A stretch of DNA of 64,000 nucleotides from Treponema ruminis (GTDB lineage Bacteria; Spirochaetota; Spirochaetia; Treponematales; Treponemataceae), in contig CP031518.1 of the NCBI GenBank assembly GCA_017161305.1, positions 1,860,001-1,924,000 on the forward strand, written 5' to 3'. Position numbers and translations under genes: made by a program. The notes beneath the pieces were generated by a model. It was not told where the DNA came from, searched no databases, and saw nothing but the letters and a program-made list of their open reading frames with translations. Numbering within the stretch: position 1 is the stretch's first letter; each line of letters begins with the position of its first letter. Shown here piece by piece: positions 1 through 64,000 of the stretch.

Positions 1-674
1 TCGACAGGAGAAACAATGCGTCCGTCGAGGACAAACTGAAAGGAAACGATGCCGTCAGAAGAAAGAACAGCCCGCTCCTTTACGAGGTTTTTATTTGTAA
101 AGGCACATTCGTTGCGGATTCTTGAGCCGGCGTCGGTCGTAAAATGAACGGCGGACACTTCACCGCAGGATGTGTCGAAAATTCCCTTAAGCCCGATATA
201 ATGGGGTGTATTTGAAAGATTTATGACGTAAGTGCTGACTTTTATGATGTCAGCGGCCCGGTCTTCAAGGCTAGCCTCGAAAGAAAAGTCAATGATGAAG
301 CGGACGTTGACGTCTGTCGTGTAAACCAGCTGGGCACCGTTCTCAAAATGCCTGAGCTCACGATGAACTCTCTTGTCCTTATTGAGGCGGTAAAGGGTTT
401 CGTCGACTTTGAGAAGGAAGCCTGTGGTGTCGCTCAAATCTGAGGAAGAAAGCAGAGGCTTTTCCTTTTCTTCGGTTGAGAGACAGTAAATATTAAAGGT
501 GCCGGATTTTCCAAAAAGCTCGACGCGAATAAGGCTGTCGGAAAGAACGTAATATGTCTCAAGACAATAATCCGCATCAAAAAATCCGTCGTGCAAATCA
601 AATTTCTTGGAATTTTTTGCAAAAGCAGGAAGCAAAAGCGAAACCACAAGGACAAGGGCAAAGTATTTTTTCAT
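1..674 (-). CDS. Secreted hypothetical protein, C-terminus cut by window edge
   Basis: An open frame runs without stops from an ATG at 674-672 to the window edge (224 codons visible). It starts MKKYFALVLVVSLLLPAFA, a typical Sec signal peptide (basic start, hydrophobic core, AFA cleavage site), followed by KNSKKFDLHDG. The rest is a soluble, beta-rich-looking protein in which I recognise no family. Its start overlaps the stop of the upstream TPR gene by four bases (ATGA), so the two are very likely translationally coupled and belong to one operon with rpe. The predicted location is the periplasm or outer surface. The function is unknown. Confidence 0.75.
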   Translation of the reverse strand, partial: MKKYFALVLVVSLLLPAFAKNSKKFDLHDGFFDADYCLETYYVLSDSLIRVELFGKSGTFNIYCLSTEEKEKPLLSSSDLSDTTGFLLKVDETLYRLNKDKRVHRELRHFENGAQLVYTTDVNVRFIIDFSFEASLEDRAADIIKVSTYVINLSNTPHYIGLKGIFDTSCGEVSAVHFTTDAGSRIRNECAFTNKNLVKERAVLSSDGIVSFQFVLDGRIVSPV

Positions 675-1747
675 TTTTCGGCTTCCTCCGACTTATCCGA
701 CTGCTCTTCCAGCAAATATTGAAGTTGCTTTGCCTTACGCTTTAACGCCTGAACATCAGCATTTTTTTCTGCATCCTCGGCTTTCTTTAAAGCCGTAGTT
801 CCCTGACCTGTCTTTGTCTGCTTGACCCGGAAGGATGGCTCGTTGACGTTCTGAATCACATGAACCGTAGGATTTTTGGGCTTTGAAACTCCGGATGATG
901 ACTCATCATTTTTTGAGTATTCGCATTTTTCGGGCTCGGCAGGCTGGCTCTTTTCTTCGGTGGCAGCAGTAATTCCCTCTTCATAAGCAGGAAGACCGTC
1001 ACCGAGCAGGGCCTCAAGTTCTGCAATGCGGGCCTGAGCGTCAAGAAGTGAGCGCCTTACGCCGTTTTCATCCTCAAGGGCGTAGACCCGAAGCTGCCTC
1101 TCGTATTCCTCACGGGTAGAAAGATTTTCCTCACCGATTACCTTGAGCAGGTAAAGGAGTTTTTCCTCGCGGGCCCGTCTTTCAATCAAATCAAGCTTGT
1201 ACTGGGCCTGGGGAGCCTTTTCACAGGCAGGATAATCATTTACAACCCTCTCGTAAAGTCCGCGGGCGCTTTCAAAATTGTATTCGTCATAAAAGCTCTC
1301 GGCAATCCAGAAGATGGCAAGGGGATAAAGCTCGCTTTCTGAATGCTGATGACAGAAATCGCTCAGTGAAAGGACCGCATCCTCGTTCCGGGCAAGGAGA
1401 TGAAGAAGCCGTCCGTTCTGATATTTAACATATTCCGCATAGGGAGAAAAGGCGAACTGCTCCAGGAATTTCTCGCAATCATTCTGAGCCTGACGGTATT
1501 CTCCTGCATAAATCTCACTTTTTATGAGCATGAAGAGATTTTCGTCGCTGGCAAAACCTGGAACGGCAACTACCTTGCGCAAAAAGAAAATCGCGCTGGT
1601 CCAGTCTTCTTTTTTGTATGCTTCGGCCCCCTGCTTTAAATTTGCGCTGTCAGACGAATTCAACTTGGCTTTTGCTGAAGTCTGGGAAAAAGCGCCAAAG
1701 AGAGAGAAAACCGACAAAAAAGCAAGAAGAAGGACCTTTTTCAGCAA
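671..1747 (-). CDS. Periplasmic TPR/YbgF-like repeat protein
   Basis: This 358-residue protein begins with a signal peptide (MLKKVLLLAFLSVFSLFGAFS). It then has helical pair repeats of TPR type between about residues 37 and 190, such as GAEAYKKEDWTSAIFFLRKV and LFMLIKSEIYAGEYRQAQND, and a charged, probably coiled C-terminus rich in E, K and A. The start is a TTG at 1747 preceded by GGGAG inside the last codons of rpe; no better ATG lies nearby. The gene sits between rpe and a secreted protein whose start overlaps its stop (ATGA), so the three form a leftward operon. The architecture (signal, TPR, coiled coil) resembles outer-membrane assembly or Tol-Pal accessory proteins, but no specific function can be given. 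Confidence 0.75.
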   Translation of the reverse strand: MLKKVLLLAFLSVFSLFGAFSQTSAKAKLNSSDSANLKQGAEAYKKEDWTSAIFFLRKVVAVPGFASDENLFMLIKSEIYAGEYRQAQNDCEKFLEQFAFSPYAEYVKYQNGRLLHLLARNEDAVLSLSDFCHQHSESELYPLAIFWIAESFYDEYNFESARGLYERVVNDYPACEKAPQAQYKLDLIERRAREEKLLYLLKVIGEENLSTREEYERQLRVYALEDENGVRRSLLDAQARIAELEALLGDGLPAYEEGITAATEEKSQPAEPEKCEYSKNDESSSGVSKPKNPTVHVIQNVNEPSFRVKQTKTGQGTTALKKAEDAEKNADVQALKRKAKQLQYLLEEQSDKSEEAEK

Positions 1748-1748
1748 G

Positions 1749-2381
1749 CTACTTCTCCCATTTTAACTTTCCGCTGAAAAATGAAGAACCGGAAACAAGG
1801 ATGTCTGCTCCCGCATCTGCAATTTCTGCGAAATTTTTTTCGTTTACTCCGCCGTCAACAGAGATCTTAAAATCAAGCCCCTGCTCTTCGCGGATTTTTT
1901 TGAGTTCAGAGATTTTATCAAGCGTATAAGGAATGAAAGACTGGCCGCCAAAACCCGGGTTAACGCTCATAACGAGAACCAGATCTACAAGATGAAGAAT
2001 CTGGGAAAGGAAAGAGACCGGTGTGGACGGAACGATTGAAATACCGCATTTTTTACCAAGATCGTGAATGTGATGGATAAGACGGTCAAGGTGAACGGTT
2101 GACTCATAATGGAATGTAATCCAGTCAGCCCCGGCCTCGGCAAAAGAATCGACCATGAGCTCAGGCTTTTCGACCATAAGGTGAACATCAAAAGGCAAAT
2201 CCGTAAGTTTACGGATAGATTTTATTACAGGCTGGCCATAAGTAATCTGAGGAACAAAAGCCCCGTCCATAACATCAATATGAACGATGCTTCCGCCGTC
2301 ATTTTCAATCTTTTTGATTGCGCCAGACAAATCCGAAAAATCCGCCGAAAGCAAAGACGGAGCCAACAAAGTCTTTTTCAT
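1749..2381 (-). CDS. rpe: Ribulose-phosphate 3-epimerase
   Basis: This 210-residue TIM-barrel enzyme interconverts D-ribulose 5-phosphate and D-xylulose 5-phosphate in the pentose phosphate pathway. Family hallmarks are visible: N-terminal LLAPSLLSADF, the metal-binding HIDVMDG, VHLMVE, the phosphate loop MSVNPGFGGQSF and the C-terminal SVDGGVN. The length matches the family. I take the ATG at 2381 (MKKTLLAPS); an in-frame TTG six codons upstream is less likely because conserved sequence begins at the ATG. No clear Shine-Dalgarno precedes it. It is the first gene of the leftward group with the TPR and secreted proteins, divergent from the gene at 2587. Confidence 0.93.
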   Translation of the reverse strand: MKKTLLAPSLLSADFSDLSGAIKKIENDGGSIVHIDVMDGAFVPQITYGQPVIKSIRKLTDLPFDVHLMVEKPELMVDSFAEAGADWITFHYESTVHLDRLIHHIHDLGKKCGISIVPSTPVSFLSQILHLVDLVLVMSVNPGFGGQSFIPYTLDKISELKKIREEQGLDFKISVDGGVNEKNFAEIADAGADILVSGSSFFSGKLKWEK

Positions 2382-2488
2382 ACTATTAAATAATATCAAA
2401 AGAAGCGGATATTGTAAACAAAATTAGAGTAATGGAAGAAAATCATTCAGAAATGGGAATTTTTTTATAAAATTTTCTTAAATAACTA

Positions 2489-2517
2489 TTGACATAATGC
2501 GTAAAAGGCTTTATAAA
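2489..2517 (+). promoter_or_regulatory. Sigma-70-type promoter for the TPR gene
   Basis: TTGACA (2489-2494), a 17-nt spacer and TATAAA (2512-2517) form a near-consensus promoter. Because the in-frame ATG at 2497 lies inside this promoter, the gene must start downstream, at 2587 or 2596. A second TATAAT at 2574-2579 lies only 7 nt before the ATG at 2587. Confidence 0.75.
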
Positions 2518-2586
2518 CTTTACCCCACTTTTTTGTATTTTTTTAACTTTTTATTGACTAAAATCTCCATTTTTATAATAATAATT

Positions 2587-3525
2587 ATGTACACTATGGG
2601 AATTAAAACTGATGAAGAATTAACAAAGGCGTATAAATTCCTCGAAGAAGGAATGCTGGCTCAGGCGCGTGAAGTGCTGGAGCAGGCAATCGGATACAAC
2701 TTTGACAATTCAGAAATCAACTTTGCCCACTGGTGCTGCTCATACTGGGTCGATTTCGTCCAGGGGCTTCCTCGTCTGGAGGCATACGAGCAGGGGGACG
2801 GGCTGATTACCCGCTGGAAGAGCTTCAAGCAGGATTACGAACAAAAAGAAAATTTCCAGCAGAAGACAATTTACGCCCTTCAGCGCGGCATTTTTTCGCT
2901 CGCGCTCAACGCATACGAACATGCAAAAGAAGAAGGCACGGCCAGCCAGAAAGCAGATTTGTTCCGCAAGAAAGGCTTGTGCTGCAAAAAGCTCGGCAAA
3001 TACGAGCAGGCCTTAAATCTTCTTACCGAAGCATATCGTATCGCCCCGCAATCTGCTGCAATCCTGGCTGAGATGGCAGACTGTTTCGCATTATGCGGCG
3101 AAGACAAAAACGCAAAAGTCCTGTTTCGGGAGGCATTTTTCATCGATGCCCAGCGCATCGAAATTGATTTCCTCGATTCAGAGTTAATATGCTGCCTGAT
3201 TCGTCAGGTAAAGGAAAAGGGTTATATCGGTGCCGTTCTTCAGGAGTGGATTCCTGTTTACGGTGTTCTTTACGGAGTTTTCAATGTAAAAAGAGAGCTT
3301 CGTGCTCAAGAGCCAGGCAGGCTCAGGCAGGAAATATTCGCCAAAGAAAACGAAATCAAGGATCCGTCAAATGATTCCCGAATTCTCATTCCTCGGCTTA
3401 TAAACATGTATTTCTGGCTGATCGACCATTATGCGCGCTCAAATGAAGGCAAGGAGAAAATCAACGATTGTCTTCTTCAGATCCGCGTTCATGATGAAAA
3501 CATCTATCGAATGTATACAAAATAA
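2587..3525 (+). CDS. Cytoplasmic TPR-repeat protein
   Basis: This is a 312-residue protein without a signal peptide, built largely of helical repeats. TPR-like pairs are clear at KAYKFLEEGMLAQAREVLEQ near the N-terminus and at KKLGKYEQALNLLTEAYRIA and ILAEMADCFALCGEDKNAKV in the middle. The start could be ATG 2587 or ATG 2596 (MGIKTDEEL); a longer frame from 2497 is excluded because it overlaps the promoter. It sits 61 nt upstream of the GreA-fusion gene in the same direction and may be cotranscribed with it. TPR proteins are generally scaffolds, and the partner is unknown; association with the neighbouring GreA-fusion protein, whose long N-terminal part is also helical, is a guess. Confidence 0.75.
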   Translation: MYTMGIKTDEELTKAYKFLEEGMLAQAREVLEQAIGYNFDNSEINFAHWCCSYWVDFVQGLPRLEAYEQGDGLITRWKSFKQDYEQKENFQQKTIYALQRGIFSLALNAYEHAKEEGTASQKADLFRKKGLCCKKLGKYEQALNLLTEAYRIAPQSAAILAEMADCFALCGEDKNAKVLFREAFFIDAQRIEIDFLDSELICCLIRQVKEKGYIGAVLQEWIPVYGVLYGVFNVKRELRAQEPGRLRQEIFAKENEIKDPSNDSRILIPRLINMYFWLIDHYARSNEGKEKINDCLLQIRVHDENIYRMYTK

Positions 3526-3586
3526 CTATCTTCCGTTTTGTATATCCCGCTAAAAGAGAACTTTTTTTAATTTTTAGGAGTATATT

Positions 3587-6310
3587 ATGTCAAAAGAGCT
3601 CGTGGATTTGGTACAGGCCAAACTCAAAGAGGACACCTGGACCCGTGCAACAATCAGCAATTACACAAAAAACAACCTGATTGAGCTGACAGCAATCGTC
3701 GAGAAGGCAAGAAGTGAAAACTGCGCAGGCGAAATCAAAGGAATTTGTGACGAGCAGCTTTCTCACACAAAAGACAGCATCACTGCCCTTTACATTTCAG
3801 GAATGCTCGGCCTCAAGCAGGGTTCTCTCGATAACTCTTCACTCGAAGCTCTCGTTGACATTTTCCAGAACAATCACAAAGAGCCTATCGTCGTTTACAT
3901 GTGTGAGACGATCCTCTCTGATGACAAATCAAATAAATTCGCCCTCCGCACACTCGCAGCAAACTACGAGCAGGAAGGCAATGCCGAATTGTGGTCAATT
4001 TACGAAAGAATCGTAAAAGTAGACCTTACAGAGGCAGAAATCGCAAAAAAACTCGCTGACCACTATGCAGCAGAAAATGACGCAGAAAAGGCAAACGAAT
4101 TCTACAAGAAAGCCCTTCTCCGCTATGTAAACAACAAGAACATCAACTCTGCAAACGAAATCTGGTCAAAACTCGTTGCAGCAATCCCTGAAGAAATCGA
4201 CTTCTTCCTCCTTGTACAGCGCAAGATCGCAAAATCAATAAGCGCAGACAAATCAGCCCTCATGATGCAGGAGCTTTACAACTGGTACAAAGACAACAAA
4301 AAGTGGGATACAGCAATCGACATCCTCAAGCTCAACCTTACAATCGATCCAAAAGATCCTTGGGCTCGCCGTGAGATTTCAGACTGCTACGCACAGAAAT
4401 ACGAAAAACACAGCCACGTCGAGGAATACATCCGCTCTTCAGACCTTAACCAGAGCTACCGAAACGTATTCGAGGCAATTTCTGACTTCGAAAAACACAT
4501 CGCTTTCGACGCACGCAACTTCGTTTATCACCGCACATGGGGCGTTGGTGTCATCCTTAAGGTTGAAAACGATACTCTCACAATCAACTTCGGTAAGAAC
4601 GGCAAAAAAGACATTTCCCTCAAAATGGCAGTAAATGCCCTTCAGCCGCTCTCAAAAGACCACATCTGGGTCATCAAAGCTACAGTCGGCTCAAAATCTT
4701 CAAAATTCAAGACAAAAGAAGAATTGGCAAAAGAAATCAAGACAAACAAAGCCTGGGCCCTCAAGACAATCATCACAAGCTACAACAACAGCTGTGACTT
4801 CAAGAAAATCAAGGCCGAGCTCGTTCCTTCAATCCTCACAACAAGCGAATGGACAAGCTGGAACAGCGGTGCCAAAAAACTTCTCGAAGAAGACTCAACA
4901 TTCGGCGTAAATCCAAACAATATCAACGAATACACAGTCCGCGAGCGTGCAATCACTCCAGAAGAGAAATACTCAAACGAGTTCAAGGCACAGAAAGCAT
5001 TCTTCGCCCGCATCGACATTCTCTACAAATTTGTCGAGGACGAGACAACAGACAAAGAAAGCGAGCTTCTTGCAGATATGTTCAGCTATTTCACAGGATT
5101 CCTCAAGTCATTCAACGAGGTTGACGAGCAGGTTATCGCTTCTTATCTCGTAGTAAAGGAAGTCGGCCAGGAAATCCCAAGCCTCGCCTTCCAGTGCAAA
5201 TACACATTCGCACAGCTCTACGGAGAGCTTGATAAGCCAAAAGAGATGTACACAATCCTCAAGGGCTCAAAGAAAGGCAATCTCCGCGCTTCATTCCTTG
5301 AATCTGTCAAAATGCTTCCAAACTGGGAAGACGAATACATCAAGATGTTCCCGGCTATCCTCAAAAAAGAGGTTCTTGAATCAATCATCCATGCAGACCA
5401 GGTTGATAAGGTTCAGAAGCTTGTCACAGACTCTTTCGAAGATTTCCGCACATACCGCGACGTAATCCTCTTCCTCTTCGACGAATGCAGCGACGAGGAC
5501 TGGTTCAAGGCAGCAAATGTTTCACTCCAGAAGCAGCTTATTGCAATCGTCAACATCATCTCTCAGTGCTACCGTGAAATCGACAACCACGTTGAGTCAA
5601 CAGAGAACAAAAAAATCATCAACAACGCATGCAAAATGCTCTTCGACAAGGACAACAACAAGTATGCGGCATTCATGCTCTCTTGCGACATGGAGCAGAT
5701 GTCACACATGTACACACTTGTCGATGATATCCGCGAGCTTGACGGCGTAATCAAAACTCAGCTCCGCAACAAGATTCTCGAGAAATACCCGGACTACAAA
5801 TTCCACGCAACAGAAGAAAAATCTTCTGCTCCAAAGGGAATGCTCGTTACATCAAAGAAACTCGAAGAAAAACGCGCTCTCGTCGAAAAGATGCAGAACG
5901 TGGACATTCCTGCAATCGCCAAGGAAGTTGCAGAAGCAAAGGAAAAGGGCGACTTGAAGGAGAACGCAGAGTACATCGCTGCAAAAGAAGCACAGCACAA
6001 GCTCGGAAACGACCTCAAACGTCTCCAGGAAGAACTTGCCCGTGCAGTTGTATTCGATCCAACTACAGCAACATCTTCAATCGTTTCATTCGGTACAAAA
6101 GTTACATTGCTTGACAAGGCAAGTGGCAAAGACGAAGAGTACACAATTCTCGGACCTTGGGAATCAGATCCAGAGAACGGCGTAATCTCTTACATGTCAC
6201 CGTTCGGAAACGCAATTCTCGACCACAAAGTCGGTGAAGAGCTTTCATTTACAATCAACGAACACAAATACAACTTTGAAGTTAAAAAGATTGTAATCGC
6301 AAAACTCTAA
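3587..6310 (+). CDS. greA: Large protein with C-terminal GreA transcription-elongation factor domain
   Basis: The protein has 907 residues, whereas ordinary GreA has about 158. Residues ~751-907 form a complete GreA/GreB unit: an N-terminal coiled coil (TSKKLEEKRALVEKMQ), the tip motif GDLKENAEY at ~788-796 with the acidic Asp and Glu that act in RNA polymerase backtrack cleavage, and a C-terminal FKBP-like half (VTLLDKASGKDEEYTILGPW, ISYMSPFGNAIL). The ~750 residues before it are mostly helical and TPR-like (for example KLADHYAAENDAEKANEFYKK), with a possible small beta module around FVYHRTWGVGVILKVENDTLTINFGKNGKK. The start at 3587 has a good ribosome site (TAGGAG). I recall that treponemes carry GreA in such an extended form. 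The GreA part should rescue stalled polymerase; the role of the long N-terminus is unknown. A terminator follows at 6332. Confidence 0.88.
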   Translation: MSKELVDLVQAKLKEDTWTRATISNYTKNNLIELTAIVEKARSENCAGEIKGICDEQLSHTKDSITALYISGMLGLKQGSLDNSSLEALVDIFQNNHKEPIVVYMCETILSDDKSNKFALRTLAANYEQEGNAELWSIYERIVKVDLTEAEIAKKLADHYAAENDAEKANEFYKKALLRYVNNKNINSANEIWSKLVAAIPEEIDFFLLVQRKIAKSISADKSALMMQELYNWYKDNKKWDTAIDILKLNLTIDPKDPWARREISDCYAQKYEKHSHVEEYIRSSDLNQSYRNVFEAISDFEKHIAFDARNFVYHRTWGVGVILKVENDTLTINFGKNGKKDISLKMAVNALQPLSKDHIWVIKATVGSKSSKFKTKEELAKEIKTNKAWALKTIITSYNNSCDFKKIKAELVPSILTTSEWTSWNSGAKKLLEEDSTFGVNPNNINEYTVRERAITPEEKYSNEFKAQKAFFARIDILYKFVEDETTDKESELLADMFSYFTGFLKSFNEVDEQVIASYLVVKEVGQEIPSLAFQCKYTFAQLYGELDKPKEMYTILKGSKKGNLRASFLESVKMLPNWEDEYIKMFPAILKKEVLESIIHADQVDKVQKLVTDSFEDFRTYRDVILFLFDECSDEDWFKAANVSLQKQLIAIVNIISQCYREIDNHVESTENKKIINNACKMLFDKDNNKYAAFMLSCDMEQMSHMYTLVDDIRELDGVIKTQLRNKILEKYPDYKFHATEEKSSAPKGMLVTSKKLEEKRALVEKMQNVDIPAIAKEVAEAKEKGDLKENAEYIAAKEAQHKLGNDLKRLQEELARAVVFDPTTATSSIVSFGTKVTLLDKASGKDEEYTILGPWESDPENGVISYMSPFGNAILDHKVGEELSFTINEHKYNFEVKKIVIAKL

Positions 6311-6331
6311 TCTTTATCATCAAAGATAAGC

Positions 6332-6371
6332 TAAGGCCGTGGATGAAAAATCTGCGGCCTTATTTTTTTTT
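6332..6371 (+). terminator. Rho-independent terminator after greA-type gene
   Basis: TAAGGCCG (6332-6339) pairs with CGGCCTTA (6355-6362) as an 8-bp stem, followed directly by a run of nine T. Confidence 0.85.
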
Positions 6372-6404
6372 GCAAATCTGGATTTTATATTGTAAAATAT
6401 AAGT

Positions 6405-7877
6405 ATGATTCAGTGGCTTTACGGTGGCAGCCAGGCAGATTCATCAGTCTCAGTAGCCATAATATCAATTTCCGTGATTCTCATGTCAGGTTTCCTCATG
6501 ACAAGGATAACCAAAAAGCTCAGGCTTCCAAACGTCACGGCTTATATCGTCGCCGGAATTTTAATCGGCCCCTACTGCCTCAACATCGTGCCCAAATCAA
6601 TCATAAGCGGAACAAGCTTTCTTTCCGACATTGCCCTCGCCTTCATAGCCTTCAGCACAGGCCAGTTTTTCAAATTCGACATCCTCAAAAAAAACGGAGC
6701 AAAGGTAATCTGCATAGCGCTTTTTGAAGCCCTGCTGGCCTCAGTCCTTGTATTTATCCTCACCTTCTTCATCCTCAGGCTCAATCTAGCCTTTTCCATC
6801 GTACTTGCAGCCCTGGCTTCGGCAACGGCACCGGCTTCAATAATGATGACAATCAGGCAGACAGGCGCCAAGGGAGATTTTGTCGAAACCCTGCTTCAGG
6901 TCATAGCCATCGACAACATTTTAAGCCTGCTGGCCTACAGCGTGGCAATTTCAATCGCATTAAACTCCTTCAGCGGCCAGGCTTTTTCAATGGCCAAAAT
7001 ATTTACGCCTGTGGCAATAAATCTGGCAGTCCTTTTTCTCGGAGTAATTTTCGGCATAATCCTAAAGCTCATGATTCAGCCCAAAACCCGCAGCAGCGAC
7101 AACCGCCTCATAATTTCAATCGCACTTCTTTTTGCCTTCTGCGGAATCTGTACGATTTTTGAAATTTCTCCCCTTTTAGGCTGCATGTCCATGGGAACAG
7201 TTTACCTTAACATGAGCGGTGACGAAAAACTCTTCAAGCAGCTCAATTATTTCTCACCGCCTTTCCTGCTCATGTTCTTTGTCCGCTCCGGCATGAGTTT
7301 CAATCTCCCGGCCCTTGTAAACACAAATTCCTCAATCGGTGATTATTCACTTCTTCTAATCGGAATCCTCTACTTTATAACACGAATTTTCGGAAAATAC
7401 GGCGGAGCTTTTTTGGGCTCAGTCCTCACAAAAAAAAATAGGGAAACCCGCACTTATCTGGGCCTAGCCCTGGTTCCACAGGCTGGAGTTGCAATCGGTC
7501 TCGCGGCCCTCGGTGCCCGCACCCTCAAAGGCGAAGTCGGAAATGCCCTGGAAACAATCATCCTGGCTTCAAGCGTCCTCTACGAGCTAATCGGCCCTGC
7601 ATGTGCAAAAGTTTCCCTCTACCTGTCAAAATCTTACTCAAACAAACTGGAAGACCTGGTCGAAGTCAGCGAACAGACGCCGGACGGCAAGGAAAAGACC
7701 CAGCTGGAGCTTTTAATTGACCGGATTCAAAAAATACAGACAGAACTTCCTGTCCACACCATAAACGAAGACGAAGAAGCCTTCACCGAAGCGGCAGAAC
7801 AAAGCAATACGGGTTTTAGGAGCGAAATTCAAAAGAAAAACCTGAGGGAACCCGTCAGGAAGAGGAGTAAAAAATGA
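6405..7877 (+). CDS. Cation:proton antiporter (CPA2 family)
   Basis: This 490-residue membrane protein has about 12 hydrophobic segments in its first ~420 residues and a charged cytoplasmic tail. Family signatures include the N-terminal RLPNVTAYIVAGILIGPY, the DIALAFIAFSTGQFF helix, the ASATAPASIMM segment and the AIDNILSLLAYS helix with an Asp expected to carry protons. The fold is that of Na+/H+ or K+/H+ exchangers; the exact ion cannot be read from sequence. There is no KTN/RCK regulatory domain. TTGCAA (6370-6375), 17 nt and TAAAAT (6393-6398) form a promoter only 6 nt before the ATG, with no Shine-Dalgarno, so the mRNA may be leaderless. The stop overlaps the next gene's start (ATGA at 7874), implying coupled translation with the MgtC-like protein. 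Confidence 0.88.
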   Translation: MIQWLYGGSQADSSVSVAIISISVILMSGFLMTRITKKLRLPNVTAYIVAGILIGPYCLNIVPKSIISGTSFLSDIALAFIAFSTGQFFKFDILKKNGAKVICIALFEALLASVLVFILTFFILRLNLAFSIVLAALASATAPASIMMTIRQTGAKGDFVETLLQVIAIDNILSLLAYSVAISIALNSFSGQAFSMAKIFTPVAINLAVLFLGVIFGIILKLMIQPKTRSSDNRLIISIALLFAFCGICTIFEISPLLGCMSMGTVYLNMSGDEKLFKQLNYFSPPFLLMFFVRSGMSFNLPALVNTNSSIGDYSLLLIGILYFITRIFGKYGGAFLGSVLTKKNRETRTYLGLALVPQAGVAIGLAALGARTLKGEVGNALETIILASSVLYELIGPACAKVSLYLSKSYSNKLEDLVEVSEQTPDGKEKTQLELLIDRIQKIQTELPVHTINEDEEAFTEAAEQSNTGFRSEIQKKNLREPVRKRSKK

Positions 7878-8590
7878 TTACTGACCCGATAGCAAATTTT
7901 CTCGGAAGCTGGTCAATACAGTTAACGGCAAGTTCCACAGTCTTTCGAATTCTCCTGTCCTTCTTTCTTTCGGCCCTGATCGGCTGGGAACGCTCAAGCA
8001 AAAGGCACTCCGCAGGTTTCCGCACCTTCATCATAGTAACCCTTTCAGGAACGGTCGTAATGCTGATAGACATATACCTCAACAGTCTTTTCGACGGAAA
8101 ACTCTTCATTTTATCAGCACTGGCAATAATTTCAGCCGCCAGAATCGCAACAAGAACCCTCTTTTTCAGCTCCCGAAACCAAATCATGGGCCTTACAACA
8201 GCCGTCTCCCTTTGGTGCAGCTGCATACTCGGACTTGCAATCGGCGCCGGCATTTACACAATAACAGCCATAACCTTCGTCACACTGCTCATATGCCTCT
8301 CAAAACTGCCCTACCTCGAGTTCTACCTGAAAAACCGCTCAAATCATTTCGAGATTCACCTTGAGCTAAAAAACAGCCTCAATCTACAAAATTTCGTCTC
8401 CACAATCCGAAAACTCGGCCTCACAATCGATGCAATTGAAATGAACCCGGCATACGCAAATTCCGGCCTCAGCGTTTACTCAATATCAATTTCAATCAGC
8501 AGCCAGGAATTAAAAAAATACAAAACCCACAAAGAAATAATCGAAGCCCTCTCAACTCTGGACTACATCTATCACATCGAAGAAATCTAA
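7874..8590 (+). CDS. MgtC/SapB family membrane protein
   Basis: This 238-residue protein has an N-terminal half typical of MgtC/SapB: LLSFFLSALIGWERSSK, the AGFRTFIIVTLSGTVVM segment and GLTTAVSLWCSCILGLAIG. About four or five membrane helices are followed by a soluble C-terminal domain (FEIHLELKNS to the end) of ACT-like size. MgtC proteins are linked to magnesium stress, acid tolerance and F-ATPase modulation in other bacteria. The start overlaps the antiporter stop by ATGA and has a strong AGGAAGAGGAG ribosome site just upstream, so both are made from one transcript, suggesting a shared role in ion homeostasis. Confidence 0.85.
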   Translation: MITDPIANFLGSWSIQLTASSTVFRILLSFFLSALIGWERSSKRHSAGFRTFIIVTLSGTVVMLIDIYLNSLFDGKLFILSALAIISAARIATRTLFFSSRNQIMGLTTAVSLWCSCILGLAIGAGIYTITAITFVTLLICLSKLPYLEFYLKNRSNHFEIHLELKNSLNLQNFVSTIRKLGLTIDAIEMNPAYANSGLSVYSISISISSQELKKYKTHKEIIEALSTLDYIYHIEEI

Positions 8591-8775
8591 ATAATGCGCG
8601 AGTCACCTGCAATCCCGGCTTTGCGCCCTTCCGCTGACCGCTCCATTCCTCCGCTACGCTCCGCGGGCACTCTCCTTGTCGTGCCCGTTCGAACGCCTTA
8701 CGGCGGGGCTCCAATCCGGCGCGGACGCTTCACGACGTAGGGAAAGGATTCCCGTAACCAGGCAAAAAAAAATCC
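8589..8775. repeat. Left arm of inverted repeat flanking the rRNA block
   Basis: The segment from AAATAATGCGCGAGTCACC to the rRNA terminator recurs almost exactly as reverse complement at 10027-10210 (visible difference GCGCGAG versus GCGCAAG). It is GC-rich, lacks a credible gene, and lies beyond the end of a leftward 5S gene. It marks the duplicated 3' flank of two oppositely oriented rRNA operons, or an assembly foldback. Confidence 0.85.
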
Positions 8776-8797
8776 GCCCCCAGAGCGGAGACGGAAT
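8764..8797 (-). terminator. Terminator of leftward rRNA operon
   Basis: Read leftward, a GC-rich imperfect hairpin (TCCGTCTCCGC with GGGGGCGGA) is followed by nine T. It lies just beyond the 5S 3' end. Confidence 0.7.
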
Positions 8798-8814
8798 TCG
8801 GTTTAAAAAGAAAA

Positions 8815-8925
8815 AGCCGGCGGCTCCCTACTTTCCCCCGTATCGGAGTATCATCGGCGCAGGGGTGCTTGACTTCCGTGTTCGGAACGGGAACGGGTAT
8901 ATCCACCCCACCATGGCCACCGGCA
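8815..8925 (-). rRNA. rrf: 5S ribosomal RNA (leftward copy)
   Basis: Read on the minus strand, the ~111-nt segment begins GCCGGTGGCCATGGTGGGG, contains the conserved loop CCGTTCCGAACACGGAAGTC and ends GGGAAAGTAGGGAGCCGCCGGC. The two ends pair, as in all 5S rRNAs. It lies about 65 nt downstream of the partial 23S gene in the usual 23S-5S order, and a near-identical copy occurs in opposite direction at 9629. Confidence 0.93.
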
Positions 8926-8989
8926 TATTATACACCAGCAATTAAACAGTCAGGAACTTTCCCGGAAGAAGGATTCCGCCTCATCACGG

Positions 8990-9628
<639 letters not shown>

Positions 9629-9740
9629 TGCCGGTGGCCATGGTGGGGTGGATATACCCGTTCCCGTTCCGAACACGGAAGTCAAGCACCCCTGCGCCGA
9701 TGATACTCCGATACGGGGGAAAGTAGGGAGCCGCCGGCTT
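9629..9740 (+). rRNA. rrf: 5S ribosomal RNA (rightward copy)
   Basis: The segment is the reverse complement of the 5S at 8815-8925, with the same start GCCGGTGGCC, loop CCGTTCCGAACACGGAAGTC and 3' end AGGGAGCCGCCGGC. It has no 23S upstream on its own strand; instead it directly abuts the truncated antisense 23S. Confidence 0.9.
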
Positions 9741-9746
9741 TTTTCT

Positions 9747-9790
9747 TTTTAAACCGCATTCCGCCTCCTTCCCGGGGGGCGGATTTTTTT
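9747..9790 (+). terminator. Terminator after rightward 5S (first copy)
   Basis: TCCGCC pairs with GGCGGA across a short CCTTCCCGGG region, followed by eight T. An almost identical copy with its preceding AGCCGCCGGC-poly-T lies at ~9968-10037, so the terminator region is duplicated around the palindromic elements. Confidence 0.75.
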
Positions 9791-9802
9791 TGCGGGGGAA
9801 AG

Positions 9803-9960
9803 CAGGTAGGGAGCCGGCCGCCGGGAGGCGGACAAACTCGTGGGACGAGTTTGTAGGCGAGTCTCGGTGAGGGCCGGGACCGAACCGCGGAAGGGAGCGG
9901 CGGCGCAGCCGGCAAAACGCTTGAGAAGCGTTTTGAGCGAGTCTCGTCCGGAGCCGGGCT
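9803..9960 (+). repeat. Two copies of a palindromic repeat family (A 9803-9866, B 9888-9960)
   Basis: Each copy has the order AGGTAGGGAGC or GAAGGGAGC, a GC-rich GGCGG/GCCGG part, a hairpin, then GCGAGTCTCG. Copy A has ACAAACTCG/CGAGTTTGT, copy B has CAAAACGCTT/AAGCGTTTTG. The stem bases change in both arms while pairing is kept, which points to selection for structure or to family divergence. A third copy is inside the maf coding region at 50875-50945. Confidence 0.7.
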
Positions 9961-9994
9961 CCGGGCGCGTAAGCCGCCGGCTTTTTTCTTTTTA

Positions 9995-10037
9995 AACTGC
10001 ATTCCGCCTCCTTCCCAGGGGGCGGATTTTTTTTTGC
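9995..10037 (+). terminator. Second copy of the rRNA terminator
   Basis: GCATTCCGCCTCCTTCCC followed by GGGGGCGGA and nine T, nearly identical to 9747-9790. It leads straight into the right arm of the inverted repeat. Confidence 0.75.
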
Positions 10038-10210
10038 CTGGTTACGGGAATCCTTTCCCTACGTCGTGAAGCGTCCGCGCCGGATTGGAGCCCCGCCGTA
10101 AGGCGTTCGAACGGGCACGACAAGGAGAGTGCCCGCGGAGCGTAGCGGAGGAATGGAGCGGTCAGCGGAAGGGCGCAAAGCCGGGATTGCAGGTGACTTG
10201 CGCATTATTT
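10027..10210. repeat. Right arm of inverted repeat flanking the rRNA block
   Basis: This is the reverse complement of 8589-8775. Together with the two 5S genes the arms make a near-palindrome about 1.6 kb long with the 23S fragment off-centre. Confidence 0.85.
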
Positions 10211-10232
10211 TTATAAAAAGATTTAAAATTAC

Positions 10233-10260
10233 TTGAAAATGTATAATCTTGCGTTAGAAT
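10233..10260 (+). promoter_or_regulatory. Promoter of the small gene at 10281
   Basis: TTGAAA (10233-10238), 16 nt, TAGAAT (10255-10260), about 20 nt before the ATG; the ribosome site TAGGAG lies between. Confidence 0.6.
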
Positions 10261-10280
10261 AATTTTCTATAGGAGATTGT

Positions 10281-10580
10281 ATGTCTAGAGTTGATGTTTA
10301 TAATGAAGAATATGTTGGATTAAATCACGCCTACGTTCAAATGTATAAGTTTTATAATCGCCTTTTGGAAACTAACGATGCTGATGATGATGTCCTTAGC
10401 ATTATTCGGGAGATTTTGCTTGTTTTTAATCCGACTTTGGACAAAATAAAATCCGAAATGACGGTTAAGACCCGCTACAAGGATGATAATGAGCCCGCTC
10501 AGGAAGCTGTGAACGGAAGTCCTATGCATTCAAAAAAGTCTGATTCTGTGATTTATTACGGGAATTTTACTGGTAACTAG
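10281..10580 (+). CDS. Small hypothetical protein, 99 residues
   Basis: The ORF starts MSRVDVYNEEYVGL and has a good ribosome site (TAGGAGATTGT before ATG) and a recognisable promoter, so it is probably real. The product is acidic and soluble, with helical heptad-like stretches (LNHAYVQMYKFYNRLLE, DVLSIIREILLVFNPTLDKI) and a polar tail. No domain is recognised. A bidirectional terminator separates it from the convergent ilvC. It directly follows the rRNA inverted repeat. Codon use is more AT-rich than in neighbouring housekeeping genes. Confidence 0.65.
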   Translation: MSRVDVYNEEYVGLNHAYVQMYKFYNRLLETNDADDDVLSIIREILLVFNPTLDKIKSEMTVKTRYKDDNEPAQEAVNGSPMHSKKSDSVIYYGNFTGN

Positions 10581-10630
10581 TTTTTTGTTTTTTGGGATTT
10601 TAAGTCTTTTAGATAAGCGATTCAAATAAA

Positions 10631-10680
10631 AATGCCTAAGAAGCCCTGCATTTCTTTTGGGACCTCTTAGGCATTAATTT
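10631..10680. terminator. Bidirectional terminator between the small gene and ilvC
   Basis: AATGCCTAAGA (10631-10641) pairs with TCTTAGGCATT (10665-10675). T-runs follow on both strands, serving the rightward small gene and leftward ilvC. Confidence 0.8.
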
Positions 10681-10686
10681 TTTATA

Positions 10687-12165
10687 CTACAGAACTGGTT
10701 TCATTGCTGTCATGTATGCGCGGAGTTTGCGTCCTACAACCTCGATTGGGTGGTTGCGGATTTCTGCGTTTACGTTAACGAGTTCTGTGTTGTTTACGCT
10801 TGTGTCTTTGTTGCTCAAGCCTTTACCGATAACTTCTGTTGTTACTTTTGGCATGAGGTCTTTTGCCATCATTGGAGCGGCAACGCGAGCGAAGAGGTAG
10901 CATCCGTATTCTGCTGTGTCGGAAATAACGCGGTTCATCTCGTAGAGGCGTTTGCGGTCGATGAGGTTTGCGATGAGCGGAACTTCGTGGAGTGACTCAT
11001 AGTAAGCGCTCTCCTCTTTGATTCCTGCATCAACCATTGTCTCGAATGCGAGCTCACAGCCGGCTTTGACCATTGCAACCATGAGGATGCCCTTGTCGAA
11101 GTATTCCTGTTCTGTGATTTCTTCTTTTGACTCTTCTGTCTTTTCGAATGCAAGACGACCTGTTTCTTCACGCCAAGCGAGAAGGTCTTTGTCGCCAGCT
11201 TTCCAGTCTTCCATCATTGTTGATGAGAATTTGCCTGAAATGATGTCGTCCATGTGCTTCTGATAGAGTGGAGCAAGGAGTTTTTTGATTTCTTTTGAAA
11301 GTTCGTTTGCCTTGATTTTTGCTGGGTTTGAGAGACGATCCATCATGTTTGTGATGCCGCCCCATTTGAGAGCCTCAGAAATTACGTTCCAACCGTGCAT
11401 CAAGAGTTTTGTTGCATATTCAGGAGCGATTCCATCAGCTACCATTTTGTCGTAGCAAACGATTGTACCAGCCTGGAGCATACCGCAGAGGATTGTCTGC
11501 TCACCCATGAGGTCTGATTTTACTTCTGCAACGAATGATGATTCAAGAACGCCTGCTTTTGAGCCGCCCATACCGACTGCGAGAGCTTTTGCATAAGCCC
11601 AGCCTTTTCCTTCCGGGTCGTTTACAGGATGAACTGCGATGAGATCAGGAACACCGAATCCACGCTGGAACTCGTGCCAAACTTCTGTACCTGGGCCTTT
11701 TGGAGCACACATTACGACTGTGATATCCGGGCGAATCTGCATTCCCTCTTCAATCATGTTGAAACCGTGTGAATACCAGAGAGCTGAGCCTTTCTTCATG
11801 CGTTTCATAACTTCTGAAATTACGTTTGAGTGCTGCTTATCTGGAGTGAGGTTTCCGATGAGGTCGGCTGTTGGAACCAATTCGTCATAAGTTCCGACTT
11901 TGAAGCCGTTTTCTGTTGCGTTCTTCCAAGACTGGCGTTTCTGAGCGATTGCTTCCTCGCGGAGAGCGTAAGATACGTCCAAACCTGAGTCGCGGAGACA
12001 GAGACCCTGGTTCAAGCCCTGTGCACCACAACCAACGATTACGATTTTTTTGCCTTTGAGAGCGTTAACGCCGTCAGCGAATTCTTCTTTAGACATTGAG
12101 CGGCAGTGTCCGAGCTGCAAGCGAGCCTCGCGCCACGGAATAGAATTGAAATAGTTGTTACCCAT
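10687..12165 (-). CDS. ilvC: Ketol-acid reductoisomerase, class II
   Basis: This 492-residue enzyme carries out the NADPH-dependent isomeroreduction of acetolactate or acetohydroxybutyrate in valine, leucine and isoleucine synthesis. The N-terminus ([18 protein letters not shown]) and length are those of the long, class II (E. coli-type) form. The nucleotide fold is seen at [16 protein letters not shown], followed by LYWYSHGF-like [20 protein letters not shown] and the metal-binding [11 protein letters not shown], with a duplicated C-terminal knotted domain. An AGAGG site precedes the ATG. Other ilv genes are not in the window. The upstream region carries two T-N11-A dyads placed as for a LysR-type activator, so the gene is probably regulated singly. 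Confidence 0.95.
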
Positions 12166-12195
12166 TTTGTTCCTCTATTAAATTAATTTGAGATT

Positions 12196-12262
12196 ATTAT
12201 AATAGAGCAGCTACAGTGCGTAAAGTGCAATGTTTTTGATATAATGTTGCGTAATTTGCAAC
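12196..12262 (-). promoter_or_regulatory. ilvC promoter with two LysR-type-like operators
   Basis: On the minus strand a TATAAT (12201-12196) and TTTACG (12224-12219) are spaced 17 nt apart. Two 13-bp dyads of form TGC-N7-GCA (T-N11-A) lie at 12217-12229 and 12248-12260: TGCGTAAAGTGCA and TGCGTAATTTGCA. Their centres are 31 bp apart (three helical turns), at about -34 and -65 relative to the expected start. This is the classical LysR-type geometry, as for IlvY on ilvC in enterobacteria. No LysR gene is in the window. Confidence 0.6.
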
Positions 12263-12270
12263 GTTGTATA

Positions 12271-12508
12271 AGAAGGGGATACTTCGAGTTTTAAATAGCC
12301 GGCAAATTGTAAATCATGCTGAAGCAAGGTTCGACCCTGAATCCACTTTGTGCGGGCGAGCGCAGCGAGTCCAATTTTCAATTTCGCACAACCGTGGATT
12401 CCTAAGGGGCGGTTCTTGCTGGGAGCATGATTTATGGATATCCCGTTAGTCAAAAACTCGAAGTTTGTCCTAGAAAACTCGCTGACGAAGCGATGACTTC
12501 CCCCTTTC
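12271..12508. repeat. Long imperfect hairpin element between ilvC and the DUF1015 gene
   Basis: Nested inverted segments pair across ~185 nt: ACTTCGAGTTTT (12281) with AAAAACTCGAAGT (12452-12464); AAATCATGCT-AGCAAG with CTTGCT-AGCATGATTT; GAATCCAC with GTGGATTC; and TGTGCG with CGCACA around GCGAGCGCAGCGAGTCC. Outer arms AGAAGGGGAT and CTTCCCCCTTTCT extend it. It could be a MITE-like mobile remnant or a structured RNA. Nothing else occupies the 365-nt gap apart from the ilvC promoter. Confidence 0.65.
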
Positions 12509-12530
12509 TATGTGCTATAATTCATGCATT

Positions 12531-13850
12531 ATGAAAAACTTTGAGAATTACGGTGTGCAGATTCCTGAAATCCTGCTGCCAAAAAATGTTGATTTAAAAT
12601 CCTGGTCGGTGATTGCCTGTGACCAGTACACTCAGGATAAGGATTATTGGGCAAAGGCTGCTGATGCGGCGGGCTCAAATCCTTCTACGCTCAATTTGAT
12701 TTTCCCGGAAGTCTACCTTAACGATGGTGGCGGGGAAGCGAGAATCAAAAAAATCCACGAGACGATGAAAAGCTACCTTGATGCCAGCACTTTTACAGCA
12801 GGCGAGGAATGCATTTATATTGAGCGAAAGACTGAATACGGTCGCACTCGAAAGGGCCTTGTTCTGGCCGTTGATTTGGAAAAATACGAGTGGAAGCCGG
12901 GCAGCAAGGCTCTGATTCGTGCGACTGAGGCGACTGTTCCTGAGCGAATCCCTCCGAGAATGAAAATCCGAACCGGGGCTGGACTGGAGCTTCCTCACAT
13001 CATGCTTCTTGCAAATGACGAAATGGACCTGCTCGTTGGCGGTGCCGGCACGATTGCAAAAAAATCTGATCCGATTTACGACGGCGAGCTGATGCTGAAC
13101 TCTGGCCATATCACTGGCTGGAAGGTTTCTGGGGCTGAGGTTGAGAGCCTTTTGGAGAACGCGCTTTCGGCTCTGGCCAAGGCTGGTACCGATAAAGATG
13201 GAAACTGCTTCCTTTTTGCTGTAGGAGACGGAAACCACTCTCTGGCTACTGCAAAGGCTGTCTGGGACGAGCACAAGAAAACTCTTTCTGGCGATGATTT
13301 GATTAATTCTCCTGTCCGATATGCTCTGGTTGAGGTCGTTAACATTTACGATGAGGGCCTTACTTTTGAGCCTATTCACCGCGTAATTTTCAATCAGGAT
13401 GCGGGAAGTCTGATTCTTTATATAGAAGAAAAATTGGGCGGAGAAATCAAGAATTTCGCTTCGGAAAAAGAACTTGAAGACTTTGTTGCTGACAAAAATG
13501 CAAAGGGCGCCCGCTACGGCTTTATCACAAGCGTTGGCGGCAAGGAAAAGCTCTGCGTTTTGGAGACTGCAATCACTGATCTGGCGATTGCGGCCCTGCA
13601 GCCTGTTCTTGACGAATATCTCGACGCTCACTCAAAGGACAAAAAGAATGACATCGATTACATTCACGGAACGGAAGATGTCGTAAAACTCGGTCACAAG
13701 GAAAACGCGCTTTCAATCCTTCTTCCGCCGATTGCAAAAGATTCATTCTTTCAGACAATCGCAAGCCGGGGCGTTCTTCCACGCAAGTCCTTCTCAATGG
13801 GCGAGGCGAGTGAAAAACGCTTCTATGTTGAGGCCCGCCGCTTGTTCTAG
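12531..13850 (+). CDS. DUF1015 family protein
   Basis: The 439-residue product shows DUF1015 hallmarks: N-terminal VDLKSWSVIACDQYTQDKDYW, the central GDGNHSLATAK motif with its His, and C-terminal AKDSFFQTIASRGVLPRKS. The family is widespread in anaerobes and spirochaetes; its biochemical role is not established. The start is ATG 12531 (MKNFENYGVQIPE); an in-frame ATG at 12510 overlaps the TATAAT box at 12516-12521 and is rejected. Only 9 nt separate that box from the ATG, and there is no Shine-Dalgarno, which suggests a leaderless mRNA. Its stop overlaps the stop of the convergent ABC ATPase (both use the palindrome CTAG at 13847-13850). Confidence 0.85.
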   Translation: MKNFENYGVQIPEILLPKNVDLKSWSVIACDQYTQDKDYWAKAADAAGSNPSTLNLIFPEVYLNDGGGEARIKKIHETMKSYLDASTFTAGEECIYIERKTEYGRTRKGLVLAVDLEKYEWKPGSKALIRATEATVPERIPPRMKIRTGAGLELPHIMLLANDEMDLLVGGAGTIAKKSDPIYDGELMLNSGHITGWKVSGAEVESLLENALSALAKAGTDKDGNCFLFAVGDGNHSLATAKAVWDEHKKTLSGDDLINSPVRYALVEVVNIYDEGLTFEPIHRVIFNQDAGSLILYIEEKLGGEIKNFASEKELEDFVADKNAKGARYGFITSVGGKEKLCVLETAITDLAIAALQPVLDEYLDAHSKDKKNDIDYIHGTEDVVKLGHKENALSILLPPIAKDSFFQTIASRGVLPRKSFSMGEASEKRFYVEARRLF

Positions 13851-14644
13851 TTTAACATTACGTTATCGTTGTTAACTTTGATTTTCTTGAACAGCTCTAC
13901 GATTGAATCCATCGTGAGCTGTTTTTTTTCGTCTCCGCTGATGTCGGAAATAATTTCGCCCTTGTTCATCATAATCAGGCGGTTACCGTAGTCCAGGGCG
14001 TGCTGCATGTTGTGGGTGACCATCATGACTGTGAGATTGTATTCCTGGGCAAAGCGGCGGGTGAGCTCCATGACGATGGCGGCGTTAGTCGGGTCGAGGG
14101 CGGCCGTGTGCTCGTCGAGAAGGAGTAGGCTGGGCTTACTCATAACTGCCATGAGCAGGGTGAGGGCCTGACGCTGACCGCCAGAGAACTGGTCAACGTT
14201 GTCGCCGAGACGGTCTTCAAGGCCCATGTTGAGGACTTTGAGCTGGCTGCGGAAAAAGTCACGCATCTTGTTGTTGAGGGAAATCTTGAGCCCCTTGAAG
14301 CCTTTTTTGTAGCAAATCATCATGTTGTCTTCAAGGCTCATTTTGCCGGCTGTTCCCAGGAGGGGATTCTGGAAAATGCGGCCTATGTAGCGGGCCCGTT
14401 TGAATTCTGCGTCACCGGTGATGTTCTTTTGAACTCCGTCATCGCCTGTGAGCAGGATTGTTCCAGAAGTCGGCTTTAAAGTGCCCGCGATTATATTGTA
14501 GAGGGTGGACTTACCGGCACCGTTGGAGCCGATGACCGTGATGAAGTCGCCTTTTTTTATGTCGAGATTTATGTTTGTGAGCGCCTTGTTTTCGTCAGGC
14601 GTGTTTGCGTTGAATGTAATTCCAATATTTTCGAGTTTAAGCAT
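13847..14644 (-). CDS. ABC transporter ATP-binding protein (partner of the permease and lipoprotein)
   Basis: The 265-residue ATPase has Walker A GSNGAGKST, Q-loop near GRIFQNPL, signature FSGGQRQ (variant of LSGGQ), Walker B LLLLDEHTAALDP and the H-loop VTHNM. The start is ATG 14644 (MLKLENIGITF) with GGAGG 6-7 nt upstream, overlapping the permease stop by 8 nt; a longer frame from 14692 lies within the permease gene and is rejected. The trio ATPase, BPD_transp_2-type permease and PF04392-type lipoprotein matches importers exemplified by the streptococcal TrpXYZ tryptophan system; the substrate here is not certain. Confidence 0.9.
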   Translation of the reverse strand: MLKLENIGITFNANTPDENKALTNINLDIKKGDFITVIGSNGAGKSTLYNIIAGTLKPTSGTILLTGDDGVQKNITGDAEFKRARYIGRIFQNPLLGTAGKMSLEDNMMICYKKGFKGLKISLNNKMRDFFRSQLKVLNMGLEDRLGDNVDQFSGGQRQALTLLMAVMSKPSLLLLDEHTAALDPTNAAIVMELTRRFAQEYNLTVMMVTHNMQHALDYGNRLIMMNKGEIISDISGDEKKQLTMDSIVELFKKIKVNNDNVMLN

Positions 14645-15563
14645 TTGTTGCCTCCGGTCTCTTGAGATGTGCCTTGAACCAGCCCACCACATCCTGCTTG
14701 CTTATAATAAGGCAGAGGATAATCATGAGGCCTGTGATAAGTTTGAGGTCGTTTGCGTTCATTCCGATGTTGTAGCCGTATCTTCGGGCAATGAACATCA
14801 ATGCACGGTAGATGATTGAGCCTAAAATTACGCGGAATGTCTGCCAGCCGATTTTGTTTGAATGGATTACGAATTCTCCCAGCATGAGGGAAGCAAGTCC
14901 TGAGACTACGACACCGCTTCCGCTTCCGACGTCGGCAAAGCCTGAATACATGGCAAAAAGGGCACCGGAAAGGGCCGCAAGACCGTCGCCAAAGCAGATT
15001 CCGACTCCGCGCACGATACGAGGGTCTACGCCCTGTGAAATTACCATCTGAGGGTTTGAACCCAGGGCACCCATTGTGAGGCCAAAGTCAGTTGAGAAGA
15101 ATAAATTTAAAAGAACGAGAAGAATTCCGACGAAAATTACGAGGAAGATGACGATTCCCCAGTCAGGAGTGACGGCAGGAAAAGTTGTTTTCATAAACTG
15201 CTTAATAGAAGAAAAAATCGTAGGAATTTTGAGGAAAGACACGTTTGCCTGATTTGACATGACGCGCAGATTGACCGAGTAGAGCATGGTCATCATCAAA
15301 ATTCCGGCGAGAAGATCCGGGATGCGGAGCTTTGTGTAAATTACTGTGGTACAAAAACCTGCAAGAATACCGGCGACAAAAACAATCATGAGCGCAAGGG
15401 CCGGGGAAATGCCGTGTGTGAGGCAGGCCGCAAGAACACAGGCTCCAAGCGGGAAGGAGCCGTCAACTGTCATATCACAAAAATTTAGGACGCGGAATGT
15501 CATGAAGACGCCCAAAACCATAATTCCGAAAATCAAACCTTCGATGAGAATACCTTGAATCAT
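14637..15563 (-). CDS. ABC transporter permease
   Basis: This is a 308-residue protein with about eight to nine hydrophobic helices, including MIQGILIEGLIFGIMVLGVF at the start and ALALMIVFVAGILAGFCTTV. The conserved loop GALGSNPQMVISQGVDPRIV matches permeases of the branched-chain, BMP and TrpY-like class (BPD_transp_2). The single permease probably works as a homodimer. It is the first gene of the leftward pair, translationally coupled to the ATPase, and divergent from the substrate-binding lipoprotein, with which it shares a 94-nt control region. Confidence 0.88.
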   Translation of the reverse strand: MIQGILIEGLIFGIMVLGVFMTFRVLNFCDMTVDGSFPLGACVLAACLTHGISPALALMIVFVAGILAGFCTTVIYTKLRIPDLLAGILMMTMLYSVNLRVMSNQANVSFLKIPTIFSSIKQFMKTTFPAVTPDWGIVIFLVIFVGILLVLLNLFFSTDFGLTMGALGSNPQMVISQGVDPRIVRGVGICFGDGLAALSGALFAMYSGFADVGSGSGVVVSGLASLMLGEFVIHSNKIGWQTFRVILGSIIYRALMFIARRYGYNIGMNANDLKLITGLMIILCLIISKQDVVGWFKAHLKRPEATNA

Positions 15564-15604
15564 ATAATGATTCTACTGATAAAAACGGAAATTTACAATT
15601 GCTA

Positions 15605-15634
15605 TTGACATTTTGTTTCTCTTTATAGTAACAT
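15605..15634 (+). promoter_or_regulatory. Promoter of the substrate-binding lipoprotein gene
   Basis: TTGACA (15605-15610), 18 nt, TAACAT (15629-15634), then a leader with GGAG before the ATG at 15670. Confidence 0.65.
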
Positions 15635-15669
15635 ACTTGTGAAAGAAATCTTTATCTATGGAGAAAAAA

Positions 15670-16671
15670 ATGAAACTCACAAAATCAATCGCGTTTGCTT
15701 CTATGGCACTCGCACTCTTTGTCTTTACAGGCTGCAAGGGAAAATCAGCTGAAGGCAAAAAATCTGTCAAAATCGGAATCGCAAAAATCGTTCAGCATAT
15801 CGCACTGGACTCAGTTGAGCAGGGTATTGTAGATGTTCTCAATGAAAACGGCGTAAACGCAACTTTTGACCTTCAGAATGCGAACGGCGACACAAACACG
15901 GCAGCTCAGATTGCAATGAAATACCGTGACGAGGGCGTTGATGTAGCCGTCGGTATCGCAACTCCAGTCGCACTTGCACTTGCAAACACAATCACTGACA
16001 TTCCAGTTGTTTTCGGCACTGTTACTGATCCTCTGGGAGCTGGCCTGGTTTCAACTCTTGAGCACGGCGAGCGAAACATCACCGGCATGAGCGACGCAAT
16101 TCCTACAGAGCAGCACATAGCCCTCTTCAAAGAACTGACCGGAATCAAAACTCTGGGCTATATTTACACAAGCAACGAGGCAAATTCAGTTTCTTCTCTG
16201 GAACTTGTAAAAAAAGGCTGCGAGCAGGCAGGACTTTCACTTGTCACACAGGCAATCACCAATTCAAGCGAAGTAAAGCAGGCTGCAGAGGCAATCATCA
16301 ATCGTGTTGACGGCTTGTATCTCACCACAGACAACACTGTTTTCAGCGCTCTTTCTTCTGTAAAGGAAGTTTTCGGCGAGGCTAAAAAACCGATTTTCTC
16401 AGGCGATGTAACAGGCGCTCAGGACGGTGGCTGCGTGATTGCCAGCGGTTTCAACTATTACAAGGCAGGACGCGCGACTGGTGAAATGGTTCTTAAAATT
16501 CTGAACGGCGAAAAACCGGAGAATATCCCTGTTCGATTTATGACTGACCCGAGCGACAGCGATTTGCTCTTCGACCTTGATGCGGCCAAAAACTGTGGAA
16601 TCACAATCCCGGCCGATTATCTTGAAAAAGCTAACATGATTTTTGAGAACGGCGCACTGACAAAGAAATAA
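15670..16671 (+). CDS. ABC transporter substrate-binding lipoprotein (PF04392 type, TrpX-like)
   Basis: This 333-residue lipoprotein has a signal peptide ending in the lipobox VFTGC, so Cys ~19 should be lipidated and the protein anchored in the membrane. The body is the two-lobed ABC_sub_bind fold: VKIGIAKIVQHIALD, DLQNANGDTNTAAQIA, IPVVFGTVTDPLGAGLV, NITGMSDAIPTEQHI and a late FSGDVTGAQDGG. The start is ATG 15670 because GGAG sits 6 nt before it; the ATG at 15658 overlaps that ribosome site. It faces its transporter genes divergently. Related proteins bind tryptophan or other aromatic or small amino-acid-like ligands; the ligand is not assigned. A terminator follows. Confidence 0.9.
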   Translation: MKLTKSIAFASMALALFVFTGCKGKSAEGKKSVKIGIAKIVQHIALDSVEQGIVDVLNENGVNATFDLQNANGDTNTAAQIAMKYRDEGVDVAVGIATPVALALANTITDIPVVFGTVTDPLGAGLVSTLEHGERNITGMSDAIPTEQHIALFKELTGIKTLGYIYTSNEANSVSSLELVKKGCEQAGLSLVTQAITNSSEVKQAAEAIINRVDGLYLTTDNTVFSALSSVKEVFGEAKKPIFSGDVTGAQDGGCVIASGFNYYKAGRATGEMVLKILNGEKPENIPVRFMTDPSDSDLLFDLDAAKNCGITIPADYLEKANMIFENGALTKK

Positions 16672-16680
16672 AAATGATGC

Positions 16681-16726
16681 GGGGAATGTGCGGCGTACCA
16701 ATAATCCTGCACATCCCTCGTTTTTA
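16681..16726 (+). terminator. Terminator after the lipoprotein gene
   Basis: GGGGAATGTGC (16681-16691) pairs with GCACATCCCTC (16709-16719, one bulge), followed by GTTTTTATT. Confidence 0.75.
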
Positions 16727-16901
16727 TTCATCGTATAAAAGATAAGGCTTGCGCTGTGCCTTGAATCCGTAAGTTCTATGCTGTGTTCATGAGAAGGGGG
16801 AAGTTGATCTGGTTCGGCCGAATTTGTGGCACAGCCGGAAAAAAAAATTGTTGCAAGGAAAATAAGCGAATTTGTTAAGCTTGAAAAAAATGTCTAGACA
16901 T
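16727..16901 (-). pseudogene. Possible broken lipoprotein gene after the GGDEF gene
   Basis: On the minus strand, 9 nt after the GGDEF stop, an ATG (16901-16899) with AAGGTG upstream opens MSRHFF and stops after eight codons. If the T7 run at 16890-16884 were T8, the frame would continue SLTNSLIFLATIFFSGC, a good lipoprotein signal with SGC lipobox, then ATNSAEPDQLPPSHEHSIEL and on into the antisense of the lipoprotein gene end. It could be a decayed gene, a homopolymer sequencing error or coincidence. Confidence 0.35.
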
Positions 16902-16909
16902 AGCACACC

Positions 16910-18250
16910 TTATTGAACAGGAAGAATTATTCCACCGAAATAATCTGGATTTCCATTGTTGTCGCTCAGAATAAAACCTCTGGTTGTTAGAACGACATAA
17001 GTTCCGTCCGCCTTTTTGGCCCTGTAAGTGAGCGGTTTAATCATATCCACGTTATCGCATAAAACTGCTTTAATTGCTTCGAGATATGCTTTCAAATCAT
17101 CCGGGTGAAGTTTTTCCTGCCAAAGTTTATCTGCATGGTACATATACTCTGACGGCATAGCAAAATCATCAACAAGAGAAAGTGACCATCTTGAATAGTC
17201 AAAGCGCATGTCATTCAGATAAACATAGCCGCCGCCGCTGATTGTGCATAAAGCTCCAAACAAAGAATTCAAGAGAGTCCTGCGTTCTGACGTAATAGGC
17301 CGGTCGATTTTTTCCATATTACGGAAGCCTTGCGTAAGGTTCAGAGCTTTGATTTCTTTTTTGTTTGCGTACATTGATTTGTCGGCACGGTCTAATACGC
17401 TGGAAAAGTCTTTGTCCGTGTCAGGATCATAAACAGCAATGCCACAGGCAATGACAGGCCCGGAACGTGAAATTTTATTGTTGTAGGATTCGTCTTTCAG
17501 GACTTCGAGCAGATGCTCTCTGTGTTCAAAATCATGCCCTCTCAGAACAACAACGAATTCGTCGCCACCGATTCTGAACACCGGACTGTGAGTAAAAGTA
17601 TTGCAAATCATGCGGCTTGCTCTCTGGATTGCTTCATCTCCAAAACTGTGTCCGCGCGTATCATTAAGCAGTTTGAGGTCGTTCAGGTCGCAAAGAATAA
17701 GAGCGAACTGATAACTTTTGGGATTTTTTAGTAATTTTTCGCTAATTGAATTTGAATATTCCTTAAATGCGTTTTTGTTCCGCACTCCTGTCATCTCATC
17801 GAAGCGAGCAAGACGCTTTTCGGATTCAAGATGATTTTTTTGAGCCATTGCCTGCTGAAATTCTTCTTCGATATTCTCAAGACAGCAGATTACATGGACT
17901 TTATCAGGGCATAGAAATTCTGAGTGTCGAACATGTACAGCTTTTCCTTCTTTTATTGCACGAAAAGTCAGAAAATTTGTATCTTTTTCTAACAGGCGCT
18001 TTTTCATAAGATTTTTATCAAGCAGATGCTCCAGGATTTCAATATCATTCGGATGAATACACTTAGTCAGAATCTTTCTGAAATCCGAGAAAAAATCTTC
18101 GCCCTGAAACGGAACTCCGAGTGTCTCAAAAAGTTTTATAGGCACGAGGTTGGTATATTTTCCTGTTTCAAAATCTACATAATGAACGCAGTCATAATGA
18201 TTTATGAGCGTAATTGCGACCTGGCTGAAACCTTCCTGATTCTGATCCAT
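16910..18250 (-). CDS. Diguanylate cyclase with PAS-like flanking domains
   Basis: The 446-residue cytoplasmic protein has a central GGDEF domain (residues ~150-310). It has DEMTGVRNKNAF, the LCDLNDLKLLNDTRGHSFGDEAI helix and an intact GGDEF at 228-232, so it should make cyclic di-GMP from two GTP. I see no RxxD inhibitory site five residues upstream. PAS-like sensory segments lie on both sides: residues ~10-130 and ~335-446 (LWQEKLHPDDLKAYLEAIKA, typical of PAS_3). It has no signal peptide or membrane helix. The ATG at 18250 has AAGGA 7 nt upstream. An HD-GYP-like protein at 48915 is the only other cyclic-di-GMP gene seen here. Confidence 0.88.
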   Translation of the reverse strand: MDQNQEGFSQVAITLINHYDCVHYVDFETGKYTNLVPIKLFETLGVPFQGEDFFSDFRKILTKCIHPNDIEILEHLLDKNLMKKRLLEKDTNFLTFRAIKEGKAVHVRHSEFLCPDKVHVICCLENIEEEFQQAMAQKNHLESEKRLARFDEMTGVRNKNAFKEYSNSISEKLLKNPKSYQFALILCDLNDLKLLNDTRGHSFGDEAIQRASRMICNTFTHSPVFRIGGDEFVVVLRGHDFEHREHLLEVLKDESYNNKISRSGPVIACGIAVYDPDTDKDFSSVLDRADKSMYANKKEIKALNLTQGFRNMEKIDRPITSERRTLLNSLFGALCTISGGGYVYLNDMRFDYSRWSLSLVDDFAMPSEYMYHADKLWQEKLHPDDLKAYLEAIKAVLCDNVDMIKPLTYRAKKADGTYVVLTTRGFILSDNNGNPDYFGGIILPVQ

Positions 18251-18341
18251 CTCTTAATCCTTAAAATCGTTTTAATATATGTTTCCGGATTTGAAAAGTT
18301 TTAAATTTAAGATAGATTAAATTTTTTTGAGCCATGAAAAC

Positions 18342-18370
18342 AAAAAAAAACGGGACCCGCGAAGTCCCGT
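18342..18370 (-). terminator. Terminator of parAB
   Basis: On the minus strand ACGGGAC pairs with GTCCCGT around a short TTCGCGG loop, followed by nine T. Confidence 0.85.
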
Positions 18371-18407
18371 AAAATTACTAAACTGCTAACCGCACATTGC
18401 TGATTAA

Positions 18408-19460
18408 TTAGTTATCTCCGCAAATCAAATAATAAATTCTGTTCAGGTCGTCTTTTGTGAAGAACTGGATTTCTACGCTGCCTCGCTCCATGTTTCCTTT
18501 GATCTGGACTTTTGTGCCCAGCTTTTCGATGAACTGCTGTTCCAATGCAAGGAGATTTGGGTCTTTGTTGGAATCTTTTGATTCTTTTGGCTTTTTGATG
18601 CCGTTTCCTGCCCCTTCGTTGAGGGAGCGGGCCATTTCTTCAGCTTCACGGACGCTCATTCCTGTGCCTATGATTTTGGCAAAGAGGATTCGCATGTCAG
18701 CCGGATCTTTCACAGAAAGAAGGGCTCTCGCATGGCCGGCCGTGATATGTCCCTGAACTAGGGAAGTGCGCATGTCTTCTGGCAATTTCAAAAGACGGAC
18801 TGCGTTTGCAACTGTCGAGCGGTTTTTGCCAACGCGGGCTGCGACCTGTTCCTGACTCAAACCAGAAATTTCCATGAGCTCGTAGTAAGCTTCGGCTTCT
18901 TCGATTGGATTTAAGTCCTCTCGCTGAATATTTTCGATAAGGGCGATTTCAAGCTTTTTCTGGTCAGAATATTTTCGTAACTGGACTGGAACTTCTGCGA
19001 GGTTTGCAATTTTTGCGGCTCGGGTTCGGCGTTCACCGGCAATAATATAGAAAGTGCCGTCGCCTGCGTCTTCAACCGTAATTGCCTGCAAGATTCCGTG
19101 CTCGCGGATTGACTCTGCAAGTTCGTTGAGGGCTTCTTCTTCAAACTCTTTTCGTGGCTGGTGAGGGTTCGGCTTGAGCAAATCAACGCTGAGCCAAAGC
19201 TGGCCGTTTTCATCGACGTTGATTCCTGCCGGCAATTTATGTTCGCCGCTCGCAACCTCATGAGAAATATTTCCGGCTTCGACCGCCTTTGTTACGGCCT
19301 GAGCCGCTGCCATTTGTTCTGCTGCAATATCCTGAGAATTTGCGGAAGCCTGCTCTGAATTCTGCTGAGGCTCATGGTTTGGCATAAAATCGTCTGCACT
19401 CAAACCTGCTTTGACCATGAGAGCGTCAACACCTGCTCCAAGACCGAATTTTTTAGCCAC
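18408..19460 (-). CDS. parB: Chromosome-partitioning protein ParB
   Basis: This is a 350-residue protein. After an acidic Gln/Ala-rich N-terminus of ~90 residues it has the ParB CTPase domain (PHQPRKEFEEEALNELAESI, the GERRTRAAK motif) and a helix-turn-helix parS-reading domain (GLSQEQVAARVGKNRSTVAN; GHITAGHARALL), ending in a dimerisation domain. It binds parS, slides as a CTP-dependent clamp and loads SMC. The start is the ATG at 19460, overlapping the parA stop by 8 nt, so parA-parB is a coupled operon ending in the terminator at 18342. Degenerate parS-like sites lie upstream of parA. Confidence 0.93.
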   Translation of the reverse strand: MAKKFGLGAGVDALMVKAGLSADDFMPNHEPQQNSEQASANSQDIAAEQMAAAQAVTKAVEAGNISHEVASGEHKLPAGINVDENGQLWLSVDLLKPNPHQPRKEFEEEALNELAESIREHGILQAITVEDAGDGTFYIIAGERRTRAAKIANLAEVPVQLRKYSDQKKLEIALIENIQREDLNPIEEAEAYYELMEISGLSQEQVAARVGKNRSTVANAVRLLKLPEDMRTSLVQGHITAGHARALLSVKDPADMRILFAKIIGTGMSVREAEEMARSLNEGAGNGIKKPKESKDSNKDPNLLALEQQFIEKLGTKVQIKGNMERGSVEIQFFTKDDLNRIYYLICGDN

Positions 19461-20223
19461 GACTGATTACCTCTTCTGCAAGTTTTTTGTAGCTTTTTGC
19501 ACCGACACAGTTTGGATCGTAAAGACAAATCGGCTGACCGTGAGAAGGTGCTTCTGAAAGGCGGATGTTTCGTGGAATAATCGTGTTGAAAACGAAATTC
19601 TTGAAATATGCCTGAACGTTTCTTACGACGTCCTGGGCAAGTCGTGTGCGGCTGTCATACATTGTAAAGAAAATGCCGCCGATAGTAAGATTTGGATTTG
19701 TTGTAGACTGAACCCTTTTGACAGTCTGCAGCAAAAGAGTGATTCCTTCCAGGGCAAAATATTCACACTGCATAGGAACAAGAACTGCATCAGCGGCCGT
19801 AAGACCGTTGGTAGTCAAAATTCCCAGTGAAGGAGGGCAGTCAATCAAAATAAAGTCATAAATGCTTTTGAGTGGTTCAAGAGTTTCTTTGAGGATGAAG
19901 TCGCGCTTTTCGACAGGAACTTTATCCGCATCAGCAAACTCAATGGCAGCACCGGCCAGGTCCTCGTCCGCACAGATTGCATCGAGGTTTGCCACTGCCG
20001 TATGTTTTATCGCTTTTTCTGCAAGCGAGTCATCGTCCATGAATTCGTAAATTGATGGCTTGTCTTTTGTGATTCCAACGCCTGTAGACATATTGCCCTG
20101 AGAGTCGAAATCGACGAGAAGAACTTTTTTGCCAAGCTCAGCCATGTAGGCACCAATATTAATAGCGGAAGTTGTTTTGCCAACGCCACCCTTCTGATTA
20201 ACAAAAACAAAAATCTTTCCCAT
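19453..20223 (-). CDS. parA: Chromosome-partitioning ATPase ParA (Soj)
   Basis: The 256-residue ATPase has the deviant Walker A KGGVGKTTSA, switch region VDFDSQGNMSTGVG, Walker B FILIDCPPSLG and the conserved C-terminal RNIRLSEAPSHGQPI. It lacks the N-terminal DNA-binding extension of plasmid type-Ia ParA, as expected for a chromosomal Soj. It forms nucleotide-dependent gradients on DNA that position ParB-bound origins. An A/T-rich TATAAT-like region lies immediately upstream and no Shine-Dalgarno is seen. Confidence 0.94.
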   Translation of the reverse strand: MGKIFVFVNQKGGVGKTTSAINIGAYMAELGKKVLLVDFDSQGNMSTGVGITKDKPSIYEFMDDDSLAEKAIKHTAVANLDAICADEDLAGAAIEFADADKVPVEKRDFILKETLEPLKSIYDFILIDCPPSLGILTTNGLTAADAVLVPMQCEYFALEGITLLLQTVKRVQSTTNPNLTIGGIFFTMYDSRTRLAQDVVRNVQAYFKNFVFNTIIPRNIRLSEAPSHGQPICLYDPNCVGAKSYKKLAEEVISRG

Positions 20224-20261
20224 ATATTTATATTATCGCATTTTTAAATTAAAATATATAG

Positions 20262-20290
20262 TGTTTCGTGAAACATTTTAAAGTTTCACG
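20262..20290. promoter_or_regulatory. Degenerate parS-like sites upstream of parA
   Basis: TGTTTCGTGAAACA (20262-20275) equals the canonical 16-bp parS TGTTTCACGTGAAACA with two central bases missing. Eight bases on, GTTTCACG (20283-20290) is a parS half-site and forms a perfect 8-bp inverted repeat with CGTGAAAC (20267-20274). The location between parA and the divergent methyltransferase suits ParB-mediated autoregulation. Confidence 0.5.
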
Positions 20291-20324
20291 GGGCGCAATG
20301 CAAGCAAAGCAAGAGAGGATTTTT

Positions 20325-21545
20325 ATGATTTTATCTGCCACATTTTCAAAACCTGTCAAAAACATTTCTGAAATCTTGGGCGAGGATTACATCCGCGTAA
20401 AAATCAAGCTGCTCACGGCTTCTCTTGCCGCCTCAAAGAACGAAAATTACTTCGCGGAGTTTTACACGGCAAAGCAAGTCTTTCACAAAAAAATGAGCGA
20501 GGCTGAGCTTAACGAATTTATCGCCGCTCATGCAGGCTCGACTTTCAAAAATTGCGTCCAGCGTACGGAATCCGAGGAAATCACGATTCTTGCAAACAAA
20601 AAGGGAAAGAAGACTGAAATTAGAAAACCAATAAAAGAATCCACAGATTTACACAGATTAACACAGATTAGTAATGTTTCTTCGGGAAATATTTCTTCTG
20701 TGGAGGTAGGTGCTAACAAAATCAAGAAATACCTTCTTGCGGAAGGCTCGCCGGTTCCATTCCTTGTACACCTGGGCGTAATGACGGCTGAGGGAAAAGT
20801 CGTTAAGGCTAAGTATGACAAGTTCCGCCAGATTAACCGCTTTCTTGAAATGCTGGACGATGTTCTGGATGATGTAATCCGGCTGCGAGAGGGCGAGAAA
20901 AATCCTATTTCAGAAGATTCGCCGCTCAATATCGTGGATTTTGGTTCGGGAAAGAGCTACCTCACTTTTGCTGTGCAGTATTATCTTACTCAGGTCAAAA
21001 AAATCCCGGCTCAAATCTTCGGCCTCGACCTCAAAAAAGACGTAATCGCCTACTGCAACACTCTGGCTCAAAAACTGGAACTCAAGAATCTTTCATTTGC
21101 GGTGGGGGACATCGCATCTTTCGGCGAGGAAAAGCATCCTGACATAATCGTAACCCTGCACGCCTGCGATACTGCCACCGACTACGCCTTGGACTACGCA
21201 ATCCGCCGCAAGGCAAAGTCAATCCTCTCAGTCCCCTGCTGCCAGCACGAAATCAACAGCCAGCTTTCTTCAAAATCTGTAGAGACTGATTCTCCTTTTG
21301 CACCGCTTTTGAAATACGGCCTTATTAAAGAACGCTTTTCTGCCCTTGTAACCGACGCCATCCGGGCTGAACTTTTGGAAAGCAAGGGCTACAAGGTGCA
21401 GATACTGGAATTTATAGAAGAAAGTGCCACTCCAAAGAACCTGCTGATCCGCGCAGTCCGTAACAGGCAGGAAACTTCTGATTTTAAAAGCCCCCTGCTT
21501 GAAACTTTGGGAGCAAGGCAAACCTTAGCCGGCCTATCTGATTAA
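20325..21545 (+). CDS. SAM-dependent methyltransferase (class I)
   Basis: The 406-residue protein has an N-terminal ~170-residue domain of unknown role and a class I methyltransferase fold: motif I VDFGSGKSYLTFAV, acidic motif II IFGLDLKKDV, AVGDIASF and motif IV-like VTLHACDTATDYAL, then SVPCCQHE. This pattern (HACD, PCCQHE) is that of Methyltransf_32-like proteins; the substrate, possibly RNA, is not known. I choose ATG 20325, with AGAGAGG 5-6 nt before it; an in-frame GTG at 20268 lies within the parS-like site. An in-frame ACAGATT-type repeat inserts about 11 residues (TDLHRLTQIS) near residue 105. Its stop overlaps the convergent sirtuin stop. Confidence 0.8.
   Translation: MILSATFSKPVKNISEILGEDYIRVKIKLLTASLAASKNENYFAEFYTAKQVFHKKMSEAELNEFIAAHAGSTFKNCVQRTESEEITILANKKGKKTEIRKPIKESTDLHRLTQISNVSSGNISSVEVGANKIKKYLLAEGSPVPFLVHLGVMTAEGKVVKAKYDKFRQINRFLEMLDDVLDDVIRLREGEKNPISEDSPLNIVDFGSGKSYLTFAVQYYLTQVKKIPAQIFGLDLKKDVIAYCNTLAQKLELKNLSFAVGDIASFGEEKHPDIIVTLHACDTATDYALDYAIRRKAKSILSVPCCQHEINSQLSSKSVETDSPFAPLLKYGLIKERFSALVTDAIRAELLESKGYKVQILEFIEESATPKNLLIRAVRNRQETSDFKSPLLETLGARQTLAGLSD
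20638..20672 (+). repeat. ACAGATT triple repeat inside the methyltransferase gene
   Basis: CCACAGATTTACACAGATTA followed by ACACAGATTAG gives three spaced copies of ACAGATT, in frame with the gene and encoding STDLHRLTQIS. The same phrase is familiar as a dispersed intergenic repeat in many unrelated bacteria (from memory). Confidence 0.6.
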
Positions 21546-22279
21546 TTCACTTTAATCTGCTCGAAGACCTTGCCCAGCGAATCGTGAATGACCAGGTCGG
21601 CATTTGCGTCCGCAGTTGTCGCTGTTTTGTTAATCAGAACGATGTTGTTTCCGCGGAAGTAGCGGATAAGTCCGGCCGCAGGATAAACAATCAGCGAAGT
21701 GCCGCCAATAATCAGTGTGTCCGCATTTGCAATCGCATCTACGGCACCGTTAATGACATCATCATTGAGGCTTTCCTCGTAAAGAACTACGTCCGGTTTT
21801 ACAAGTCCGCCGCATCCACAACGGGGGAGAGTGTCTTGCGAGTTTTCACTTGCTGCGATAAAATCTATATCGTAACTCTTTTTACATTTCATGCAGAAGT
21901 TTCGGAGAGTGCTTCCATGAAGTTCGTAAACAGTTTTGCTTCCGGCCAACTGGTGCAGGCCGTCGATATTTTGTGTGACAACAGCACTTAGTTTGCCAGC
22001 CGCTTCAAGTTCAGCAAGCTTGTAGTGGGTGATATTCGGTTTTACGTCCTTTATAATCAGTTTTTTACGATAAAATCTGTAAAATTCTTTTGGGTTGCGA
22101 TCAAAGAATGATCTGGAAATAATTGTTTCCGGCGGATATTTCCATTCCTGCCGGTACAAGCCGTCCTGACTTCTGAAATCCGGGATGCCGCTTTCGGTAG
22201 ATACTCCTGCACCGCCAAAAAACACGATGCGATGAGATTCATCAATTATTTCCTGAAGTCTAGAAATCTTGTCATTCAT
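21542..22279 (-). CDS. Sirtuin-type NAD-dependent protein deacylase
   Basis: The 245-residue protein has Sir2 signatures in order: FFGGAGVSTESGIPDFRS (NAD pocket), TQNIDGLHQLAG, catalytic His in YELHGS, the zinc site CMKCKK with later RCGCGG (two CxxC/CxC pairs), KPDVVLYEE and GGTSLIVYPAAG. It removes acyl groups from lysines using NAD, producing O-acyl-ADP-ribose. I take ATG 22279 (MNDKISRLQE) with AGGGGG upstream; the ATG at 22300 is an alternative. It is convergent with the methyltransferase, the stops overlapping by four bases at TTAA. Confidence 0.92.
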   Translation of the reverse strand: MNDKISRLQEIIDESHRIVFFGGAGVSTESGIPDFRSQDGLYRQEWKYPPETIISRSFFDRNPKEFYRFYRKKLIIKDVKPNITHYKLAELEAAGKLSAVVTQNIDGLHQLAGSKTVYELHGSTLRNFCMKCKKSYDIDFIAASENSQDTLPRCGCGGLVKPDVVLYEESLNDDVINGAVDAIANADTLIIGGTSLIVYPAAGLIRYFRGNNIVLINKTATTADANADLVIHDSLGKVFEQIKVN

Positions 22280-22461
22280 TGTATTGCCCCCTTCTGACAT
22301 TTAAAACTCTATTGAATTAATTTAAAGAAAATGGAGTTTTTTGCCGATTTTATAAACAGGAATCTTGTGAAATTTTAAAAAAAATTTTTATAGAATTTGC
22401 TTTAAATTTCCACATGCTTTAACATTTAAGAGATTACAAAAAAGAATAAGGATAGTAAAGT

Positions 22462-25400
22462 ATGAAATTAAGCCTTAAGAAAAGCATTTTTTGTTTGATT
22501 TTGGGGGCTAGCTGTTTTTCTGCATTTACTCTTGGCAAACGCGATGCAGAATACCGTGATGTCGAAGAAATGGACAGCTGGCAGGAAACTTTCGACATAA
22601 ATGAAAAGAAAGAAGGAAAGTACAATATCTATGTTGAAGCAAAGGATAAGGGCGGCAACACAGAAATCGCAGGTCCTTATAACCTCTTCATCGATCCGGA
22701 TTCTGACTATGCAATTTCCGGAATTACAAACCCTATCAACAACATGCGCGTTCCTGGCAACCTCAACATTGTCGGTACTTGTGTTGATGATGACGGCGTT
22801 GCTGAAGTCTGGCTTATTCTTGACGGCGGAGAGCCTGTAAAAGCCGAAGGTAAGGAATTCTGGTCATATTATCTCGATACTAATGAACTTGCAGAAGGCC
22901 CTCATACAATCGAAGTCTGGGGCGTTGATATTAACGGTCTTTCTTCTCAGGAAAAGCCAAAGAAAAAGGCTTTCGTAACATGGAACCTTGACCGCCGAAA
23001 GCCAGTCACAACTGTAACGAATCATGCTCTTGGTGAGCTCGTTTCTGGCAAAATCAGTCTCAAAGGTGATGTAACCGACGGTAACGGAATCAAAGCTCTT
23101 TACTATTCTCTTGATAACGGTGAGACATATCTCGAAACAAAAATTTCTGAGTACAAAACTCGTGACGGCGCAACATTTGATGTTCCTATCGATACTCGAA
23201 TCGCAAAAGACGGTCCTGCAATCCTCTGGTTCAAGGCTGTTGATAAAATGGGCTCTATCGGTGTTTCTTCATTCCTTTATTTCGTTGATAACACCAAACC
23301 AGACGTAAAAATCATTTCACCTGCTGAGGACGAAGTTTGCAACGGTAAATTCGTTGTAGCCGGTTTCGCAAAAGATAAGGTCGGTATCCACAAGCTCTCT
23401 TGGTCATTCAATGGCGAGAGCGAAGATTTCGAGCTTATTCCTGGTAACCCATACTGGAGCAAGGAAATCAATACAATCGGCATGAACGTCAAATCTGTTG
23501 ATTTCACTGTAACTGCCGTTGATACTGCCGGTAACGTTGTTGTCCTCAAAAAGACAATTCCAATCAATCAGGAATCAGACAAGCCAGTAGTAACAATTCA
23601 GAATCCTGCAGAAGGCTCAGTCCTCACTGGTGCTGCTGACACTCTCTTTGTCCGCGGTATCGTAGCTGATGATGACGGAGTTGCTTCTATTGAATACAGC
23701 CTTGACGGCGCAGAACCTGTAACTCTTGAGTCTCAGGGCGTCTTCTGTGCTCAGATTGAAAACGAGGCTCTTCCTGCTGGCCTCCACAAAATCACTGTAA
23801 CTGCAACTGATATTTATGGTGTACGGGGCAATCCTGTAACGGCAACATTCACTTCAATGGGCCCGAAAATCAGCTTCGCAACTCCAAAAATCGGTGCTGA
23901 GGATGTAACAAACGGTCTTCTGGTTCACCCGGAATCAAATCCTGTTTATGAAGTTTCGGCAACATGTCCTGCCGGAATCGCTTCTTACAGCTATAAAATT
24001 GAATCAGGTTTCGATGACGTCTTTACTTCAGAAGAATTCACTCCAAAAGCACCGGAAAAATCTATTTCCGTAAAGATTCCGCTTTCAAACGCTCCTTGGG
24101 GCCTTGTTCAGATTACGGTTTCTGCAACTGATATTTATGACCGCACTGTTGAGAAAAAGTCCCTCATCAATATCAAGGATTTGACTTACATCCATGAGGA
24201 TTTGCTTGATGCTCCTCTGGCTGACAAACTTATCGAAGGTTCGGACAATTCAGGCGTTGCCGTTGACATCGTCAGCATTAACGGCGAGGAATACAAGGCC
24301 GGCATGAACGTCCAGATTCCTTATGGCAAGTCAACTGACCCTGTCGTAGCCGTATTCAACGTTGAGACTGCTGAAAAATCAGTTTCTGTAAACTACTTGA
24401 TTGAAGGTGATGCCGAAATCGGTGGTGATGCTCAGCAGACAGGCAAAGCTGTTCTCGTAGACGGTCAGTATGTCGTAAAACTTGAAAATCTTCCTTCTCG
24501 CGTAACAACTTTGACTGTAAAGGCAATAGCCGGCAAAGTTGCTTCGGGCAGCAGCAAAGTTACATTCTGCGTAGTTCGCCCGGAGCCAGAGAAGAAGAGC
24601 AGCTGGAAGACTGGTGAAGTAATCTGGATTCCAAATGAAAACGCAGTCTACAGCAATGACGTAAATGCTTATGTAATCGAATCAGACAAAGAATTTACAG
24701 GCTATGCAAATATTTCAGGTCCTGTAAGTGCAAGCGTTTCTTCAAACGCAATTGAGCTTGCAAACGAAGGCAAATCAATTGAAATCAAGGCGCTCAAAGA
24801 CGGCACTTACAAGAACGTAGCTGTTACCGCAAAAGACGGCAGCGGCAAATCATTCACTTCTCCTCTCGTAAATCTTGTTGTTGATACAGAGGCTCCAAAG
24901 GTTGAGATTGTATCTCCTGCAAATCACCTCTGGGTACAGGAAGGAACAAGTATCACGGCAAATGTTACTGATGCCAATGGAATCGCAAAAGTCGAGTATT
25001 CTACAGACGGCGGTGAGTCATGGGCAGAAATGAAGGCCAGCGGAAGCCAGTACACGGCAAACGTCGGCGTCAAGAACCGTGATGACGGACTTATCGGAAT
25101 CGATGTCCGCGCTACAGACACAACAGGCAAATCAACAGTACGCTCTGTCGCAATTCATAAAGATTCAACAGCTCCGGAGGTTGAAGTCCTTCTCCCTGGT
25201 CCTGATGACATCGTAAACGGTGACAACCTCATTGCATTCAAGGTAAAGGATAACGGACGACTCGACAAAGTCCTCTACTTCCCGCCTGCTGCAAAGGGAA
25301 CAACTCCGACACCGTCAGACATTCCACTTGCTCCGCTTGTCACAACCCACATCGGTACAAAAGATAAGCCTATCGATGATTTGATGTCTTTCAAGTTCGT

Positions 25401-27666
25401 CGATGCAATTGGAAACACAACTGAAATCAAGCAGTGGAACTTCATCATTGACAACGTAAGCGACCTGCCAATCGCAGAAGTCCATGTTCCGGAAGAAAAT
25501 GCCGTAATCACCCGTGACTTCGAATTCTCAGGCGTTATCTATGATGATGATGGAATCACAAAGGACGAGCTGGGTGAAGTCATTGCCGGTCCAAAGATTT
25601 TCTACAAATTCGACAATGGCCGCTATGAGGCACTTGATCAGATTGGAACAAGCTTCATCATTCCGAAGAAACTCACTGACTTCACTGATAACGAGCACTC
25701 AATCACAATTTACGCAGAAGACATTAACGGCGTAAAAGGTCCTGAGTTCACACGCAACTTCCGCATTTCTCTTGAAGAGCCGAAGGGCGCTGTCCTCACA
25801 CCACCAATCAGCGAAACTGTAAAACAGACAGTCAAAATGACTGGTATCGCAACTGATAAAAACGGTATCAAGGCAGTTTACATTTCTGTAGATAACGGAA
25901 ACTCATTCAACGAGGCTGTCGGCAACTTCGGTCACGAAATGACTCAGTGTAACTGGAGCTACGAGCTCGACACCCGTGTAATCGAAGACGGTACACACGT
26001 TGTCTTCATGAAGGTCGTTGACTGGTACGGAATCGAGGGCTTGTATTCTTCTTTGATCAACATTGATAACACGCCTCCAAAAATCGAGCTCATGCTTCCA
26101 TTGGATGACTCAAAGACTACCGGCATGGTATTCCTCTCAGGTCAGACAATCGATAACATCAACCTTACAAAACTCTTCATTACAATCCGTTCACTTGACG
26201 GCAAGGTTGTAAACTCTAAGCTGGCACGCACAGACTTGAAGCCTGATGAAATCATCACTCAGGCAATGGACATCACAAACCTTGAGGACGGATTCTATAA
26301 CATCGAGCTTACAGGTGTTGATGCCGCAGAAAACATCACCCGCGTCAGCCGAAACATCCAGCTCAACAAAAAGGCTCCAAAGGCTAAAGTTGACTTGCTC
26401 TATCCTCTCAACGGTGAATTCGTCCAGGGCGTATTCAACATCTATGGTACTGCAGTCAGCGAGACAGACATCCAGAGCCTCACTCTCTTCGTAGATGGAA
26501 ATTCTGTTGCAGAGACAGAACTCAGCGAGAGCGGATTCTTCAAATATACACTTGATCAGACAATGATTCAGGAAGGCCAGCACACAATTCGTGTCGAGGC
26601 TTACCTTGCAGACAATTCAAAGATTGTTTCTAATACCCAGTACCTCAACTACAGTGCTGTAGGTCCGTGGATCACAATTGACAACTTCACTTACGGTGAC
26701 TTCGCATTCGACCGACCTTACATCATTGGTAACTCTGGTTACTCTTATGATGAAGATGAGGTTGTCCGTGCAAACGCAAAGGGTGCTCCAAAAGAACTCA
26801 AGGAAGCAGTTGCTGCAAAAGTTGTAGACAAGGTTGAGCTTTCTTTGGACAACGGTAAGACATTCAAAAAGCTTTCTTCAAGCGGCAAATGGCGATTCCG
26901 TGTTGAAAACGAGGATATTGCAGAAGGCTACCACTTCCTGCTCGTTCGTGCCACAATGAAGAACGGTGAGATTGCAGTTACACGCTGTATCGTTCAGGTT
27001 GATAGCACTAAACCTACAATCAAGCTCATTTCTCCGGGTGCCGGCGGTCATTACAACCAGCAGATGGAATTCTCTGGTCTCGCAAAAGACGATATCGCAC
27101 TCAAGAGCCTCACTCTTGCATTGCGAAGCGGTGACAAGGCTATGTACGAAATCCCAGGCTTCATCCAGGGATTGTACTTCGACTGGCAGTTCTGGGGAGC
27201 AACATTGTTCAACGTTGGTGCAGGTCTTACATTCTTTGATGACAACGTTAAGCTTCAGGTTCAGTGGGGACAGTTCACTCAGCAACAGCGTGACCTGTTC
27301 GACCAGTCAAACATGCGTTATGGTGGCGACAATGTATTGGGTGTCAAACTTTTGGCAAACGTTTACTATATGCCGTTCAGATACTACTTTGGTCCAGACT
27401 GGGAATGGCTCAGTTTGAATGTTGCGGTCGGTGCTAACTTCACGCGATTCAACGAATCCGGCTCAGGAAAGGCTCAGATTCTTTCTGCAGGTCTCTTCCA
27501 GCTGGAATTCCCGCGAGTCACCTTCTCTAGACAGAAGATGTTCAGAACAATCGCATTCTACACCGAAGGTCAGCTTTGGTTCATCCCAACCGATGTTTCT
27601 TCGGAAGAAGATATCAAGAGTCTTGTTCCACAGATTTCATTCGGTTTGCGTGTGAACGTATTCTAA
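22462..27666 (+). CDS. Giant Ig-like surface protein with C-terminal outer-membrane beta-barrel
   Basis: The 1734-residue protein starts with a signal peptide (MKLSLKKSIFCLILGASC). It then has at least a dozen Ig-like beta-sandwich units of ~90-100 residues. Their recurring phrases are PxVxIxxPxxGxxVxG, a strand with DDDGVAxVEYSLDGG, and IDNTxP, for example at PVVTIQNPAEGSVLTGAAD and PKVEIVSPANHLWVQEG. The last ~175 residues differ: alternating aromatic strands (FIQGLYFDWQFWGATLFNVG, LANVYYMPFRYYFGPDWEWL, FGLRVNVF) end in Phe, the signature of proteins inserted by BamA. I infer a barrel anchor displaying or linking the Ig stalk. A Shine-Dalgarno AAGGA precedes the ATG. It is followed by a hairpin and then a second giant Ig protein. 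Roles in adhesion or envelope structure are guesses. Confidence 0.8.
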   Translation: MKLSLKKSIFCLILGASCFSAFTLGKRDAEYRDVEEMDSWQETFDINEKKEGKYNIYVEAKDKGGNTEIAGPYNLFIDPDSDYAISGITNPINNMRVPGNLNIVGTCVDDDGVAEVWLILDGGEPVKAEGKEFWSYYLDTNELAEGPHTIEVWGVDINGLSSQEKPKKKAFVTWNLDRRKPVTTVTNHALGELVSGKISLKGDVTDGNGIKALYYSLDNGETYLETKISEYKTRDGATFDVPIDTRIAKDGPAILWFKAVDKMGSIGVSSFLYFVDNTKPDVKIISPAEDEVCNGKFVVAGFAKDKVGIHKLSWSFNGESEDFELIPGNPYWSKEINTIGMNVKSVDFTVTAVDTAGNVVVLKKTIPINQESDKPVVTIQNPAEGSVLTGAADTLFVRGIVADDDGVASIEYSLDGAEPVTLESQGVFCAQIENEALPAGLHKITVTATDIYGVRGNPVTATFTSMGPKISFATPKIGAEDVTNGLLVHPESNPVYEVSATCPAGIASYSYKIESGFDDVFTSEEFTPKAPEKSISVKIPLSNAPWGLVQITVSATDIYDRTVEKKSLINIKDLTYIHEDLLDAPLADKLIEGSDNSGVAVDIVSINGEEYKAGMNVQIPYGKSTDPVVAVFNVETAEKSVSVNYLIEGDAEIGGDAQQTGKAVLVDGQYVVKLENLPSRVTTLTVKAIAGKVASGSSKVTFCVVRPEPEKKSSWKTGEVIWIPNENAVYSNDVNAYVIESDKEFTGYANISGPVSASVSSNAIELANEGKSIEIKALKDGTYKNVAVTAKDGSGKSFTSPLVNLVVDTEAPKVEIVSPANHLWVQEGTSITANVTDANGIAKVEYSTDGGESWAEMKASGSQYTANVGVKNRDDGLIGIDVRATDTTGKSTVRSVAIHKDSTAPEVEVLLPGPDDIVNGDNLIAFKVKDNGRLDKVLYFPPAAKGTTPTPSDIPLAPLVTTHIGTKDKPIDDLMSFKFVDAIGNTTEIKQWNFIIDNVSDLPIAEVHVPEENAVITRDFEFSGVIYDDDGITKDELGEVIAGPKIFYKFDNGRYEALDQIGTSFIIPKKLTDFTDNEHSITIYAEDINGVKGPEFTRNFRISLEEPKGAVLTPPISETVKQTVKMTGIATDKNGIKAVYISVDNGNSFNEAVGNFGHEMTQCNWSYELDTRVIEDGTHVVFMKVVDWYGIEGLYSSLINIDNTPPKIELMLPLDDSKTTGMVFLSGQTIDNINLTKLFITIRSLDGKVVNSKLARTDLKPDEIITQAMDITNLEDGFYNIELTGVDAAENITRVSRNIQLNKKAPKAKVDLLYPLNGEFVQGVFNIYGTAVSETDIQSLTLFVDGNSVAETELSESGFFKYTLDQTMIQEGQHTIRVEAYLADNSKIVSNTQYLNYSAVGPWITIDNFTYGDFAFDRPYIIGNSGYSYDEDEVVRANAKGAPKELKEAVAAKVVDKVELSLDNGKTFKKLSSSGKWRFRVENEDIAEGYHFLLVRATMKNGEIAVTRCIVQVDSTKPTIKLISPGAGGHYNQQMEFSGLAKDDIALKSLTLALRSGDKAMYEIPGFIQGLYFDWQFWGATLFNVGAGLTFFDDNVKLQVQWGQFTQQQRDLFDQSNMRYGGDNVLGVKLLANVYYMPFRYYFGPDWEWLSLNVAVGANFTRFNESGSGKAQILSAGLFQLEFPRVTFSRQKMFRTIAFYTEGQLWFIPTDVSSEEDIKSLVPQISFGLRVNVF

Positions 27667-27708
27667 TCAGTAAAAAAAACAATTACAGGTCAGGAACTGT
27701 TTAAGGCA

Positions 27709-27774
27709 GGGCCCCTGAAAGCCAGTCGAAGAATTTATTGCTGCTAATTACTTCGTCTGGCTTTTAGCCTTGTT
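27709..27774 (+). terminator. Hairpin between the two giant genes
   Basis: AAAGCCAG-T-CGAAG (27718-27731) pairs with CTTCG-T-CTGGCTTTT (27751-27765), and outer AAGGC pairs with GCCTT. There is no clean T-run beyond TTTTAGCC, so it may be a weak terminator or processing hairpin. Confidence 0.5.
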
Positions 27775-27891
27775 TAAAACAGCCACAAGTCGGGTCAAAT
27801 TATCTTAAAATCCTTAAAATAATTTGAAAATCTCCAAAATCTCTAATTTAATCTATTACGAAAAGGTTTTCGCTGTAAAAAAGGGGAAATT

Positions 27892-30800
27892 ATGAAAAAA
27901 GTGTTCTTGAATGTGTGGAAAAAGGCTCTTGTTTTGTCACTTGCTGTTATTCCTTTTGTGATAACGGCTTGTGGTGAGGATTCCGGATTGGGTTCAACCG
28001 TTGATACGGAGGCACCTAAAATCGAAATCACTTACCCGCCTCTGGGAGCTAATATTCGGGGCACTTTTGTTCTTGCCGGTAATTGTGACGATGATAAGAG
28101 CGTAAAGAGCATCATCGTTACCGTTACGGACACGACGACCAAAAAAGTTGTTGGCACAGTTCCTGCATCAATTGAAAATGAAGGAAAATCTTGGAAAGCC
28201 AGCATCAATAATTACAACGATAAAGATAAAAAATACGACTATCTTGACGGAAACTATCAGTTCACGGCGGAAGTTCATGATGGCGCAGGTCATAAAAGTA
28301 ATGCGTCACGAGTTTTCGACCTTGATAACACGGCTCCGGTTTTTGTAGCTTCAAATCCTGGCGTAATCAAGTCTCAGGGCAAAAAAGCTTCTGCTTACGG
28401 TTCAATCTTTACAATTGACGGTACAATTGCTGATGACCACACAATCGCAAGCCTTACCGCAAAAATTTTTGATGAGAACGGAACTTTAATCGGTGATTAT
28501 AAGGAAGAAGACATTGCAACGGCGGGCGGCACAAGCGTTACAATTGCTTCTCATTATGTTGATAAGAATGACGGAACTGCTAGAACAGTTCAGAACGAGC
28601 GTTATACTCAGATTTACGGTGACAATGATGCAGCCGGAACTAAAAAATACTATTGTACGGTTCTGGTAGAAGACAATACAAAATCATATACAGATCCTGG
28701 TGAAAGCGATAACACTACAAGCGGAAACATCACTTCAAAAGTCTATCTCTATGATTCAGTTTATAAATCACTCATGAGCTCTAAGAGCGGAAACAGATAC
28801 GGTCTTAGCGCAGCTGACTTTATGACTCTTTTGAACGGAACCCGCGCGGCTGATGAAAAGACAGAGCCGGCCCTCAAAATCTTGAAAGAAGTAGTAGTTG
28901 ATACAAGTGCGGAGGCAGAGGACAAGGATGCAAACAAACTCAGCTTCTCCCTCAATCCAATGGCAAACCCGACATACAGCGTAAACGGCTTCTCAGTATC
29001 TAAAGATATAGCCGGAAACGTCACATATAAAGAAGCATTCAGCGACAGCACGGTTGTCGTAAGCGTTAATGCAGGTCTTGATAAGACGGCAATCCTTCCT
29101 GGAAACCTCAAGGTCTGGACAGTGCTTGTTGACGGCTTGACTCCAGAAAAAGCCCTGGAGCGGGTCAGCAAGGTTGCAAGCAAGATTACGGCAGTCCAGA
29201 AACTCCATTATGAAGAAGTTCTTGAAAAATCAGAGGAAATCATCAATGAAGTAATGAAGTATGCAGAGGCCGAAAAACTCGATATTGTCCTCGTCAAGGA
29301 TAATTCTACTGATTCCGGTTCTTCTGTTCAGACAGAAACCTTGTCATGCGTCCTTCCAAAAGAGGCTTACATTTCTGGAAAGGTCTACGCATTCATTGTT
29401 ACAGGTTATGACGAAGACGACGTTGCCTTCCTTCAGAACACACTCTACGCATTTAAGGCAAATGAAGCAGGTCAGGCTCCAACCCTTATAATTACAGAGC
29501 CTGAGAATCAGTCTTACTTGAAGTCAACAGAAGGTCTTGTATTCAGTGGTAAAACATCTCTCCCGGACGGCTCAACACTCAAAGTCGCTGCATTGATTAT
29601 TAATCTCCGCGTTCAGGATGAAAACAAACAGAATATTGCCGTAGGAAAGACTGACGGATATACAGTCGACCTTACTTATAATGAAACAAGCGGCTATTCT
29701 TCTACAGATGAATCATTGACTTATGACCCTTCAACAAAAATCTGGACATTCACTCCTTCAAAACTTGCTGATTACAATGATATTTCTGCAAGCGAAGGCG
29801 AAGGAAAGTCTTATTTCTATACGGTAGACATTTCATCTGAATCATCTTCGCGCAATGCTACGTCAAAGACAATTTCAGTCCATGTTGATTCGACAATGCC
29901 TAAAGTCTCGATTGCGAATGTAACTCCATATGTCAGCGGTAGTAATTTCTATTCAGAAGCCGGAGAAAATATCAGAAATTATGTAAACGGCGACATTACT
30001 GTAAAATTCAATATCGAAGAGACCAACCTCAAGGAAGTTTCATATAAAGTTCTTGTAGACGGTGAAGAAAAAGTCTCTCCTGTCAGCCTTGGCAAAGTTT
30101 ACTCCGGTTCAATTGACCTCGACACTACAAAATGGACGGAAACTGCAAAAGAAAAGAAGAATATTGAAGTTGTAATTACGGCTGTCGATGTCTGTGGAAA
30201 CACAACTTCTTATTCTACAACAGAATACAACACAGTCACCTATAAAAATGACAAAAATGAGGAAGTAAATTTCAACAAGCCGATTATAATCTGCCAGGAA
30301 ACTGATATTCCTCAGATTAAATTTGCAAACGCAGAACTCTCTTACAAAACTGGAAAAGATGACCAGATTGTCGAACATTCATTCCTCGTCGTTGAAGAAG
30401 AGGCAAAGAATGATGCAAACAAAAAGAGCATTGTTGCAAGCCACAACCTCTTCAACATCAAGAACAACAACACAATCCAGATTGCCCTTGATGATGATGA
30501 TAATATTGCCAGTGCAAAAGTCGTGCTTTACGATGAGGCCGGAAAACTTTATGAAGCAGACGGATTTGAGAATCCTTCTATAAAGCAAATCGGCAAACCT
30601 TCTTTCACATGGAACTATCTGCTTCCTGCAAAAGAAGGAATCTATCAGGTTTATATCGAAGTAACAGACTCTAAACTGAAAGATGATTTGAGCGAAACGG
30701 TCAAACTCTGGAGAACCAATAAAGTCGGAAAATTCTACGTTGCCGTTGATGACGGAGCTCCGACAGTCGAGATTAAGAATCCTGTCGCCGGTTCATATCA

Positions 30801-33800
30801 GAAGAAAGCATTTGCCGCAAACGGAACTGTTTCTGAAAAAGATAACGTTACACTTACACGTTCTATTTACAAGCTTGATGCAAAAGCTGAAGATAAAAAA
30901 TCGGTTGACATTACAGCAAAAATTACTAAAGACAAAGACGGAAACTTTATCTGGGCAGAGACTGATGAAGACATTAAGGACCTTGCAGACGGCGAGTACA
31001 TCCTTTCTTACACTGCAACTGACCGATACGAACAGTCTTATACAAGCGATGTGCGCGTAAAGGTTGATACAAAGGCACCTGTCTTCAAGGACGATAAATC
31101 AAAAGTCTTCGTTTCTTCTAATGCAGAGGCTGGAAAAGCTTATGTTGAAAAGACCTGGTTCAACAGCGAGGCCCTCAACCTTTCCGGCGAATTTGAAGAG
31201 GCAAACGGCATTTCAAACGTCTACTACTGGCTCGACACAGATGTAAACACTGTTGAGAAAGACGGAAAAACTCAAATTGTATTCAGCGATATTCTCAATG
31301 AAGATAAAACTGTAAAAACAAAAGGTGCTTCAGGAAGCTTCACGGCCGTAACAGAAAACGGCATAAGCACATACAAGACGACTATTCCTGATTTTACTGA
31401 ATGTTCAGCTGCAAATGCCCACAAACTCACACTCATCGCAGTTGACCTTGCAGGAAACGAATCGGAGAAGATTGAATACACGTCAATTAAAGTCGATATG
31501 ACGGCTCCGGTATTTGAAAATTACTACTATAAGATGGGCGCTGTAAAGGGTGAAGTAAGCGGCAACATCCTTACAAACGGTGAAAACGACGTAATTCTTT
31601 ACGGACTTATTTCTGACGCCGCTTCTGGTGTTGACGTAAATAATTTCGTGCTCAATGTAATTAACGGTACGACAAAATCAATTCTTGCTGACACACAGAC
31701 AGTCAAGAACATTACATTTACGACAGAGCCTACTTCATGGACAGAGGTCGATGGCGAAAATCAGCAGACCGTAAATGTTGATACAACAGCCGGATTTGAA
31801 AAGTGGATTGAAAAAGCAGACGCTGCAACAGCTACTACATTCAAAGATGGTGCTTCAATTGAAGATACTACAAAAATCACCGGATGGAAGGCTGTAATTG
31901 ATAATGACAGGTTCAAGGCCGGTGAAGTCCGCACAAATTACTTCGATAATGCTGGAAACGGCAACAAGAACTATAAGATGTTCTCAATCCGAGTGGATAA
32001 GGAAAAGCCAAAAATTTCAAACCATACTCTCACGGCAGAAAAGAAGACTGGAGAAATTATAGACTATACGGCTTACAAGACTGCGGATTATACATTCCCT
32101 GCCGGTTCTGATACAAAGATTCCTCATTACTACGTAAATAACAGTGACGGACATACATTCTCGCTTTCAGGCGTTGCTACTGATAACGAGGGAATTGCAA
32201 AAGTTGAGCTTATTACCGGAAGCGGAGTCACAAAAGATGCCGATAAAGGTGAATTCAAGTGGACTGGAATTGACCTTTCAGCCCTTGATGCAGACTCAAA
32301 CGTTACAATCAAGATTACTGATATTGCAAACAACGTATTTGAGCAGAATATTCACATCACTCCTGATGTAAAGGCTCCGGAAGGCAAGCACAGTACAGGA
32401 AATGTAGACAATTACTTCAGAATCGGAGACTCTAAAGTTGGCGAAGTCAGCGATGTAGGACTCGGACAGTCAGCAGAAACTTACGGAAAAGACAGCTCAC
32501 TCAAAATCCGCGGTTACTTTACAGAAAATGGAAGCGGTCTGAACATGATTTATTACAAGACCTTCGCTTCTATTCCAAGTGCTACTGACATCGATGAATT
32601 CAAGAAAGATTATGAAGGAAAGAAGAGCGGCTATTTCTCTCCACTTGAAGTTGAGGAAAGCAGAACAATCGGTCAGGAAGTGATTCCGACAAACTTCAAG
32701 ACTAATATCCCTGGATTCAAGGAAGGAAAGAACTATCTCGTACTCATTGCCGTTGATAAAGTTGGCAACGCAGAACTTGATAATGTTACTTATAAATATA
32801 CACCGGATGGCACGACGTCTGAAATTTCTCTTGCCGGCTGCTACGAAATCAAAGTCGATATGACCCAGCCACGCTTCGAAAGATTCTATTACAAGATGGG
32901 AGCAATCAATGCGGAAGTAAAGGGTGACATTCTCACAAACGGTGAAAATAATGTAACTCTCTATGGACTTATTTCTGATGCGGATTCTGGTGTAGATGTT
33001 GAAAAATTGCAGCTTAAAGTACTTACCGATACTGAAAAGAAGGTAATTGCAGATACCTCAAATATCACGTTCACAACTGAAGCTACTTCATGGACTGCAG
33101 GTTCAGTTCAATACACAATGGCTTCATCAAATGGACTTGAAAAGTGGGTTGAAAAAGCTGATAAAGACGGTGAGTCTACATTTAAAGCTGCTTCTTCAAT
33201 TTCAGATACTACAAAAATCACCGGCTGGAAAGCAGTTATTAACAAGAAAGCTTTCGAAACTGGAGAAGTTAGGGCGGATTACTACGATAAGGCCGGAAAC
33301 AGCAGCCTGAATATCAAGATGTTCTCGGTACGCGTTGATAAAAAGCCTCCAAAACTTAACAACCACAACTTCGCAGACACGACTCCAAATTATACGGCTT
33401 ACAAGTCAAAGACAGTAATCGAAGGTACAGGGGATGATGCAAAATCGGTTCCTTATTACTTCATCCACAACACGGATGACCACAAGTTCACCCTTTCTGG
33501 TGTTGCGACAGATAACGAAGGTGTTGCAAGAGTTGAACTTAAGAATGGTACAAGCGTACTGAAACATGCAGAAAAAGGTGATTTCAACTTTGATGATCTT
33601 GATTTCTCTACTTTGTCTGCTGTAACAACATTGACTCTCAGTATCACGGACGCCGCAAACAATGTTTCTGACTACAAGATTGTTCTTACTCCAGATGTAA
33701 CAGCTCCAAACGGAATCCACGACACAGATTCACTTGGCAAGGATTTGCAGTTCCGAATCGGCGAACAGGTATACGGAAGTGAAAAAGTTGGTGCTAAGTA

Positions 33801-36800
33801 TTCTAAGGGAACTTACGGAAATTCCAACTCAATCATGATTCGCGGTTACTTTGATGAAGCAGAAACTGGCAGCGGATTGAGTATGATTTATTACATGCTC
33901 AAACAAACACCTCCTTCAGTGGATGATATTACTGGCACGACAGGCTTCTTGAAGAATTATCAGGACAAAGCTACCGGCTACTTTGCCCCAACAGAAAAAA
34001 CATCTCAGACAATCTTGAAGAATGTTGGAACAGGGGCTTCTGCAACACAGGAAAAAGTAACTGTAGCCTACAACTTCAAGACCCTGCTTTCAGGATTCCA
34101 GGAAGGAAACAACTATCTCGTTCTTGTAGCCGTTGATAACGTAGGAAACGCTGCGGTTGATACAAAGACATTCTCTTATAAGGCTAATTCTACAGACACG
34201 GAAGATACTGTTGTAAACTGCTACTCAATCAATGTTGATACGGCAGTTCCTGAACTCAGCGACCAGGTAACTGTAGAAATCGCAGGTTCAAGCGACGGCC
34301 TTTCTGCAAGCCAGATTCTTACGAACTTCAAAAAAGGCGACATCACGCTTAAAGGTTTTTGTTCTGATGCAGCGGCAGGAATTGATTCCGTTACTCTCTA
34401 TGTCGAAGGTAAGGGAAAAAATTCAACAGACGCAGAGGTCGTAATTGATAAAACTACAAGCGTAACTGTAGGTACAACTTCGGTAACATCTAGCGTTGAA
34501 GCAGACTTGACCGGTGCCACAGAACAAGCAGAAACTTGGTCTGGAAAAGTTGCCGCAAACTTGTTCAGCAATGTTGAATCCGGCACATTCGCAGTCTATG
34601 CAACTGTAAAAGATAAGGCGGGCGACGGAAACACAATTAACCGAAGCGTTGCAACAATCATTGTTGATAAGACAAATCCAGGCGTAACTCTCAAAGCACC
34701 GGCTGATGCTGACTCATCAACGACAGATGTTGAAATTAACGGAATTATTAGCCTCAGCGGTGAAATCACGGACGGAAACATCCTGCCGGATAAAGCAATT
34801 ACTGCAATTCAGTATGTAGTTAAACCTGCAACTGATCCTGAAGATTTGAACACCCTCAGCTGGACAGACGCTTCTTCTTCAACGATGACAGGTTTTGACC
34901 TCTCAGGTAACTACACGTTCACTGCAAGCAATTTTGACACGTCAAAACTCACGGACAAAACTGTTTACTACATCCGTGCAAAGGCAACTGATAAGGCTGG
35001 CAACGTCGGATATTCAGCTCCTGTAACTGTCACAGTTGACCAGGACACAGACCGCCCTGTTATCAAGATTACAAGCCTTGATAAAGCCGGTGACATTATT
35101 TCTGCCGGAACAATCATGGGTACAATCTCTGATGACGACGGAATTGATGCTGATTCATTTAAGTATAAGGACGGCGAAACTGGCGAGCCTAAAGACTTTA
35201 CTTCATTCAACAGCGGAAACTGGCGAATTGATGGACTTGAAGCTGGCGAACGCAATATTTTCTTCGTTGTAACAGATAAAGCCGGTACAACATTCGAGAC
35301 TAAAAAAACAACAAAAGACAGTTTTGCTTCTTCTGGTGAGCCATACGTTATTTTGGAAAAAACACCAAAGGCGTTGAATACAGATGCCGTTTCATTCAAG
35401 GTTGACTTGAAGGACCCGAAAATTACGGCTTTGTACTTCGCAAGTACAGAAGCAAACGCAATCCCTGCATATCCTAATACTGCTGCATCCGAGCCGTGGC
35501 AACCGACAGGCAAGGTAAGCTATGGTCCAGCCTCAAAATTCATGTCAATCTACTTTACTGTAGAAGAAGATGTAGAAATGGCTGCTGTTGGCAGTGACGT
35601 TGAGATTAAGGCTCCGAACGGCACTATTTCTTTGGATGAAGGTAAAGTAACTCGTATAGATCCAGAAGGTGCAACAACTGACTACATCTATAAGATTGGT
35701 GTAATTGATACTACTGGTGGATTCCAGACATTGGTTTCAGAAGGTAATAATACAATTACAATAACCGTAACTGATAAGTCCGGCAGAAAGAGCTCTGAAA
35801 CATTCAACATCTTTGTTGATAACGTCGCACCAACGGTCAAGAATTTCTATAATGACACAGAAACTGGAATTACAGGCAAAGTCACAATTCCTGGAAGCGT
35901 AACAGATTCTACAGGAATCAAGACCGTCAAATACCTCATTCCAACTGCTGAACAGCAAACAACTTATGAAAATGACAGAACGACTGATGAAAAAACTGCC
36001 GTTACTAATTTGGCTGCAGTTTCTGGTTGGAAAGATATTTCTGTTGCATCTTCAATGTATGCGGAATTCGACATTAAGTTTGAAAGCTCTTCATTCACAG
36101 AAGAAACCAATGCAACAACTGGCAAAACAAGCTTGATTTACTATGCTTCAAAAGAATCTTCAACAGCTGGAAAACTCGAATATGCCGTAACTCGAAGCGG
36201 AACAGGTACAACGGAAGACCCGTACACTTATGCACAGGCCTCTACAACAGACGCAACGATTTACGTTCCGATTTTCTTCTATACAGAAGATTCTAACGGT
36301 AGCAAAGGTATTACCAAGTTCTACTACAGGGTTTACCCGGACGGCGGTATTCCAAAAGCCGAACTTACTTCACACGCTGAATCAGTAAATGGATTGGTTA
36401 AGACAGGAAACAAAGTAAACCTCATGGGTACAGCCGAAGATGACGAAGGCGTTGCTTCCGTAAAGATTACAAAACTTGAGTACACAACTGAAGACGGTGA
36501 CTCAATTACAGATTCTACGACATGGAAAGAAATCGACATTTCAAATCTTTCTTCTGATTCAAGTGATACTAACCGTGCCGTTACCCGCGGAACTGTGGAA
36601 GGAAGCACAATCGTTTGTGACGGAACTACAAGCTGGAAGGCTTCTATCAATACGGCAAAAATTAATACTGGCACAGATGAACTCAAGGCAATCCGTGTCA
36701 CTGTCGAAGCATTCGATGAAAACGATACTTCAAGTTCAAAAGCTCATGCAAACGGTACATCAGCAACATGTATAAACCGAATCGTAGTTGATAAGACAGT

Positions 36801-39800
36801 TCCTGTTCTTGAATCGGCGGCAATCGTTGGATTTGCTTCTGCCCCTGCTTCTGTGACTGCAACTCCTGTATTTGAAAAGTCTTACGAGGCCGGAATGTAC
36901 TTCTCTGGCACAAAGGCTACAAATTGGTACTTGAAGGCTGAAATTTCTGATGATTCAAGCGTAACGGGATTTGAAATCTCGAGCATGACTGGAAGCGGTT
37001 ATATTTCTGCTATCTCTGATGGCGGCGTCGATTCCGGGGATTCAACTTTGACCGCAATAACAGGTCTTGTTGAAAATGGTCGGGATACAAAAACATACAC
37101 CATCCTTATCCCGATTACAACATCAAGTGAAGGTCACGTTTACGCAACGCTTGAAATGTTCGACGGCCAGCACACAGACGTTACGACCGCGTTCTCATTC
37201 TTCATTGATAACACGGCTCCTGCCCTGTATAAAACAAAAGCTGGAACAGCTGGCGTTGCGGATGACAAACTTGCTCATGCAGATACGCTCCGCTTGAAGA
37301 GCAACGGAATGCAGATTGATACAGGAAACAACGTAGTTGAAAACTCAGACGGTTCTTACACATTCGGTGATGAACTTGTAGAAGCCCGCTCTGGCCTTGC
37401 TTACGTCGCATTCTACTTCAAGAAAGCCGCAAGTGAAACGCACCATACTACAAACCGGATCTACAGCCCGATGTTTGGAACTGACAACATGATTACACTT
37501 GCAGCCTCAAAGACTGCCGATGAAGTCTACATCAACTCTGAAGGCTTGCCTGCACTCGTTAAGACTGTAACAGTCACAAACACAACGACAGATGGAGTTA
37601 CAACAAGTACAGTTAAATTTACACGTTTAGGAACTAATAAGTTCATTAATAATGCTGCATGGAATACTGGGGCTACATCATTCGGACTTGTAAAGATTGG
37701 CGGTGCATATCACAGAATCAAGTCAATTACAGATGATGTTGCGACACTTGCAGACGAAGTTTCAGACAAATACACTGAAGCCGAATTCATCTATGCAATG
37801 CTCGTTGACCACCAGATTGCCGAAGGATTCTCTTCTGCTGATCCGACAGGTGTTTCAAACGATGACGGTGACGGCTTAGTCGAAATGGTTAAGCAGACAG
37901 GAAGCACTTACAAGTGGACTGCAAGCATTCACTCTGACAATATTCCTGACGGTCCTGCAGAAATCCATATTGTTGTATTCGATGATGCGGGTAACTCAAA
38001 CTCAGGCTACGTCAAGACAAGCATCCAGAACAACCGCCCGAGAATCGCACGAGTCTACCTCGCAACCGACTTGAACGGAAACAATTTGTTCGACTTCGAC
38101 AACGGGGAAGTTCCTGAACTTGATTCAAATTCTGAACGATACACAGAAAACGGAACAGAATACGGCGAGCTTGCATATTATTCAACGCTCACAAAAGACT
38201 CAAAGATTCAGGCAACGGCAACACTCAAAAAGAACCAGTGCAACTTCGTTGTTTCAAACAGACTCCTCGTATTGCCTGAAATCATCGGTGGAAACGGTGA
38301 GGATGCAGAGCTTAGATATGCATACAGCGTTTCAGATAATTCACCGGAGGCTTTGACTCCTGAAGATGCGGAAGCTGAAAGTGTTGGAATCACACAAGCC
38401 ACGGGAACGGCATTGAAGTCATTCTCTTCAAGTTTGGCAGCTCTTCAGCTTGCAGACCGTGGAAGTACTGCTGCTTCACCTGTAACGACAAATATTTCTT
38501 CATTCCTTGGTTCAAGAACTCCAACTGATGCAAACGGCTACTTCGTTAAGAACGGCACTGTTCCAACAAACAACCGCGGTTATCTTGGCTTTGTCCTTAA
38601 CAATGATGATTTGAAAACTCATGAAAGCTGGGTTGGCGATACAAAGATTAAGAAATACTTTGCATTCACAATCTGGGACAAAACTCCTGAAACAACTCAG
38701 GGTGAAGATTCCCTCTATGCACTCCTCAAGATTCCGTTAGTAATCAACGTAAAGGATGACGTCAGACCAAGAGCTGACATCACACCGTTCTACTGGAACA
38801 GCAAGGAAGACGGCTCATTCGTATATGCTGAAGACGGAACACCGGAAGGACACATTGATCTTGTCGCTGAAGCAGACAAAAACAAGACAACTGTTAGACC
38901 GGGTGTTTCTGGAACTGTATACATTGAAGGTACTGCTTATGATGAGACACGATTGTCGAAGATTGAGGTAAGAGACCCGAGCGGAACAGCATATACTATT
39001 GCTGAATACGATTCTGGTGCTTGGAAAACTGCTGAGAATGCAACAGAAGCTGGCACAAACGGCTGGCCTTGGCCTGATAACTATATTTCTTCTAAAGTTG
39101 AAACAATTACAGAGCCGAGCCAGAAAGGTCATAAGGTTGCATGGAAACTTGAAATCAACATGACCAAGTTCGGAATTAAGACTGACCAGAGTGTTTATGT
39201 AACTGCATACGATGCAAGTACAATTCCTACTGGTAAAAACTCTAGTATCAATTCGAGTGTACAGACTGTCTGTGATGCTCATACATCTCGTTATAGAATG
39301 GATTTCGTGCCATACATCAAGAGCATTTACCCTGCAACAGAAAGCAGCGCAGCCCGCTCTAGGTTGGGCAAATTCCCAGTACAGGCAGGAAAAGATATGT
39401 ATATTGAAGGAATGAACTTCTCAACAGATCTTGAATACAGGATTGGATTCAGTACGACACCAGAAAATGAAGCTCTCATTTCTTCTCCAAATACATATGA
39501 AGGTAAGTTTATTGAAGATGATGATGTAAGTAAGGTTGAAAATGGTAAGATTAAAGTAACTGCACCTCAGAATTCTTGTTATGTCCGTGTATGGGTAAAA
39601 CCTACCGGTGGTAATTGGACTTATACAAAGAATAACATGAATGAAAATGCCGGCTGCAACATTGAAGAAGGTTATGTAGCTTCAGATGACAACGGCAAAG
39701 GCAACATGGACAGAGGCTTTAAGCGTGCCAACGATGCCGGAACCAACTTCTGGACTGACGACAGGTATATTGCGGTATGGAACACGGGAACAAAATTTGA

Positions 39801-41235
39801 TAATAGTGACAATCCTAGAAGCGGTACTCTCGTAAAATATGAGAAAGATGGTTGGCAAACTAGGGGTGGTTCACTTCCTGATGATACATACTCAAAGCAA
39901 GACCGATTGTTCGGATTCTGGGGGTCAACACATGAAGTTGTATATGATGCATTCTTGGGAACTTCTGCTTCTACCTCAATGTGTAGGGCTGCGACTGGTA
40001 CATTCTATACTCCTACAGAATATACGGATGTTTGCCTTGTCTGGAATGCACCTTCTGTAAATCCAAAAACTGCAAACCAAGCTACCGACACAAAGAACAG
40101 AGCTGCTTACATTCCGTTCTATGTATTCCTTGAAAATGGTTGCTCGCTTGGTGAGACATGGGGAACAGGTCTTACTATTACCAGAGACGGTTATAAACTT
40201 GATAAGAATTTGCATAATGAACAGGGTGTAACAATAGAGTATCAGGGTGATGACAGTATGATGGATCAGTTCAGAAATCCAAAAATGGTTGGAGTGTATT
40301 CTTCTGAAACTGAAAAGTTTGGAGACGATTCTATAACTGGGCTATACCATTTTTATATCACCTATTATGATGCATATACTCATTGTTTGAAGTATGCAGC
40401 TGTTGATTATCCTGCATACTTTGCTGATAGTAAGCAGAATTATCAGCGGGCAACTTTCAAAATGTCTGCAAATTCTAAAACTCCGACTTACAAAATTGGT
40501 GAATTCGGGCCGTCTGATGCTGTAATTGCTGGCAATGATTCAGTGGGTTCTGGACACGACACTGGTATGTGGAGCGATGTTGCACTTATTTATGACAGAA
40601 CAACGGCTGTTGCTCAAGGTGAAATAACAGCTCCTACGCCTGTTGTTGCTTATTATGATAAGACAGACAAAACTTTACATATTGCTGTGGGCAATTCTTC
40701 TATTCCAAAAACAGCTAGTGGCTGGACTGACAATAAAATTACTCGTCCAAGCGGACTCAGTGATTTCGGACGATATGTAACTGTTGAAATGGATGACAAT
40801 AATGGTTTGCATGTTGTGGCACAGGGTACAAAGAATAACAAGGGTGCGTTGTACTATATGTACTTTGAAGCTAACAAATATGACAAACCTGCTATTACAA
40901 CGGTTGTTGATTCTACAGACAATGTCGGTGTTTGGTGTGAGATGACTCTGAACGATAAGTCTAAGACAGGACTTGAAGCACTGCCTGTAATTACACATAT
41001 GGCACAGGGAAGTGCACGTGTCGCAAAGGTTGCTTATATCGAAGACGGTCATTTTGAATCAATTTCTGACCCGTCAGATGCTGAGCCAACAGATTATAAA
41101 TTAAGTGTTGTAACTGATGCGTATGAAGGTGTTGTATCTGCGGGAGGAAAAACTGGAAATAATACAAAGAGTCCATACGCAATTGGTATCAATTCAGATT
41201 ATTTCTATGTAGACTTCCTCCGTGGAGAGGAATAA
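27892..41235 (+). CDS. Giant Ig-like repeat lipoprotein, 4447 residues
   Basis: One uninterrupted frame of 13.3 kb. The N-terminus has a lipoprotein signal with lipobox VITAC (Cys ~27), so the protein should be lipid-anchored and probably surface-exposed. After EAPKIEITYPPLGANIRG the body is a long series of Ig-like units marked by DTxAP or VDKxxP starts and TDNEGxAxVEL or AVDxxGN strands. Residues ~1200-1653 and ~1654-2113 are tandem copies of a ~455-residue unit. Near residue 3800 an IPT/TIG-like piece (FVPYIKSIYPATESS, YIEGMNFSTDLEYRI) leads to a ~500-residue C-terminal domain with propeller-like blades (VAYYDKTDKTLHIAVG, VTVEMDDNNGLHVVAQG). AAGGGG lies before the ATG; a strong terminator follows. 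It may partner the barrel-anchored Ig protein upstream. The function is unknown. Confidence 0.85.
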   Translation: MKKVFLNVWKKALVLSLAVIPFVITACGEDSGLGSTVDTEAPKIEITYPPLGANIRGTFVLAGNCDDDKSVKSIIVTVTDTTTKKVVGTVPASIENEGKSWKASINNYNDKDKKYDYLDGNYQFTAEVHDGAGHKSNASRVFDLDNTAPVFVASNPGVIKSQGKKASAYGSIFTIDGTIADDHTIASLTAKIFDENGTLIGDYKEEDIATAGGTSVTIASHYVDKNDGTARTVQNERYTQIYGDNDAAGTKKYYCTVLVEDNTKSYTDPGESDNTTSGNITSKVYLYDSVYKSLMSSKSGNRYGLSAADFMTLLNGTRAADEKTEPALKILKEVVVDTSAEAEDKDANKLSFSLNPMANPTYSVNGFSVSKDIAGNVTYKEAFSDSTVVVSVNAGLDKTAILPGNLKVWTVLVDGLTPEKALERVSKVASKITAVQKLHYEEVLEKSEEIINEVMKYAEAEKLDIVLVKDNSTDSGSSVQTETLSCVLPKEAYISGKVYAFIVTGYDEDDVAFLQNTLYAFKANEAGQAPTLIITEPENQSYLKSTEGLVFSGKTSLPDGSTLKVAALIINLRVQDENKQNIAVGKTDGYTVDLTYNETSGYSSTDESLTYDPSTKIWTFTPSKLADYNDISASEGEGKSYFYTVDISSESSSRNATSKTISVHVDSTMPKVSIANVTPYVSGSNFYSEAGENIRNYVNGDITVKFNIEETNLKEVSYKVLVDGEEKVSPVSLGKVYSGSIDLDTTKWTETAKEKKNIEVVITAVDVCGNTTSYSTTEYNTVTYKNDKNEEVNFNKPIIICQETDIPQIKFANAELSYKTGKDDQIVEHSFLVVEEEAKNDANKKSIVASHNLFNIKNNNTIQIALDDDDNIASAKVVLYDEAGKLYEADGFENPSIKQIGKPSFTWNYLLPAKEGIYQVYIEVTDSKLKDDLSETVKLWRTNKVGKFYVAVDDGAPTVEIKNPVAGSYQKKAFAANGTVSEKDNVTLTRSIYKLDAKAEDKKSVDITAKITKDKDGNFIWAETDEDIKDLADGEYILSYTATDRYEQSYTSDVRVKVDTKAPVFKDDKSKVFVSSNAEAGKAYVEKTWFNSEALNLSGEFEEANGISNVYYWLDTDVNTVEKDGKTQIVFSDILNEDKTVKTKGASGSFTAVTENGISTYKTTIPDFTECSAANAHKLTLIAVDLAGNESEKIEYTSIKVDMTAPVFENYYYKMGAVKGEVSGNILTNGENDVILYGLISDAASGVDVNNFVLNVINGTTKSILADTQTVKNITFTTEPTSWTEVDGENQQTVNVDTTAGFEKWIEKADAATATTFKDGASIEDTTKITGWKAVIDNDRFKAGEVRTNYFDNAGNGNKNYKMFSIRVDKEKPKISNHTLTAEKKTGEIIDYTAYKTADYTFPAGSDTKIPHYYVNNSDGHTFSLSGVATDNEGIAKVELITGSGVTKDADKGEFKWTGIDLSALDADSNVTIKITDIANNVFEQNIHITPDVKAPEGKHSTGNVDNYFRIGDSKVGEVSDVGLGQSAETYGKDSSLKIRGYFTENGSGLNMIYYKTFASIPSATDIDEFKKDYEGKKSGYFSPLEVEESRTIGQEVIPTNFKTNIPGFKEGKNYLVLIAVDKVGNAELDNVTYKYTPDGTTSEISLAGCYEIKVDMTQPRFERFYYKMGAINAEVKGDILTNGENNVTLYGLISDADSGVDVEKLQLKVLTDTEKKVIADTSNITFTTEATSWTAGSVQYTMASSNGLEKWVEKADKDGESTFKAASSISDTTKITGWKAVINKKAFETGEVRADYYDKAGNSSLNIKMFSVRVDKKPPKLNNHNFADTTPNYTAYKSKTVIEGTGDDAKSVPYYFIHNTDDHKFTLSGVATDNEGVARVELKNGTSVLKHAEKGDFNFDDLDFSTLSAVTTLTLSITDAANNVSDYKIVLTPDVTAPNGIHDTDSLGKDLQFRIGEQVYGSEKVGAKYSKGTYGNSNSIMIRGYFDEAETGSGLSMIYYMLKQTPPSVDDITGTTGFLKNYQDKATGYFAPTEKTSQTILKNVGTGASATQEKVTVAYNFKTLLSGFQEGNNYLVLVAVDNVGNAAVDTKTFSYKANSTDTEDTVVNCYSINVDTAVPELSDQVTVEIAGSSDGLSASQILTNFKKGDITLKGFCSDAAAGIDSVTLYVEGKGKNSTDAEVVIDKTTSVTVGTTSVTSSVEADLTGATEQAETWSGKVAANLFSNVESGTFAVYATVKDKAGDGNTINRSVATIIVDKTNPGVTLKAPADADSSTTDVEINGIISLSGEITDGNILPDKAITAIQYVVKPATDPEDLNTLSWTDASSSTMTGFDLSGNYTFTASNFDTSKLTDKTVYYIRAKATDKAGNVGYSAPVTVTVDQDTDRPVIKITSLDKAGDIISAGTIMGTISDDDGIDADSFKYKDGETGEPKDFTSFNSGNWRIDGLEAGERNIFFVVTDKAGTTFETKKTTKDSFASSGEPYVILEKTPKALNTDAVSFKVDLKDPKITALYFASTEANAIPAYPNTAASEPWQPTGKVSYGPASKFMSIYFTVEEDVEMAAVGSDVEIKAPNGTISLDEGKVTRIDPEGATTDYIYKIGVIDTTGGFQTLVSEGNNTITITVTDKSGRKSSETFNIFVDNVAPTVKNFYNDTETGITGKVTIPGSVTDSTGIKTVKYLIPTAEQQTTYENDRTTDEKTAVTNLAAVSGWKDISVASSMYAEFDIKFESSSFTEETNATTGKTSLIYYASKESSTAGKLEYAVTRSGTGTTEDPYTYAQASTTDATIYVPIFFYTEDSNGSKGITKFYYRVYPDGGIPKAELTSHAESVNGLVKTGNKVNLMGTAEDDEGVASVKITKLEYTTEDGDSITDSTTWKEIDISNLSSDSSDTNRAVTRGTVEGSTIVCDGTTSWKASINTAKINTGTDELKAIRVTVEAFDENDTSSSKAHANGTSATCINRIVVDKTVPVLESAAIVGFASAPASVTATPVFEKSYEAGMYFSGTKATNWYLKAEISDDSSVTGFEISSMTGSGYISAISDGGVDSGDSTLTAITGLVENGRDTKTYTILIPITTSSEGHVYATLEMFDGQHTDVTTAFSFFIDNTAPALYKTKAGTAGVADDKLAHADTLRLKSNGMQIDTGNNVVENSDGSYTFGDELVEARSGLAYVAFYFKKAASETHHTTNRIYSPMFGTDNMITLAASKTADEVYINSEGLPALVKTVTVTNTTTDGVTTSTVKFTRLGTNKFINNAAWNTGATSFGLVKIGGAYHRIKSITDDVATLADEVSDKYTEAEFIYAMLVDHQIAEGFSSADPTGVSNDDGDGLVEMVKQTGSTYKWTASIHSDNIPDGPAEIHIVVFDDAGNSNSGYVKTSIQNNRPRIARVYLATDLNGNNLFDFDNGEVPELDSNSERYTENGTEYGELAYYSTLTKDSKIQATATLKKNQCNFVVSNRLLVLPEIIGGNGEDAELRYAYSVSDNSPEALTPEDAEAESVGITQATGTALKSFSSSLAALQLADRGSTAASPVTTNISSFLGSRTPTDANGYFVKNGTVPTNNRGYLGFVLNNDDLKTHESWVGDTKIKKYFAFTIWDKTPETTQGEDSLYALLKIPLVINVKDDVRPRADITPFYWNSKEDGSFVYAEDGTPEGHIDLVAEADKNKTTVRPGVSGTVYIEGTAYDETRLSKIEVRDPSGTAYTIAEYDSGAWKTAENATEAGTNGWPWPDNYISSKVETITEPSQKGHKVAWKLEINMTKFGIKTDQSVYVTAYDASTIPTGKNSSINSSVQTVCDAHTSRYRMDFVPYIKSIYPATESSAARSRLGKFPVQAGKDMYIEGMNFSTDLEYRIGFSTTPENEALISSPNTYEGKFIEDDDVSKVENGKIKVTAPQNSCYVRVWVKPTGGNWTYTKNNMNENAGCNIEEGYVASDDNGKGNMDRGFKRANDAGTNFWTDDRYIAVWNTGTKFDNSDNPRSGTLVKYEKDGWQTRGGSLPDDTYSKQDRLFGFWGSTHEVVYDAFLGTSASTSMCRAATGTFYTPTEYTDVCLVWNAPSVNPKTANQATDTKNRAAYIPFYVFLENGCSLGETWGTGLTITRDGYKLDKNLHNEQGVTIEYQGDDSMMDQFRNPKMVGVYSSETEKFGDDSITGLYHFYITYYDAYTHCLKYAAVDYPAYFADSKQNYQRATFKMSANSKTPTYKIGEFGPSDAVIAGNDSVGSGHDTGMWSDVALIYDRTTAVAQGEITAPTPVVAYYDKTDKTLHIAVGNSSIPKTASGWTDNKITRPSGLSDFGRYVTVEMDDNNGLHVVAQGTKNNKGALYYMYFEANKYDKPAITTVVDSTDNVGVWCEMTLNDKSKTGLEALPVITHMAQGSARVAKVAYIEDGHFESISDPSDAEPTDYKLSVVTDAYEGVVSAGGKTGNNTKSPYAIGINSDYFYVDFLRGEE
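31490..34230 (+). repeat. Tandem ~1.37-kb internal duplication in the giant lipoprotein gene
   Basis: Unit 1 (31490-32850) and unit 2 (32851-34230) align end to end. Both open KVDMT-P-F then YYKMGA and continue with ILTNGEN, LYGLISDA-SGVDV, DTTKITGWKAVI, TAYK, SGVATDNEG and IRGYF. A more diverged partial copy precedes unit 1 from ~31080 (WFNSEALNLSGEF to SIKVDMTAP). Confidence 0.85.
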
Positions 41236-41300
41236 AAAAATTGCCGGACTTGTTCCGGAGCAAATAACGCCAAGCGACATTGGCTGAGAGTAATTTTTTA

Positions 41301-41346
41301 AGCCCGGAAAGCAGAAAGCCTCCCTGCTTTTCGGGCTGTTTTTTTT
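41301..41346 (+). terminator. Terminator of the giant lipoprotein gene
   Basis: AGCCCG-GA-AAGCAG (41301-41314) pairs with CTGCTT-TT-CGGGCT (41324-41337), followed by GTTTTTTTT. Confidence 0.9.
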
Positions 41347-41361
41347 GTCTATGCCGGAATT

Positions 41362-41437
41362 TGACAGTACCAAACGGGTGATATGACAGTACCAAACGGC
41401 GATATGGTACTGTCAAACGGGGGCTTTGGTACTGTCA
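41362..41437. repeat. Four copies of TGACAGTACCA, two direct and two inverted
   Basis: TGACAGTACCAAACGG occurs at 41362-41377 and 41384-41399; the reverse complement TGGTACTGTCA occurs at 41405-41415 and 41427-41437. Spacing is about 22 nt between starts. The array begins 16 nt after the terminator of the giant gene and lies at the edge of the IS/rpn island. Multiple terminal repeats of this kind are usual at IS21-family ends, but no istA or istB is present; a regulator-binding cluster is an alternative. Confidence 0.7.
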
Positions 41438-41529
41438 TACCGGGTGACAGTTCCTGTTTCTCTTCTTTTGTTCTTGATTTTTGCATTTTACACCGCTGGG
41501 AGAAGTATAATACTGCATGTCGATTTTTG

Positions 41530-41619
41530 TTACGAGGTTAGAACCGACGGATACCATCTTGCGGCACGTGTTATATCCCTGTCGTGTAAATTCATAGCAG
41601 CGTAATCCCTCCTGAACAT
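41530..41619 (-). pseudogene. Fragment of an rpn gene (internal piece)
   Basis: The frame MFRRDYAAMNLHDRDITRAA matches residues near the C-terminus of the rpn gene at 43281 (KFRRDYAAMNLHDRDITRAA) and then runs into unrelated RWYPSVLTS and a stop. It starts directly after the displaced rpn tail, so at least two rpn copies once lay here. Confidence 0.7.
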
Positions 41620-41620
41620 T

Positions 41621-41722
41621 TCATTTAAACTGTTGCTGTAACTCTCGTACAGTTTCAAGCGGAAGCCCTTCCGCCTGTGCAATCTGCTCAGTAGAAAGAA
41701 GTTTCATTTTCAAGAGATTCTT
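41621..41722 (-). pseudogene. Displaced C-terminal tail of the IS-interrupted rpn gene
   Basis: Read leftward from the IS end, the sequence encodes KNLLKMKLLSTEQIAQAEGL then PLETVRELQQQFK and a TGA at 41621-41623. This is the standard C-terminal tail of Rpn proteins. It continues exactly where the truncated gene at 43281-44039 stops (VEAAK), once the IS and one CTT duplication are removed. It has no start of its own. Confidence 0.8.
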
Positions 41723-41784
41723 TGAATTGTACCCCTTGTCAAGGACACATAAGAAGAAGGGATTAAAAAATCCGAAGAAAATTT

Positions 41785-42729
41785 TCAAATATCAGTAGGA
41801 TTTTCTTTCTTTAGAGGATAGATACCAGTAGTGAAATATTTGTAGTATTCATCTGGAGAAAGTTTAGCCAACTGCCACTGATAACGTTCTGTGTTGTAAT
41901 AATCAATCCAGTCATCAATTATTTTCTTTACATCATCAAAAGTTTTACAGTCAGAAAGATTTATCTCATCTTTCATGTGACCGAAAAAACTTTCTTGAGG
42001 AGCGTTATCCCAACAGTTACCACGTCTGGACATCGACTGCCGTAGCTTTTTATCAATAAGAAGTTGAATAAAACTGCAGCTGGTATAATGGCATCCCTGG
42101 TCACTGTGTATCAATGTTTCGGTAGTAAGAGAAATACCATGTCTGTCAACAAGAATATTAATGGTTTCAAGAACAAAGTCTACCTCAAGTGAACTGCTCA
42201 GTACATACGAAAGAACTTGCCTTGTGAAAGCATCAATGACGGTTGAAAGATAGCAGTATATTCCGTTATAGGGAATATATGTAATATCCGTCAGAAGTAT
42301 TTTTCTGGGACCGAATTTCGTAAACTCCCGGTTTACAAGATTCGGGGAAACATTGTTTGTTTTTAATGCTTTAGCCATCCTTCTATAAGGATTCGCCTTT
42401 CTAATTGGACAATACAGGTTGTATTTGTTCATCAGACGGCGTATTTTCTTCAGGTTCATAACAACAGGTGGATTTTGATGTAGTAAATACATATGAATTC
42501 CTTTTGCCCCCTTGTCATATCCCCGATGATTATAGGCTGAAAGTATAATTTCAAAATCTTTTCGGTCTAGTTCCTCCTTCTTTTGTCGTTGCTCTTCTGA
42601 CATTACCCATTTGTAATATCCGGATCTCGATACACCGGCAATTTCACATAACATTTTTACGGACAGTTTATTGTTCTTCTGTGATACAACATCATGGATA
42701 ATCTCAAATTTATTTGAAGATGTCTCCAA
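41785..42729 (-). CDS. IS3-family transposase OrfB (DDE integrase)
   Basis: This 314-residue protein has an N-terminal HTH_21-like segment (MLCEIAGVSRSGYYKW) and an rve integrase core. The DDE triad is visible in LLTDITYIPY (Asp), IHSDQGCHYTS (Asp) and NCWDNAPQESFFGHMKDE (Glu). Its nominal start is TTG 42729, two bases after the orfA stop, but it is more likely made as an OrfAB fusion by -1 frameshifting at A-AAA-AAG (42747-42741): after slippage the frame reads EAIILETSSNKFE. It appears intact, so the element may be active. Confidence 0.93.
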   Translation of the reverse strand: METSSNKFEIIHDVVSQKNNKLSVKMLCEIAGVSRSGYYKWVMSEEQRQKKEELDRKDFEIILSAYNHRGYDKGAKGIHMYLLHQNPPVVMNLKKIRRLMNKYNLYCPIRKANPYRRMAKALKTNNVSPNLVNREFTKFGPRKILLTDITYIPYNGIYCYLSTVIDAFTRQVLSYVLSSSLEVDFVLETINILVDRHGISLTTETLIHSDQGCHYTSCSFIQLLIDKKLRQSMSRRGNCWDNAPQESFFGHMKDEINLSDCKTFDDVKKIIDDWIDYYNTERYQWQLAKLSPDEYYKYFTTGIYPLKKENPTDI

Positions 42730-42731
42730 AA

Positions 42732-43145
42732 TTATTGCTTCTTTTTTGAGTTGTCCGCTGTAATAATTTTTTTTAAAAATTCAACTTCCTGACGTAGGTA
42801 CAACAGTTCAGCTTGCATCTGTGAAATTGTTTGGGGAGAATTATCTGTTTCCGGCTTTTTTATACCAGTACGGTAATTATGGTTTTCACCTTCTGTAAAA
42901 CCAGTGCCTGACAATGCCTGATTTTTTATTTTTTGAACAATGCAGTCTATTTGTTTCTGGGTAAATAAATCTAAATCATAACCAAGGTCTTTTATGATTT
43001 TTCTTGGTGCAATTCCGGCCTGATATCGTATCCAGAATTCTTCTTTGAACTTAATTGTAGGATAAAATTTACAATTTGAAACTTTTAGCGTATATTGATT
43101 TGATTCAAGTTTCTTTTTTTCTTCTGCGGTGAATTTCCTTTGCAT
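42732..43145 (-). CDS. IS3-family OrfA (helix-turn-helix protein)
   Basis: The 137-residue protein has a basic N-terminus, a helix-turn-helix region (KEEFWIRYQAGIAPRKIIKD) and a C-terminal leucine-zipper-like coiled coil (ISQMQAELLYLRQEVEFLKK), as in IS3-family OrfA, which binds the terminal repeats. It ends NSKKKQ; the codons TCA-AAA-AAG include the slippery heptamer for -1 frameshift into orfB. Confidence 0.88.
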   Translation of the reverse strand: MQRKFTAEEKKKLESNQYTLKVSNCKFYPTIKFKEEFWIRYQAGIAPRKIIKDLGYDLDLFTQKQIDCIVQKIKNQALSGTGFTEGENHNYRTGIKKPETDNSPQTISQMQAELLYLRQEVEFLKKIITADNSKKKQ

Positions 43146-43280
43146 CGCAGCACCTCCAGTGTAGATACATTATATCTTCTGGATTTTCCAAGTGTCTACT
43201 ATTTGGGATTTTCCCTTTTATTTTAGTGTCTACTTTTATGGATCCCTTCTTCTAAATGTGTCTACCATTTGGGGTATATT

Positions 43281-44039
43281 TTACTTAGCCGCTTCAACGG
43301 CCTTCTGTTGTGCACCTTGCGCAAGCCCTTGCCGGAGACCTTCCTGTTTTGCAGCCCTGGTTATATCCCTGTCATGTAAATTCATAGCGGCGTAATCCCT
43401 CCTGAATTTTTCGTTGTCCTTTATCTGCTCAACCAGCGAGGACAGACGGTTTGTAAAGTCGTCTTCTCCTGGCTCGTTCGTGTGGATGAAGTGAAGAAAA
43501 GTTCTAACCTGCTCGTCTTTTTCTTCACTGTATGCACTTGCATTATAGATGACCTTCAAGGATTTGTCATTCAAATTTACTGCCGGATTCTCCAAACATG
43601 TGTTTTTGAACGTGTAACATGGGAGGCCGTAATACTTTTTCTGCTCGTCTTTGAACGGGTCGCGTTTGCAGATGAAGAGGATGTAACTGTCTTTCAACTC
43701 TGAATAATCCTGCCCCTTCATGAGACTGTCCATGTCTATCATCGACTGGTAATAGCGGGTGCGTTTGCCAAGTGCGTCCTGCGGGTAGGATTGCATCTCT
43801 ACATCTATGATTTTGTCCGTGTCCTTTAGATACACGTCTAGCCGGACTCCCTTCGTTGTGTAATACGGTGCGATTGTCTTTTCCAACTCAGGGTATTCGA
43901 TGTGGTTTACTTGTATGTGCAGAAGCCGCTCAACAAGCTCCGCGCAAATCTCCGGATTCCGCAAGACTTCCTGGAACATGCCATCGTCCATAAAAGTCAA
44001 TTCGTCAACAGGTTTTGGTTTGAAAATGCTTTCTGTCAT
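43281..44039 (-). pseudogene. rpn gene (PD-(D/E)XK nuclease family) truncated by the IS3 element
   Basis: The remaining frame gives 252 residues of an Rpn-type recombination-promoting nuclease/putative transposase. It has FMDDGMFQEVLRNPEICAEL, the catalytic core GVRLDVYLKDTDKIIDVEMQ (Asp and Glu-x-Gln of PD-(D/E)XK), YFKNTCLE-like YTFKNTCLENP and the late FRRDYAAMNLHDRDITRAAK. It ends VEAAK with a TAA donated by the IS; the natural tail lies at 41621-41722. The start is ATG 44039 (MTESIFKPK) with GGGAG 5 nt upstream. Because the nuclease core is intact, the truncated protein could still be made without its tail. An AGGAGG lies 12 nt before an internal ATG at 43385. Confidence 0.85.
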
Positions 44040-44257
44040 AGAAACTCCCATAAAAGTGTATTTGAGAAAGAAAGAATCCGTGTGCGGCCGATCACAAATG
44101 TTCTTCTAATTCTCATATATATTTATTTCCAAAAAAATTCGATTTTCGGCAATGTAAAACAGAAAAAGTCAGAAAAATCCAAAAAAAAATTGGCAGATTG
44201 ATGTGGTGAAGGATAGCCTTTAGTGTCAACAGAATCGCAAGTAGGAAATAAAAAGTT

Positions 44258-44300
44258 CAGCCCCAGTTGTCACAATTTCGTGGCTGGGGCTGCTTTTTTT
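44258..44300. terminator. Bidirectional terminator after the rpn tail ORF
   Basis: CAGCCCCAG (44258-44266) pairs with CTGGGGCTG (44284-44292). T-runs lie on both sides (CTTTTTTT rightward; AACTTTTTATT leftward). Confidence 0.85.
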
Positions 44301-44330
44301 GCTTTGATAGAAGTTTTGTTTTTGGAAAAT

Positions 44331-44573
44331 TTATTTTGCGGTGGCCGGTTCGCGGTTAAGTTCTTCTTTTAATGCAAGTACTTGCTCCAGAGGAAGTGAA
44401 CAGCCTTGTGATACAGTTTCCGCAGTAACTCCGAGTTTTAGCAAATTCTTCGCGTTTTCAATGGAGGCAGCTTCCTTGCCATACTCAACGCCATCTTCAA
44501 AGCCCTCGGCACGGCGGTTACGGTCATAGTCTTCCTGATTGAATTCTGTGAGAAGGTTTCCGACAATGTTCAT
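44331..44573 (-). CDS. Stand-alone Rpn C-terminal tail protein (80 residues)
   Basis: The ORF begins MNIVGNLLTEFNQEDYDRNR and ends PLEQVLALKEELNREPATAK. It duplicates the last ~77 residues of the rpn gene just upstream (44626-44859); the first ~33 residues are identical and the rest diverged. An AAGGAG ribosome site lies 6 nt before the ATG, so it can be translated alone. A terminator follows at 44258. In enterobacterial rpn genes an internally translated C-terminal fragment of similar size acts as antitoxin to the full nuclease (established for Rpn, from memory); by analogy this could be an antitoxin-like or spare tail. It could equally be a non-functional remnant of recombination. Confidence 0.6.
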   Translation of the reverse strand: MNIVGNLLTEFNQEDYDRNRRAEGFEDGVEYGKEAASIENAKNLLKLGVTAETVSQGCSLPLEQVLALKEELNREPATAK

Positions 44574-44594
44574 CCGCTGCTCCTTGAAATAGCC

Positions 44595-44616
44595 CTCCTG
44601 CGCATAGTCGCAGGAG
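44595..44616 (+). terminator. Hairpin with T-run between the two rpn frames, pointing rightward
   Basis: CTCCTGCG and CGCAGGAG form a perfect 8-bp stem with a 6-nt loop, followed on the plus strand by AGTTTTTTG. It would stop rightward (antisense) transcription entering the rpn gene; on the rpn mRNA it is a hairpin about 20 nt before the ribosome site of the tail ORF. Confidence 0.6.
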
Positions 44617-44625
44617 AGTTTTTTG

Positions 44626-44859
44626 TTAATGCATAATTAAGATTTCGTCCTTGAGCGCCAGCACCTGTTCCAATGGCAAGGAACAACAGTCGGCAATTTC
44701 TTCAGCAGAAAGTTTGTTGAGTTTGAGCAAGTTCTTCGCGTTGGAAATGGTAGCTTGTCGTTCACCATACTCCACGCCGTCTTCAAATCCTTCGGCACGG
44801 CGGTTGCGGTCATAGTCTTCCTGATTGAATTCTGTGAGAAGGTTTCCGACAATGTTCAT
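44626..44859 (-). CDS. Possible internal small product of rpn (77 residues, in frame)
   Basis: Within the intact rpn gene, ATG 44859 (codon 250) is preceded by AAGGAG with 6-nt spacing. The resulting protein would contain only the tail (MNIVGNLLTEF to LKDEILIMH). The same ribosome site and ATG start the separate tail ORF at 44573. Gene-within-gene antitoxins of this kind are known in other rpn genes; translation here is an inference from the ribosome site. Confidence 0.45.
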   Translation of the reverse strand: MNIVGNLLTEFNQEDYDRNRRAEGFEDGVEYGERQATISNAKNLLKLNKLSAEEIADCCSLPLEQVLALKDEILIMH

Positions 44860-45606
44860 CCGCTGCTCCTTGAAATATCCGTCTAGAAAATTGCCCTTGA
44901 TGGCAAAGTCCACGGCCTCGTTGATTGCGTCTTCCGGTTTCATTCTCTTGTCGAGGTTCGCCTTTACGCGGTCAACGAAGACACAGTAATGATACAACGA
45001 CTCGCACTTTTTTTGAAGACTTTCGTTGTGATTTTTGTTGATGTTGATTACGGTTGCCGTCCATTCGAACTCTCTGCTCTCATCTTTGAGCTCAAATAAT
45101 TCGGAAAGCCTGTATTTTACGATGTCGTCTTGTTCCTGCTTTCCGTTGTAGAAGACGACAAATTTTGGGGAAGGTATCTTGATTCTAGTCCGTCCGAAAA
45201 TATCCAGATTCCGTTTGGCGACTTCCTTCTGATAAAGCTGGGAGAAGTAAATCAGCCCTCTGAGCGGCATGTTGGGATTGACCGTGGACTGCTGCTCAAA
45301 GAGGTGCATCTCCGAGTTTATCAGGAAGGATAAGTCATTCTTCATGGTGACGTAAATGACGTCGTCAATCGTGGTGATTTCTAGAGCTGAAATGTCGGTG
45401 TAGTTTTTGTCGCTAAGTGCGTTGTAAAGCGAGAGAAGCCAGCGCTTACTTCTGTCATCTTTTCCGCTGTAAATCGATCGGAAGAGAGTGTCACGAAATG
45501 TTCTTTTCGTTGCGTCAATGCCCGGCAGGGTAGTTGATTTTATTTTAGCCATCTTCTCCTGCATTTTCGTTCGATTCTTCTTGATTGCCTTTGTTTTCTT
45601 TTTCAT
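44626..45606 (-). CDS. Rpn family recombination-promoting nuclease/putative transposase, intact
   Basis: This 326-residue protein is of the PD-(D/E)XK family. After a basic N-terminus (MKKKTKAIKKNRTKMQEKM) it has DTLFRSIYSGKDDRSKRWLL, the catalytic stretch MKNDLSFLINSEMHLFEQQS (Asp, then Glu-x-x-x-Glu-x-Gln type), RGLIYFSQLYQKEV and PSPKFVVFYNG. This is the subfamily common in gut firmicutes and spirochaetes. The tail from residue 250 (MNIVGNLLTEF) is the variable C-terminal cassette. AGGAG lies 5 nt before ATG 45606. Rpn proteins are DNA nucleases proposed in recombination and phage defence. Downstream lies a duplicate of its tail; the neighbouring rpn at 43281 is of a different subtype. Confidence 0.88.
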   Translation of the reverse strand: MKKKTKAIKKNRTKMQEKMAKIKSTTLPGIDATKRTFRDTLFRSIYSGKDDRSKRWLLSLYNALSDKNYTDISALEITTIDDVIYVTMKNDLSFLINSEMHLFEQQSTVNPNMPLRGLIYFSQLYQKEVAKRNLDIFGRTRIKIPSPKFVVFYNGKQEQDDIVKYRLSELFELKDESREFEWTATVININKNHNESLQKKCESLYHYCVFVDRVKANLDKRMKPEDAINEAVDFAIKGNFLDGYFKEQRMNIVGNLLTEFNQEDYDRNRRAEGFEDGVEYGERQATISNAKNLLKLNKLSAEEIADCCSLPLEQVLALKDEILIMH

Positions 45607-45674
45607 ACGAACTCCTTTGGATTAATGTGTGTAAGCTCTTTTTTCTTACACATATTAATTGTCTTTAAAAGTGA

Positions 45675-45726
45675 GTTTTCGGCAGTCCAAATCGAAAAAA
45701 GTCAGAAAATTCCAAAAAAAATCGGA
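45675..45726 (-). repeat. Conserved upstream region shared by the two rpn genes
   Basis: TTTTCGGCA, then AAAGTCAGAAAA, TCCAAAAAAAA and a final TCGG or TTGG recur in the same order at 44149-44202 (upstream of the truncated rpn) and 45675-45726 (upstream of the intact rpn). This suggests duplicated promoter or leader DNA. Confidence 0.55.
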
Positions 45727-45761
45727 TGATTTTTAGTTTTTTTGCTATAATCATTTGGAAA

Positions 45762-46451
45762 ATGAAAAAAATATTTGTTTTGCTGGCTTTTTTTCTTTCG
45801 GGGCTTTGCTTTGCTCAGGGGAAATATCCTGTTGGGGAGAAAATTGAGATGGATTTGAACGACGAACTTGAATCTTCTTTCTATATAATTGAAATATCTG
45901 ATGAACTTTTTGCCCGTATGCAGGGAAAGTCTTTTAAGGCTGACTGCACAATTCCGCGCTCGGAGCTCCGCTATCTTCATGTACTCCACAAGACTTTGGA
46001 CGGAGCGACAAAAGAGGGCGAGCTTGTCTGCAACGTTAAAATCGCGGACCTTCTTCTGGGGATTTTCAAGGACTTGTATGCGGCCGGCTATCCAATCGAA
46101 AAAATGCGTCTTGTGGACGAGTATGATGCGGACGACGAAAGAAGCATGAGCGACAACAATTCTTCCTGCTTCAATTTCCGCTTTATTTCCCACACGACGA
46201 CTGTATCAATGCACGGAGCGGGGCTGGCGATTGACATCAATCCTCTCTACAATCCCTACTACAAGCTTGTGAAGGGCAAGCCCAGCATTGAGCCTCTTAA
46301 CGGTGCGCCTTATCTTGACCGCAGCAAAAATTTTCCATATAAGATTGACCACAATGACCTGGCCTACAAGCTTTTTACAAGCCGGGGTTTTGAATGGGGC
46401 GGCGACTGGAAGGGCGTAAAAGACTGGCAGCACTTCGAGTTTATCAATTAA
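45762..46451 (+). CDS. Secreted M15-family peptidoglycan peptidase
   Basis: The 229-residue protein starts with a signal peptide (MKKIFVLLAFFLSGLCFAQ). The catalytic part has SMHGAGLAIDINPLYNPYY, supplying the zinc ligands His and Asp, and FEWGGDWKGVKDWQHFEF with the last His, as in M15 D-Ala-D-Ala carboxypeptidases or L-Ala-D-Glu endopeptidases (VanY/CwlK-like). It should trim cell-wall peptides in the periplasm. I use ATG 45762; a TATAAT at 45746-45751 lies 10 nt upstream, so earlier in-frame ATGs are inside the promoter, and the mRNA leader would be very short or absent. The gene is unrelated to the rpn island on its left. Confidence 0.85.
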   Translation: MKKIFVLLAFFLSGLCFAQGKYPVGEKIEMDLNDELESSFYIIEISDELFARMQGKSFKADCTIPRSELRYLHVLHKTLDGATKEGELVCNVKIADLLLGIFKDLYAAGYPIEKMRLVDEYDADDERSMSDNNSSCFNFRFISHTTTVSMHGAGLAIDINPLYNPYYKLVKGKPSIEPLNGAPYLDRSKNFPYKIDHNDLAYKLFTSRGFEWGGDWKGVKDWQHFEFIN

Positions 46452-46570
46452 AGGGGGAAAGCCTTCCCCCTGGTTCGCACTCTGGAAGCTTTGCTTCCGG
46501 CATTGCTCACACACCCCCTTCAGCGGGGCAAGTTTACCTGCTTTGCGGCCCCGCTACGCCCCGATTTTTC
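46452..46570. repeat. GC-rich hairpin-rich intergenic segment before glyQS
   Basis: The segment contains GGGGGAAAGCCTTCCCCC (hairpin), GGAAGCTTTGCTTCC (hairpin) and CAGCGGGGC-CCCCGCTACGCC, unlike the AT-rich spacers elsewhere. There is no clean T-run. It looks like dispersed palindromic repeat material or mRNA-stabilising hairpins. No gene is seen. Confidence 0.45.
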
Positions 46571-46573
46571 TAA

Positions 46574-46602
46574 TTGTAGAAATCTTCAAAATTTGATAAA
46601 AT
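46574..46602 (+). promoter_or_regulatory. Promoter of glycyl-tRNA synthetase gene
   Basis: TTGTAG (46574-46579), 17 nt, TAAAAT (46597-46602). A small TCCAC/GTGGA hairpin precedes the AAGGAG site. No T-box elements are visible. Confidence 0.55.
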
Positions 46603-46663
46603 CTCCTTAATTATTTTTTATCCGTCTGCTCCACGCCAGGGGTGGATGAAAGGAGAATTAAAA

Positions 46664-48154
46664 ATGGCAAAAAATGAAAAGGTTGTGGCTGATCCACACG
46701 CATGTACTTTGGACAAAATCATTTCACTCTGTAAGCGACGCGGTTTTGTATATCAGGCTTCCGAGATTTACGGAGGACAGGCTGGTGCATGGGATTACGG
46801 CCCGCTCGGTGTTGATTTCAAACGCAATATTCAGAACGCATGGTGGAAGGAAATGACCCAGCTCCATGATGATGTTGTTGGTCTTGATTCCGCAATTTTC
46901 CAGCATCACACAACATGGAAGGCTTCTGGTCACGTTGACCACTTCTCAGATCCGATGGTTGACTGTCTTGAGTGTCAGGCCCGCCACCGCGCAGATAAAT
47001 TGATCGAAGATTTCGTTGCCGCAAATCCGGACAAAGATCCTGGAAAACCAGTTGATACAATGACTCACGAAGAAATGAAGGCATATATCGATGCCAACAT
47101 CAACTGTCCTACATGTAAAAGCGAGAACCGCAAATATACAGCTGTCCGCGAATTCAACCTCATGTTCAAGACATATCAGGGCCCAATCGCAGATGAATCA
47201 CACCTTATCTATCTCCGCCCGGAGACTTGTCAGGGTATCTTCACAGATTTCAAGAGCATCGTTCAGTCAAACCGCATGAAAGTTCCTTTTGGCGTTGCTC
47301 AGGTTGGTAAATCATTCCGAAACGAGATTATTTTCAAGAACTTCATTTTCCGTACCTGCGAATTCGAGCAGATGGAAATGGAATATTTCTGTAAGCCTGG
47401 AACAGAGGACGAGACTTTCGAGCGATGGAGAAAAGACCGCTGGAATTTCTACCTCAAGTACGGTATCGCAGAAAAGAACCTCAAGTGGCACCACCACGAC
47501 AAGCTCGCTCACTACGCAAAAGACGCTTACGACGTTACATACAACTTCCCGATTGGCTTCGAAGAGGTTGAGGGCATCCACTCTCGCACAGACTTCGACT
47601 TGAGCCAGCATCAGGAATATTCTAAAAAGGACATGAGCTATATCGATCAGGAAGACGGAAACAAAAAGTTCATTCCTTACGTAATCGAAACTTCTGCAGG
47701 TCTCAACCGCAACTTCCTCATGTTCCTCTGTGAAGCATACGAAGAAGAAAACGTCGGCAAGGACGGAAAAGAAGACTACCGAACTGTCCTTCACCTGCAT
47801 CCGAAATTGGCTCCAATCACAGTTGCAGTTCTTCCATTGATGAAGAAAGATGGTCTTGCTGAGAAAGCTAAGGAAATCCAGCACGCCCTCAAGGAAGACT
47901 TCGTAACTGACTACGATTTGAGCGGAACAGTTGGTAAACGCTACCGCCGCCAGGATGAAGTCGGAACACCGTTCTGCGTTACTGTTGACTACGACACAAT
48001 CAACGAAAAGAACGACGACGGCTCTGTAAACAACAACTTCGGCACAGTTACAGTCCGATTCCGCGACAGCATGGAGCAGGAGCGCGTAAAGATTGAAGAT
48101 CTCCACGCATTTCTCACAAAAGCAATCAAGGAATACAAGCCCGTAAATCGCTAA
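46664..48154 (+). CDS. glyQS: Glycyl-tRNA synthetase, single-chain dimeric type
   Basis: The 496-residue class II synthetase is of the alpha2 type (like Thermus and eukaryotes), not the alpha2-beta2 form. Signatures: YQASEIYGGQAGAWDYGPLG (motif 1 region), YLRPETCQGIFTDF, GKSFRNEIIFKNFIFRTCEF (motif 2 with FRNE), a zinc-binding-like CLECQARHR with CPTCKSENRK, EGIHSRTDFDL and the C-terminal anticodon domain LAPITVAVLPL with TVGKRYRRQDEVGTPFCVTVD. The start is ATG 46664 with AAGGAG 8 nt upstream; the ATG at 46646 precedes that site. An aldo/keto reductase gene follows after 3 nt, so they are cotranscribed. Confidence 0.95.
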   Translation: MAKNEKVVADPHACTLDKIISLCKRRGFVYQASEIYGGQAGAWDYGPLGVDFKRNIQNAWWKEMTQLHDDVVGLDSAIFQHHTTWKASGHVDHFSDPMVDCLECQARHRADKLIEDFVAANPDKDPGKPVDTMTHEEMKAYIDANINCPTCKSENRKYTAVREFNLMFKTYQGPIADESHLIYLRPETCQGIFTDFKSIVQSNRMKVPFGVAQVGKSFRNEIIFKNFIFRTCEFEQMEMEYFCKPGTEDETFERWRKDRWNFYLKYGIAEKNLKWHHHDKLAHYAKDAYDVTYNFPIGFEEVEGIHSRTDFDLSQHQEYSKKDMSYIDQEDGNKKFIPYVIETSAGLNRNFLMFLCEAYEEENVGKDGKEDYRTVLHLHPKLAPITVAVLPLMKKDGLAEKAKEIQHALKEDFVTDYDLSGTVGKRYRRQDEVGTPFCVTVDYDTINEKNDDGSVNNNFGTVTVRFRDSMEQERVKIEDLHAFLTKAIKEYKPVNR

Positions 48155-48157
48155 TCT

Positions 48158-48922
48158 ATGGACTATATCGCTTTGGGTAAGTCAAATCTTCTTGTTTCTC
48201 GGACGGCGTTTGGTGCGCAGGGAATCGGGGGAATTGACGACCCGGAGACAGCATTCCAGATGATTCGCATGGCCTATGAAGACGGCGTGAACTTTTTCGA
48301 TACTTCAACTAAGGCACCGGAAAGCGAACGTCGTCTTGGCAAGGCCTTGAGCGATGTGCGTGAAAACGTATTTATCGCTACAAAAAGCTCTCCCCGCAAT
48401 GGTGGCGAGCTTGCAATTGATATTGATGTAAGCCTTCGCAATCTCGGCACTTCTTACATCGACCTTTACCAGCTCGAAAATCCTGAAAACCTTCCCAAAA
48501 TCAATGACGGCACTGAAATAATCGAAAAACTGATTGAATTAAAGTCTTCGGGTGTCGTGAGGCATTTCGGCATCGTAACGGATTCCATGGATGTCGCCGA
48601 GCGTGTCCTTTATTCTGATGCGGGCTGGGAGACGATTCAGTTCCCCTTTAACATGCTTTGTCCTGAGAGTGTGGAAGAACTCACACGAAGATTTTACGAA
48701 AAGGACATTGGCTTTATCGCGATGCAGCCTTTGTGTGGCGGCGTAGTAACGAACCTGCCGCTCGCCCTGGGCTATTTCCTGCCTTTTGAAAACGTAGTCC
48801 CAGTCTGGGGAGCCAGAAGTCTGGACGAACTCCAGCAAATCCTCTACTTCACAAAAAATCCGCCGCGTCTTGACGAACAGTTCTACGAAGAAGCTGATAA
48901 AATAAGACAATTTTTCAATTAA
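48158..48922 (+). CDS. Aldo/keto reductase-fold protein lacking two catalytic residues
   Basis: The 254-residue TIM-barrel protein has AKR signatures: N-terminal LGKSNLLVSRTAFGAQGIGG, GVNFFDTS, RLGKALSDVRENVFIATKS, SLRNLGTSYIDLYQLE, GVVRHFGIVTDS and VVPVWGARSLDEL. Of the catalytic tetrad Asp-Tyr-Lys-His, Asp (FFDTS) and Lys (IATKS) remain, but the Tyr position reads TKAPESE and the His position LYQLENPE. It may therefore be inactive as a normal reductase or act differently. It is shorter than the usual ~300 residues. It sits 3 nt after glyQS and its end overlaps the convergent HD-GYP gene by 8 nt. Confidence 0.82.
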   Translation: MDYIALGKSNLLVSRTAFGAQGIGGIDDPETAFQMIRMAYEDGVNFFDTSTKAPESERRLGKALSDVRENVFIATKSSPRNGGELAIDIDVSLRNLGTSYIDLYQLENPENLPKINDGTEIIEKLIELKSSGVVRHFGIVTDSMDVAERVLYSDAGWETIQFPFNMLCPESVEELTRRFYEKDIGFIAMQPLCGGVVTNLPLALGYFLPFENVVPVWGARSLDELQQILYFTKNPPRLDEQFYEEADKIRQFFN

Positions 48923-50189
48923 TATAAGCCTGGACGCCTTTGAGCTCGTCTTTGTTGAGGACGCGGACAATCTTATTCTTGTCGTTGTCTGTGATAATCG
49001 TTTTTGGATTTCCGCTTTCATTCTTTTCGCCGACCAGCTCAACAATCGGTAATCTTGGATCCGACGGATTGCTTTCTGCAACCTGGGCGATTTTTCCGTT
49101 TGAGAGATAAACGTAAGTTCCAATCGGGAAGAGGGAAACTGCCGTAACCAAGGCTTTGATTACAACGTCGTCATAGCGCTTGTCTTTGTTCATAAGAAGC
49201 TCGATTGTAGCCTCGTAAAGTGAGCGCGCTTCCTTGTAGTGACGCGGAGAAGTAATTGCCTCGTAGCTGCATGCGACCGAAAGAATCTTGCCGTAAGCCG
49301 AAATCTTGTTGCCTGTAAGTCGTCGCGGATAACCCTGGCCGTTTTCGCGTTCGTGGTGCTCCAAAACTGCAACCTGAATCGGAAGCGGGAATTCGAGTTC
49401 CTTGACGATATTGAAGCCCAGGACCGTGTGGGTTGCCAGAAGATTTCTTGCCTGTGGTGAAAGGGCCTTGTTCGTGAGGTAAAGCTGGGGCGGAAGTTTA
49501 ATCTGGCCGATTTCGTGAATTATTGCCGCAACACCAAGGTCAATCAGCTTCTGCATAGGCATGTTGATCTGCAATGCAATTACAATCGAAAGAATTGTCG
49601 AGCGCAGACAGTGGCTTGTAAGGAAGTTTTTGTCCAGCTTGTGCTCTTCGCTAGGCTGAATGCGGAGAAGATATTTTTTGTTTGCCTTGACGAATTCGAT
49701 GAGCAGCGAGATTGACTCGGAAAGCTCGCCGATTTTCATTTCCTTGTGAGTGACGTAGCGGGTGAAAACGTGCTGGGTGTAATCCATAAATTCGTTATAG
49801 ACTGTCAGAACGTTTTCCATGCGGTTTTTATTTGGATTATTCTTGATTTCGAGATTTATTTTTGAGAGAGTTTCCTTGAGTTTTGCGTTGAGGGCGTTTG
49901 ACTTGTCCTTGTATTCGTCGTTCAGTGTGTCCAGAAGGTCGAGGTCAACATTTTCAAATTCTGCCGGTGGAGCTGAGGGTGCGTCTGTGTTTACAACTAC
50001 TTTTGGCTTTGTATCGATTACTTCAGCGGATTCAGAATAAAGGGTTTTGAAGCCCCATTCAACGAGACGTCCCTGAAGGGCTTTGCTGAAACCGATATTT
50101 TGGTCGAGAACTATAAAATGTTTGTCGAGGATAAGCGGAGCGCCAAAGCGTTGCCCATCCGATAATTCTGCTACATTAAACGAAGTCAT
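48915..50189 (-). CDS. HD-GYP-like protein (putative cyclic-di-GMP phosphodiesterase)
   Basis: The 424-residue cytoplasmic protein has a ~140-residue N-terminal part (start MTSFNVAELSDGQRFGAPLI) and an HD-GYP domain at residues ~190-345. The GYP motif is intact (HHERENGQGYPRRL, ~286-288) and so are the flanking His residues. The paired HD motif reads HE (IIHEIGQIKLP, H225-E226) instead of HD, so metal binding and activity may be altered. A short C-terminal beta domain follows (GTYVYLSNGKIAQVAE). It may degrade or bind cyclic di-GMP, counteracting the GGDEF protein. It is convergent with the reductase. Confidence 0.85.
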   Translation of the reverse strand: MTSFNVAELSDGQRFGAPLILDKHFIVLDQNIGFSKALQGRLVEWGFKTLYSESAEVIDTKPKVVVNTDAPSAPPAEFENVDLDLLDTLNDEYKDKSNALNAKLKETLSKINLEIKNNPNKNRMENVLTVYNEFMDYTQHVFTRYVTHKEMKIGELSESISLLIEFVKANKKYLLRIQPSEEHKLDKNFLTSHCLRSTILSIVIALQINMPMQKLIDLGVAAIIHEIGQIKLPPQLYLTNKALSPQARNLLATHTVLGFNIVKELEFPLPIQVAVLEHHERENGQGYPRRLTGNKISAYGKILSVACSYEAITSPRHYKEARSLYEATIELLMNKDKRYDDVVIKALVTAVSLFPIGTYVYLSNGKIAQVAESNPSDPRLPIVELVGEKNESGNPKTIITDNDKNKIVRVLNKDELKGVQAYIN

Positions 50190-50508
50190 AGAAATCTCCA
50201 GCTATAATATCGGCAGAAAATGTGAAAAACTTGAATTAAAATGGAGAAAGGTAAAAATCCGGCGAAAAAAAAGACAAAAAGCCTTACACGCTCTTTGTCT
50301 TTCAAAATCATGGAGACCGAAAATGTTGCTCACTTGCATTTCACAGCTACAAGGAGCCTTCATTTTTCGCGGCACAGGGTGTCTGGATGTTACGTTCTTT
50401 TGACAGCGGACGAACACATCCTGTACTGCACGGTACAATAATATTTTCGGATATTTGTCAGGGGAACTTTAGGAAAAAAAATGAAAATTGAAAAGGGAAA
50501 AGGTGCTT
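50190..50508. other. Intergenic region with one doubtful short ORF
   Basis: The 319-nt gap between the HD-GYP start and the maf end holds no clear gene. A 66-codon plus-strand frame (50241-50441, MEKGKNPAKKKTKSLTRSLS) has a weak ribosome site and no recognisable features; I do not call it a gene. The stretch 50465-50505 is purine-rich, and no terminator hairpin is obvious after maf. Confidence 0.4.
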
Positions 50509-52449
50509 TTAGCCCAGAAGATTCTGGTATTGGGCCACGCTGTTCATCAGTTCCTTGTAAATCAGGCGGGATTTTTGCAGGGATGACTTGATTTCGTCTG
50601 CCAGAGGCGGGAGATTTTGGAAAAGTTCAGAAAGGCGTTTTTCGCTTGGAAAGACCAGAGATGCGATTTCCTTGTACTCGGAGTGGAGGATTTTTGCGTC
50701 GATTTTTTCAAGCTCAGGCAGGGCTTTTTGGGGCACAGCGGATTTTATGCCGTCATCAGCGAGCCGGAAGCCTTTTTTGGCGGTGGCGTAAAGTTCTTCG
50801 AGACCGGATTTGAGGTTTGAGAGGGCAGTGGTGAAGAATGAGTTTGAAGTTGAAGTTTTCCGCGGCTCAGGCACAGCCTTCGCCGAGACTCGCTCAAAAC
50901 CTGTCTCACAGGTTTTGCCGGCTCCGCCGTCGCTCCCTACCCTTTCTACAGGGGTATTTACCCCCGTACCCCCCTTGCTGTTCAGAAATTCCTTTTTTTG
51001 CTCGGATTTTTCAGGGCGGGAAAGAATTGTGTCCATGCTTGCGATCTGGAATCCCGGGATTTTGAGTGATTTATTTGAGAGAGTGTAGCTTTTTATTGAG
51101 TCTTTGAATTCTTCCTGCTTGCTTTCGAACCACCAGGCGAACATCTTCATTTTGCTGTCGGTCAGAATTGGCCGTCCTTCGTAGTCTGATTCCTGGCTCA
51201 TGCCTGCTCCGAAGAGAATCTGGGAGCCTTGTTTTTCGGCGGTTAAAAGACGCGTGGATTTTGTGTGAATCGCTTCTTCAAAAGTGGAGCCTTTGATGTG
51301 TGTCTGAAAACCCGGGTATCCCAAATCGAGGCCTGCGCAGAAAATTTCTTTTGCTCCGATAAAGCGGGCAAAATCCCAGGCTGTCGTTGAGACTGAGCCG
51401 CCTGCTACAAGTTCTCCCTTGCTGCCGATTTGCTTTTCGATGTACTGACCCAGCGGGAAAAGCGAGGCGCACATGACGATTTTTTTGCACTCAAAGCGAA
51501 AAACTGCGGGATAAGCCGCGCTTTCTGTAATCAGAATGCTGGAAGGGCTTTTGAGGCCCGCGATGTGTCTGTAAGCGTAATATTGAGGGTCGGCGAGAAT
51601 CACAAAATCCGGCTCTACTCCTGCCCTTAGACAGGCTCGCAAAGCTGTGTCCACGGCGATTAAAATTGACCGCTTTTTTAGTTCTGCAAGATGGGGCAGG
51701 GCTTCTTCGAGAGTTGGACCAGCCGCTAGAATTACGCACGGTAAATCTTTTGGGCAAGAATCTTTGTAAATATTTACGCCGTCTGTCTCTGCAAGAAAAT
51801 GCAGGTTCCGGCAGGTGTTTTTTAGCCAGAGCTTTGAGAACTTTTCGAGGGTGGATGCGTTTATTTCGACCTTGCGCTTGTTGCGCTCAATCAGCGAGCG
51901 GAGGGCCTGAAAGTAGTCGGCTGCGTGCTGGCTCTGGGCTGCATTTTCACAAATCGCCGTGTGCTTTAATCCTGCTGTATGCTCAATCAGGCTTACAACG
52001 CTGTCGATTCCTGTTCCCAGCGCAATGATGAAATTCGCGTGTTTAAAAAGAGGCTCCCAGTCGACGAGGGAAAGTGCCGTAAAAAAATATCGCGGATCTG
52101 ATTCGACTATTATAATCGTGTCATTTGGGTAAAGGTTTGCGTATGAAATCGGGGCATAGCCAAGTCCGCAGGAGAAAAATGCCGCAGAATAAACTTCGGT
52201 CAGCGAGGACTTTGCCGTTTTTGCCGCCTGTTCCGCCTCACGAAGGGGATTGTAGGCTGAGTGAAGGAATTTTCCGCCCTCTTTTGCCGTGGGGCAGTTT
52301 GATTTGGACGGAAGGATTTCAATCGGTGCGATAAGGTGATCTGGAATGTCGTCCGGAATGTCAGCTTCGCTTTGAAGGGAGAACATTTTTGCCAGATTGG
52401 GGAAGCGGCCCATGAAGAGACGAAGATTTTTATTCCAGATAGAGTTCAA
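50509..52449 (-). CDS. Maf/DUF115 family protein (motility-associated glycosyltransferase-like)
   Basis: The 646-residue protein contains the DUF115/MptE-like core at residues ~230-410: CVILAAGPTLEEALPHL, ILIAVDTALRACLRAGVEPD, FVILADPQYYAYRH, ELVAGGSVSTTAWDFARFIG and FCAGLDLGYPGFQTHI. Maf proteins transfer nonulosonic-acid-type sugars to flagellins in several bacteria; treponemal flagellins are glycosylated, so that is the likely role. The start is TTG 52449, overlapping the transpeptidase stop by 20 nt; ATG 52413 (MGRFPNLAKMF) is an alternative. Residues ~488-525 are encoded by a palindromic repeat (see 50875-50990) and look like an insertion between the core and the C-terminal helical domain. 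Confidence 0.82.
   Translation of the reverse strand: MNSIWNKNLRLFMGRFPNLAKMFSLQSEADIPDDIPDHLIAPIEILPSKSNCPTAKEGGKFLHSAYNPLREAEQAAKTAKSSLTEVYSAAFFSCGLGYAPISYANLYPNDTIIIVESDPRYFFTALSLVDWEPLFKHANFIIALGTGIDSVVSLIEHTAGLKHTAICENAAQSQHAADYFQALRSLIERNKRKVEINASTLEKFSKLWLKNTCRNLHFLAETDGVNIYKDSCPKDLPCVILAAGPTLEEALPHLAELKKRSILIAVDTALRACLRAGVEPDFVILADPQYYAYRHIAGLKSPSSILITESAAYPAVFRFECKKIVMCASLFPLGQYIEKQIGSKGELVAGGSVSTTAWDFARFIGAKEIFCAGLDLGYPGFQTHIKGSTFEEAIHTKSTRLLTAEKQGSQILFGAGMSQESDYEGRPILTDSKMKMFAWWFESKQEEFKDSIKSYTLSNKSLKIPGFQIASMDTILSRPEKSEQKKEFLNSKGGTGVNTPVERVGSDGGAGKTCETGFERVSAKAVPEPRKTSTSNSFFTTALSNLKSGLEELYATAKKGFRLADDGIKSAVPQKALPELEKIDAKILHSEYKEIASLVFPSEKRLSELFQNLPPLADEIKSSLQKSRLIYKELMNSVAQYQNLLG
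50875..50990 (-). repeat. Palindromic repeat element translated in frame within maf
   Basis: On the minus strand the order GGTAGGGAGCGACGGCGGAG, CCGGCAAAACCTGT, GAGACAGGTTTTG, AGCGAGTCTCGGCG matches the elements at 9803-9960. CAAAACCTGT/ACAGGTTTTG is a perfect stem. The preceding GGGGGTAAATACCCC is a second hairpin and probably part of the element. It encodes GGTGVNTPVERVGSDGG and AGKTCETGFERVSAK without breaking the frame. Confidence 0.75.
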
Positions 52450-54304
52450 TTTCCATGTTCTCCGTGATTGGCGTTCCTGCCGGCGGCTCCTGATTCTTGA
52501 CCCAGCCGTCGCCGTTGATTTTTATCCTAATGTTCCTGTAATTGAGAAGGGGGAGCAGCTGTCTTTTTGAGACTCCGTGGAAGTCTGGCACGGTTCCTTC
52601 GAGGACGATTGGCTTGGTGCCAGCGATTGAGACTGAGCCCGGGTGAGCGAGGCTTGAAGCCTTGCCTCGTGCCATTCCCAGATGGTCGATGATGACGTCG
52701 GCTGCCTTTGCGATTACCGGGGCTACGATTCGGCCTGCGTAAGTTTCTCCCTTTGCCTTTTCGATTACGATGTAGAGAATGATTTCCGGGTTTTCAATCG
52801 GGAAAATGGCCATACAGTTGGAAACGAAGTCTGTTGTTGAGTAGGCGCCTGTGTTGGGGTCTGCCATTTGAGCCGTACCGGTTTTTACGCCCAAAGAAAC
52901 GTCCTTGAGGTCTGCCCTGTGGCCGGTTCCGCTTGTTGCGACTGTTTCCATGCATTCGAGGATGTAGTCAGTTGTTGATTTTTGGAAAACCCTGTCTCGG
53001 AGAATAGGCGTGTGAACAAATTCTTCCTTGCCCTCGAAATCCGTGATTTTATTGACGAAGCTGAGCTGAACCGGCACGCCGTTGTTTGCGATTGCCGTTG
53101 CCGCCTGAACCATCTGCAGGGCACTTACAGTGATTTCCTGACCGATTGCGATTGTTGGCTTTGAGCGGGCTGACCAGAGGCGATCGTTCGGGTTGCGCAG
53201 AACTCCCGGAGTTTCGCCGGATATTTCCGTGCCCGGCTTTTCACCGAATCCGAGCTGGTGGAGTTTTGCAAGGAAGGGCTCTGAGTCAATCTTTTCGCTC
53301 ATCTGGGCCAGTGCATCGTTGCAGGAATATTTGAGGGCCTCGCGGGCAGTTTCCCATCCGTGGTGGTCGAGACAGGTGATTCTGATTGTCTCACGGCCGG
53401 TCTTTTTTGAGAAAATGCCGTCGCAGAGGAAAATGTCTTTTGTGGTGATTGAGCCAGTGTCAATGAATGAAGCAACCGAGAAAATCTTGAAGACTGAGCC
53501 CGGCTCGTAGCTGTCGCTGGCAGGCTTGTTTTTAAGCTCTGTTTTTGATGCGCTTGAAAAGTCATTGAGGTTGGCGGAAGGCAGGCTGATGTAAGAAAGG
53601 ACTTCGCCGGTTTTTGCTTCGGCCGCAATCAGCATCATTGACTCAGCCTGAGTGTCTTCCATTGCCTCATGGGCGATTTTTTCGAGATTTGACTGCAAGT
53701 TTGCGTCGATTGTGAGATAGATGTTCTTGCCCTGGACGACGGATTCTCCATCAGTTTGCGGTGGAAAGAGGGTGTCTTCCATGGAATATTCGATTCCGGC
53801 CAGACCTTTGCCTTCCTTGCCGACAAAACCAATCAGCTGGCTTGCAAGTTCGTTTTCCGGGTAAACGCGGCCCTGCAGCTTGTCGAATTTTACGACTGAA
53901 GAAAAACCGTTGTGGCTGCAGGCCTTGCGTAATTCTGCGTAAGTGTTTGAGTCTATATTTTTTTTGATGTATGTGAATGATGAATTTTCTGATTTTGAAA
54001 TAAGGGCGAGGATTGAAGATTCGCTTTCGTTGATGATTGGTGCGATGACTTCCGCGAAATTTTCCTTGTTCTTGATTGACTGGGGCGAGGCTCCAAAGTC
54101 GTAGAAGGCAGCCGGAACAGCCAGAGCCTTTCCGTTCCTGTCCAGAATTGAACCGCGCTGAACTTCGGTGAGCTCCGTGAGAGGGGCTGGCGGCTCAGTG
54201 AAAGCAAAAAATCCGTATTCAACGATGACATAAGCTGACAAGAGGACTGCACAGACAATCAGAAAAATGAGAGGGCCTTTTTTGATGTAGCCGTTTACTT
54301 GCAT
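52430..54304 (-). CDS. Penicillin-binding transpeptidase with PASTA domain (FtsI/PBP2-like)
   Basis: The 624-residue protein has one N-terminal membrane helix (PLIFLIVCAVLLSAYVIVEY), a dimerisation domain (VQRGSILDRNGKALAVP) and a transpeptidase domain. The active-site motifs are SVFK at ~270-273, SCN near 328 and KTGT near 474. A single PASTA domain ends the protein (TVPDFHGVSKRQLLPLLNY to ELYLE). It crosslinks peptidoglycan at the septum or in elongation; PASTA plus this length favours FtsI. It lies between lepB (10-nt overlap) and maf (20-nt overlap) in a tightly packed leftward operon. Confidence 0.9.
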   Translation of the reverse strand: MQVNGYIKKGPLIFLIVCAVLLSAYVIVEYGFFAFTEPPAPLTELTEVQRGSILDRNGKALAVPAAFYDFGASPQSIKNKENFAEVIAPIINESESSILALISKSENSSFTYIKKNIDSNTYAELRKACSHNGFSSVVKFDKLQGRVYPENELASQLIGFVGKEGKGLAGIEYSMEDTLFPPQTDGESVVQGKNIYLTIDANLQSNLEKIAHEAMEDTQAESMMLIAAEAKTGEVLSYISLPSANLNDFSSASKTELKNKPASDSYEPGSVFKIFSVASFIDTGSITTKDIFLCDGIFSKKTGRETIRITCLDHHGWETAREALKYSCNDALAQMSEKIDSEPFLAKLHQLGFGEKPGTEISGETPGVLRNPNDRLWSARSKPTIAIGQEITVSALQMVQAATAIANNGVPVQLSFVNKITDFEGKEEFVHTPILRDRVFQKSTTDYILECMETVATSGTGHRADLKDVSLGVKTGTAQMADPNTGAYSTTDFVSNCMAIFPIENPEIILYIVIEKAKGETYAGRIVAPVIAKAADVIIDHLGMARGKASSLAHPGSVSIAGTKPIVLEGTVPDFHGVSKRQLLPLLNYRNIRIKINGDGWVKNQEPPAGTPITENMEIELYLE

Positions 54305-54831
54305 AAAACCTTTCCAAGAATATTTCGCTCAGAGACGAATCCGTAAGTGCGGGAATCGACCGAAACTTCGTGATTGTCACCGATTGCGAGAATGTAGCCC
54401 TGAGGCACGCTGGCAGAATCTTTGAGCTTGAGATATTGAATCTGACTCAAAGGAATCGAAAAATCTCCTGCCTTTAAAATATAATTATAATCGCTATTGC
54501 TTAAAATTTCTAGTTTATCTCCACCGAGAGCGATACATCTTTTTACAACTATTTTATTGTTATACAGATAGATGACCACATCCCCGCGCTCAGGCCCCTT
54601 CCACTGGAGCAAAAGTTTTTCTCCGTAGGGCTGGGCGATTCCGTAAGCGCATTTTGAGACGAAAAGCCTCTCTCCGTCTTTGATGGCCGGATACATTGAT
54701 TCGCCTGAAACCGTGAGGATTTCAAAGACAAAGAGCTTGAGCAGCAGGCCCAGGATAAGCCCCAGACAGACAATGAGACAGAGAATTTTATTTGATTTTG
54801 AAAAATGAATTCTTTCGGGTAAATTTTCCAT
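54295..54831 (-). CDS. lepB: Signal peptidase I
   Basis: The 178-residue protein has one N-terminal membrane helix (ILCLIVCLGLILGLLLKLFV), the catalytic Ser in SGESMYP (S45), the catalytic Lys in NKIVVKRCIALGGD (K97) and box E GDN-SVDSR (151-161). It cleaves signal peptides of exported proteins, many of which this window encodes. It is first in the lepB-pbp-maf operon. The ATG at 54831 lacks a clear Shine-Dalgarno; upstream lies a CTTTCAACTTTCAATTT-type repeat. Confidence 0.93.
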   Translation of the reverse strand: MENLPERIHFSKSNKILCLIVCLGLILGLLLKLFVFEILTVSGESMYPAIKDGERLFVSKCAYGIAQPYGEKLLLQWKGPERGDVVIYLYNNKIVVKRCIALGGDKLEILSNSDYNYILKAGDFSIPLSQIQYLKLKDSASVPQGYILAIGDNHEVSVDSRTYGFVSERNILGKVLCK

Positions 54832-54894
54832 TTTCAGCTTTCAACTTTCAATTTACTTCTAATTTACTACTTTTTTTCTTCCGATAAAAGACTT

Positions 54895-56076
54895 ATGGAG
54901 ATAATTAGTTTCGTTGGCTCTTCGGCGGCCGTTAAAAAAAGTTATTCTAGCTCAAATTTTACTCTTCCCCGAATTTCAAAGGTTCAGAAAAAAAATCCTG
55001 TGCATAAGTCTCCTGAAATCGTGGTCGCACTGGACAAGGCCTATTCAAAAACTGAAAGGCAGTTTACCGTCGCTGGAATTTCCAAGATTCTCTCAATTTT
55101 CGTTCTCTTTGCATTTCACCTGATTGTGCCATATACGGTTTTCAATCTTCTTTCTTTTGTTGACAATCACACGACTTCAATCGTTTTTGACTCAAATTCT
55201 GATTATGAATACGAGGCTTTGAGCGGTGCCATGTCCCGCTTTGCCATGTACGACACTCTGGCTGACAATGTTGATGAAAACGGCAACGTTCTTTCTGAGG
55301 ACGGCTCGATTCTTACGGCTGCCAGCGTTGGAATCGGCGAAAAGGTCACTTTCCAGAATTATACCGTAAAGGCCGGAGACTCAATCAGCACGATTTCCCG
55401 AAAATTTGGTCTTTCAAACATTTCGACCCTGATTGCAGTCAATGACATTTCAAACGTGCGTACTCTCCGTTCAGGTCAGAAACTGAGGATTCCTTCGACT
55501 GACGGACTTGTCTACAAGGTTCAGGCCGGAGACTCACTCAATTCTCTTTCAGTAAAATATCATGTCAGCGTTGAGGAAATCCTGGATGCAAACGACCTTT
55601 CAAGCGACACACTTGCAAAGGACATGGCTCTTTTCATTCCAGGCGCAAAAATGGACACAAACCAGCTCAGAAAGGCTATGGGCGAACTTTTCTCATATCC
55701 GATTAAGGCTGCATGGCGGCTCACATCAAGATTCGGTCCGCGTTCTGACCCCTTTACAGGCGTTGCTTCAAATCACACTGGAATTGACATGGCTTGTCCT
55801 ACAGGAACTCCGATTCGCGCTGCAATGAGCGGTCGTGTAGCTTACGTCGGCTGGTCAAATATCTTCGGAAACTACATAATCATCAATCATGGCGGCGGTT
55901 ATCAGACACTTTACGGCCACATGTCTCAGACTCTGGCTAAAAAAGGACAGGCTGTTGACCAGAGCACGAAAATCGGTCTCGTCGGTTCGACAGGATATTC
56001 AACAGGCCCTCACCTTCATTTTACGGTTTACAAAAATGGAAACCTCGTGGACCCATTAACATTGCTGAAACGCTAA
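54895..56076 (+). CDS. LysM-M23 peptidoglycan endopeptidase
   Basis: The 393-residue protein has a ~60-residue basic N-terminus, a membrane segment (FVLFAFHLIVPYTVFNLLSF), two LysM peptidoglycan-binding modules (YTVKAGDSISTISRKFGLSN and YKVQAGDSLNSLSVKYHVSV) and a C-terminal M23 domain. The zinc ligands are in HTGIDMACP (~294) and HLHF (~372), with YGHMS between. It should cut peptide crossbridges in the periplasm, during growth or division. The ATG at 54895 has no Shine-Dalgarno. It is divergent from lepB and followed 29 nt later by a zinc-ribbon gene. Confidence 0.9.
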   Translation: MEIISFVGSSAAVKKSYSSSNFTLPRISKVQKKNPVHKSPEIVVALDKAYSKTERQFTVAGISKILSIFVLFAFHLIVPYTVFNLLSFVDNHTTSIVFDSNSDYEYEALSGAMSRFAMYDTLADNVDENGNVLSEDGSILTAASVGIGEKVTFQNYTVKAGDSISTISRKFGLSNISTLIAVNDISNVRTLRSGQKLRIPSTDGLVYKVQAGDSLNSLSVKYHVSVEEILDANDLSSDTLAKDMALFIPGAKMDTNQLRKAMGELFSYPIKAAWRLTSRFGPRSDPFTGVASNHTGIDMACPTGTPIRAAMSGRVAYVGWSNIFGNYIIINHGGGYQTLYGHMSQTLAKKGQAVDQSTKIGLVGSTGYSTGPHLHFTVYKNGNLVDPLTLLKR

Positions 56077-56105
56077 AGTGGTGTTAAAATATGGAAGAGG
56101 TTTTT

Positions 56106-56339
56106 ATGGATTTTGTATGCGTCTGTAACAATTGTGGAAAGACAATCGAACGTGAATTCCATTACTGCCCCTGGTGCGGTAAAGAAAACGTTGAGCCAAG
56201 TGATGCTTCTGTTCTCGAAAATGTATTCGCTCAGCTTGAGGTAAAGCAGGCCAACGACAGGAATTCCCGCATCAAAAAAATCGAAAGCAAAATCGCCGAA
56301 ATTGAAAAAGGGTTAAATGAATTAGGAATTAGCAATTAA
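56106..56339 (+). CDS. Small zinc-ribbon protein
   Basis: This 77-residue protein has an N-terminal zinc ribbon with two knuckles, CNNCGK and CPWCGK, then a coiled-coil tail (RNSRIKKIESKIAEIEKGLN). The start is ATG 56106 because GGAAGAGG sits 5 nt before it, although an ATG at 56091 is in frame. It ends 2 nt before the next gene's start, so the two are cotranscribed. The function is unknown; such proteins often bind nucleic acid or partners. Confidence 0.8.
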   Translation: MDFVCVCNNCGKTIEREFHYCPWCGKENVEPSDASVLENVFAQLEVKQANDRNSRIKKIESKIAEIEKGLNELGISN

Positions 56340-56341
56340 CA

Positions 56342-58618
56342 ATGAGTAATTGGACGAAGCGAATCTTTTTTATTTTTTCATTTCTCCTTGCTAATTGCTC
56401 ATTGCTCACTTCCTTACACGCACAAGTCAAATTTGAAAATCCCCAGATAAATGCAGACAGCAAGTTTTTGTTTACAGTCAGTCACAATCTGGGCGGAACC
56501 ATTCCCTATAAAACGCTTTTTCTTGCTGATGCCACAAAGACTGAAGCCACCAAAATAATCACCTGCTTTCCTGAGCGCATGGAAATGCTGGCGGGCGGCT
56601 CTGTCCTGCAAGTTCGAAACCGCTATGGCTCAGCCCGATATTCTGTTGCCGATTCCACTTTAAGCTGGATCAGCCGTGAAGATTCAATTCCTGCCGATGC
56701 AAAGGCCATGCTGCCCCAGGCTGTGAGCCCGGACGGAAAATGGGCCTGCTTTGTCAAAAAAACTGATGCCGCGACCGGAAAGCTCTACCTTAAAAACATG
56801 TCCACTCTCGAAGAATTCCTTCTCAACGATAAGTGCGACTTCGATTTTGATGAGGTTCCTGCAAAATGGGCTGGAGACGGAAGCGTCTTTGTCTACGAAA
56901 AGGCGGGAAACCTTTACTTCGGCGACCCAAAGGCAGTTTATCAAAAGGTTCAGATGGACGAAGAATTCCGCAAGATAGGCGAGGGCACAATCAACTGCGT
57001 CACCTGGGCTTCTTCAAAATACCTCATCTACATCAACCGGGATTTAGTCTATAAAATCAGCGCCAAGGAACTTTACACCCGCACCCTTTATTCCCAGATG
57101 GTCGGAATCGGAATCGTAATCGGCCGCCTTCCGCTTGGATTCGACGGCCGCAAGGACAAATTCTGGGTCAACCCGTTCATAAATCAGATTGTCACAATCA
57201 ATTCAAATTCAGTGATTTCAAGCTACCGGGTTAATGGAACGGCATCTTCTTATCTTACAAGCGTTTATTCAAAGCCCTTCAAGGACATCAAGGGCTCTCC
57301 TGTTGACTACGACGTCTTTTTCTGTACCGACGGCAGCCAGGTTCTCTGGGTCAATTTAATCGGCCTGGAGGACGGAAAACGCAATTCCACGGTTTACAGG
57401 CTTTCTGACGAACTCAAGGAACTCAACCGGGTCGAAAATGCAACCCATCCCCTTCTTTCTCCTGACGGGCGCAAGGTTGTCTTCGCTTCTCAAAAACTTG
57501 CCTACATCTACGATTTGGGTTCTTGGCTTGAACTGGGGCGTCTTGGCGGTGAGTCAGTTTACTCATATGTCTGGGGAAGCAATTCTCTTCTATATATAGG
57601 TGGTGAATCCACAGTGCGCGAGTGGAAGCTTGGAGAAAACAACCGCTTTGCAAATACAGGCCGGGTTCTCTTCCTTTCTGCGGCTCAGGCTGCTTTCTGG
57701 AAGCCCAATGCCGAGAATATAGTCTGTGCCCAGAGCGCAGGCAACAAGGCCACTTTCTACGACTACGATTCCTTCAAAAATGTCTGGCAGGCCAGCGTGG
57801 AAGATACCCGAACTTCATTTGAGTACATGAAAAAGGCTGAGGTTTCAGTCTACGCCGTTCAGAATGCAAAATATCGTGTTTACACAGGCCTCACGGATAA
57901 CAAGCTTTTTGAAAACGCCCTTTATATCCGCAATTTTGCTGGCAGCGGCACTTCATACGCAGTTTACCCGGAGACGGTAAAGCCGGGCGACGAGCGCAAA
58001 AAAATTGCCCTGGTTTTCGATGCCCTGGATTCAGCTGACGGACTCACCCACATTCTTGCGGTGCTGGCCGGCTACAATATCAAGGCAACTTTCTTTTTGA
58101 ACGGAGAATTTATCCGCCGCTATCCTCTGGAGTGCAAGCAGATTATTGAAAGCGGACACGACTGCTGCTCAATGTATTTTTCAACGGCTGATTTGACCGA
58201 AAAGGGCTTTATCATAAACGAAGAATTTATCCGCCGGGGACTGGCCCGCAATGAGGATGAATTCTACGCGGCGACTGGCCGGGAACTTTCCCTCATGTGG
58301 CATGCTCCCTTCTACAAGGCTAACCGTGAAATCAAAAAGGCCGGAGAGGCGAGCGGCTACCGTTACGTTGAGGCTGGCCGTCTTGCCCTGGACACTTACA
58401 CTCTGGAAAAGGCCGCTGACGGCAAAAAGTGGTATTTGGGCGCAAAGGATCTGGTCAAGCTTTACGTTGATGCCGCCGAACCAAATATGATTATTCCGAT
58501 AAATGTCGGTCTTTCTGCCGGAACCCGCACAGATTATCTTTACGAAAAGCTTTCCCTCTTGATTGGAGATTTTTTGGATTTGGGCTACGAATTCACTCTC
58601 GTCCGAAATATAAAATAG
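56342..58618 (+). CDS. Exported beta-propeller protein with degenerate NodB (polysaccharide deacetylase) domain
   Basis: The 758-residue protein has a signal peptide (IFFIFSFLLANCSLLTSLHA). Residues ~30-540 carry WD40/TolB-like blades such as AMLPQAVSPDGKWACFVKK and NATHPLLSPDGRKVVFASQK. Residues ~553-758 have the NodB fold: KIALVFDALDSADGLTHILA, YNIKATFFLNGEFIRRYPLE, IIESGHDCCSMYFS and MWHAPFYKANREI. The usual metal-binding Asp-Asp (TFDD) reads FDAL and the HxxxH is lost, although RxP-like WHAPF remains, so deacetylase activity is doubtful. The signal-peptide codons overlap an AATTGCTCATTGCTCAC repeat. It directly follows the zinc-ribbon gene. Confidence 0.75.
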   Translation: MSNWTKRIFFIFSFLLANCSLLTSLHAQVKFENPQINADSKFLFTVSHNLGGTIPYKTLFLADATKTEATKIITCFPERMEMLAGGSVLQVRNRYGSARYSVADSTLSWISREDSIPADAKAMLPQAVSPDGKWACFVKKTDAATGKLYLKNMSTLEEFLLNDKCDFDFDEVPAKWAGDGSVFVYEKAGNLYFGDPKAVYQKVQMDEEFRKIGEGTINCVTWASSKYLIYINRDLVYKISAKELYTRTLYSQMVGIGIVIGRLPLGFDGRKDKFWVNPFINQIVTINSNSVISSYRVNGTASSYLTSVYSKPFKDIKGSPVDYDVFFCTDGSQVLWVNLIGLEDGKRNSTVYRLSDELKELNRVENATHPLLSPDGRKVVFASQKLAYIYDLGSWLELGRLGGESVYSYVWGSNSLLYIGGESTVREWKLGENNRFANTGRVLFLSAAQAAFWKPNAENIVCAQSAGNKATFYDYDSFKNVWQASVEDTRTSFEYMKKAEVSVYAVQNAKYRVYTGLTDNKLFENALYIRNFAGSGTSYAVYPETVKPGDERKKIALVFDALDSADGLTHILAVLAGYNIKATFFLNGEFIRRYPLECKQIIESGHDCCSMYFSTADLTEKGFIINEEFIRRGLARNEDEFYAATGRELSLMWHAPFYKANREIKKAGEASGYRYVEAGRLALDTYTLEKAADGKKWYLGAKDLVKLYVDAAEPNMIIPINVGLSAGTRTDYLYEKLSLLIGDFLDLGYEFTLVRNIK

Positions 58619-58750
58619 AAAATTAATTCACGACTGGGAGCCATTTTTGGACTGTCATCCCATAATTTCTTTGCCCTGCAAACTCACTTTTATTTTTTTT
58701 GATTTACGAAAAATCCTGTGGTAAAATGAATTCCAGAGGTGAACTCGGAT

Positions 58751-61700
58751 ATGAAAAAGTTTTTATCTAATTTGTTTTTGGGGATGCTCTTTTTCGTGGC
58801 ATCTTTTGGTCTTTCTGCACAGACTCGGACTGTTGATGTCTGGGACTTCGGCGGCGTTGAAGAAAGTGATGCGCAAAATCATATTGCAATTTCTGACATT
58901 GAAGGCCTGGAAGAACTTGGCGATGACGGCAAATTTACCGGTCCAAGTGAGTACACTTTCGGCGATCTGACTTTCAAAGTTGATAAAAATGACCGTGCCT
59001 ACAATTCCGGGGCAAAAAATGCAGGTTCACAGAGCTACGTTCACACCACTTTTGATGACGGCTACGAGTCAAACGGTGTCTGGTACTGCAACGGCAAGGG
59101 CGGCGAAAACAAGCGCTACCTGCTTTTGGAGAATGTCAGGGCTGGCGACCTCGTTACTTTTTATGCCCAGACAAGCAACGGCGGCGACGAAAAGATTCAT
59201 TTTTCTTCACTGGACGAAGAGGGCGAGCGTGACGACATTCAGGATGAAGTCGATTCAATCACAAACGAGGCAAAAATTTATTCATATATCGCGCTTTCTT
59301 CAGGCTCTTACAAAATCTACTGCGATGCAAGCGTAGGAAAGCCGGTTTATTTCCGGGTTAAGCGAGAGCGCGGCGTTCAGGTTTCCGGCAACCTTTCTTC
59401 ACTTCCTGCCGGAGAGCCTGAGCTCAAATTCATCCTCCGCGAAAAAAATCTTGAATTCAAGGCAAAGATTTCCGGAAAGAGCTACTCGGTCGGTCTTCCT
59501 GCAGGCTATTCTTTTGTTGCGGCTCTGGGCGGAATCAAGGGCTATGGCGTCAGAAAAGACTCTAAAATCCTTGAAATCGATGCAAAGGCCTCATCAGAGT
59601 TAAAAAAGGACATTGCAATTGCCGAGCAGACAAGCTTCCCGATTTCAGGCAAAATTTCCGGTTTCAATATGGGCTTTGCTCCAAAAGCAGGCTCGAAAGT
59701 CCTTCTTACCCCGGAAAAAAATCCTTCGGCCCTGCCGGTTGAACTTTCCATCAAGGCCGAGAACGGTGAGTATTCTTATTCCGGTGAAATTGAACCTTCC
59801 GTTTTCTACACAGCAAGTCTTTATGATATAAATGATTACGAAATTACAAGCGATTCTTCATTTGAGGGAAGCTCATCTTTTGAAAAGGACATTACTGTTG
59901 CAGCCCGAAAAACATACGACGTTTCAGGAAAATTCTTCGGCGAAATCAAGGAATTCCCTAAGTCAGTTCAGTTCAAGAATATTGCAGACGGCTACATCTA
60001 TGACGGCCGGGTTTCAACCTTAAACTACTCGGTTGAGCTTCGCGAGGGCGTTTACGAGGTAATCTGTGAAACTTCAATCGCCCGCACGGTCAATCACATT
60101 GTCGTAGAAAAGGCTCCTGTAATCAAAGATATTAAAATGTCACTCAAGCAGGACACAATCCGTCCTCTCCCGCCCAAAAAAGAACTCTGGGTTGGACCAA
60201 AACGCGGTCAGTATCCTAGCGTTGCAGAAGCTGTTGCGGCGGCAAAGGCCATGAATCCCCTTCAGGAGCGCGACCGAATCACAATCATGATTACTCCGGG
60301 TGTCTACAGAAATCAGCTGATTGTTGACGTTCCTTACATCACACTCAAAAATGCTGACCCGACAAAAGAAGTCAAAATCACCTGGTACTACGGAATCGGC
60401 TACAAATATTATTCTGCTGACGAAAACGGCTGGTACAACGAGGACCTGGCCTACGACAAATTTGCCAAAAAAACTGTCGCAAAATGGGGCGGGGCAACTT
60501 ACATCAAGAGCGTGGCAAAGGCTTTCCACGCCGAGGGCATCACATTCGAAACTTCTTTCAATAAATATGTTACTGACGAGGAAATTGCCGATGGAGTTGA
60601 GTGCGAGGGCTTTGATTTCGTCCGCAAGCTCAATTCTGATGTGCGCTCAAAGGCTGCGACCGAGCGTTCTTGCGCGATTCTTGTTGAGGGCGACGAGGCA
60701 GAATTCTTCGACTGTAAATTCCTGGGAAGTCAAGACACCTTCTACACCGGTTCAAAAATCAAGGGCTATCTGAGAAAGTGCTTTATCGAGGGAAACACTG
60801 ATTTTATCTTCGGCGACGGTAATTTTGTCTTTGAAAACTGCGAGATTCGTTTTGCGGGCTATTCTGACAGGGCCAGCGCTGGCTACATTACTGCTGCCCG
60901 GACAGAAGCTGAGGCCAAGGGCTATCTTTTCCTCAACTGTCTTATTTCAAATGACTCAAATGCCTTTAATGCAGCCGGATATTTCGGCCGTCCGTGGGGA
61001 AAGGATGCCGCTGTTGCCTGGGTCAACACTGTTTACGGCTCAGAAGACGTAATCACTCCGGTCGGCTGGACTGACATGAGCGGAAACAAGCCTGAAGATG
61101 CAAGATTCCGCGAGATTAACACGACTTGGGCTGGAAATGCAGTCAAAACTGACGAGCGTACAAAGGACACGATTCCTCAGATTACAAAAGATTTCGTCAT
61201 GAAGGTTTATCTGGGTCAGTGGAAGCCTGAATTCTACACTGAACCAAAGCCTGCCAAAATCAAGGCAAAAAAGCCTGTCTTTACAAGCGATGACGATCTT
61301 AATCTGGTTTATCCGGGCCACACAATGACAGTCAATTATACTCTCGGAACTGCTGATGCCGATGACATGTCCCTCATCAAGTGGTACCGGGACAAGGACG
61401 GAAAATCGACCCTGGTAAAGCAGACTACAGGCTACGGCGACAAAACTTATCTGATTCAGTCAGAGGATGCCGGCGGTTCAATCCGCTGCCTCATCATTCC
61501 TCAGATTCGAAGCGGAGACAGTGCAAAGCCGATTGAGGTCAAGCTCGACAAAAAAATCAACGAAGGATTTTCTATTCCTGCAAATGCAATCGCTGACAGG
61601 GCCCGCGTAAATGGTGCGGTAAATGTTTTCCTCGCTTCGGACTCAACCTGTAAGGATTACAGCGCGCTTGGAATGTGGACTGAAGGCAAAATCCAAAAAG

Positions 61701-62578
61701 AAGGCGGCTGGGGCGAATTCCTGCCAGCTTACTTTAACGGCACGGTTTCCGTAAAAGATTATGCCAACGGCGGACGCTCAAGCCGAAGCTTTATCAACGA
61801 AGGCCTGCTGGACAAAATCGAAGTGAATATTTCAAAGGGCGACTATCTTTTCATTCAGTTCGGTCACAATGACTGTGCAAATGCCGCAGGTTACCTTGAT
61901 GAGCGCTATGTTCCTCTTGGCCGCCCAGACAAAAAAGGCATTTATCCTGTCGTTCCGGGCAAAAAGGACGAAACTCCTGCTAACTACAAGGCCAAATACG
62001 GCGAAACTTTCTATTCTTATGACTGCGGCGGAACTTACAAATGGTATCTTTTGCAGTTCATCGAAGTGGCTAGAAAGGCTGGGGCAACTCCTGTTCTTGT
62101 AACTCCGGTTTCAAGGCTTTACTACACTTCTGACGGAAAAATCCGCCCTCACCACGACTCAACCGACACAGGAACAGGCACTCAGACCACTGAGAACAAC
62201 GCTTATGTTGAGGCCGTCCGTCAGCTGGCAAAAGAAGAAAAGGTGATTTTGATTGACGCATTCGAAATGACCAAGGCCCTGTACGAAAAAGCCTATGCCG
62301 ACAAAAAGGACAATTCCGAGGCTCAAAAACTCATGTCCGAAGGCGACAGCACCCACAACAACAAGCTGGGAGCCTTTGTCATCGCAGGTCTTTTCGCAAA
62401 GGCAATCAAGGCCCAGATTCCGCCGCTGGCAAAAGGCGTAGTTAAGCCCGCAAAAGCAATCGGCGAAAATGCCGACGGCAATCTGACTTTCACTGTTGAC
62501 AGCAAGGGCCGCTTCAATTGCGCAAGCGAATACTGGACGCTAAGCACCCAGAAGATGCTGGATTCCTTAAACAAATAG
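58751..62578 (+). CDS. Secreted pectin methylesterase (CE8) - rhamnogalacturonan acetylesterase (CE12) fusion
   Basis: The 1275-residue protein has a signal peptide (MKKFLSNLFLGMLFFVASFG). After it come an N-terminal carbohydrate-binding-like beta domain (~25-210), further beta repeats (~215-465), a CE8 domain (~471-832), an Ig-like linker (~836-940) and a CE12 SGNH domain (~954-1230). CE8 shows GSQDTFYTG, GNTDFIFGDG (Asp), GYITAAR and GRPWG. CE12 shows SDST (catalytic Ser), GRSSRSF, FGHND and the DSTH Asp-His pair. It should strip methyl esters from homogalacturonan and acetyl groups from rhamnogalacturonan, opening pectin to lyases. AGAGGTG precedes ATG 58751; the GTG at 58739 overlaps that site. 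A terminator follows. It is the clearest clue to diet. Confidence 0.9.
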   Translation: MKKFLSNLFLGMLFFVASFGLSAQTRTVDVWDFGGVEESDAQNHIAISDIEGLEELGDDGKFTGPSEYTFGDLTFKVDKNDRAYNSGAKNAGSQSYVHTTFDDGYESNGVWYCNGKGGENKRYLLLENVRAGDLVTFYAQTSNGGDEKIHFSSLDEEGERDDIQDEVDSITNEAKIYSYIALSSGSYKIYCDASVGKPVYFRVKRERGVQVSGNLSSLPAGEPELKFILREKNLEFKAKISGKSYSVGLPAGYSFVAALGGIKGYGVRKDSKILEIDAKASSELKKDIAIAEQTSFPISGKISGFNMGFAPKAGSKVLLTPEKNPSALPVELSIKAENGEYSYSGEIEPSVFYTASLYDINDYEITSDSSFEGSSSFEKDITVAARKTYDVSGKFFGEIKEFPKSVQFKNIADGYIYDGRVSTLNYSVELREGVYEVICETSIARTVNHIVVEKAPVIKDIKMSLKQDTIRPLPPKKELWVGPKRGQYPSVAEAVAAAKAMNPLQERDRITIMITPGVYRNQLIVDVPYITLKNADPTKEVKITWYYGIGYKYYSADENGWYNEDLAYDKFAKKTVAKWGGATYIKSVAKAFHAEGITFETSFNKYVTDEEIADGVECEGFDFVRKLNSDVRSKAATERSCAILVEGDEAEFFDCKFLGSQDTFYTGSKIKGYLRKCFIEGNTDFIFGDGNFVFENCEIRFAGYSDRASAGYITAARTEAEAKGYLFLNCLISNDSNAFNAAGYFGRPWGKDAAVAWVNTVYGSEDVITPVGWTDMSGNKPEDARFREINTTWAGNAVKTDERTKDTIPQITKDFVMKVYLGQWKPEFYTEPKPAKIKAKKPVFTSDDDLNLVYPGHTMTVNYTLGTADADDMSLIKWYRDKDGKSTLVKQTTGYGDKTYLIQSEDAGGSIRCLIIPQIRSGDSAKPIEVKLDKKINEGFSIPANAIADRARVNGAVNVFLASDSTCKDYSALGMWTEGKIQKEGGWGEFLPAYFNGTVSVKDYANGGRSSRSFINEGLLDKIEVNISKGDYLFIQFGHNDCANAAGYLDERYVPLGRPDKKGIYPVVPGKKDETPANYKAKYGETFYSYDCGGTYKWYLLQFIEVARKAGATPVLVTPVSRLYYTSDGKIRPHHDSTDTGTGTQTTENNAYVEAVRQLAKEEKVILIDAFEMTKALYEKAYADKKDNSEAQKLMSEGDSTHNNKLGAFVIAGLFAKAIKAQIPPLAKGVVKPAKAIGENADGNLTFTVDSKGRFNCASEYWTLSTQKMLDSLNK

Positions 62579-62606
62579 AACGAGCTAACTTTAACTGATT
62601 CTTATA

Positions 62607-62648
62607 AAAGAAACCGTGTTCCTTCTGAGAGCATGGTTTCTTTTTTTT
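62607..62648 (+). terminator. Terminator after the pectin esterase gene
   Basis: AAAGAAACC-G-TG pairs with CA-T-GGTTTCTTT, followed by a T-run; it also lies immediately upstream of the aroC promoter. Confidence 0.85.
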
Positions 62649-62669
62649 AATTCTGTTATAATCTTTTCC

Positions 62670-63773
62670 ATGGCACAGAATACAATCGGAACAATTTTTA
62701 AAGTAACAACCTTCGGCGAAAGTCACGGAGCAGGTTTGGGCTGCATCGTTGACGGCGTTCCTGCCGGAGTCAAAATCGACGAGGCACGAATCCAGGCTGC
62801 TTTGGACAGACGAAAGCCTGGGCAGAGTTTTGGCGGCAAGAACAATGCTTCCGTCACAGCCCGCAAGGAAGACGACAAGGCTCAGATTTTGAGCGGCATT
62901 TTTGAAGGTAAAAGCGAAGGTACTCCGATTGGAATCGTGATTCAGAACACAAGCCAGCATTCAAAGGATTACGGGAATTTGGCAACGACTTTCCGTCCGG
63001 GACACGCTGATTTTTCTTTCTATTCAAAATATGGTTTCCGTGACTATCGCGGAGGCGGACGATCTAGCGGTCGCGAGACTGCGGCCCGTGTTGCTGCCGG
63101 TGCCATTGCCCTTCAGGTACTCGAATCTTTGGGCGACATCAAAATCACTGCCTACACTGAGCGGGCAGCCGGCGTTTCAATAAACAAAGTTGATTTTTCT
63201 GAGATTGAGCAGAATGCCTTGCGAGCTCCTGACAATGAAGCCGCTGCCAAAATGAACGAAAAAATCGAAGAAATCCGTTCCAACAAAGACAGTGCGGGCG
63301 GAATCATTGCCTGCCGTGTTTCGGGGCTTCCTGCCGGACTGGGCGAGCCCGTTTTCGGAAAGCTTGATGCAGAGCTTGCCAAGGCGATTTTGAGCGTTGG
63401 AGCCGTCAAGGGAATTGAATTCGGTGCGGGTTTTGGTGCTGCGGATTTGACTGGCAGCGTAAACAATGACAATATGCGCGTGGACTCTGACGGAAAGGTC
63501 GGCTTTGAAAGCAACAATGCCGGTGGAATTATCGGCGGTATTTCAAACGGTAACGACCTCTTCTTCCGCGTTGCGGTAAAGCCTGTTCCGAGCATTTTCC
63601 AGAGCCAGAAGACAATCAGCGTGGACGAAGCTGGCATTTACAGCGACTGCGACCTTGTGATTGAAGGCCGCCATGACGTCTGCCTTTGCCCGCGAATCGT
63701 GCCTGTTATCGAGGCGATGACGGCGATTGTTCTGGCAGACCTTATGCTCCAAAACAGAGCAAGCAGAATCTAA
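62670..63773 (+). CDS. aroC: Chorismate synthase
   Basis: This 367-residue flavoenzyme removes phosphate from EPSP to make chorismate, the last shikimate step. Signatures: TFGESHGAGLGCIVDGVPAG, ALDRRKPGQ, FRPGHADFSFYSKYGFRDYR-type segment, GGGRSSGRETAARVAAGAIA, FGAGFGAADLTGSVNND and the C-terminal DVCLCPRIVPVIEAM. The start is ATG 62670 (MAQNTIGTIFK). A TATAAT at 62657-62662 lies just 7 nt upstream, so an earlier in-frame ATG at 62616 is excluded and the mRNA may be leaderless. Other shikimate genes are not in the window. The stop overlaps the convergent carboxypeptidase stop by four bases. Confidence 0.95.
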   Translation: MAQNTIGTIFKVTTFGESHGAGLGCIVDGVPAGVKIDEARIQAALDRRKPGQSFGGKNNASVTARKEDDKAQILSGIFEGKSEGTPIGIVIQNTSQHSKDYGNLATTFRPGHADFSFYSKYGFRDYRGGGRSSGRETAARVAAGAIALQVLESLGDIKITAYTERAAGVSINKVDFSEIEQNALRAPDNEAAAKMNEKIEEIRSNKDSAGGIIACRVSGLPAGLGEPVFGKLDAELAKAILSVGAVKGIEFGAGFGAADLTGSVNNDNMRVDSDGKVGFESNNAGGIIGGISNGNDLFFRVAVKPVPSIFQSQKTISVDEAGIYSDCDLVIEGRHDVCLCPRIVPVIEAMTAIVLADLMLQNRASRI

Positions 63774-64000
63774 AGCCTCCAGCTTACGAGGGCTCCAATG
63801 ATTCGGCCGGGAAGGCTGGCTCTTTCGTAGGTGCGGTCGGCTACAAGAGGGACTGTCTCAAGGACTAAGTCTCCCAGCCTGTACTGAATCTGACCGTAGA
63901 CTTTTCCCTGTTCGACACCGCCGTAGATGAATCTTGGAATATCCTCTCTTGCTTCTATGCATGCGGCGTCTTCGAGGGCTGTCTTGCCTCTTACATGAGG
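63770..64000 (-). CDS. C-terminus of a D-alanyl-D-alanine carboxypeptidase (PBP5-like), start outside window
   Basis: Seventy-six codons read in from the window edge and end in TAG at 63772-63770. The text AREDIPRFIYGGVEQGKVYG and QIQYRLGDLVLETVPLVADR resembles the beta-sandwich C-terminal domain of PBP5/DacA (a linker, G-x-V-x-G-x-I, then PLVA), and ALVSWRL may be a membrane-proximal end. The active-site part is not in view, so the assignment rests on this domain only. Confidence 0.6.
   Translation of the reverse strand, partial: PHVRGKTALEDAACIEAREDIPRFIYGGVEQGKVYGQIQYRLGDLVLETVPLVADRTYERASLPGRIIGALVSWRL

Follow-up and report, generated by a model that had tools for sequence, protein, structure and literature searches.

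The window is a stretch of 64,000 nucleotides from Treponema ruminis (contig CP031518.1, positions 1,860,001 to 1,924,000), and plain coordinates refer to it. On its reverse strand, a putative nuclease gene is followed directly by a short open reading frame (ORF) that repeats the hinge and the beginning of the tail of that gene. The features of this unit are as follows.

44626..45606, reverse strand: putative Rpn-type nuclease gene, 326 aa, open throughout
Codons ~36-240 of this gene: PD-(D/E)XK-like N-domain
Codons ~241-281: hinge, which holds the internal start
Codons ~282-326: variable C-terminal tail
44857..44871, reverse strand: internal ribosome site AAGGAG, 6-nt spacer and ATG (44859, codon 250), predicted to give a 77-aa RpnS-like product
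44719..44883, reverse strand: hinge and tail repeat, copy 1, inside the gene
44593..44618, reverse strand: 10-bp hairpin right behind the gene, without a T-run
44433..44597, reverse strand: hinge and tail repeat, copy 2, outside the gene, beginning at the 3' foot of the hairpin
44571..44585, reverse strand: ribosome site AAGGAG, 6-nt spacer and ATG of the free tail ORF
44331..44573, reverse strand: free-standing RpnS-like ORF (the free tail), 80 aa, start at 44573
About 44246..44292, reverse strand: hairpin followed by a T-run, a probable terminator closing the unit

The initial annotation of this DNA had described an internal start at codon 250 of the nuclease gene, leading to a 77-residue product, and a second tail with the same ribosome site behind the gene. 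Both hold. The in-gene site lies at 44871-44857, and the same AAGGAG-CAGCGG-ATG opens the free ORF. The two products agree in all of their first 32 residues (about 33 had been given before), and the remainder has diverged. The terminator said to close the second ORF corresponds to the hairpin with a T-run at about 44292-44246. At the DNA level, the two copies (44883-44719 and 44597-44433) are 88% identical over 168 bp (E 3e-56), after which they diverge. We rejected chance similarity and a mis-read frame as explanations on the basis of this DNA repeat and of the internal-start control described below.

We profiled the family membership of the gene, which had been labelled rpn. It has no match in Pfam, and the NCBIfam model TIGR01784 matches its C-terminal tail only, below threshold (19.2 bits; cutoff 52.1). 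The label therefore rests on relatives, on a motif and on a profile comparison. TIGR01784 was detected in 49 of 59 aligned members (window gene included), Pfam PF12784 (PDDEXK_2) in 19 and PF04754 (Transposase_31) in 13, all at E <= 0.01. A profile built from the 59 members matched E. coli RpnE (hhalign probability 95, E 3e-8). The invariant columns of the alignment include D91, E104-x-Q106 and R116, which we read as the Rpn active site. The 55 relative loci are mostly labelled as Treponema or other spirochaetes, and three are labelled as Firmicutes groups.

In the predicted structure of the full gene product (mean pLDDT 85), strands and helices form a core, to which the tail adds one long helix (262-296) and two short ones (301-308 and 312-325). 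Foldseek comparison of this model with the PDB gave weak matches (best McrC, E 0.03; none at E <= 0.001). Nickase, DdmD and Card1 entries, which are presumably of PD-(D/E)XK type, are among the 50 PDB fold matches listed. A PDB sequence search returned nothing for the gene family and nothing for the tails. The 80-aa ORF matched no Pfam family at E <= 1, DUF4351 (PF14261) of free-standing RpnS included. We take the window gene to be a putative, diverged Rpn nuclease.

The internal start recurs across the aligned members. In the aligned hinge, a start codon lies inside a 12-codon window in all 59 members, and in 51 of them (window gene included) it has an SD duplex of <= -6 kcal/mol; six members come from this genome, so the 59 are not independent. 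As a control, 792 other windows of 12 codons were taken from these genes; 416 of them hold a start and 14 reach <= -6 kcal/mol. When the hinges were recoded synonymously, the actual site beat the recoding mean in 57 of 59 members, and in the median gene 9% of recodings did as well as the actual site. The internal start is more than chance, and these results support an intragenic RpnS-like start in the window gene.

The 2.9-Mb genome, assembled as one contig, carries nine copies of the gene (window gene included) at 87-100% amino acid identity and two further ones at 63%. Over the 36 pairs of the nine copies, pS and pN average 0.389 and 0.020 for the nuclease domain, 0.135 and 0.007 for the hinge, and 0.525 and 0.235 for the tail. 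The nuclease is therefore under purifying selection and the tails are diverse (pN 0.020 vs 0.235). Two of the eleven genes, the window gene and K2211, are followed by intact free tails, and I566 by one that is cut by an IS. The joint of gene end, hairpin (44593-44618) and second hinge recurs after the paralogues B1528 and C148, where the same LIMH-stop-hairpin is followed by hinge remnants only. These remnants keep 15 bp between GGGC repeats that the window free copy lacks. Free tails also follow P606 and P1969, two genes of the PF12784 family.

Comparing rpn loci for downstream tail copies had been set as a check on the initial annotation. Our survey used the best matches listed (29 loci, 55 loci and 8 own-genome stretches). 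Ten of 85 genes were dropped for repeated C-termini, leaving 75, and one more lacked usable downstream sequence, leaving 74. The C-terminal 330 nt of each gene were matched to its own 1.2-kb flanks. Among the matches listed, the C-terminus recurred within 1.2 kb downstream in 24 of 74 genes and within 1.2 kb upstream in 10 of 72; antisense repeats were found in 0 of 74; a repeat started at most 100 nt past the stop codon in 17 of 74; and none lay in the 100 nt before the ORF (0 of 72, the nearest being 116 nt away). Ten of the 17 downstream repeats are intact ORFs (window gene, K2211, L086, L103, L104, L105, L116, L149, L154 and L162); the other seven comprise six remnants and one tail interrupted by an IS. 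Two loci fall outside these counts: L107, with a downstream ORF of another Rpn type that starts further off, is not among the 17, and L148, with a broken nuclease frame, is not among the 74. The arrangement is thus recurrent (17 of 74 listed genes, 10 of 17 intact), and a one-off remnant is rejected among the matches listed, even if remnants are still common (6 of 17).

Longer series also occur. L148 (MAG RUG13083) has three tandem hinge and tail units behind its nuclease gene, and L116 has two tails plus a third hinge remnant. A start at SD <= -4 was found in 15 of the 16 free tails tested (the ten intact ones, I566, L107, two of L148, P606 and P1969). The exception is the free tail of L103, and for L154 the script picked an upstream GTG. 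Taken together, the survey supports the free tail as a recurrent, often intact and probably translatable ORF.

The pattern of substitutions in the hinge fits translation of the free tails. Nine pairs with at least one free tail were compared over 30 hinge codons, and eight of them have 2-5 synonymous and no nonsynonymous changes; the remaining pair, from L116, has 3.5 synonymous and 8.5 nonsynonymous changes. The second K2211 tail and the third L148 tail, both free and from two genomes, have a dN/dS of 0.14 over the whole tail. Beyond the hinge, dN/dS ranges from 0.21 to 1.06 in the tail pairs with a computable ratio. Part of the hinge pattern can be inherited from attached parents, and low dN in young duplicates can likewise be carried over from the parent.

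A rather unlikely alternative is that the free tails are recombination debris, left when one rpn copy replaces or enters another, functionless and going to decay. The six hinge or tail remnants and the IS-cut tail among the 17 repeats are in line with such an origin, as are the joints at varying positions and the free copy of L086, whose hinge and tail both come from another rpn type, which fits a leftover. However, ten of the 17 repeats are intact, 15 of the 16 tested free tails keep a ribosome site, and hinges of free tails from two genomes differ by zero nonsynonymous changes. In L148 the nuclease frame is broken, yet two free tails are open. The E. coli free copy YpaA has been detected as a protein (Zhong et al. 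2023, PMC10327210), although in RefSeq the ypaA gene of K-12 is a pseudogene and RpnE is marked inactive.

We then asked where the tails come from. Between the window gene and its free tail, synonymous changes amount to 3 of 17.7 sites in the hinge and 27.2 of 35.3 sites beyond it (Fisher p 3e-5). The same contrast, with fewer synonymous changes in the hinge, holds for K2211 (p 0.028), for tails 1-2 of L148 (p 0.019) and for L116 (p 0.032; Fisher tests). Tails 2-3 of L148 show no such contrast (4.0 of 17.3 vs 9.2 of 37.0 sites). A single duplication followed by drift would give even synonymous divergence, so the contrast in the four tested pairs counts against it.

Comparison of 12 free tails with 83 attached tails points in the same direction. 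Among these 83, the attached tail nearest to the variable part belongs to a non-neighbour gene for 7 of the 12 free tails and to the neighbour for 5, whereas the hinge is nearest or tied to that of the neighbour in 9 of 12. In the window, the variable part of the free tail is nearest to the tail of the paralogue at G000 2692413-2693381 and not to that of the adjacent gene. No candidate donor in its own genome matches along its length at more than 74% DNA identity, and the stretches that score higher span just 28-52 bp; therefore, no recent copy event can be named for it.

Closer matches connect other loci. F562 and the next gene, P563 (PF12784), have the tail and 3' flank in common over 344 bp at 95.6% DNA identity, whereas their nuclease domains have no significant match, and the similarity starts at the helix-1 repeat. 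The L134 free tail and the attached tail of L141, both from one MAG, agree at 95% over 119 bp. Tail types defined at 78% identity form clusters that span the attached and free states as well as nuclease families. Genes of the PF12784 family in the same genome carry this tail module too; the window gene itself lacks a Pfam match and stays below the TIGR01784 cutoff.

We consider it improbable that the free tails arose by plain tandem duplication and later divergence with no exchange, which is the origin inferred for the free copies of E. coli rpnC and rpnE. The 5 of 12 free tails that are nearest to their adjacent gene would agree with this, and in E. coli each free copy reportedly groups with its parent (PMC10327210). 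The 7 of 12 nearest elsewhere, the uneven synonymous divergence along the four tested pairs, the 95% DNA match between the free tail of L134 and a tail attached elsewhere, and the 95.6% tail sharing between different nuclease families speak against it. The data support the tails as candidate cassettes that are exchangeable on an evolutionary scale. Of the earlier suggestion of a recombination cassette for switching the tail, the exchange between genes is thus borne out by these three comparisons (7 of 12, 95.6% and 95%), and switching itself is inferred.

The signal at the hinge is not uniform. A synonymous dip ahead of the tail (codons about 181-275) appears in two paralogue sets and is absent in the SUG108 set; hence, we saw no general rule of hinge conversion across the three sets. 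Constraint from overlapping start signals could be an alternative cause of the dip.

Helix 1 often differs in length between a gene and its free tail. We aligned 11 such pairs, leaving out L086, whose free tail has another hinge. The helix-1/repeat region changes length in seven of them and keeps its length in the window, P1969, L105 and L149. In five of the seven (K2211, P606, L103, L116 and L162) the steps in helix 1 are 4 residues or multiples of 4, and in L103, L116 and L162 the gene and free tails differ by 4 residues.

These features can be compared with E. coli, where RpnL toxicity, its neutralisation by RpnS with specificity, and phage defence have been reported (PMC10327210). According to the same source, 4-residue repeats set RpnS specificity, one extra 4-residue repeat abolished neutralisation in RpnC, and helix 1 forms the dimer contact of RpnA-S. 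Free-standing RpnS is described there downstream of rpnE (ypaA) and rpnC, with duplication inferred for both, and RpnL is suggested to start the recombination that makes downstream copies. In K-12 rpnE-ypaA, the repeat begins right after the stop codon at AAGGAG, the hinge is conserved, one 4-residue difference is present and the end has diverged. The arrangement in the window is therefore already known in kind, from the reported free-standing RpnS (PMC10327210) and from the same anatomy at K-12 rpnE-ypaA. The statement of the initial annotation that it knew of no description in treponemes agrees with our literature search, in which no treponeme or tail-cassette description was found at record level.

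The likeness to E. coli RpnL/RpnS comprises a hinge start with a ribosome site, a variable tail with 4-residue repeats, a putative PD-(D/E)XK-type nuclease and a second start and tail past the stop codon. As in ypaA, the separate start and tail form an ORF immediately downstream, with a hinge like that of the gene. In contrast to E. coli, the variable part here is often foreign (7 of 12), one array has three tails, and tails are common to nuclease families. The part of Zhong et al. covered here (PMC10327210) yielded no mention of tail arrays, of variable parts of foreign origin or of exchange across nuclease families. What goes beyond published work is the evidence, drawn from sequence comparison, that the variable part appears to be exchanged.

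Could the free tail serve its neighbour? The gene and free tail lie close together on the same strand and the intervening hairpin has no T-run, so co-transcription is plausible. A free tail that paired with the tail of its neighbour would then add to the antitoxin dose and strengthen restraint, a reading that we regard as quite doubtful. For the window pair, it agrees with the identical first 32 residues and with a helix 1 of equal length, helix 1 being the RpnA-S dimer contact (PMC10327210), and three other pairs of the 11 (P1969, L105 and L149) also lack a helix-1 insertion. However, the window pair is strongly diverged in its variable parts, 7 of the 11 pairs differ by helix-1/repeat insertions (by 4 residues in L103, L116 and L162), and a 4-residue difference exists in E. 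coli rpnE-ypaA too. By analogy with the published RpnC test, in which an extra repeat abolished neutralisation (PMC10327210), neutralisation of the neighbour would be expected to fail where lengths differ by 4 residues. The role of a spare antitoxin, which the initial annotation had suggested, therefore stays uncertain with respect to the adjacent nuclease: the equal helix 1 of the window pair favours it, and RpnS specificity (PMC10327210) and the insertions in 7 of 11 pairs disfavour it.

Building on the anatomy, the translation signals, the recurrence, the pattern of purifying selection and the exchange of tails between genes, we lean slightly towards interpreting the locus as an Rpn toxin-antitoxin gene-within-gene with a second, free antitoxin-like tail, in which the tail unit acts as a cassette. 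The full gene would encode an RpnL-like nuclease and the internal start its own RpnS-like tail, which would pair with the nuclease and restrain it. The cassette would consist of ribosome site, ATG, helix 1, variable helices, stop codon and often a hairpin. Recombination in the near-constant hinge and the short helix-1 repeats would put a new tail onto the nuclease, and the older or foreign tail would remain behind the gene, where it would keep its own ribosome site and continue to be translated. As an RpnS of different specificity, the free tail would be directed against paralogues or incoming Rpn with that tail type, and it would double as a donor for later tail changes. Nuclease toxicity, antitoxin action of the free tail, donor use and switching are what we infer in this scheme.

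Several results count against the cassette interpretation. Five of the 12 free tails are nearest to their neighbour, as in plain duplication, which weighs against exchange. Six remnants and one IS-cut tail occur among the 17 downstream repeats, L148 tails 2-3 show no hinge contrast, dN/dS reaches 1.06, the window free tail has no donor above 74%, and the synonymous dip is missing in the SUG108 group.

The nearest parallel in the way of working is found in orphan cdiA-CT/cdiI modules and rhs silent cassettes, which combine a constant body, a variable C-terminus and spare downstream modules that are fused elsewhere to full-length genes (PMC3150448). The likeness would be one of working only. Those modules consist of a toxin and an immunity gene, and their proteins are unrelated to Rpn (PMC3150448), whereas here a presumed antitoxin forms the tail, the nuclease forms the constant body and each free tail is one short ORF.

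The final tails of the arrays at K2211 and at L148, two loci from different genomes, are of one type, and different tails precede them. Beyond the rpn units and a short upstream stretch, the two loci have only matches of 42-112 bp, which are not aligned as shared flanks. The arrays are in line with a broader and, in our judgement, unlikely proposal, namely that gut treponemes hold a tail repertoire. New tails would enter at the hinge and older ones would be pushed downstream and kept as expressed antitoxins, so that an array would record former specificities, protect against Rpn with old tails and supply tails for switching. The data suggest that these bacteria may keep and exchange a stock of antidote tails. 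Published work left open the origin of RpnS diversity and the purpose of the downstream copies. Here, one genome has nine near-identical nucleases with different tails and several free tails, and its relatives add arrays and exchange between families; thus, each tail could be set against each nuclease in a matrix to test specificity. Free tails that neutralised paralogues instead of neighbours would be a form of antitoxin stock-keeping.

A second Rpn gene, of the PF12784 family, lies further downstream in the window, with these features.

43281..44051, reverse strand: second Rpn gene (PF12784), tail split by an IS
About 41720-43280, reverse strand: IS splitting this gene
41621-41722, reverse strand: its detached tail
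41558-41620, reverse strand: remnant of a hinge, including ribosome site and ATG, immediately behind the stop codon of the detached tail

The hinge remnant is a further case of the gene-then-tail arrangement within the window. From its two ORFs, we take the IS to be IS3-type. Rpn tails elsewhere in the genome carry copies that are 99.7-99.9% identical, one at G000 ~150 kb and one at ~565-566.7 kb that splits the free tail of I566, which makes three IS insertions into rpn tails in one genome.

Other variants were noted along the way. Two isolated tails (G000 798228-798476 and 2207689-2207940) have a common short leader, YMT.E.QR.YDF, that is absent from the main hinge types. In L148:3896-4943, a short tandem duplication breaks the nuclease frame, and both free tails behind it are open. 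L149, L151, L152, L154 and L156 carry a tail type of heptad-like EKDAALS/EIARLKA repeats in place of the usual tail. Beside the rpn cluster, on the opposite strand, ends a 4447-aa ORF (27892-41235, forward strand) that looks, by impression, repetitive and surface-protein-like.
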